IMG/VR virus record: IMGVR_UViG_3300046543_000056
Coordinates: 1-27,542 of that record
Length of the DNA: 27,542 nucleotides
From: a virus
Reading direction: 5' to 3' (one strand)
Shown here: positions 1-27,542 of the stretch, one piece after another
Layout: every line of letters starts with the position of its first letter
Position numbering within the stretch: position 1 is the stretch's first letter
Position numbers and translations under genes: made by a program
The notes under the pieces: generated by a model
What the model was told of the DNA's origin: nothing
What the model saw: the letters and a program-made list of their open reading frames with translations, nothing else
Databases searched by the model: none

Positions 1-249
1 GGTCGTGTCCGTCGCCTGCTGAGTCAGGGCCTGAATCGCAGCCGTGTCATCGGGTGGGGTCGCGGCCAACTTGGCAATGACCGCCTCCAGATCCGTAACG
101 GCCTCATTAACCAACGCAGTCAACGCGGCCTTCAGGTCGTCAAGTGCACTCATGATATGCTTCTCCATTCGATCAAGCCTTTGAACTATCGCCAAGAGGA
201 GGCGCTTGACCTCTTCATCCTCATGGTGATGGTAGATGTGGAATTGCAT
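1..249 (-). CDS. Small charged/helical phage protein, C-terminus beyond window
   Basis: The frame is open from an ATG at 249 to the left edge, giving 83 residues with no stop. The start is chosen because its ATG overlaps the TAA of the upstream gene (TAATG), the coupling used throughout this block. The N-terminus is His- and Glu-rich (MQFHIYHHHEDEEVKRLLL). It is followed by a helical stretch with regular Leu and Ala spacing, then a Thr/Ala/Asp-rich part that runs out of the window. Internal ATGs at 168 and 153 are alternative starts; the part from 153 (MSALDDLKAALTALV) looks like small helical proteins often found at the end of phage late operons. I do not recognise a function. Its place after the lysis genes gives no firm clue. 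Confidence 0.7.
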   Translation of the reverse strand, partial: MQFHIYHHHEDEEVKRLLLAIVQRLDRMEKHIMSALDDLKAALTALVNEAVTDLEAVIAKLAATPPDDTAAIQALTQQATDTT

Positions 250-407
250 TAGTGGAACACTCGGCCGATACCGCCGATCAATTCCGCCGCAATCCAAAAC
301 GCAATCGCCAGCGGCAGCGTAGCCCACGTCCCGATCGCACCAACCCGCGTCGCGATGCAGGCGATCACGAACGCGAACACTAACAAGATCAATCCAACAT
401 TAGCCAT
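249..407 (-). CDS. Small two-helix membrane protein, holin-like candidate
   Basis: This 52-residue protein is almost entirely hydrophobic. Two predicted membrane helices (about residues 4-20 and 25-46) are separated by a short turn holding Arg21 and Gly, and the C-terminus is short (GGIGRVFH). The start at 407 is preferred over an in-frame ATG at 437 because a strong ribosome binding site (AAAGGAGG) lies six bases upstream of 407. Size, two helices and position next to the endolysin block would fit a class II-like holin or other small inner-membrane lysis protein. However, another two-helix candidate lies at 1397-1747, so at most one need be the main holin. The stop overlaps the start of the next gene (TAATG). 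Function is inferred from topology and context only. Confidence 0.7.
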   Translation of the reverse strand: MANVGLILLVFAFVIACIATRVGAIGTWATLPLAIAFWIAAELIGGIGRVFH

Positions 408-413
408 AGTAAG

Positions 414-421
414 CCTCCTTT
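414..421 (-). promoter_or_regulatory. Strong ribosome binding site
   Basis: AAAGGAGG on the minus strand, six bases before the ATG at 407. It decides the start of the 52-residue membrane protein. The surrounding 408-455 gap shows nothing else I can name. Confidence 0.8.
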
Positions 422-455
422 GTTCGTGATGCGCCATAGCGGGATCGCTACGGTG

Positions 456-773
456 TCACGGATACTCCTTCTCTATCCCACGGCTCCCCCTCACGAACCC
501 CTGTCCGTGGCGTAGATCCTCCAATCGCTTGTCGAGGATGTTCAGCCGCTCCCCTTGCGAATCCATCCGCACTGTCGCAACTGCCTGCTGGGTAACAATC
601 ACTGACAACTCTTTCGTCACGTCCTTCAATTGCTTAATCTCCTCTTGCATGTTAGCGATACTCTCTGCGAACCGCCCAGCCCGCGCCGCGTAGAATAGAC
701 AAGTTCCGACCAGCGATGCTACCACCAATAAGTCACCGAACCTGACATTCCAGTCCACCATGACTTCACCCAT
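456..773 (-). CDS. Membrane-anchored coiled-coil protein, possible inner-membrane spanin
   Basis: This 105-residue protein has a short N-terminus, one membrane helix at about residues 14-31 (DLLVVASLVGTCLFYAA), and then a long charged helical region (about 34-90) with heptad-like hydrophobic spacing. That layout, an N-terminal anchor followed by a periplasmic coiled coil, is the layout of inner-membrane spanins (Rz type). It sits four genes after the endolysin, and a lipoprotein that could be its outer-membrane partner lies at 999-1400. I see no sequence motif proving the role, and similar small proteins are usually left as hypothetical. Start is uncertain: ATG at 773 (used here) or ATG at 761 (MVDWNVRFGD); neither has a strong Shine-Dalgarno site. 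Confidence 0.7.
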   Translation of the reverse strand: MGEVMVDWNVRFGDLLVVASLVGTCLFYAARAGRFAESIANMQEEIKQLKDVTKELSVIVTQQAVATVRMDSQGERLNILDKRLEDLRHGQGFVRGSRGIEKEYP

Positions 774-781
774 TCCGGAGC

Positions 782-997
782 CTAGTCGGGCAGGTCGGAG
801 TTGAACTCGGCAAGGTCGGCATCGAAGTCCGCACGGATCTTGGCGATTGCGGCGTCGTCGAGGGTGCCTGCGGCCCCGCCCTTCGAGAGGGTAATCAACT
901 GCTCCACCCGCTGGGTGATGTCGATGCCCGCACTGACGAGGGTCGGTAGCAAACTCACACCCTTGGTGATTAGATCAAAGACCAATACCGGATCCAT
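782..997 (-). CDS. Conserved small phage protein of unknown function
   Basis: 71 residues beginning MDPVLVFDLITKGVSLLPT. The N-terminal half is hydrophobic and helical but has no clean membrane segment. The C-terminal half is acidic (DADLAEFNSDLPD). The start ATG lies one base after the TGA of the lipoprotein gene. Proteins of this size and pattern are common near lysis genes of podovirus- and siphovirus-like phages, but I know of no assigned role. A minor tail or lysis accessory role is possible. Function is unassigned. Confidence 0.65.
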   Translation of the reverse strand: MDPVLVFDLITKGVSLLPTLVSAGIDITQRVEQLITLSKGGAAGTLDDAAIAKIRADFDADLAEFNSDLPD

Positions 998-998
998 G

Positions 999-1400
999 TC
1001 AGGCTCCCACGTTCACGCCGACGGAATTGGCGGCAGTCTTGAGGTTGACGTACAGCGCGGTTAGTTGGTTGTAGACCACGCTGGCATTGATCTGATCGTT
1101 GCTATCCACAAAGGCACGGAGTTGGCCCAACAACGGAACCGCGGCCCGAGTGTAGGGCTGTAGCGATCGGATGTTGGCCTTGCAATTCGCATCCGCCTTG
1201 CCCGCCACACACGCGCGCCGGTAGGTCAAGAGCAACTGTAGGGCCGTATCCATCGCTAGCTCAATCTTCGCCTCCTCCTCCTTCGTCACCGGGTTGTTGA
1301 TGGTCTTGGTTGCAAGGCTGATCCCTTGCCACACGGCGGTGCTAGTGGCACAGCCCCCAAGCCCGGCGGCCAGAGCCAGAACTAAAGCAATCTTCCTCAT
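999..1400 (-). CDS. Phage lipoprotein, possible outer-membrane lysis partner
   Basis: 133 residues with a clear lipoprotein signal: basic MRK start, hydrophobic core, and lipobox LGGC with Cys17 as the lipidation site. The mature part is alpha-helical, with two further cysteines (C64 and C73) that could form a disulfide in the periplasm. The start overlaps the stop of the holin-like gene (ATGA). A lipoprotein beside an endolysin and a holin suggests an o-spanin-like role, pairing with the coiled-coil membrane protein at 456-773. It is longer and less proline-rich than classical Rz1, so a general phage lipoprotein (for example one involved in exclusion) is a real alternative. Export and lipidation are well supported; the lysis role is inference. 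Confidence 0.75.
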   Translation of the reverse strand: MRKIALVLALAAGLGGCATSTAVWQGISLATKTINNPVTKEEEAKIELAMDTALQLLLTYRRACVAGKADANCKANIRSLQPYTRAAVPLLGQLRAFVDSNDQINASVVYNQLTALYVNLKTAANSVGVNVGA

Positions 1401-1747
1401 GGATTGTTCCCCTTCGCGGTTTCGGTAACGGCAGTAATCTCACCCTGAGCAGGAGAGATCTTGTCCACCTTCGGGTCAACAGCAATGGCCGAGAGGGTTT
1501 GGTTTGCCGCAGCATTGACCGTGATCTTCTCGACCCCCGGCATCGCCAGCACGTCCCTAACCTGTGAGGACTGGCCGGTCATGACCGCAAGGATCGAAGC
1601 CAAGATCGTCTGCACAAGGCTCGACGCTGTGACCGCCGTCCTGGCCACGTTGGCCCCGAAGAGATCGGTCAGTTGGGTTGCCGAACCAGCCAACACCCCC
1701 AACACCGCCAGAGTGATCGCAATCATTTGATTCCTAGTGAGATTCAC
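1397..1747 (-). CDS. Holin-like two-helix membrane protein
   Basis: 116 residues with two hydrophobic segments (about residues 8-27 and 36-57) and a hydrophilic C-terminal tail of about 58 residues (VEKITVN...VDKISPAQGE). It directly follows the endolysin gene, whose stop it nearly touches. Two membrane helices, size and position support a holin. The first codon is GTG at 1747, with only a modest Shine-Dalgarno sequence. A second in-frame start, ATG at 1726 (MIAITLAVLGVL), has AGGA five bases upstream and removes the leader MNLTRNQ with its arginine. Such twin starts recall lambda S, where the longer product is the antiholin. The long polar tail is unusual for a holin, so I am moderately sure. 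Confidence 0.7.
   Translation of the reverse strand: MNLTRNQMIAITLAVLGVLAGSATQLTDLFGANVARTAVTASSLVQTILASILAVMTGQSSQVRDVLAMPGVEKITVNAAANQTLSAIAVDPKVDKISPAQGEITAVTETAKGNNP
1732..1735 (-). promoter_or_regulatory. Internal ribosome binding site for second holin-like start
   Basis: AGGA on the minus strand lies five bases before the in-frame ATG at 1726. It gives the shorter form of the holin-like protein its own site, in addition to the GTG start at 1747. Confidence 0.45.
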
Positions 1748-1748
1748 G

Positions 1749-2273
1749 TCAGGTCCCTTTCTGGGCCACCATGCCCAATGCCGTCTGTCGAGTGAACTCC
1801 ACCCGATTGAGCCAACCCTTAGTGAACCTCGGCTGGTGGAGGCTTAGGTAGAAGGCTCGGGACGCGGCCGAGTACCGTTCGATTAGGGTTCGGGGGTCAG
1901 TGGTGCGGATGGCCTCACGGGTAATGGGGCCGATGCGCCCATCGGGTGTGACCCCTAGAGCTTGCTGTAGGATCCTTGCGCCCCGGTCCGGCCCCGCGTT
2001 CACGTTCATGTTGAAGAGCAGGTAGTCCGCCCCGACCGGAAGGAGATCGCCGTAGGGTGCCCAGTACTCGCCTTTGTAAATCGCGTTGATGTCTGCCTGC
2101 GGGGCAGCCCACACATCCATCGGGGCCAACCCCCGTTCCCGCCGCCACGCATCATACTCCCGCTGGGTGATCCCTCGACTCGTACGCCCCCCATGATCTT
2201 GGGGATCGTCATCATTCCCACCCTCAGCCCGCAGGACCGCCGCCAAGCTGGGTAACCAATTGCTTGCCGCCAT
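1749..2273 (-). CDS. Endolysin: GH108-type N-acetylmuramidase with peptidoglycan-binding-like C-terminus
   Basis: 174 residues. The N-terminal domain (about 5-90) carries the family signature RAEGGNDDDPQDHGGRTSRG, in which Glu17 of the EGG motif is the expected catalytic acid of glycoside hydrolase family 108, cutting the glycan strand of peptidoglycan. The second half (about 90-170) contains GVTPDGRIGPITREAI, the usual pattern of the peptidoglycan-binding module paired with GH108. There is no signal peptide or anchor, so release should depend on a holin. The start ATG at 2273 shares a base with the TGA of the ejection-protein gene and has AGGAGG six bases upstream. A GTG at 2276 is too close to that site to be used. 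Length is typical of the family. Confidence 0.93.
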   Translation of the reverse strand: MAASNWLPSLAAVLRAEGGNDDDPQDHGGRTSRGITQREYDAWRRERGLAPMDVWAAPQADINAIYKGEYWAPYGDLLPVGADYLLFNMNVNAGPDRGARILQQALGVTPDGRIGPITREAIRTTDPRTLIERYSAASRAFYLSLHQPRFTKGWLNRVEFTRQTALGMVAQKGT

Positions 2274-5200
2274 CACTTCCCTCCTAGGTTATGCCGTCGC
2301 CACTCGTCGAAGGTTCGGGAGTGCTTGTCCGTCGTGCCGTAGCGGGCCCCGACCAGCGCATCCCACGGACCCTTGGGCTTCTCCCGACCTTGCGCGTAGT
2401 TGTAGATGTACTCCGCAAGCTTCCCTTCTTGGGCATTGGTGAGGCCAGTGAGGACGCCGTTCAGCGCGAAGGTGTGCTTGAGTATGTTGGCCGCCTTGTC
2501 TTTGGTGAAGGCTTCCTTGCCCTTCGATAGGTCGCGGGCAAGATCGGTACCGGTCTTGAAGGTGGTCCCGAGCAGGCCCGCTTGCGGATCCCGAACGTTA
2601 ACCACAGCCCGCACGAAGTCCCTAACCCCAATGAAGCTCGAACTAACCCCCATCGCAACGGTGGTTGCGGCCTTCTTCCCCCACGACTCATGCTCGTCGT
2701 TGGTCATTGGGGTCACCAACTCCTCAACCACGGCCGGGAGGATCACGTACGAGAACAACCCTTGCGCCAACTCCGGGATCGTGCGTTTGGCATCACGCTC
2801 GCCCTTGATCATATCGCTGGCCTTCCAAGCCAACTCATATTGCTTCTGCTGCATGTGGGAGAAGAACCCATACAGCGAGGAGAAGTAGGCCCCGAGCGCG
2901 TTCGTTCGGGCAATCGCTGGCTTGTTGGAGAGGACCGATGAGCCATGAGCCTTACGGACCGCACGATTCGCAAGGCTCACTGCCATGCCTTCGTCGGCCC
3001 CTTCGGAGATCTGCCGCTTGTACTCTGCCGCCCAAGTCGGTACCGCCGAGACCAGGTCCGACACAGCCACAGGCTTCGCGCCCATATTCATTACAAGCTC
3101 GCGTACCGTCATGAACGTTGAGCCACTTCCTCGAATACTCATCTCGGCCCCATGGCCTTGGATGAGTTCATTGAAGTTCCGCATCCGGCGCTGAAGTTCC
3201 TCAGACTTATCGATCGATTCCTTCCATGTCTTGCGTCCGTTGATTGTCTCGGCCATAATGTTCCAGAACTGATGGAGGTAGTTAAGAGCACCAACCTCAG
3301 TCATAGAGTTGAAGAACGCCGTGGTCCCGTGCTTCATAACCGTCGACGGGTTGAGCCCGATCAAAGTCGCGATCGTGTTCTGGCGGAAGTATTCCAACGC
3401 CTTATCCCCAAACTCCGTCGACATCGACTTGAAGTTCGGCGAGTTCGCAATGTCCCGCAGGAATGGGATCATCTCCTTGGCCTGATGCGGTCCGTAGTGG
3501 GCCGTCATGGCCTGTTCGAACTTCGGGTTGTAGAAGATCTTCGCCATCTGGAGCACGGCCGGACGCATCGCGATGTCATGGATCATTTGCTTCATGCGCT
3601 GCGGGATCACATCGAGGTTCAGTTCGACCGGCGCGACATACCCCGTGCGTTCTTTGAACCAACCTTGAGGCGTAGTGGCCCGGAAGTGCCCTTCATCCTC
3701 CAACACATTCCCGCCCATCAACTTCCGACTCCCGCCCGGACGGAACTTGTCGTACTTAACCGGATTGTACCATCCCGCGTACTGACCGAAAGGCGTGTCA
3801 ATCGGCTCGAGCGGCAGGCGCTGGATGCTGACCCCAGAGATATGATGCGACATGTTATTCGCGAGGTCATACAACTCGTTAAACACATCCCCAATCTTCT
3901 GCGCCCGATCCCAATCCTCCTTGGTCGTGCGGGCGTGGAGCCAGTCCAGGACCTGCGAGGTCTCAAGCCCGTACCCACTCGCCAGCTTCCAAAGGTTGTT
4001 CTTGTTCCCGGCCTGCTGGAGAATCCCTAGGACATTCCGCTTCTGCATGGGGAAGTACTCCCCAGTCAGTGGGTCCTTGAAGAGATCGTTCGCGACCTGC
4101 TTGTCGATGTCCTCGATCTTGCCCAAGGCCGCAAGCTTGGATTGGTACTGTTTAATCAATCGATCCTTGTAGTTGCTGGCCTCAGTGTACTGGTGGGTGA
4201 GGGTCTGATAGAAGATCCCTCGCGGATCATCCCGATCCAACCGGTTCAGCATCGTCTCGACCGTGATCCCGGACCACCACCAGGACTTAACCGTCGACTT
4301 AACCCCCGGCTTAGGCCCTCCGATCGGCACCTGCTGGGCGGGACCGAGGGACTTAATCTTCGCGATCATCTCATCCAGCACCGCCTGGAGATCCGCCTTC
4401 TCGCCAGCCTTGTTGACCTTAGCCTCCATGCGCGAGACATAGGTCAGGGCGTCGAGGGCGGTCTTGGTTTCGGTGAACTCCCGAGCCGTAAGGTTCCCGG
4501 TCGGCTTGCGGAAGTTCGGGTCCTGAAGCCACTCGGGAACATGGAGATCGTACAGTTGGGCCGTCTTGGCCTCCACAAACTCCTTCAGCCCACCATACCC
4601 ATTCTTCGCGAAGCTCTCTTGCAGGTCCTGAACCGACCGGCCACCGTTGGTCTCCCCCAACCGCATGAGGATGTCGTGGACCGCGTCGGTGTATTCCGGC
4701 GTGGCCCCGCTAACCACCCGCTCTGAGTACCGATCCGCGATCTTGTCAAAGGCCTTCTTCTGTTTCTCCAGCCCCCGCGCATAGTTCGCAAACTGCAACG
4801 CGATATACTGCTGTTGCTTGGATTGGAACGCGTCGGCGTAGTCGCCCTTCAACAAGGCTAGCTCGGTCTCCCGTCCAGTCCGGCCCGCAGCTTGGAGGTA
4901 CGCATCCTCGCTGATCTTCTCAATTGGGGTCTTGTCGAACTCGTCCTTAACCCAACTCCGCACCTGCTCGCGCGTGATGAAGTCCTTATCGAACCCATGC
5001 TTCAGCCCAAGGGCATGCATCTCCTCATGGAGCAGGTTCAGCTGGGTCTCGCTGGTCGCCCGATCCTTGGCCTCCTCAAGAACCTTGGCCTCAAGGTCCC
5101 CATACCGCAGGGACATCTGCTCCTCGGTCTTCATCCCAATGAGCCGGTTCGAATACTCCCGCGCCGACATGTTCGCCTGCATCTTGGGGCCGTTGTAATC

Positions 5201-8125
5201 CCCCATCTTCGCCAGCATGGCATCGCCCGACGCGAACCCGAAGGCATTGGCGACCGTGTCCGGATTCTCCCCTCCCTTCGCGTAGTAATCCTTCGGGATC
5301 AGGGCTTTCTGCTCGGGGGTAAGGGCATCGGCGTCGAGCTTCGGCCTCTTGCTAAGCTTGCCTCCAAGATACTCACCAGCACCAAAGTACATATCAACAG
5401 CCACATCAGGATCGATCCGCACCTCGCGAGTAACCTCAGATCGAACCTGGGCCTCATTGGCTTTCCATTCCGCAGACTGCGCGCGTTGTTCTTCCTTCAA
5501 GGCCCGCGCATGCGAGGCGGCAAAGTCCTCGGCGTGGCGCTGGCGGATGAGCTTCATGTAGCGATTGAACTGGTCGACCGTCATCCCGACCGCGTCGGCC
5601 TTGGAGAGACGGTTGGCTTGGGCCACCTCATCGGTCGGGGGCTCGCCTACTGACTCGGCAACCGACGTTGGGGCCTCCCGGAACGCCCTCGGATCCAGCG
5701 GCTCTGCGCCCTTCCGCCCTCCAACCTCGCCCGTATCCACCTTCTGGAACAACTCATCCCAGGTCGGTTCGTGCCCGAGGATCTCCTTGAACTTGGCCTT
5801 GATCCCTTCGAGTAGGGACTTCAACCGTTCGAATAGCCCATGGACCTCTGGCCGCACCGAGGCCCCGTCCCTCCAACTCCGGTACCCCTCCGCGATCGCC
5901 TCCTCCAGCTTGGTTGGCATATCCAACCCAGCGTACCGGCGCTCGATCCCAAACTTCTCGATCCAACCATTGTCCCGGGCCGCACGCACCAACGTCTCCC
6001 ATTCGGGCTGGGAGAAGAACCCCGACCGGTAGAGATGGTGAATTGCCTCATGCCGCGCCACGCCCACGGGGTCTTGGGCGGCAAGGGACCACATAACGAT
6101 CGGAGCCTGCCGCTCGTACTGAAGATACAGCCCGCGATGTTCTTGCTCCTTCCTGGGCTCGCGGATGTCGCTGACTGCCTGCCGCTGGGCGCTGGGCGCG
6201 ATCCGCTGGAGCTCAGAATTAACCGCATCCACCAACGCCCGCTCGTTGGCCGAGTAGAGTTCCTTGGGCTTGACGTAAGCCTCTCGCCCAGTCTCCCCAA
6301 TCTGCCGCCACTCACCACCCTCCAACGCCTGGCGGAAGGCCTCGACCGCATCCCATCCCTCCGGCGAGTTCAGGTCATCGGCGATCTTAACCCAAACCTC
6401 CCGCGTGGTCCCGGCCTTCTCCCGGGCCCCGCTGATCCGGAACCCACCTACCTGCTTAGCTTCGGGATACTCGGCCTTGATCTGGTCGATGAGGTGCTTG
6501 AGGAGGCTGGGTCCAAAGGAGTTCGGCCCATACCCCTTCGACTCGAACCCGCCGACGTTGTCCACATACAACCGCGTGCCGTTATCGTAGGGAACGATCT
6601 CCAGCCACCCAACCTTCTGGCCATTCTCGTCCATCAGCCGCCATTCGTCGGAGGGGATGGCGTCGCGTTGGCCTATATCCTTGGGGCTGACCTCGCGACG
6701 TTTGAGGGTTAGCTTCCGATCCCCGATTGAGAACAACGGGTCGAGGCCAGTCGCGTTGCGGAACGCAGGCAGGAACTCAGGGATCACCTCGGGCTGGCCG
6801 GATGGCTCGGGCTCACCCTCAACCTTAGGCAGCGCGGCCTTGAACTCATCCCGCTGCTCGTCGGATAGCTTGGCCTCGTTCTTCGTAATGCCCCCTGGCC
6901 GAACCCGCAGGTCATCCCTAAGCTCCCGGTACACCTCGGGATCGGTCTTGGTGATGAAGTCCGGGAGTGGGATGTGTACATCCGTCCTGGTCGCAAGGGC
7001 GGTCTTCAACTCCTGCGCCATCCCCGGCACGTACCCAAACGTCTCGGCCGCCTTATCGCCCAACAGCCCGTTAATCGCCTCAGCCGGGATCCCTACCCAC
7101 GCGTCCGAGTGCTGGGCCACGAACTGCCGCACGGCCTCAGGGCTGCGCTCAAGGGTATTGGTCCCTTGGGCCGCCTTGAAGGCATCATCGAGGTTGTCCA
7201 GATCGAGGTTATTCTGTTCCAGCTTGATCTTGTCGATCTCGGGATCCAGCCCTCGAGGCGGTTCGAGGCCGCGATCCAGCCAAGGGCTCGCCTTCTGGAG
7301 GATGTCCAAGGCCTTATCGATCTTCGAGGAGGACAGGCCCTCGATGCCCATCTTGATCTGGGCTTCCTTGGGCAGGGACACCTCATGCTGGCCGAGGGTC
7401 GGTCGACCGGGAGTGTGTAGGCCCGAGGTCCCGGTCAGGAACATCTCGGCCATGCCCGCAATATCGCGGGAGAACTGTGAGGCCCCGCCCTTATCGCCGG
7501 TAACCTGGGTGTATGCCTTCTCGGTACCAGCTTGGATGCCTTCGGTCGCGCCGTGGATCAGGGCCCCACCCACGTCCACTGGGAACCGTAGCGACTGTAT
7601 CAGGGCCGTGAGGAACGGATAGTCCCGAAGCTCCTCGGTCGGGATATGTGGAGCCTCAAGCACCGATTCCGTAAAGGACTTCTTAAACCCCTGCCACGCG
7701 GCCCCCGCAGCCGTGGAAGCAAAGTCGGTATAGGCATCCACGCCTTTGCGGAGGATCGGATCCATCCGCATCGGCAGCGCCAGCTTCCCTAGGCTTTGGC
7801 TCAACGAATCCATCTGCGCGTAGTCGTCGTTGGAGATCTGCGCGTGGATGGGATTGGAGGCGAGGTAGGCTTGGAGATGTTGATTATTATTCGCAATCGC
7901 AGTATTGATCCGAATCCTTTGTTGTTTCTCGAAGTTCTCCACATCCGGTGCGATGATAGAAGGATCGACGCCAGTCACATGCCCAAGCTGCATCGCCCGT
8001 GCAGCCTTCTCCGGATCTGCCGCTACCGAGTTGACAGTCTGATACACAGACTGCTGGCGAAGCTGGCGCTCCATAGCCTCAGCACCCAACAACGGTAGAT
8101 CATAATCGACATCGGTGTCACTCAT
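2273..8125 (-). CDS. Giant gp16-like internal virion (DNA ejection) protein with zinc-peptidase motif
   Basis: 1950 residues, by far the largest gene. Size and place (after gp14- and gp15-like genes, before lysis) match the large ejection proteins of T7-like and related podoviruses, which are packed in the capsid and enter the host envelope with the DNA. Seen in order: helical N-terminus (1-440); a region with GNAT-like spacing (about 490-575, GGFESKGYGPNSFGPSLL); a zinc-peptidase motif HEAIHHL at 692-698 followed by EEAIAEGY at 741-748, the usual ligand-supplying helix; charged coiled coil (850-1000); a second motif of HExxHxxGxxH form at 1033-1043; and a long helical C-terminus with hydrophobic stretches near 1789-1806 and 1820-1842 that may enter membranes. 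I find no lysozyme or SLT domain, unlike T7 gp16. No cysteine is visible in the whole protein. The start ATG overlaps the previous stop (ATGA). Confidence 0.85.
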   Translation of the reverse strand: MSDTDVDYDLPLLGAEAMERQLRQQSVYQTVNSVAADPEKAARAMQLGHVTGVDPSIIAPDVENFEKQQRIRINTAIANNNQHLQAYLASNPIHAQISNDDYAQMDSLSQSLGKLALPMRMDPILRKGVDAYTDFASTAAGAAWQGFKKSFTESVLEAPHIPTEELRDYPFLTALIQSLRFPVDVGGALIHGATEGIQAGTEKAYTQVTGDKGGASQFSRDIAGMAEMFLTGTSGLHTPGRPTLGQHEVSLPKEAQIKMGIEGLSSSKIDKALDILQKASPWLDRGLEPPRGLDPEIDKIKLEQNNLDLDNLDDAFKAAQGTNTLERSPEAVRQFVAQHSDAWVGIPAEAINGLLGDKAAETFGYVPGMAQELKTALATRTDVHIPLPDFITKTDPEVYRELRDDLRVRPGGITKNEAKLSDEQRDEFKAALPKVEGEPEPSGQPEVIPEFLPAFRNATGLDPLFSIGDRKLTLKRREVSPKDIGQRDAIPSDEWRLMDENGQKVGWLEIVPYDNGTRLYVDNVGGFESKGYGPNSFGPSLLKHLIDQIKAEYPEAKQVGGFRISGAREKAGTTREVWVKIADDLNSPEGWDAVEAFRQALEGGEWRQIGETGREAYVKPKELYSANERALVDAVNSELQRIAPSAQRQAVSDIREPRKEQEHRGLYLQYERQAPIVMWSLAAQDPVGVARHEAIHHLYRSGFFSQPEWETLVRAARDNGWIEKFGIERRYAGLDMPTKLEEAIAEGYRSWRDGASVRPEVHGLFERLKSLLEGIKAKFKEILGHEPTWDELFQKVDTGEVGGRKGAEPLDPRAFREAPTSVAESVGEPPTDEVAQANRLSKADAVGMTVDQFNRYMKLIRQRHAEDFAASHARALKEEQRAQSAEWKANEAQVRSEVTREVRIDPDVAVDMYFGAGEYLGGKLSKRPKLDADALTPEQKALIPKDYYAKGGENPDTVANAFGFASGDAMLAKMGDYNGPKMQANMSAREYSNRLIGMKTEEQMSLRYGDLEAKVLEEAKDRATSETQLNLLHEEMHALGLKHGFDKDFITREQVRSWVKDEFDKTPIEKISEDAYLQAAGRTGRETELALLKGDYADAFQSKQQQYIALQFANYARGLEKQKKAFDKIADRYSERVVSGATPEYTDAVHDILMRLGETNGGRSVQDLQESFAKNGYGGLKEFVEAKTAQLYDLHVPEWLQDPNFRKPTGNLTAREFTETKTALDALTYVSRMEAKVNKAGEKADLQAVLDEMIAKIKSLGPAQQVPIGGPKPGVKSTVKSWWWSGITVETMLNRLDRDDPRGIFYQTLTHQYTEASNYKDRLIKQYQSKLAALGKIEDIDKQVANDLFKDPLTGEYFPMQKRNVLGILQQAGNKNNLWKLASGYGLETSQVLDWLHARTTKEDWDRAQKIGDVFNELYDLANNMSHHISGVSIQRLPLEPIDTPFGQYAGWYNPVKYDKFRPGGSRKLMGGNVLEDEGHFRATTPQGWFKERTGYVAPVELNLDVIPQRMKQMIHDIAMRPAVLQMAKIFYNPKFEQAMTAHYGPHQAKEMIPFLRDIANSPNFKSMSTEFGDKALEYFRQNTIATLIGLNPSTVMKHGTTAFFNSMTEVGALNYLHQFWNIMAETINGRKTWKESIDKSEELQRRMRNFNELIQGHGAEMSIRGSGSTFMTVRELVMNMGAKPVAVSDLVSAVPTWAAEYKRQISEGADEGMAVSLANRAVRKAHGSSVLSNKPAIARTNALGAYFSSLYGFFSHMQQKQYELAWKASDMIKGERDAKRTIPELAQGLFSYVILPAVVEELVTPMTNDEHESWGKKAATTVAMGVSSSFIGVRDFVRAVVNVRDPQAGLLGTTFKTGTDLARDLSKGKEAFTKDKAANILKHTFALNGVLTGLTNAQEGKLAEYIYNYAQGREKPKGPWDALVGARYGTTDKHSRTFDEWRRHNLGGK
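2280..2285 (-). promoter_or_regulatory. Strong ribosome binding site of the endolysin
   Basis: AGGAGG on the minus strand, six bases before the ATG at 2273. It lies inside the last codons of the ejection-protein gene. Confidence 0.8.
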
Positions 8126-9882
8126 TTATCAGGCTTCTTTCCCCAAAGAGTCTGAGCAACGTCGCGGTAGAACACCCGCTCAGTTTCTTCCATAGTGGGC
8201 TCAGGCAGGCCACGATCATTATTGAGATCAATGTGAGACTGGCGATAGCCTTGGAATTGCTTGGTCGCCAACAGATCCTTGAAGTATGGATCGCTACGCC
8301 CTAGGCCAAATACCTTGCCTGTGATACTATCCGGATCGCGCGTAGTGTGGGTCTGAAATAGTTGTGGAGCGATCTTATTGATCACATCATCAGGGCTCGC
8401 GGGCTTGCCGCCGTGGCTGTCTTGCCAAGCCGTTAGCGCTTCAGAGAGAAGCCCAGTAAAGTGATTAAAGTCCTCTGGATTCTTTCGATCATAATTACGA
8501 ATCCCCAACGCATCGAGAGTAGAACCATAAGGCCCTTTCAACCACGTCATCGCACGGCTAACCCGCACATCTTGCCTTGGATTCTTAGTGTCCTCTTTCT
8601 TCCAAGCGTTCACCTTACGAATATCGCCTTGAGATAGCGTGGGATACTTCTCGGCAAGATTGAGATCGAGGAACTGCTCTTGATCGTTATCCCGCATCCC
8701 TGCAATTTCGGTCATGGCCTTATCATTGGTCGCACGATCCCGCGACCGAATGAACCAGTCAATATATCCGGGGATCTTTGCCCGCTCAAGTGGCGAGAGA
8801 TTCCAATAGGCAGGCCCTGCCTTGGGATGACCTATAAGTGAATGCATATCAGTGACTTCGCCACGACTTAGGTAATCACTGATCAGATTGAGATTGTCAT
8901 TCTTGGCTGCGGTGAAGGCGAACTTCTGTTGCCGCAGCTGAGAGTCAAGGGCGCGAACTACTACGGTTGGATAGACGCCGTCGTTTGGGGCTTGTTGCTT
9001 GGCCAACTCCTTGGCCTTCTGTTGTAGCTCATCAACAGTGATCTTGAGATTACCATCCGTATCAGTGTTAGCAGTTAGGAGGTTGTCAACAATACCAGCG
9101 GCTCCTTGCGTATGCTGCATGGTCCGGATCACATTCTGCGTCCGATCGTAATCCTCCTTCGTCATCCCAGGCCCAAGCTCGGCGAACTTCTTGGCCGCAT
9201 CATCGAGTTGGTTGTTCTTGGCGAGGAATTGGATGTGGTTCGAGGTCATCGAGGAGTTGATGACCGTCTCAGCATCGGAGGCTGCCTCGGGACGGCCAAG
9301 GTCTTGATAGAGCTTGTGGGTGAGCCCTACGGCCTTCCGCCGATTCTCCTCAACCATCGCGGGATCAGCCGTGTTCGCACCGGTCCCGACTAACGCATTG
9401 ATGCGTTCCTTGGTGGACTCCCGGGACGCTACAGATACCTCAGTGCCCGCATGCCCAGCCCCATTGAACACCGTCCGCCCATAGGTCGAGAGGCTGGTCG
9501 AATCGTACATCTTCTGTGCAGCAGGGGATTTGATCGTCCCACGGATCTGTTGCCGAGCGGCCTCGAGATCTTCCTGATACTTCGGCAGGGCCTCGCCCGC
9601 ATTCAGCCCCTTGAGCGAGGTGAAGTTGGCATGAAGCAACCCGGCCTGCCGCATGAACTCAGCATCCGCCTTATCCACCTCGGCCCGATTGGCCAGGTCC
9701 TGAAGCTTCAGCGCTGACGCAAAGACCTCGTTCCCGACCCCATCGATCGTCTTGCCCAGTCCCTCAAATGCCGTCGCGACACCACCACCAAACGCGGCCT
9801 GCGGGATATTCGGCCGCACCTCGGGCGTCGGGATGTCTTGGAGGATCTGTCCGGGAACCGGATTGTACGGGACCTGAGCCAT
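8122..9882 (-). CDS. gp15-like internal virion protein
   Basis: 586 residues, predicted almost wholly alpha-helical and polar, without signal peptide, membrane segment or cysteine. N-terminus MAQVPYNPVPGQILQDIP is a Pro-rich lead typical of podovirus internal virion protein C (gp15-like), and the position between gp14-like and gp16-like genes agrees. Such proteins form part of the ejected core complex and line the DNA path across the periplasm. I recognise no enzymatic motif. The start ATG lies three bases after the previous TAG; the stop overlaps the next start (ATGA). The C-terminal half is visibly poorer in GC (for example 42% in 8461-8520) than neighbouring genes, hinting at a mosaic join. 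The family call rests mainly on size, order and helical character. Confidence 0.75.
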   Translation of the reverse strand: MAQVPYNPVPGQILQDIPTPEVRPNIPQAAFGGGVATAFEGLGKTIDGVGNEVFASALKLQDLANRAEVDKADAEFMRQAGLLHANFTSLKGLNAGEALPKYQEDLEAARQQIRGTIKSPAAQKMYDSTSLSTYGRTVFNGAGHAGTEVSVASRESTKERINALVGTGANTADPAMVEENRRKAVGLTHKLYQDLGRPEAASDAETVINSSMTSNHIQFLAKNNQLDDAAKKFAELGPGMTKEDYDRTQNVIRTMQHTQGAAGIVDNLLTANTDTDGNLKITVDELQQKAKELAKQQAPNDGVYPTVVVRALDSQLRQQKFAFTAAKNDNLNLISDYLSRGEVTDMHSLIGHPKAGPAYWNLSPLERAKIPGYIDWFIRSRDRATNDKAMTEIAGMRDNDQEQFLDLNLAEKYPTLSQGDIRKVNAWKKEDTKNPRQDVRVSRAMTWLKGPYGSTLDALGIRNYDRKNPEDFNHFTGLLSEALTAWQDSHGGKPASPDDVINKIAPQLFQTHTTRDPDSITGKVFGLGRSDPYFKDLLATKQFQGYRQSHIDLNNDRGLPEPTMEETERVFYRDVAQTLWGKKPDK

Positions 9883-9885
9883 TAG

Positions 9886-10416
9886 CTAAAAGATCCCTGC
9901 TGAGGACCCTGAGGTCCATTTGGAGGCCACTGATCCCACCGAGCCCAAGATCGACGCGAAGGCATTGATATCCCCGGCCTTCTTGGCCTGCTCCCCCGCC
10001 ACCACATCGGCACCCGCCTCGGCCGTCTTAGTCTCGCGCTCGACCTCGTAGCCGTACGCCTTCTTGGCGTAGTTCTCCCGGATCAGCTGTTGATCGTACT
10101 CGCCCAGCTGGGTCGTGGTATCCCGAACCGCCTTGGTCGAGCCGGTGTTCACATCGACCCCCGAGGCTCCCTGCGCGGCCTTCTGGACCCCAACCGTCTC
10201 GCCAGTCTTGAGGCCTGACTGGTAAGCCGCCGAGCCCCCGGACCGAACCGCGTACTCCGCATTCTGCTGTGCGATCTGGGCATTGAGCTTCGCAACCCCT
10301 GCCTGATAGTTATACATCGCCTGATCGGCCTGGCCCTTGGCCTCAGCCCCATAGGCCGACACCACGCCACCAACCAGCGAGGCCCCAATCCCTACAATCG
10401 CTAACGGTGCTGCCAT
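9886..10416 (-). CDS. gp14-like internal virion protein
   Basis: 176 residues. The N-terminus has a Gly/Ala-rich hydrophobic stretch (about 5-25, PLAIVGIGASLVGGVVSAYG). It is followed by a long helix rich in Ala and Gln (KGQADQAMYNYQAGVAKLNA) and a Gly-rich C-terminus (GSVGSVASKWTSG). This is the usual pattern of the smallest ejection protein of podoviruses (gp14-like), thought to form the outer-membrane pore at infection. It lies between the gp13-like and gp15-like genes, as in T7. No cysteines. The start ATG follows the previous TAA by one base. The sequence signature is moderate and gene order strengthens the call. Confidence 0.78.
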   Translation of the reverse strand: MAAPLAIVGIGASLVGGVVSAYGAEAKGQADQAMYNYQAGVAKLNAQIAQQNAEYAVRSGGSAAYQSGLKTGETVGVQKAAQGASGVDVNTGSTKAVRDTTTQLGEYDQQLIRENYAKKAYGYEVERETKTAEAGADVVAGEQAKKAGDINAFASILGSVGSVASKWTSGSSAGIF

Positions 10417-10417
10417 G

Positions 10418-10840
10418 TTACTTGCCTACAATCTGGAAGGGGATATAGTCCTCACCCGTGTCATTGAACTTGGCCCCAAGCCATTTCAACCAACGGATCG
10501 AGGAGCGTTCGTGGCGATCCGTAAGGCCAACGATCTTGGGGTAAACCTCAAGCATTGCCTCCATAACCAGCTGGGAATACCGCACGAAGGTGAACTTGTA
10601 CTGCTCGACCAACGGGGTATGATAGAGCCAGAGGTAGGCCTCCTCGGCCAACAGGCTCGGCGGGATCAGCCCGCACGCACATACCACCTCCCCATTGATC
10701 TGGCCAACCCATATATGCGTCGCTAGGGCCAAGCATGAGTCCAGGTTTTTGACCTCCTGTTCTGTAATGCTCTCACCCTTCGAGGCCAAAATCAAGGCTC
10801 TTGTCTTTTCGCGATCGGTAACTTGGATGGTTGCGTTCAT
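10418..10840 (-). CDS. gp13-like protein with GNAT acetyltransferase fold
   Basis: 140 residues, close to the length of T7 gp13 (about 138). The central part (AYLWLYHTPLVEQYKF) and C-terminal part (VGLTDRHERSSIRWLKWLGA) follow the pattern of GNAT N-acetyltransferases: strand, helix that would hold acetyl-CoA, then the Asn/Arg-Ser...Lys-x-x-Lys-x-x-Gly end. Proteins of this family sit between the tail nozzle and gp14 in T7-like phages and are needed for virion maturation; catalysis is not established for them. The start at 10840 (MNATIQVTDREKT) is preferred to an upstream in-frame start at 10918, because it overlaps the stop of the nozzle gene (ATGA) and the extra residues would lie wholly inside that gene. 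Confidence 0.8.
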   Translation of the reverse strand: MNATIQVTDREKTRALILASKGESITEQEVKNLDSCLALATHIWVGQINGEVVCACGLIPPSLLAEEAYLWLYHTPLVEQYKFTFVRYSQLVMEAMLEVYPKIVGLTDRHERSSIRWLKWLGAKFNDTGEDYIPFQIVGK

Positions 10841-13446
10841 TTCGGCGTATCTCCCACGGTCACCTGCGGGATCACCCCGAGGATTGAAGCAGGGAATGGG
10901 TTGGGCTGTTCGATGCAATACTGGCCCGGGACCGTCCAGCTGGGATCGAGGCGGGTCATTGCATCGCCGGTTACGAGATCGGTCACAACGGCGTTCGTTG
11001 CGGATCCAACGTTCCCCCGGACGAGGTCCTTCATCGGCACCAGCGTGGAGAAGGTCTTGCCGATCTCGAGCCCGAGGGTGTCATTGACCCGCACCGTCAC
11101 GGCCGGGATGGTCTTCATCTTCCCTTGGATCGTCGGCTCGCCAGTATCGAGTTGGAGAGTCTGGAGTTGGGGTGTGTAGCCCAAGCCGACGGTCACGCGA
11201 GTGTAGCCGGTCGCTGGAGCAGGCGGAGCCGGGAGAGTGAACACACCCGAGCCCGGCATCGCGAAGGGAGTGATGATCGTCACGTTCCCGAGGTTATCGG
11301 TCGCAAGCCCAGTGACCGTTGCGGCCGCAAGGTGGGCCGCCCCCGAGAAGGTCAGGACCGATGCGCCGTTGTATTGGAGCCCTGCGTCCACAGTCCACGC
11401 GTCCGTAAGGCCGGTGGGGTAGTAAAGTTCCGCCATACGCTCAATATACCGCACCGGCGAGCCGTTGATCGTCCGCTCGACCACGGTGTAGAGAGCGTCC
11501 ACCGCCCCCGACGCTACGGTCTCGGTGATCGAGGCCACAGACTCGAAGACTCCTTGGGTGTCCGAATGGGCCCAAGCGATCAACTCCTGTTCCTTAAGGA
11601 AGGTCAGGCTGAGGAGGACTCCATCATTCCGCACAGCCCAGACGGTCTTGAAGGGTTCCTCACACCAAGCCCATTCGAGGATGGTGAAGCCGTAGAAGAG
11701 GTGGCTGGACAGGACGCTGATGTCTGTTCCGGTATAGACCTGCGTGTAGAAGTTGAAGACGAGATCTCGGACGATGGAGCCTTTGGACTGCACATATAAA
11801 ACATTGTCATTCGCCACTAATGGGGGTGGATGGGAAGCGCCGTTGTAGGCTTGGGTGTTGGCAACAAGGCTGGCCGGTGTGACCACCGATCCCGGCGATC
11901 CGCCGTTCAACAACCAAGCTTGCTTATCGGACAGGATGATAAGGCCTTGAGGCTGCGGGACCAGCGATTGGATTGTGTTCAATTGCCCCGACACTAAGAC
12001 CCCTTGAATGGCATCGCTGGCCTCTAGCGGGGAGTGGATGTCGAAGTTATAGTAGGCCCCGGTCTGGGACATGTTGAATTGCTGCGGCGACAACACCGGC
12101 CCAGCCAACACCAACCGCTGTTGGAAGAACCCGGGCACCGTGGGATTGCCGGACGAGGCCGTACCGAGGTTGGCCGTAGCCGTAGCGCCACCGCTGGAGA
12201 TCACCACCGCTGGGGCTGAGGTATAGCCCACGCCGGGGGAAGAGACGTTGATGTCCGTTAGGGCCCAAGTGAGGTTGAATGCCGCCCCAACGCCAGTGCC
12301 CGAGGTCGTGGCTTGGGCAACTGGATTGGCAGGAATGGTGCCGGTGGACAGGGCTCCCGGTGAGGTAAGTGAGGCGGTAACAATGAAGCCGCCAAATGAA
12401 GATGTGACGAGGACTACAGCTCCAGGTACACCTGCTAGAGTTATTGTATCACCTGTGTTGTACAGTGCTCCTATCGGTGGCGTGAAGGCAATTGATTGAA
12501 CGGCCAACACCGGCACCGCTGTTGCGCCTGACCCGCCACCGCCAGTAAAGAGCACATTCGGAACCGGATCGCCAGGGCTGTACGTGCCTGCGCCAGTGAG
12601 CGTGACCGAAATCACCCCCGTGCCTGAGAACGGATCCTCAACGATCGGCGGCCCTTGCGAGAAGTCCGGCGAGATGTTGGAGTCAATCAAATCGGTCCCG
12701 GTCACATTGCCCACGAACCCAAACGCCGACCCAACCGGAATGGCCCCAGCATAGGACGGTTCGGCCTTGTAGATGTTGTAGCTCGCCGCGCCGGTGACGG
12801 CAGTCCATGAGACGGTGTTGGTCCCGGCCGTGATTCGGAGATCGGTCTTGGAGGCGAGGGTCGCGTAGGTTGAGATCGCAGACTCTTGCCCATTGGTATC
12901 GACCGAGGTCACGATGTAGGCGTAGTTGACCGATCCCGAGGCGAGGGTGGACGCAACCGTTGGGCCAATGGGCGGCGTGATGGTTGAGCCGAAGGTGATC
13001 GGCGCTAGGGTCCAGTTGGTCGAGGTGATTAGGGTCAGAAGGTAGGGCGGGAAGTTGGGATGGCAGATGACGAGGGTATCGACGTTCTGGGCGAACTTGA
13101 GTTGGGCCAAGTCCGCCGCAGCGTAGGGTGACACAATCTCGTACGGCGACATCCCGCTCATCACCTGCGCGCCGTTGTTGATGAAGCGCACGTAGCCGTC
13201 ACCGAACTCAAGGACGTAGCTGACAGTGAAGGAGGCTTGGAACGGGATCAGTCGAGTCGTGTTGTTGAACTTGGTCGTGGTGATGTAGCGCGTGCCCGCT
13301 CGAGCCGTCGCACCTCCGCGATAGTCCACGAAGAAGTTTCGCAGCAGCGCGGCCCCGGAATGGTACTTGGTAAGATCAACCCTCGCGTTCAGGGCCGGTG
13401 CCCATTCGCCAGAGTTGAAGGAGGTTTGGATTACCGGTTGCGCCAT
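10837..13446 (-). CDS. gp12-like tail nozzle protein (tail tubular protein B) with inserted beta modules
   Basis: 869 residues. The first 60 residues (MAQPVIQTSFNSGEWAPAL ... RNFFVDYRGGATARAGTRY) are the hallmark of podovirus nozzle or stabilisation proteins. The later FFQQRLVLAGP followed by a GAYYNFD element (about 440-470) is the conserved core. Between them lies a fibronectin-III-like segment (about 157-260) and an insert (about 275-428) rich in Gly, Ser, Thr and Val, with GGGGSGA and GVGYTSAPAVVI patterns. Part of the insert resembles one in the gp11-like gene. The protein should form the tail tube tip through which DNA leaves. The start overlaps the previous TAA (TAATG), the stop overlaps the next start (ATGA). 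Only three cysteines, no signal peptide: a normal cytoplasmically assembled virion protein. Confidence 0.88.
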   Translation of the reverse strand: MAQPVIQTSFNSGEWAPALNARVDLTKYHSGAALLRNFFVDYRGGATARAGTRYITTTKFNNTTRLIPFQASFTVSYVLEFGDGYVRFINNGAQVMSGMSPYEIVSPYAAADLAQLKFAQNVDTLVICHPNFPPYLLTLITSTNWTLAPITFGSTITPPIGPTVASTLASGSVNYAYIVTSVDTNGQESAISTYATLASKTDLRITAGTNTVSWTAVTGAASYNIYKAEPSYAGAIPVGSAFGFVGNVTGTDLIDSNISPDFSQGPPIVEDPFSGTGVISVTLTGAGTYSPGDPVPNVLFTGGGGSGATAVPVLAVQSIAFTPPIGALYNTGDTITLAGVPGAVVLVTSSFGGFIVTASLTSPGALSTGTIPANPVAQATTSGTGVGAAFNLTWALTDINVSSPGVGYTSAPAVVISSGGATATANLGTASSGNPTVPGFFQQRLVLAGPVLSPQQFNMSQTGAYYNFDIHSPLEASDAIQGVLVSGQLNTIQSLVPQPQGLIILSDKQAWLLNGGSPGSVVTPASLVANTQAYNGASHPPPLVANDNVLYVQSKGSIVRDLVFNFYTQVYTGTDISVLSSHLFYGFTILEWAWCEEPFKTVWAVRNDGVLLSLTFLKEQELIAWAHSDTQGVFESVASITETVASGAVDALYTVVERTINGSPVRYIERMAELYYPTGLTDAWTVDAGLQYNGASVLTFSGAAHLAAATVTGLATDNLGNVTIITPFAMPGSGVFTLPAPPAPATGYTRVTVGLGYTPQLQTLQLDTGEPTIQGKMKTIPAVTVRVNDTLGLEIGKTFSTLVPMKDLVRGNVGSATNAVVTDLVTGDAMTRLDPSWTVPGQYCIEQPNPFPASILGVIPQVTVGDTPK
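12163..12624 (-). other. Inserted beta-rich module within the nozzle gene
   Basis: Encodes about residues 275-428 of the gp12-like protein. Low-complexity Gly/Ser/Thr/Val sequence interrupts the conserved nozzle core. The stretch around 12265-12360 encodes NPVAQATTSGTGVGAAFNLT, closely similar to NPVAQGSTTGSGTGATFNLT in the insert of the gp11-like gene. Bases 12361-12480 look poorer in GC than the flanks. Confidence 0.6.
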
Positions 13447-14093
13447 TAACCACGGGTCCCTGGAGTTGAGGGCGGGGGAACGATGAAGTTGGAGACGTTG
13501 ACAACCGAGCCGACGGAGCCGCCCACGTTGCCGGTGACAGAGCCCACTGAGCCCGAGAGGTTGCCTGTGATATTCCCTGTGAGATTGAAGGCCGTAGCCG
13601 CATTGGCCCCAGCGATCAACAGCCCATTAGCAGCCCCCGGCGCAGCGGTCGGGATTGGCTGTGGATCCCAAGCCTCGAAGGAGAACCCTCCCCAAGCATC
13701 CGCGCCTGAGGCATCATCAGGGCCGCCGTACTTAATATTGCTCGCGGCCACTACCGCCTGAACCGCGTAGGCAGCATCTACATTAAGAGCTCCTGGCGTA
13801 AGGCCAGTGACCACAAACTCCGCACTAGCCTGTGCAATGGTTGTAGCAAAATTCGCCTGCGGGGCCGCCCTGCCAAGGATGACCGCGCCCGCCATTACCC
13901 CAAGGAGGATCGCTGGGACTGTGACTGCGGTGTCGATCGCGCAGGCTAAACGAAAGAGAACCTTCCCATGCGCCGGAACCACCACAGCCAACCGGAGATG
14001 GGTCGTGTCCAATGCTGTCATCGCCAATAGGCTGGCTGTGGACTTGCTAACGGCCCCAGCCGGATCATACAACTGTGATGCAAGGAGGTTCAT
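13446..14093 (-). CDS. Beta-rich tail appendage/fibre-like protein with Gly-Ser-Val repeats
   Basis: 215 residues. Residues 1-115 look like a beta-sandwich attachment region (alternating hydrophobics). A middle region has Trp and aromatics (ADAWGGFSFEAWDP). A C-terminal low-complexity repeat (about 169-198) reads as GNxxGxxxGSVGSV units such as GNLSGSVGSVTGNVGGSVGS. Such short glycine repeats occur in trimeric phage fibres. Position between the gp11-like and gp12-like genes suggests a structural tail protein. The ATG at 14093 overlaps the upstream TGA (TGATG). A TTG codon directly before it at 14096 could also be read as the start, but the ATG is more likely. I do not recognise a named family. 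Confidence 0.65.
   Translation of the reverse strand: MNLLASQLYDPAGAVSKSTASLLAMTALDTTHLRLAVVVPAHGKVLFRLACAIDTAVTVPAILLGVMAGAVILGRAAPQANFATTIAQASAEFVVTGLTPGALNVDAAYAVQAVVAASNIKYGGPDDASGADAWGGFSFEAWDPQPIPTAAPGAANGLLIAGANAATAFNLTGNITGNLSGSVGSVTGNVGGSVGSVVNVSNFIVPPPSTPGTRG
13500..13589 (-). repeat. Gly/Ser/Val-rich short repeats in fibre-like protein
   Basis: Encodes residues 169-198 of the 215-residue protein, with repeated GNxTGN and GSVGSV units. In DNA this shows as recurring ccgacggagccgccc / ccactgagcccgag-like segments. Imperfect repeat of roughly 12-18 bases per unit. Confidence 0.6.
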
Positions 14094-15181
14094 CAATACG
14101 CGGGCAGAAGCCCTCCCCAGTCGAAGCCGGAGTACGGCCCAGAGACGTAGCCGTCGTTCCAGTTGATCCCACGCACGCGGATGAAGTCGGGCGTTACGTC
14201 GTTGACCGTGAGGGCCTCATTCCCATCCACCTTCCTGGCCTCCATGATGGACATATTCGCCAGCTGGATACACATATTGGCTAGGGCCTTATCGCCCGTC
14301 AGGCCCATGACGATGTCCGCGCCCAGCTTGTTCGCCATCGCGTCCTGGAACATCGGGTCCCAGACGTTCGGGTCGGTGACTTGCTTGACGTAGGCCAGCG
14401 TGGCGAACTCTTGGTTCGTTACGATGACTCGCTGGGATCCCCGCGTTCCAAAGGTAAGATTGAAAGTAGCGCCCGTTCCCGAGCCAGTCGTCGAACCTTG
14501 AGCGACCGGATTCGTTTGAGCTGCGAAGTACGATCCACCAAGTGGCGGCGACGTTGCGTCAATGACTTGGGAGATGACGGTGACGGCCGTGATGACTCCG
14601 CCAGCGACCGTGGCCACTTCCAGAACTGCCGGAGCCCCGATAGGTGGATCAGTATTGGCACCCGCCACAAGCGTAATTTGATCCCCAACGGCATAGCCCG
14701 AACCTCCGACTGCGACAGCGGCTGCGGTGACTGGGATGAATTGATCAATCTGGGTCTTGAAGCGGATCGGGGTCCCGAGCCAGAGTGACGAGGCACCGCC
14801 TGTGACGGCGGTGGTGATCGGGACGCCCGAGGCAAAGCCAGTCTGGGTGGCCGGAATGATGTAGCAGGCCCGCAGACAATCACGGGGGTATTGGTATTCG
14901 TAAGCCCACGGCGGGGGCGGCTGTCCGGGCTCCCAGAGGTTGGTGGCCGGGGAGGTGTTCTCTGGGGTGCCCGGCACCGAAGTGATGTAGGTTAGGTTGG
15001 CCGTAGCAAGGCCGCAATCCCACGGCGCGAGGCGGAGCAAGCTATCCCGGGTGTTGTTGTAGGTCAGGTTAGCTTGAATCGCCTCGTTCGTGGTGTTGTT
15101 CACAAGCTCCGCATCGGTAACCGTCGTGCGGGATCCGAACGCCTGGAGCGCGAGGTTAACGATGTCGGTCTTGGTGGTCAT
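14093..15181 (-). CDS. gp11-like head-tail adaptor (tail tubular protein A) with inserted module
   Basis: 362 residues against about 200 for simple members. The N-terminal part (TDIVNLALQAFGSRTTVTD... ARDSLL-type helix, LRLAPWDCGLATANL) and C-terminal part (NVWDPMFQDAMANKLGADI ... ARKVDGNEAL) are the conserved adaptor or gatekeeper pattern that joins portal to nozzle in T7-like podoviruses. The extra length is an insert at about residues 150-248 with GGSGYAVGDQITL and NPVAQGSTTGSGTGATFNLT. The beta-rich insert is probably displayed on the outside of the tail. The start ATG overlaps the previous TAA (TAATG). The stop overlaps the ATG of the fibre-like gene (TGATG). Family assignment is firm from termini and neighbours. 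Confidence 0.85.
   Translation of the reverse strand: MTTKTDIVNLALQAFGSRTTVTDAELVNNTTNEAIQANLTYNNTRDSLLRLAPWDCGLATANLTYITSVPGTPENTSPATNLWEPGQPPPPWAYEYQYPRDCLRACYIIPATQTGFASGVPITTAVTGGASSLWLGTPIRFKTQIDQFIPVTAAAVAVGGSGYAVGDQITLVAGANTDPPIGAPAVLEVATVAGGVITAVTVISQVIDATSPPLGGSYFAAQTNPVAQGSTTGSGTGATFNLTFGTRGSQRVIVTNQEFATLAYVKQVTDPNVWDPMFQDAMANKLGADIVMGLTGDKALANMCIQLANMSIMEARKVDGNEALTVNDVTPDFIRVRGINWNDGYVSGPYSGFDWGGLLPAY
14438..14734 (-). other. Inserted beta-rich module within the adaptor gene
   Basis: Encodes about residues 150-248 of the gp11-like protein. It splits the conserved adaptor sequence between the FKTQIDQ and RVIVTNQEFA segments. Its GGSGYAVGDQITL and NPVAQ...FNLTF elements match the module in the gp12-like gene, pointing to a shared origin. 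Confidence 0.65.
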
Positions 15182-15369
15182 TAGTGCTTACCTTGAGTTC
15201 CGCAACAGCCGTGGTTGGTACCGCCAATCCCGGGCTTCTGGGACATCGGGATCACCGCACCCGTGGGCGGGGAGTACGGGATCGGCTTCGGAGCCATCTG
15301 CCCACCACCCGACGCACGGGAGTCAGGCATGGAGTCGGAACCGAATTCGCCGAGGAAGTCTTTGGCCAT
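15181..15369 (-). CDS. Small protein with Cys-rich CCGTQGKH C-terminus
   Basis: 62 residues, Pro/Gly-rich and probably unstructured (PKPIPYSPPTGAVIPMSQKP), ending NHGCCGTQGKH. The last seven residues (CGTQGKH) match those of the protein at 15649-15852 (CGSQGKH), so the two are diverged relatives or share a functional tail. The start ATG overlaps the previous TAA (TAATG), and its own TAA overlaps the adaptor start. It lies in a run of small genes between fibre and adaptor genes, where unassigned structural accessory proteins are common. The Cys-Cys pair could bind metal or form disulfides, but I have no proof. Function unknown. Confidence 0.65.
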   Translation of the reverse strand: MAKDFLGEFGSDSMPDSRASGGGQMAPKPIPYSPPTGAVIPMSQKPGIGGTNHGCCGTQGKH

Positions 15370-15647
15370 TAGATTTTCCTTTCCGGTAGGTCAGAGGTGT
15401 AGGTCGGGGTGGAGGCTTCGAGCTTCTTCGTGGCTGCGGCCTGAGCATCGGCGTCAGCCTTGGCCTTGGCATCCGCCTTGGCCTTGATGGCTGCCGCAAA
15501 GGCAGCGTTGTCCTTAGCGGCAGCGACGGCCATATCGGCCAGTTCGTTCCCGGCCGCCGTGGCGATGCTGGCGACCGAAGGCCCAACAGTCGCACAGCCC
15601 TGAACAACCTCGAGGAGTAACCTTGCGCGGTCCATATCAATTGCCAT
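15369..15647 (-). CDS. Small Ala/Lys-rich helical protein
   Basis: 92 residues. Residues 1-45 are a mixed helical region (MAIDMDRARLLLEVVQG). Residues 50-78 are a nearly pure Ala/Lys/Asp/Gln helix (AAIKAKADAKAKADADAQ), which would be a solvent-exposed single helix or coiled coil. It ends with a short polar tail (TYTSDLPERKI). The start at 15647 is chosen over a longer in-frame start at 15806, because the extra 53 residues lie inside the neighbouring gene and look like shadow translation, while the ATG at 15647 follows the neighbour's TGA by one base. No family recognised. A structural or chaperone-like role in tail assembly is possible but unsupported. Confidence 0.6.
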   Translation of the reverse strand: MAIDMDRARLLLEVVQGCATVGPSVASIATAAGNELADMAVAAAKDNAAFAAAIKAKADAKAKADADAQAAATKKLEASTPTYTSDLPERKI

Positions 15648-15648
15648 A

Positions 15649-15852
15649 TCAGTGCTTCCCTTGGCTGCCGCAGTTGGAGGTGGTGCAGGAGACGGGCGCA
15701 GGAGCCATATAGCCCCGGCCAGCCCCGAGCGGAGTGGGATTGGAGACGACGGCGATGCCAAGCTGGGCCGCACCGCCCGGATCGATCGCATGGGCGGTGG
15801 GCTCAACCTTCATCCCGCCCGGGCCGTTAGTGGAGGCTTGTCCTTGTTTCAT
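15649..15852 (-). CDS. Small Gly/Pro-rich protein with CGSQGKH C-terminus
   Basis: 67 residues, low complexity at the start (MKQGQASTNGPGGMKVEP), a central hydrophobic-polar part (GGAAQLGIAVVSNPTPLG), then GYMAPAPVSC and the end NCGSQGKH. Similar small proteins starting MK(V/Q)EP and ending in QGKH or a like motif are found in related phages near tail genes, without assigned function. Shares its C-terminal motif with the 62-residue protein at 15181-15369. The start ATG overlaps the preceding TGA (ATGA). Two cysteines near the C-terminus (SCTTSNC) could pair. Confidence 0.65.
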   Translation of the reverse strand: MKQGQASTNGPGGMKVEPTAHAIDPGGAAQLGIAVVSNPTPLGAGRGYMAPAPVSCTTSNCGSQGKH

Positions 15853-16244
15853 GTGTGGCTTCCTTTGAATGTAAGCTGCTGCTTGTGGTCGTACCGGTTG
15901 TCGGGATCGGCAGCCATCTCCCGACGGATCTTCTCAATCGCGCCGCCATCGGTATTGTGTTCCTTGAGGATCTGGCGGTAGCGATCATCAAGGCGTTCGA
16001 TTTCCTGGAGGACGTGTTTGGGTGGCGTGGTGCCGTGTTCCTCATACATATACTTGATGTCATGGAGGTCGTGAAAGTAGTTCGCGAACCGGCGAAGGGA
16101 CTCGGGAACTTCGCTCTCGGCGCTGCGATAGAACTTTAGCAGTTCGGTATTCTGCTGACGGATGATCTTCATATCATCCGCGATACGTTTGAGGTAGACT
16201 ATCTCAGGATGATGTTCTTCAAATACACGTTCGGGATCAGTCAT
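15849..16244 (-). CDS. Conserved helical phage protein of unknown function
   Basis: 131 residues, strongly helical and charged: an N-terminal coiled coil (about 15-45, IVYLKRIADDMKIIRQQN) and a C-terminal segment with aromatic and acidic pattern (FANYFHDLHDIKYMYEEHG), then REMAADPDNRYDHKQQL. I have the impression that this C-terminal pattern recurs in podovirus-like phages next to tail genes, as a hypothetical protein. No enzymatic motif or membrane segment. The start at 16244 is chosen because the upstream in-frame extension to 16475 runs through two other genes and is Arg/Pro-rich, like a shadow frame. It overlaps the end of the 58-residue gene by eight bases. Confidence 0.75.
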   Translation of the reverse strand: MTDPERVFEEHHPEIVYLKRIADDMKIIRQQNTELLKFYRSAESEVPESLRRFANYFHDLHDIKYMYEEHGTTPPKHVLQEIERLDDRYRQILKEHNTDGGAIEKIRREMAADPDNRYDHKQQLTFKGSHT

Positions 16245-16413
16245 TGAGCATTGCTTTCTTGGCTTTCTTCTTGGGCTTGATAATGCCTTTGCCCGCGTCG
16301 GCTTGGTTGAATTCTTTCGCGACCCCACGAGGGATGCCGACCTTCTTGGCGAACGCGGGATCGTGTGCGGCCGCGGCCATAGTGCGGGCTTGAGCGGGCG
16401 AGGTTGACGGCAT
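16237..16413 (-). CDS. Small Lys-tailed phage protein (58 residues)
   Basis: Read directly from the sequence. ATG at 16413, TGA at 16237-16239. The N-terminus MPSTSPAQARTMAAAAHDPA, then FAKKVGIPRGVAKEFNQAD, and a basic tail KPKKKAKKAMLND. The SPAQxRxMAAAAHDPAFAKKVGIP pattern is a recurrent small phage protein with no established role; the basic tail could contact DNA or an acidic partner. GGGAG about five bases before the ATG acts as ribosome binding site. It fills the gap between the collar-fibre stop (16424) and the next start and overlaps the latter by eight bases, which fits the dense packing of the operon. Confidence 0.75.
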   Translation of the reverse strand: MPSTSPAQARTMAAAAHDPAFAKKVGIPRGVAKEFNQADAGKGIIKPKKKAKKAMLND

Positions 16414-16423
16414 CTTCGGCTCC

Positions 16424-18010
16424 CTACTTCACATCGTTCATCATTGCCGCGAAACAGAAGGTTGAGGTTCGGCATTGGTAGTTGAGGATGTCTACGGCAT
16501 TAGCTGTTGTGGTAAGCGTCGGTGTTGTGCCGCCTGCGAACTTGAACTTTGAATCCCAAACCGTGGTATGCATACCGCCGCTGTCTTGAATGAAGGTGAT
16601 CGAGCCGGACTTGCCCACAGTCACGTTGGAAAGTGTCATCGTGGTGATGTTGCCGGTTAGTGTCACAACCGCGTCGCGGAACGTAGCCATATCGAAGACG
16701 GTCGTGGTGCCGTAGGTAACGGTGACTTCGGGCGGCCAGATTGTGCTTGGGGTAACGATCTTATTCGCGGCAGTCCCGGCGTACATGTCAGCGAAGGTAG
16801 CAATGGCGTACTCACCAACTACGCCGTTGTTGTTGTAGATGATGTTGGTGTTGCTACCGCTGGTGATGGTGGTCACACCAACAGTAATGTTATCGTTGTT
16901 GAGCCCAGCATCAGGCGTGGCCTTGATGATCCAGTCAAGGGTGACAGAAGGTTGAACATTGGAGAATGGGGTCGAAGTGCCACCTTGAGCAGCGCCAGTG
17001 AAGCCTCCACTGGAGAGGGACGCGGTGATGCCGGTGGTTGCGGGTGCGACTGTGACTGTATCGTTAACAATATTCTGTGGTCCGCCAAAGTATTGAACAC
17101 CGCCAAAGCCGATGCTTATGTGCTGGCCGTCGGTTGCGGCCGTATGTGTGTGACCGGGGTCGTTGATGTTGATGGTGCCAGTAAAGGAGCCCGAAGGAGT
17201 ATAGGCAGGTAAGTTAGACGTGCCAAGGGTTGCGGACTGCGCTCCACCAAGGGCGTTGAGTGCATCGGGATTGACGCCGTAGTAGGTCGAGGTCAAGACA
17301 CCTGCGGCGGTGCCCTGCATATTGTCTCGGCCAAGGGTCGCACGGCCTTGGAGGTTAGGGACATTGAAGGTTGTGGAGCCGTCACCGTTGCCCCACGGGA
17401 ACATACGAAGGGTGGTAGAGGTGCTAGCGCTAGAGTTGGCACTCATGGTCAGGGTGGTAGCACCCTTAGAGATAACACCGGTTCCGGGCGCGAAGCAGGC
17501 AGAGGCTTCGATTGGAGCACCGATCGGTGCCCGCTGAGCAGTATCGGCAGAAACGGTTACGGTCGGGGAGCCACTGGTACAGGTGATGCTGTCGGAGGAG
17601 ACAATAGCGCTAAAGAGGTGGGAGTATGTAGAACGCGATACCGCTTGGCCGTAAGTAAGGAGGTAGGTCGGCGGGACCGTAGCACCTGCCCAAGGAAGGA
17701 TGCTGCCGACCACGGCCGAACCGCCACCACCTGTGCAGGTGATTACGCCAGTGTTGGTGATAGTGCAATCACCCGACATCGTCCGCGCGGTGGCAACGTT
17801 GGAAACATTGCCGATGAAGATTTCTCCATTGGGCAACGCGGGTGTTGAGTTCGCATGAACGAATCGAGTATTGGCACAGGCGTTGGAGCTATCGCTGGGC
17901 GGCCGATCGGAACAGGTAGTGTTCTGAGCCCAAGCGACTTGATGCTCGGCGGGCAAGATAGCCCAACCAAAACCTAAGGCAACGCAAAGGGTCAGAAGGA
18001 GCCGTTTCAT
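16424..18010 (-). CDS. Signal-peptide-bearing tail fibre-like protein with phage collar domain
   Basis: 528 residues. Residues 1-28 form a Sec signal peptide (MKRLLLTLCVALGFGWAIL..., cut after AWA before QN). Residues 101-230 are a phage tail collar domain: VGSILPWAG, GQAVSRSTYSHLFSAI, GDGSTTFNVPNLQGRATLG. The HTHT element follows at 287-290, and NVQPSVTLDWIIK closes the region (351-363). About 65 residues (138-205) with Cys144 and Cys172 are inserted where the collar normally has a short loop. The C-terminus (about 430-528) is a beta-rich tail-tip-like domain ending FCFAAMMNDVK. Eight cysteines remain in the mature part. The start at 18010 overlaps the previous stop (ATGA) and removes an implausible Arg-rich extension to 18088. 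Receptor binding is the likely role; export is unusual for a virion part. Confidence 0.82.
   Translation of the reverse strand: MKRLLLTLCVALGFGWAILPAEHQVAWAQNTTCSDRPPSDSSNACANTRFVHANSTPALPNGEIFIGNVSNVATARTMSGDCTITNTGVITCTGGGGSAVVGSILPWAGATVPPTYLLTYGQAVSRSTYSHLFSAIVSSDSITCTSGSPTVTVSADTAQRAPIGAPIEASACFAPGTGVISKGATTLTMSANSSASTSTTLRMFPWGNGDGSTTFNVPNLQGRATLGRDNMQGTAAGVLTSTYYGVNPDALNALGGAQSATLGTSNLPAYTPSGSFTGTININDPGHTHTAATDGQHISIGFGGVQYFGGPQNIVNDTVTVAPATTGITASLSSGGFTGAAQGGTSTPFSNVQPSVTLDWIIKATPDAGLNNDNITVGVTTITSGSNTNIIYNNNGVVGEYAIATFADMYAGTAANKIVTPSTIWPPEVTVTYGTTTVFDMATFRDAVVTLTGNITTMTLSNVTVGKSGSITFIQDSGGMHTTVWDSKFKFAGGTTPTLTTTANAVDILNYQCRTSTFCFAAMMNDVK
17396..17599 (-). other. Insert inside the collar domain
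   Basis: Encodes residues 138-205 of the fibre-like protein. It has the pattern of a widespread phage beta module (alternating Thr/Val, GAPIEASACFAPGTGVI, TTLTMSANSSAST). It replaces the usual few-residue loop between the SRxxYxxLF and GDGSTTF elements. Confidence 0.55.
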
Positions 18011-18399
18011 GTATTCGACTCCATCACGGTAAGGGCGACGCCGGTGCCTGCGCCGGTGACCGCTAGGGCCTGCCATGCACCTTGGCATTCGCCTGTGACA
18101 GTAAGCGCACCACCATTGCCATAGACCCGGAAGCTGCCACCTAACGCTGCGTTTGAGAGGGTCAAAGCAACATTGGATGGGGTGATCGGCGCGGTGCCAA
18201 GAACATTCTGCACGGACTGTGGCGCGACGAACACGTCAAAGGAGTTTGGGTTGTGGAACGTGATCGACTGCCGCGAGGGATTGGCTTGCGCCACAATCGT
18301 CGGGGTCGTCTCGTTGATATTATTGTACCCATAGACCTTACCCCCACTGGCCGAGGAGAAGGCTAGGGGAGACCCCGGTCCAGTGGAGATAATGCCCAT
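18007..18399 (-). CDS. Beta-rich virion-associated protein of unknown function
   Basis: 130 residues without signal peptide. The middle reads NPSRQSITFHNPNSFDVFVA, then LGGSFRVYGNGG and a C-terminal GAWQALAVTG. This is the layout of a small beta-barrel or sandwich found repeatedly in phage decoration and tail proteins (Arg, then a strand with hydrophobics, then xNPS or xNxD). The C-terminal domain of the exported protein at 22110-22907 has a similar run (AGRHGFTIANIDTTEPLWI), so the two may share a fold. The start overlaps the preceding TAA (TAATG), and the stop overlaps the fibre gene start (ATGA). It sits inside the exported block, yet appears cytoplasmic itself. Function unassigned. Confidence 0.7.
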   Translation of the reverse strand: MGIISTGPGSPLAFSSASGGKVYGYNNINETTPTIVAQANPSRQSITFHNPNSFDVFVAPQSVQNVLGTAPITPSNVALTLSNAALGGSFRVYGNGGALTVTGECQGAWQALAVTGAGTGVALTVMESNT

Positions 18400-18917
18400 T
18401 ACGCCCTCCGTTCGACGACGGGTTTGTTGGTCAGCGCGGCCATCATGGTTGCCTGCATCTCAGCCATTTGCGTCACGGCCTTAGTGAGGGCAGCGACATC
18501 GGCCGAGGGCGAGGCCTCAACCTTGGCCTGGATCTTCTCCATGTCGGCGTGGAAGCCGTCGATGAGGGATTGGGAATAGGAGGTGGTTAGGTTCTCGATC
18601 GGGTGCTTCCACTTGCCCGCGAAACTGGCCGAGATCGCCTTGGCTTCCTCATCGAGTGGGAGCATGTCAGGGGTCGGGTCGCCACGAAAGATGTAGTCAC
18701 GCGGGTGATCATCCGACGGCGCATTCGCCACAATCACATCGCCATCATCCTGGCCCTGTTTATAATTCCAATCGCTGGGATCGTACGGGCTGAGGTGCTG
18801 CGGGACCTCGAACTCCTTACGGATGTTCCGGCCCGTCGTGCGGTCGGTCTCCTTATATTCCCAAGTATTCCCGACGATGTTGAGATAGTGAGCGTTGAGT
18901 AGTTTCCATCTAGCCAT
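18399..18917 (-). CDS. Conserved phage protein of unknown function (WEYKETDR...)
   Basis: 172 residues. N-terminal part MARWKLLNAHYLNIVGNTWE then YKETDRTTGRNIRKEFEVP is a mixed alpha/beta region. The middle has DYIFRGDPTPDMLPLDEEAK and FAGKWKHPIENL. The C-terminus (about 110-172) is a coiled coil (HADMEKIQAKVEASP...VTQMAEMQATMMAAL). I have the impression that proteins with this start and the TPDMxPLDxEAKxIS motif occur in other phages as hypothetical proteins near structural genes. No cysteine, signal or membrane segment. A GGAGG site lies five bases before the ATG. Its stop overlaps the next start (TAATG). Function unknown, possibly a chaperone or structural accessory. Confidence 0.75.
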   Translation of the reverse strand: MARWKLLNAHYLNIVGNTWEYKETDRTTGRNIRKEFEVPQHLSPYDPSDWNYKQGQDDGDVIVANAPSDDHPRDYIFRGDPTPDMLPLDEEAKAISASFAGKWKHPIENLTTSYSQSLIDGFHADMEKIQAKVEASPSADVAALTKAVTQMAEMQATMMAALTNKPVVERRA

Positions 18918-18929
18918 TTTGGCCTCCTG

Positions 18930-19649
18930 TTACCAGCCACAGAATCCTGTAGGCGGGGCGTGTGCGAATGTTTGATCGAAGGTAGCTACGTCGGTTGTTG
19001 AGTTATCCCCCGACATACCGGGATAGACAGTAGCACCAGTAAAGACGCTGGATACATTAAAGCCGTTGGTGCCTGTAACGGGATCCGGCGATGGACTGAA
19101 TGAAGCTCCGACCCATCCTGTACCACGTGTATAGTTGTTGACCCATGCGAATTTGGTGTTCATATCAATCGCAAAGCCGATCGTGGCAGCGACCAATGCA
19201 TCAATGCTATTGCCTTGTGACACACCAGCGATATGTGCAAGACCATCGTTACGGAACCAGAGTGAGGCACCGCCGGGGAAGTTGCCGAGGGCTTCAGCGC
19301 CAGTGACGAAGCAAAGGCCATCAACGTCGAAGATGTTACCGGTCCAGGTTGTGGTGGTGATTTCGAAATACCATTTCCCTGAGGCATGGCCGATCACGGT
19401 GCGGACACCGCCAAAGGCGTTGGTGTTGGTGGCCACCGTGTTACCGCTGGAGAGCACAAATGATGCGCTCTTGTCTGCGGGGTTCCATGTATCGGTTGAG
19501 GCGCTAGCGCAACTAGGTGGCGGTGACGCACAAAGGGCTGGGAGGCACCCACCAAACTGGGCCTTGGCCGGACGAATGATTGCGGGGGCAGCAAGCAGCC
19601 CCAACAATGCATTTCGTCTGGTGAGGAGCTTCGGCACTACAGGCCCCAT
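18930..19649 (-). CDS. Tat-signal SPRY-like adhesin-type protein
   Basis: 239 residues. The N-terminus has a twin-arginine signal: LTRRNALLGLLAAPAI (Arg11-Arg12) and a cleavage site after AKA30 before QF. Residues about 54-237 look like a SPRY/B30.2 beta-sandwich: SGKWYFEITT, then SLWFRNDG, IGFAIDMNTKFAWVNNYT and PTGFCGW at the end. Such domains bind proteins or sugars and are found on phage tail appendages. Five cysteines in the mature part (C35, C40, C47, C113, C237). The start at 19649 overlaps the end of the upstream gene by 13 bases. Tat export would deliver the protein folded to the periplasm, which is odd for a virion protein. A Sec route cannot be excluded. Confidence 0.72.
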   Translation of the reverse strand: MGPVVPKLLTRRNALLGLLAAPAIIRPAKAQFGGCLPALCASPPPSCASASTDTWNPADKSASFVLSSGNTVATNTNAFGGVRTVIGHASGKWYFEITTTTWTGNIFDVDGLCFVTGAEALGNFPGGASLWFRNDGLAHIAGVSQGNSIDALVAATIGFAIDMNTKFAWVNNYTRGTGWVGASFSPSPDPVTGTNGFNVSSVFTGATVYPGMSGDNSTTDVATFDQTFAHAPPTGFCGW

Positions 19650-22108
19650 TTGTTCTTGAGATAGAGATCGAGTTGCGAAACCGTTGCCGCATTGGAGAAT
19701 CCGGTAGCTACTCCGGCTTCGGCAATAGCACCATCGAAGCGAGACGGATCGCCAGCAATGGAGGTATCACCAATGGCAAGGATCCCGGCGGAAACCCAAT
19801 TACCCGACGCCGTCTGAGTCGACTGCGCAACTCCGTTTATATAGGTTGTGATAACACCAGATGCGTTGATCGTACCAATTATTCGATAGTTGTTTCCAAT
19901 AACGATAGTGCCAATGGATTTCTGAAGATTGCGGAACATATATGACTGTGGTGAACTGTTCACCGTGTCTAATAGCCACGAACCTGCGTTATCATAATCA
20001 TGCGAAGCAGCAGCGGCAGTATATGACCACAGACGCGCATCGTTATCGCCACCACTGGTACGGCGCATAACCGCCCATGTGGTGATTGTATTCCCGGTAC
20101 CCATTCCATAGCTGGACTTAGCAAGGGATTGACCGGGGGAACCTGCGAATAGCAATGATGGGAATGAGGTATTGAAGCCCGTGGCACTGTAGGTCGGCTT
20201 GGCTATCGCGCCGTTGACCCCGAACACATAGGCATTCGAGCTTTGATCGGTGATGCTGTTGACGGTTGAGCCAGTTAGATTGAGGCTGGCTGTGACGCTA
20301 GCATCTAGCCAAGTAATGACGCCGCTAAGATCCACATTCGGATTGAATGCGTTCGTAGTGAATGAGCCTGCGGGGGTGACTGGGGAATTGAAGTTTGTGG
20401 AGATACTATGTAGGAAGAAGGTGTAATAGGTTGTGGACGCGGCGAGCCCCGTCGTTGAAGCGGTATTGGCTCCAACAATCGGTGAGCTAATGGTGCCCGC
20501 GTATGCCCCAGCCGCGCCTGTACCATCTTGGCCAGCAATGATTTGCGTAGCGCTGGGTGTAACGCTACTGGTTGATTGTACAATATAGATCGTGCCGCCG
20601 CTGCGGTTGGAGGTAACGGATACACTAGAAGCTATGGCCCCAACTGTTGTTGCCGACGGGCTCGTTAGCGTTGGGGAGTATTTGACCTGTAGGTAGGTGT
20701 CGAGGCCGGTGACATTGCCCGCATCCAAGAATGTATTCGAGATTCCAACTTCAGTAACCTTGCCGTCCCAATAAACACCAGTGGGATCGTTGAGACTGAT
20801 ACAAACGCCTGCGGTCCCACCCGTGGTCCAATTGCCCGCGCTGGCGGATGAGGTTTGCCACAGTGTTCCATTGACATAATACTTCATTATGCCGGAAGAA
20901 TCGATGGTGCCAATCAGACGTACTGGCGTCAGTGGTTCATCGGCCGCGAATCCCATGCCTACACTATTACGTACCATCTGTAGAGGTGCGTTACCGCCCT
21001 TGCGTGCCATGTTGAACGAGGCGGCGTTATCGTAATCGTGTGCTTGGCCCAAGGCGTTGTAGGAAAGAAGACGACCATCAACACCGGTGTTGGTTGTGAA
21101 GGTATTGATAACCCAGAAGCTAAGGGTATTGCCGGTTCCGAGCGGAATACTGGCGGATGTCATTCCCTGTGTGGATGCGGCGGTGCAGGTCATTGTTGGT
21201 AGGCCATTGAGGCCTGTGGCGTTATATTGTGGGCTATTGGAGCCCGAACGTACAACCAGACTATGGCCATTGCCGCTCTGATCGGTGACGCCAGTGACGT
21301 TCGCGCCGCTGGTGCTTACGCTACCTGCAACGGTGAGATCCCACCAAGCAACGGTACCAGTAACTGGCCCTGTGCCAGTGCCCGCTGCCCAGATTGCTAA
21401 CGCGATCTTGGGGTTGCTGCTGGTTGGATTGATTGCTGAGGTAAGGGTCTTGCCATTGCCGCTGAGTGCGCCTGAAGCAGCTATGCCCCATAAGCCCGTG
21501 CCGCAAGCGGTGGAGAAGTTGTTGATAAGATTGGAGAGAGTGGTCGAGACATTGGTCGTACGGGAGCCTGCCGCGATCGCGACCTGTTTGTTGTTGTAGG
21601 CCTGACTTACACTGGTCGTGCCTGTGGTCGTGGCGATTGGGACAATGGTAGTGTAGCCTATGAGGCTATAGATTCCAATGGTTAATCCATCAATCGCAGT
21701 TGACGCTGTTACAACAATGTTGGCCGAGGTGCCGAGTGGATTGGAGACATACCAGATCTCGGAATTGGAATTTTGATTATCTCCCGAGGCTCGTACAGCA
21801 CGAGCCATAGGGATGCCTCCAACGGTAACAGATGTAAGTTCGGCTGTCCCCGCAGCGGTACTATCGCTCCAATTGATTGATAGAACAGTGATACGCGAAG
21901 GTGCAGCGGGGCCAATACCTTGCGCGGTGAAGGTAGTGACCGTGCCAGAAACTGCCGAACAGGCTTGGCCGATTGGAGTCGGTGGAGTGCCGCCGGTTGG
22001 ATGACAAAAGCCAATATGGCAATCACGATTGAACTGCGCATCGGCAGGCGTTGCTTGCAGATAGCAAACAGCTAAGGCTGCGAAGAGAAATGCTGCGATG
22101 CGCTTCAT
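19637..22108 (-). CDS. Large exported protein with two LamG-like domains
   Basis: 823 residues. A Sec signal peptide (MKRIAAFLFAALAVCYLQAT, cut after ADA24 before QF). Residues 50-245 are a beta-sandwich of a type common in phage appendages (SRITVLSINWSDS, LTSVTVGGIPM, SEIWYVSNP). Two concanavalin/LamG-like domains follow: 250-477 and 596-823, sharing DQSxN, HDYDNAxS, GTIxxSG, YxNG, ASxGNW and the final LDxYLxxK motif, joined by a fibronectin-like linker (478-585). Six cysteines remain after cleavage. These domains usually bind carbohydrate, so surface glycan binding is likely. The start at 22108 is one base after the upstream TAA and places the signal at the very N-terminus; the longer in-frame form to 22153 is rejected. 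GC is lower here (about 50% in 19981-20040). Confidence 0.8.
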   Translation of the reverse strand: MKRIAAFLFAALAVCYLQATPADAQFNRDCHIGFCHPTGGTPPTPIGQACSAVSGTVTTFTAQGIGPAAPSRITVLSINWSDSTAAGTAELTSVTVGGIPMARAVRASGDNQNSNSEIWYVSNPLGTSANIVVTASTAIDGLTIGIYSLIGYTTIVPIATTTGTTSVSQAYNNKQVAIAAGSRTTNVSTTLSNLINNFSTACGTGLWGIAASGALSGNGKTLTSAINPTSSNPKIALAIWAAGTGTGPVTGTVAWWDLTVAGSVSTSGANVTGVTDQSGNGHSLVVRSGSNSPQYNATGLNGLPTMTCTAASTQGMTSASIPLGTGNTLSFWVINTFTTNTGVDGRLLSYNALGQAHDYDNAASFNMARKGGNAPLQMVRNSVGMGFAADEPLTPVRLIGTIDSSGIMKYYVNGTLWQTSSASAGNWTTGGTAGVCISLNDPTGVYWDGKVTEVGISNTFLDAGNVTGLDTYLQVKYSPTLTSPSATTVGAIASSVSVTSNRSGGTIYIVQSTSSVTPSATQIIAGQDGTGAAGAYAGTISSPIVGANTASTTGLAASTTYYTFFLHSISTNFNSPVTPAGSFTTNAFNPNVDLSGVITWLDASVTASLNLTGSTVNSITDQSSNAYVFGVNGAIAKPTYSATGFNTSFPSLLFAGSPGQSLAKSSYGMGTGNTITTWAVMRRTSGGDNDARLWSYTAAAASHDYDNAGSWLLDTVNSSPQSYMFRNLQKSIGTIVIGNNYRIIGTINASGVITTYINGVAQSTQTASGNWVSAGILAIGDTSIAGDPSRFDGAIAEAGVATGFSNAATVSQLDLYLKNKWGL
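19640..20323 (-). repeat. LamG-like domain copy 2
   Basis: Encodes residues 596-823, the C-terminal copy of the duplicated domain, ending LYLKNKWGL. It keeps the same motif order as copy 1 and lacks the cysteines found there (C308, C436). Confidence 0.7.
20678..21361 (-). repeat. LamG-like domain copy 1
   Basis: Encodes residues 250-477. Shares with copy 2 the ordered motifs WxD, DQSxN, SPxY/KPTY, GTGNTxxxW, HDYDNA, GTIxxSG, Y(V/I)NG, GNW, DG..xEx(G) and LDxYLxxK. A diverged internal duplication visible at protein level. Confidence 0.7.
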
Positions 22109-22109
22109 A

Positions 22110-22907
22110 TTACCAAACCGTGCAGGAGTACTTGTGTGAAGTGGTAGCGGCAATCACCGATAGCGCAGTATTGATACCCATTCCCGGCGGCGAGGTAAAG
22201 GACGTAAGGTTGGTAAAGGCGGTGGCATCAGCTTGTCCAAGTGGGTAAGACCCAGTGCCAGAAGCCGCTGCGGTTGTGGTAAAGGAGATCCATAGCGGTT
22301 CGGTGGTGTCGATGTTAGCGATGGTGAAGCCGTGACGACCTGCATTCGCGGTGAAGGCATTCTGGGCAGCGCCGCCCGAGGAGATTGTGCCCGAGCAGTC
22401 GGTGAGGGTGATATTGACTGCGCCTTGAGTAGCAGCGTTGACTGAGAAGGCAGTGTTGTCTGAGGCGATTGTAACACGTTGGGAGCCTGTGCCAGTGACG
22501 CCGTTGCCCATTAGGGGCGTGACGCCATTAATCTGGGCTTCGTTAATGGCCGAGTTGGCATCGGGAGTGACCAAGAGTTTGGTCATCGAGGCAATGCCTT
22601 GGACGGTAACTACGCCCGTGGCTGCGGTACCTGCGGTACCTTGACCTGAGACGACCCACGGGACTGTGCCTTGGGTTACCGATCCACCTCCGCTACTTCC
22701 ACCTCCATCACAGAGTTTGCCGGTGGTATCCATCATGAGGAACCCAACCTTGCCAGCCGTGTAGGTGGCAGGTGGGGTGCCGCAGTTGGCGACGATTGGG
22801 ACGCCCAGCACAGAGACTCCGGCTGGGGGCGGCATGGTGAACTGTTGGGCCAGCGCCGGACTGGCTAGCCCTAAGAGGATCGTCAGTCCGGCGAGGAGTT
22901 TCTTCAT
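22110..22907 (-). CDS. Exported beta-rich phage protein
   Basis: 265 residues. A Sec signal peptide (MKKLLAGLTILLGLASPALA, cut before QQ). The mature N-terminus is Pro-rich (FTMPPPAGVSVLG) with Cys at NCGTPP. A GGG(S) linker follows (DGGGSSGGGSV), then repeated Gly/Thr/Val strands. The C-terminal domain has DCSGTISSGGAAQ, GRHGFTIANIDTTEPLWI and ends SHKYSCTVW; this resembles small beta domains seen in phage decoration and fibre proteins. Four cysteines in the mature part. The start at 22907 overlaps the previous stop (ATGA); an extension to 23021 has no signal and lies within the next gene. Likely a surface or fibre-like protein, but the export is unexplained. Confidence 0.75.
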   Translation of the reverse strand: MKKLLAGLTILLGLASPALAQQFTMPPPAGVSVLGVPIVANCGTPPATYTAGKVGFLMMDTTGKLCDGGGSSGGGSVTQGTVPWVVSGQGTAGTAATGVVTVQGIASMTKLLVTPDANSAINEAQINGVTPLMGNGVTGTGSQRVTIASDNTAFSVNAATQGAVNITLTDCSGTISSGGAAQNAFTANAGRHGFTIANIDTTEPLWISFTTTAAASGTGSYPLGQADATAFTNLTSFTSPPGMGINTALSVIAATTSHKYSCTVW

Positions 22908-23353
22908 GATGCGCTCGTGCAGATGTACGCGATCTTCGAAGATGCGTTTGAGGTTTGGGTGATGGTTAGGGCCGTGGTGGAGGTAGTCCAAGACATCGCG
23001 GCTAGCGGGCCGGTCTGCCATGAGACTACGCAGTTCGGGGCCGTTACAAAGGCGGTACCGAAGGTCACAACGCAGGAGGTCGAGGCAGTAGTGCCTGCGG
23101 TGATTACGCCCGAGAGATCGGTACCGGTGATGAGCGGCGAACCGCCCGTCGAGCAGCCGGTGAGGACTGGCAGCAGCTTCCCTGCCGTGGGCGAGAGGAT
23201 GTGGGCTGGGAAGTAGACGTTGTTGTTGGTGTCAACGCTAATGGCCCCGGTTGGGTCCTGAGAGAGTTGAACCGACTTTTGGGCTATCGCAAGGCCACCC
23301 GCCAAGGCCAGGATTAGGAGCGACGGGATGATGTGGCGAAAGTATTTCATCAT
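22904..23353 (-). CDS. Exported protein with tail-fibre-like C-terminal domain
   Basis: 149 residues. N-terminal Sec signal (MMKYFRHIIPSLLILALAGG, cut after AIA24 before QK). Residues 25-60 are polar with NNNVYFPAHI. From about residue 65 onward is a compact beta domain with paired cysteines: GCSTGG, TSCVVTFGTAF, APNCVVSW, AYICTSAS. This C-terminal pattern (Cys-Val-Val-Thr-Phe, Pro-x-Cys-Val-Val) is common at the ends of phage fibre proteins. Four cysteines in the mature part could form two disulfides. The first of two adjacent ATGs, at 23353, overlaps the previous TGA (ATGA). The stop overlaps the next start. Exact role unknown. Confidence 0.75.
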   Translation of the reverse strand: MMKYFRHIIPSLLILALAGGLAIAQKSVQLSQDPTGAISVDTNNNVYFPAHILSPTAGKLLPVLTGCSTGGSPLITGTDLSGVITAGTTASTSCVVTFGTAFVTAPNCVVSWQTGPLAAMSWTTSTTALTITQTSNASSKIAYICTSAS

Positions 23354-23817
23354 GCGATCCTATACCAAATCTTAGAGGAAGCTTTGTACTGCCAAGCCGG
23401 GAAGGAGGCATTGGCGGTGAGGGTTTGAGAGTTGAAGGTGGTCGTGAGGGTATCGCCCGAGCCTGCGGTGACGGTGACCATCGTGGTGAGGGTCGTGTCG
23501 GTGCAGAGGCGGACTACGGTACCGTCGGCCGGAGCCGCAGGGAGGGTGACCGCCCAGGTCGTAGGGGCCGTCGAGACCCAGCAAAGCGTGCCGGGGGTTG
23601 CGGTTGAGGTCGCGGAGCCCGTGCCCGATTTGGTCGTGATGGGCTGGGAACCACGAACGGTATTGATCCCGATGTAGGATCCGGGACCGCCGGGACCTTG
23701 CCCGACAACCCAAACCTCGTTGCCCGAGATCGAAGTCTGGACAACCTGTTGGGCAAGCACAGCGAGTGGGGCCATAAGCCCCACTGCCAATGCGACCCAT
23801 AAGAGTCGTTTGTTCAT
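23350..23817 (-). CDS. Exported small fibre-like protein
   Basis: 155 residues. Sec signal peptide (MNKRLLWVALAVGLMAPLAV, cut after VLA22 before QQ). The mature N-terminus (QQVVQTSISGNEVWVVGQGP) leads into Gly-rich GPGGPGSYIG, then a beta-rich domain (about 70-155) with LCWVSTAP, WAVTLPAAPADGTVVRLC, TVTAGSGDTL and the end KIWYRIA. That domain pattern is typical for C-terminal parts of phage appendage proteins. Two cysteines in the mature part. First gene of the exported block, nine bases after the cement gene. A GGAGA site precedes the ATG. Function unassigned. Confidence 0.75.
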   Translation of the reverse strand: MNKRLLWVALAVGLMAPLAVLAQQVVQTSISGNEVWVVGQGPGGPGSYIGINTVRGSQPITTKSGTGSATSTATPGTLCWVSTAPTTWAVTLPAAPADGTVVRLCTDTTLTTMVTVTAGSGDTLTTTFNSQTLTANASFPAWQYKASSKIWYRIA

Positions 23818-23826
23818 CTGGCTCTC

Positions 23827-24351
23827 CTAGTTCGCGACATTGATGCCAGCTTGATAACCACCCATGGTTTGGTTGGCTGTCGAGTTGTACATCTGATCAT
23901 CGCGATCGAGAACGATGAAGGAGGAGAGGTAGCCAGTGACTGCGCCCACGCCGGTGTAGACGAGCTTGAGGAAGCGTGGGACCGCGATGCCTGCCGGTGG
24001 ACGCGGCATGTCCATGTCCAGAAGGCGGGCACCGGCGACGAGAGTGGCCGTGGCGTAGGCAGGGGATGCCCACCAAGCCGAGAAGGCTGCTGGGGTGCCC
24101 GTGCCGGAATCAACGGCACCTTCAAGGGTGATGGAGAGCGACGTGCCGCCGGAATAGGTCGTCATGACCTGAACCATGAGCTTCATCGCAGGATCATCGC
24201 CGATACCGATGTCACGGGCACCACCACCATTCGCGTAGGAGGGGATACCGGAAACGATGCCGAGGTCGATGATGTTGGTGGAGTCCTGTGTAGTGCCGGA
24301 CGGATTCACCAAGACGTTGTTGTCAAAGGCGAGTAGTGCGTCGAGAATCAT
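23827..24351 (-). CDS. Bbp16-like capsid cement protein
   Basis: 174 residues, no signal peptide, no cysteine. Follows the pattern of the BPP-1 Bbp16 cement family: MILDALLAFDN at the start, STNIIDLGIV, then ARDIGIGDDPAMKLMVQV, a middle beta region with SLSITLEGAVD, LVAGARLLDMDMPRP and PRFLKLVYTGVG, and a final strand with SFIVLDRDDQ. Cement trimers lock capsid subunits together after expansion. It lies directly after the major capsid gene, as in BPP-1. A GGAG site stands eight bases before the ATG. Family assignment is strong from the motif set and the neighbour. Confidence 0.87.
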   Translation of the reverse strand: MILDALLAFDNNVLVNPSGTTQDSTNIIDLGIVSGIPSYANGGGARDIGIGDDPAMKLMVQVMTTYSGGTSLSITLEGAVDSGTGTPAAFSAWWASPAYATATLVAGARLLDMDMPRPPAGIAVPRFLKLVYTGVGAVTGYLSSFIVLDRDDQMYNSTANQTMGGYQAGINVAN

Positions 24352-24362
24352 TGTGTGGCTCC

Positions 24363-25406
24363 TTAGGTTACTTGCGCTTCGTTGTTGAGGACCGCATCGC
24401 AGGTACGAACTGGGATGCCACGGAAGGTGGTGACGACCTTACCATTGTACTCTTCGAGCCGGAGCAGGACGTTGGTCTTGTTCATGGCCTGGAGATCGAG
24501 GTAGGTGCGGATCACACGGTTGCAGTAGATCACCACGCGGCCCATGTTAGCCCGGACTTCGGGAGTGTCCGAGGTCTGGATTGCGGTCGCGCCGGAGGGG
24601 GCCGTGGGCAGACGGTAGAGGCCGCGCACGATCAGATTGATCAGGTTGGCGGCGCTGACGCCGGTCAACTGGGTCACGTCGATGTTGGCGATGCGGGCGG
24701 TATAGCGCCAATCGCGCATGACGAGCCCGATCTCCCATTTGAAGTGATCGCGGTAGGCTTGGTAGGTGTTGCCCGAGGCATCGGTGACCGGCCATTCACC
24801 CATATCGCGGTGCTGGAGTCCGGTGATCTTGCTTTTGGGGAACGTGGCGTGGGTGGTGTCTGAGCCCCAGGTCGTGATCCAGAGCGAGGTGTTGGTGTTG
24901 CTGGTGCCGCCACCGTCGAGAACGTTGTTGGCGGTCTGGGAGGCGGAGGTGGTCTTGGTGGAGTAGCGAGGCGCGAAGCCGGTGAAGCGTTCCGGGTTCG
25001 TGTGCTGATTGCCGTAGATCACCGTGGCCGCGACCTGTTGGGACATGCCTTCGAGGAAGGCTTTGACTTCGGAGAGCCGGAACTCGGCGGTATTGCCGTT
25101 GAGATCCGCAATGTCCTTGTCGATAACTGCGTAGGTTTCGAGGTTGCCGCAGGTGTCGACGATCTGGGCGGTCGTGGACTTGGCGTTCGGGACGCCAGCG
25201 TTCAGCAAGCGCCAGGTTGCCTGGGGCAAGCCGGTCCGTACGGTCGTTTTGTGACCGGTCGGGAGGTTGCCTTCCATGACGAGCATGTCGTCAAGGATTT
25301 CGTTGGTTTGGGACAAGAGCTCGATGATGGATGCGACGTGATACCCATCATCCATGCGCTTCGCCCAATCCGCGTAGGTGAGTGCGGAATTGCCGATTGT
25401 AGCCAT
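24363..25406 (-). CDS. Major capsid protein (BPP-1 Bbp17-like)
   Basis: 347 residues. Residues 30-61 carry the family signature SQTNEILDDMLVMEGNLPTG followed by HKTTVRTGLP. Later come STTAQIVDTCGNLETYAVID, DLNGNTAEFRLSE, IYGNQHTNPERFTGFAPRYS, EIGLVMRDWRYTARIANIDV and the C-terminal TTFRGIPVRTCDA. This matches the major capsid proteins of BPP-1-like podoviruses, which use a HK97-type fold with a rearranged topology. Upstream is the scaffold gene, downstream the cement gene. GGAG about ten bases before the ATG at 25406. Length is normal. The 89-base gap before it is the longest in the window. Confidence 0.92.
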   Translation of the reverse strand: MATIGNSALTYADWAKRMDDGYHVASIIELLSQTNEILDDMLVMEGNLPTGHKTTVRTGLPQATWRLLNAGVPNAKSTTAQIVDTCGNLETYAVIDKDIADLNGNTAEFRLSEVKAFLEGMSQQVAATVIYGNQHTNPERFTGFAPRYSTKTTSASQTANNVLDGGGTSNTNTSLWITTWGSDTTHATFPKSKITGLQHRDMGEWPVTDASGNTYQAYRDHFKWEIGLVMRDWRYTARIANIDVTQLTGVSAANLINLIVRGLYRLPTAPSGATAIQTSDTPEVRANMGRVVIYCNRVIRTYLDLQAMNKTNVLLRLEEYNGKVVTTFRGIPVRTCDAVLNNEAQVT

Positions 25407-25495
25407 GGGTTAGTATCTCCAAAGGAGGGTTAAGGGGTAGGTGGCGGGTATCCGTTCCCATCTGAGCATTGCCGTTCGACCTCTCTGAGGCTGGG
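25407..25495 (-). other. Leader between scaffold and major capsid genes
   Basis: The longest gene-free stretch in the window (89 bases). It holds GGAG as ribosome binding site for the capsid gene and a weak hairpin (CCTC AGA GAGG) just after the scaffold stop. No clear promoter or rho-independent terminator is visible. A separate RNA signal for high capsid expression is possible but not shown. Confidence 0.5.
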
Positions 25496-26176
25496 TTAGG
25501 ATTTGTTGAGGTTCGGGTACATCGCGGCCGCAACGGATGGGCGCTGTACCTGACCTGATTGGGTCTGTCCGTGGGGCGAGGGATTGGCCCCACGGACAGG
25601 AGTCCCTTCCACGACAGCGGAGGCCAGTCGGTAGAAGGCTTTGATGAATGCGGGATGATCGCCCGCGCCGGTGAGGTTCATGGCCTCGCGGAATGAGGCG
25701 ACGAGAGTTTGATCGCCCAGAGTATCCAGCGCCCGACCGATGGTCTCTTTGACCTGAGGTAGCTTTGGACCAAGATCCGGATCAGCCTTGACCTGAGCCT
25801 GCCAGCCTTCGCGCATTGCGTCGTAAGCGGCGTAAGGGGCCTCGGCTGCGTCCTTCTGGAGCTTAGCTTGGAAGTCGACGAGGCGCTGGGCGGCGGCGTT
25901 GTCAAGCTTTAGTTCCTTGAAGAGGGTGGAGGCTTCGGCGACCACGGTTTCGTTGAGGTCGTAGCCTTCGGGGGCTTTGAGTTCGTACTTCTCAGGGAGC
26001 CCAGATTCAGTGGCGGGCTCCGGGGGTGTAGTCGACGAAGGCTGGGCCGAAGTCGGTTCCGGTGGGGTCGGGCTCGGGCTCAGGCTCGGATCCAAGGGTT
26101 GGTTCGCTGCTTGGTTCACTATCTCCCCGGTCGGAGTTCGCGCTTCGGGCGTATTCGGCTGCGGTGCTTCGGGCAT
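25496..26176 (-). CDS. Scaffold-like capsid assembly protein
   Basis: 226 residues. N-terminal 55 residues are disordered and rich in Pro, Ser, Thr, Glu (PTPPEPTSAQPSSTTPPEP). Then comes LPEKYELKAPEGYDLNETVV, the hallmark of phage scaffold and head-assembly proteins, followed by helical segments (LFKELKLDNAAAQRLVDFQA) and a disordered C-terminus with a short final helix (SVAAAMYPNLNKS). Immediately upstream of the major capsid gene, the usual place for the scaffold. GGAAGAAG about five bases before the ATG at 26176 supports the start, although it means the first 56 codons overlap the end of the Bbp19-like gene in another frame. The next ATG in frame is far inside the protein. Confidence 0.83.
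   Translation of the reverse strand: MPEAPQPNTPEARTPTGEIVNQAANQPLDPSLSPSPTPPEPTSAQPSSTTPPEPATESGLPEKYELKAPEGYDLNETVVAEASTLFKELKLDNAAAQRLVDFQAKLQKDAAEAPYAAYDAMREGWQAQVKADPDLGPKLPQVKETIGRALDTLGDQTLVASFREAMNLTGAGDHPAFIKAFYRLASAVVEGTPVRGANPSPHGQTQSGQVQRPSVAAAMYPNLNKS
26007..26176 (-). other. 170-base out-of-frame overlap of two head genes
   Basis: Both the Bbp19-like protein (residues 96-151) and the scaffold-like protein (residues 1-56) are read from this DNA in different frames. Both products are disordered here: SEPSSEPTLGSEPEPEPDPT in the former and Pro/Ser/Thr-rich sequence in the latter. Confidence 0.7.
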
Positions 26177-26462
26177 TGGCTTCTTCCATCATGAGGACGT
26201 ATTGGTTGGGGCAATAGGCCATTATGTCGGCCAGGAGGACTAGGCCCACGTTCCGTTCGCCCTTACGGTACGCTTCCAAGAGAGCCTCGTTGGTAAATGG
26301 GTCGGCGAAGATGTGGCAGAACTCGAGTTTGGTGTGAATCCATGCGCGGCCGGTAATGGTGGACATCAGGCCCGAGACGACCTCGCGATCGTTGGCTGCG
26401 AGGCGCGCAGAGGCTTTCTCTTGGGCCCGAATGTCTTTGCGGGAGGCCGCGTTGGGGTTCAT
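26007..26462 (-). CDS. Bbp19-like phage head assembly protein
   Basis: 151 residues. The core (about 24-95) follows the BPP-1 Bbp19 family: a helix leading to GRAWIHTKLEFCHIF, then NEALLEAYRKGERNVGLVLL and ADIMAYCPNQYVLMMEEANA. The family is a small head-region protein between portal and scaffold; its exact function is unknown. The C-terminal 55 residues are an acidic, Pro/Ser-rich tail beyond the usual family length, overlapping the scaffold gene. The start at 26462 is preferred over 26555, because its ATG shares a base with the stop of the small membrane gene (TGATG) and gives the proper family N-terminus. Confidence 0.82.
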   Translation of the reverse strand: MNPNAASRKDIRAQEKASARLAANDREVVSGLMSTITGRAWIHTKLEFCHIFADPFTNEALLEAYRKGERNVGLVLLADIMAYCPNQYVLMMEEANARSTAAEYARSANSDRGDSEPSSEPTLGSEPEPEPDPTGTDFGPAFVDYTPGARH

Positions 26463-26587
26463 CAGTGTCCCGATCGAAATGGATTGAACAGCCAAAGGAG
26501 GCCAAACGCGATAGCGCAAATTATGAATATCGCGATGGGGATACCTAGTACCCACAAGACATCACCGAGTGTGATTGCGTGGCTCAC
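26462..26587 (-). CDS. 41-residue single-pass membrane protein
   Basis: Read directly from the sequence: GTG start at 26587, TGA at 26462-26464. Protein: MSHAITLGDV, then a long hydrophobic stretch (residues 11-34, LWVLGIPIAIFIICAIAFGL and on), then a short polar end NPFRSGH. One membrane helix with basic C-terminus. The GTG overlaps the portal TGA (GTGA), and its own TGA overlaps the Bbp19-like ATG (TGATG), which is strong evidence that it is translated. I know of no established family; a small inner-membrane protein between portal and head genes is unusual. Possible roles include membrane-linked assembly or lysis help, none shown. Confidence 0.75.
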   Translation of the reverse strand: MSHAITLGDVLWVLGIPIAIFIICAIAFGLLWLFNPFRSGH

Positions 26588-27542
26588 GGGCTAACGCCTC
26601 CCATTGCTTGGAGAGCATTGACGCCAGCGCCGGTATCGGTCTGGGAGAGGACCTGTGCGGATTTGGACAGCTTCTCAGCCATGTCTGCCTGCTGCTGCGC
26701 GGCCTGGGCTTGCTGGCGTTGGGCCCGGATCTGGGCCAAAGCCTCGGGCGAGCGGATCATCTTAGGATCATTGTTCAGCAGGAAGGAGTATTTGTCAAGT
26801 GCGTAGTCGATGTCAATATTATCCATCACAGCGGGATCGATCCCGGCGATGTTTCCAGCAAGGCCGAGGACCCGTTCGATCCCGGCCGACTGCGCCGCTT
26901 GTTGGGCCTGTTGGAGCATCGAAACGAACTCAATATCAAGATTCTTCCCTGCGATCTCTTGAGGAGGTGGCGGGAAGATGTTGGCTCGTGCGGCCATTGA
27001 AAACACACGATTAAGGATTGGCTTGAGGGCTTCGTTATCAATTCTCTCCAAGGCAGGCCCCAGCATGACGAGGGACTCACTCTTTCGCATGTCCCATTCG
27101 ACCGCTGTAACGTTACTTCGAGTTTCGTACTGGGAGGCGGTGTTGAGGACATCGTTGAAGAAGGTTTTCTTAACCCGCTCCTTGCACTCATTGAGATCCT
27201 CGGTGATTTCGTTCACGGGGAACTTGGTGTCGTAGACGGAGGAGAAGCCCGGTTTGCCTGATGCGGCGTACCCAGAAACGTAAGTAATACCACCAGGAAG
27301 AAGGCTAGCAGGCTGATTTTTGAGCTGAACGTCCGCAACCAGCGGTGGGTTGACCATTTTGTCAATTGCTTGCGCCTTGCGTCGGGTTTCGAGTTGGATT
27401 TGCTTCTGATCGGGTAAAGCGTCCATGCCTGGGGATCGGCCGTAGGCATCGTTGGATACTAAGTCCCATCGGGCGCAAATGTTGGGTTGTTCGTAGTAGC
27501 CAGTGCGCCGGAGGAAGGTTGCGGGGGATTGGGTGCCACCTT
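26584..27542 (-). CDS. Portal (head-tail connector) protein, C-terminal part
   Basis: The frame stays open to the right edge; 318 codons are visible. The first visible part includes YYEQPNICARWDLVSNDAYG then RSPGMDALPDQKQIQLE, the well-known core of the podovirus head-to-tail connector family (T7 gp8-like). A methionine at 27426 is internal, not the start. The middle has the helical wing with KMVNPPL and EWDMRKSESLVMLGP; the C-terminus is a Gln/Ala-rich helix (QIRAQRQQAQAAQQQADMAE) and a short Gly tail, as expected for the crown of the portal ring. The twelve-subunit ring is the DNA gate and assembly starter. The N-terminus lies outside the window. Confidence 0.92.
   Translation of the reverse strand, partial: GGTQSPATFLRRTGYYEQPNICARWDLVSNDAYGRSPGMDALPDQKQIQLETRRKAQAIDKMVNPPLVADVQLKNQPASLLPGGITYVSGYAASGKPGFSSVYDTKFPVNEITEDLNECKERVKKTFFNDVLNTASQYETRSNVTAVEWDMRKSESLVMLGPALERIDNEALKPILNRVFSMAARANIFPPPPQEIAGKNLDIEFVSMLQQAQQAAQSAGIERVLGLAGNIAGIDPAVMDNIDIDYALDKYSFLLNNDPKMIRSPEALAQIRAQRQQAQAAQQQADMAEKLSKSAQVLSQTDTGAGVNALQAMGGVSP

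Follow-up and report, generated by a model that had tools for sequence, protein, structure and literature searches.

Introduction

In the podoviruses BPP-1, BcepC6B and phiV10 (Rauchvirus, Ryyoungvirus and Uetakevirus), the genes for portal, scaffold/protease, MCP (phrog_212), Bbp16 cement and tail proteins follow one another in that order, and the cement gene almost adjoins the tail tubular gene. A single 68-aa gene lies between cement and tail gene in BPP-1, and in BPP-1, BcepC6B, phiV10, Ab31, Shamal and others this slot holds one or two small genes. BcepC6B has an annotated tail fiber after its internal virion genes.

Folding of tail parts normally takes place in the cytosol, and the assembly of tailed phages is taught as wholly cytoplasmic. 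Llp of T5 is a phage-coded exported protein with a signal peptide and an envelope destination, and the coat proteins of filamentous phages are virion proteins made as Sec precursors, the virions being extruded through the membrane. Lambda Lom is likewise phage-coded, carries a signal peptide and is envelope-bound; it is a beta-barrel expressed in lysogeny (PMC12309495). According to one paper, the targets of phage DGRs lack signal peptides (PMC6199706). In the open-licence literature on phage-fiber signal peptides and related topics we found no report of exported tail fibers.

The locus described here resembles these systems in part. Its block proteins are predicted to be exported as Lom is, but they form a multi-gene set with fiber domains inside the virion operon, in place of a single beta-barrel. 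As in filamentous phages, putative virion proteins appear as Sec precursors, whereas here a cytosolic origin is presumed for the dsDNA capsid and the tail. We regard it as evenly poised whether the block encodes receptor- and glycan-binding appendages built in two compartments, that is, split fibers whose exported parts would dock at lysis.

Results and discussion

Identity of the window and borders of the block

The window is the whole stretch of DNA analyzed, an IMG/VR virus contig of 27,542 bases. Judged by its genes, it is part of a BPP-1/epsilon15-like podovirus, because its MCP, Bbp16-type cement, scaffold/protease, head-tail adaptor and tail families match those of this group; it also has the same order, including a phrog_212 MCP followed by the cement. 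No cultured phage in the collection has an MCP more than 54% identical to that of the window (best cultured relatives, 46-54%), whereas IMG/VR yielded 551 confirmed relatives, of which the 80 best are 87-100% identical.

The cement and tail tubular genes, nearly contiguous in the described phages, are about 8.6 kb apart in the window. As the original prediction placed it, the block lies between the Bbp16-type cement protein upstream (23827..24351, minus strand; Pfam Bbp16, E=2.6e-7) and a gp11-like tail protein downstream (14093..15181, minus strand; phrog_394, E=4e-39), and its assertion that a simple podovirus has no insert there agrees with the slots of the five named phages. This slot contains about 8 kb with six signal-peptide (SP) proteins, Sec-type, one of them Tat-like. 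Morons and superinfection-exclusion genes are marked by a separate promoter, lysogenic expression and sporadic presence. The block genes are packed head to tail among the structural genes, and relatives keep the slot persistently filled.

Two other places in the window deserve mention. A small ORF lies between tail and internal virion genes (10418-10918), where some relatives have acetyltransferase genes. The protein encoded at 999-1400, after an endolysin and a TM protein, has a lipobox-type leader, MRKIALVLALAAGLGGC, and is probably a spanin-like part of the lysis cassette.

Signal peptides of the block proteins

Leaders were called with a rule-based scorer built on a charged n-region, an uncharged hydrophobic h-region and the -3/-1 rule. 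The claim that six of eight consecutive proteins begin with signal peptides held: n-h-c leaders with the AxA site typical of Sec/SPase I export were found in six of them, all ending in A↓Q (↓, cleavage site), with scores of 11.6-13.3; with shuffled N-termini, 1.3% of trials reached 11 and 0.03% reached 13. The same scorer found no leader in the window's portal, scaffold, MCP, cement, both tail proteins or internal virion proteins. The true starts of three of the genes lie inward of the longest ORF (22110 at 22907, 19637 at 22108, 16424 at 18010), and each corrected start abuts or overlaps the previous stop.

All genes of the block are on the minus strand. A1 (23350..23817; SP MNKRLLWVALAVGLMAPLAVLA↓QQV, score 11.6) is a beta protein with a mature chain of 133 aa and 2 Cys; in its family the SP was called in 16/17, and the 17th is leader-like by look. 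A2 (22904..23353; SP MMKYFRHIIPSLLILALAGGLAIA↓QKS, score 13.3) has 4 Cys, with an SP called in 12/15 family members, two more being SP-like and the last one cut at a contig end. A3 (22110..22907; SP MKKLLAGLTILLGLASPALA↓QQF, score 13.0), which overlaps A2 through ATGA, also has 4 Cys; its family has an SP in 29/29, and conservation in its alignment is too low for scanning. The largest protein, A4 (19637..22108; SP MKRIAAFLFAALAVCYLQATPADA↓QFN, score 13.0), is adhesin-like, with a mature chain of 799 aa, 6 Cys and a weak match to phrog_10356, a virion structural protein. A5 (18930..19649; alternative GTG start at 19637) has a Tat-like leader, TRRNALLGLLAAPAIIRPAKA↓QFG (score 12.3-12.6), a phrog_10080 domain and 5 Cys.

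The two proteins without SP among the eight follow. A6 (18399..18917; SP in 0/35 of its family) belongs to the conserved core of the block, is cytosolic and serves as the slot marker; its AF2 model has a pLDDT of 87, and the fold search gave no match. A7 (18007..18399; SP in 0/18) is a small cytosolic beta-type protein whose stop overlaps the start of A8. The main fiber, A8 (16424..18010; SP MKRLLLTLCVALGFGWAILPAEHQVAWA↓QNT, 8 Cys), is predicted to be exported and combines an N-domain containing CxxRPxxDSSNACANTRFV with a Collar domain and a fiber C-end. After the fiber comes A9 (15849..16244, true start near 16244), a cytosolic helical protein that resembles family 12 members in sequence by eye and gave no match in the domain search.

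The division between leader-bearing and leaderless proteins follows families. In a first set of 42 related loci plus the window, from which 625 proteins were clustered, leaders were called in none of the core proteins (MCP 0/43, cement 0/42, scaffold 0/40, portal 0/35, A6 0/35, gp11-like 0/21, gp12-like 0/17), while block families scored 29/29, 16/17, 13/13, 12/15, 5/6 and 5/5; the exceptions in the block families have recognizable leaders just below threshold or are genes cut at contig ends. The scorer thus defined misses about ten true-looking leaders of relatives that fall just below threshold. The same split by family recurred in a second set, 73 loci retrieved through cytosolic A6, which also contained some real homologues without SP. 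Homologous blocks, which the original prediction proposed to seek in other phages, occupy the same slot in more than 100 related IMG/VR loci, as fast-evolving genes of families that almost always have an SP. Among 130 leaders, Q stands at +1 in 100 and A at -1 in 125.

A lipoprotein nature was considered for the six proteins of the window and rejected, the sites being A↓Q with no lipobox. In two relatives, more SP genes were observed upstream of portal/terminase, outside the usual slot (L012, about 3092-5100; L007, about 1422-2200).

Cysteine parity of the mature chains

Exported proteins favor an even number of cysteines (PMC7678975). The mature SP proteins have even numbers in 159 cases and odd numbers in 11, against 202 even and 255 odd for proteins without SP. 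Counted by sequence cluster, the figures are 21 even and 3 odd for SP proteins and 22 and 33 for the others (binomial p about 1e-4), and this count is the fair one because members of a family are not independent. The bias is the one expected of Sec/SPase I export, with the odd number of A5 as the exception in the window. Since the N-terminus was used just for sorting proteins into groups, parity provides independent support for export. The block SP proteins, with their bias to even cysteine numbers, are therefore probably exported and disulfide-bonded, and their predicted export can be considered well supported.

These data bear on two alternatives. It is quite improbable that uncleaved leaders tether the fibers at the inner membrane and that particles assemble there: the hydrophobic N-termini would suit such an arrangement, but the AxA↓Q cleavage site is kept, and the paired cysteines imply the oxidizing side of the membrane. 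Extremely improbable, in our judgment, is that the leader-like N-termini are functionless, either vestigial or an artifact of the rules, and that the proteins are ordinary cytoplasmic fibers. The leader calls do come from a rule-based scorer, and cytosolic folding is the general expectation for tail parts; however, presence or absence of leaders is almost family-wide in two locus sets, such scores are rare in shuffled N-termini, and cysteine parity points to export independently. Vestigial leaders were dropped because of this parity.

Appendage domains and receptor-binding candidates

Scanning the SP proteins of the window and its relatives revealed collar, tail fiber, tailspike, pectin-lyase-like, GTA head-spike fiber, SPRY, LamG and glycine-rich domains. 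The appendage-type domains originally ascribed to the block were confirmed in part: the Collar domain of A8 is firm (Pfam E=4e-13, with PHROG tail proteins also matched), whereas SPRY and LamG are significant in relatives only (E about 1e-4), and the only PHROGs matched by the window's own A5 and A4 are of unknown or structural type. The AlphaFold model of A8 (pLDDT 37) is too poor to read a fiber function from.

Fiber, collar and spike domains encoded inside a structural operon are what tail fibers and receptor-binding proteins would show. A8 is like tail collar/fiber proteins (Pfam PF07484; PHROG tail fibers) in its Collar and C-terminal fiber domains and differs from them by its SP, its paired cysteines and the lack of a recognized N-terminal virion-binding domain in the same chain; the leader stands there instead, and the candidate anchor of the SP fiber is a separate upstream gene. 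In four relatives of 44-50 kb, complete or nearly so, the genes that come after those for internal virion proteins included none of fiber type, so the putatively exported proteins are the sole receptor-binding candidates seen in these phages, although an unrecognized one may exist.

The main alternative, doubtful yet tenable, is that the exported fiber-like proteins act in the envelope or outside the cell, as secreted adhesins or glycan-active proteins. They might mask receptors on the producing cell and on its debris, block superinfection, or help progeny to escape by digesting exopolysaccharide. Export signals and paired cysteines, glycan-binding and lyase-type domains, and a high gene turnover are all compatible with such action, which accounts for export as well as split fibers do. 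It would, however, leave the four genomes without an identified receptor-binding protein; several proteins per genome are many for a blocker, and the window's six have neither an outer-membrane anchor nor a lipobox.

Pairing of proposed adaptors with fibers, and fused cytosolic versions

A small cytosolic gene, either A7 or f17, occupies the slot just before the main SP fiber. For A7, the next adjacent gene encodes an SP-type fiber in 25/25 loci, mostly with the motif CxxRPxxDxSNACAxTxFV; for standalone f17 (about 140 aa), all nine strong matches with an adjacent next gene (9/9) precede an SP fiber with a QCN start. A7-type and f17-type pairs never cross between classes. Elsewhere, f17 is fused into a single long cytosolic fiber of 442-1168 aa as its N-terminal domain, and no SP fiber was seen directly after these fused fibers. 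A similar case is the SP fiber L057_14815 (6 Cys): its body shares a homologous stretch of about 420 residues with cytosolic tailspikes, for example L175_12411 (1 Cys), and at the position of the leader these tailspikes have a widespread tail-protein N-domain. The association of f17 with SP fibers is strong, though not absolute, because in locus L170 a more distant standalone f17 is followed by a cytosolic spike of the L175_12411 type. For A1-A5, no obvious adaptor of their own was found.

On this basis we propose A7 as a candidate virion adaptor for the exported fiber. The pairing could instead reflect a linked cassette inherited together, without binding. With regard to action away from the virion, an SP fiber that lacks the N-domain of its cytosolic relative would be in keeping with it; the adaptor pairing is explained less well than by split fibers, and the genes are part of the virion operon and fill the slot that in relatives contains ordinary cytosolic fibers.

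Distribution beyond the clade

The clade's core proteins are all missing from three further loci (L234, L244 and L245), and L244 has an MCP of another family (phrog_9953). In L234 and L244, the gene directly preceding an SP fiber with 8-10 Cys encodes a homologue of A7 (E 1e-31 to 3e-33). The three appear as a lineage with another capsid type that has the A7 and exported-fiber cassette in common with the clade. In the cultured Synechococcus phages Ssp-JY42 and Yong-M4-211, an SP-bearing homologue of the A3 family (57% over 66%; 4 Cys) is encoded after the tail genes, next to a 786-aa protein that also carries an SP and has 10 Cys; these phages differ from the window in gene order and in having an integrase, and no A6 or A7 was seen in them. 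Because A7 pairs occur in L234 and L244 and A3-family and 786-aa SP genes in Synechococcus phages, the cassette is predicted to be mobile between phage lineages and not bound to one capsid.

Homologues of A1, A6, f16 and f27 were absent from 50,697 cultured phage records, and Acetobacteraceae and Agrobacterium prophages with 41-56% identical MCP have no such block. One further record, L111 (PQ492659.1, Limnohabitans phage DC33), carries the label Inoviridae, which looks wrong given its BPP-1-like capsid and tail gene order.

The phages with these predicted exported fiber and spike proteins are soil phages and widespread. As to hosts, MCP matches of 81% and 87% were found in a Terriglobia MAG contig (L082) and a Telmatospirillum MAG contig (L083), respectively; A6 occurred in no other genome among the 385 and 399 sampled of the classes of those two MAGs. 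As the MAGs belong to two different phyla, at least one of the two contigs is probably misbinned.

A proposed two-compartment model

The general idea of the original prediction, surface- or periplasm-directed phage proteins, is well supported by SP conservation and cysteine parity. Of the four options that it offered (receptor blockers, glycan binders, particles assembled outside the inner membrane, fiber parts with retained leaders), retained leaders are the worst fit, because the AxA↓Q site and the paired cysteines are kept. We favor receptor-binding fibers and spikes that would be exported and then attached to the virion at lysis, while glycan or receptor binders acting freely are a possible alternative.

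The split fiber is the simplest model that makes use of all these observations. In our tentative version, which we rate slightly below even probability, particles bearing adaptors would form in the cytoplasm, Sec-exported, disulfide-bonded fibers and spikes would stay in the periplasm until lysis and only then attach, and the cassette would cross unrelated lineages. The small adaptors (A7 or f17) would remain cytoplasmic and be built into the virion. Fibers and spikes would pass through Sec, one possibly through Tat, signal peptidase I would cut the leaders, and disulfides would form in the periplasm, where the distal fiber parts would be stored. At lysis the stored fibers would reach the particles and dock on the adaptors.

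The model builds on features read directly from the genes: signal peptides and their conservation, paired cysteines, fiber-type domains, adaptor-fiber pairing and fused cytosolic versions. From these we infer cleavage, periplasmic storage, docking at lysis and the part of A7 and f17 as docking partners. Docking only at lysis seems wasteful, as it dilutes the parts; phage parts of T4 taken from separate lysates and mixed give infectious virus (PMC9576892).

The findings suggest that virions of these phages may be completed only when the host bursts. If true, this would explain why fiber genes are missing from their expected place in these soil phages. If receptor-binding parts pass through Sec and fold with disulfides, the map of phage assembly, the annotation of fibers and the range of available receptor-binding folds would all change. 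The idea is directly testable, since Yong-M4-211, cultured on the laboratory strain Synechococcus PCC 7002, has homologous SP proteins.
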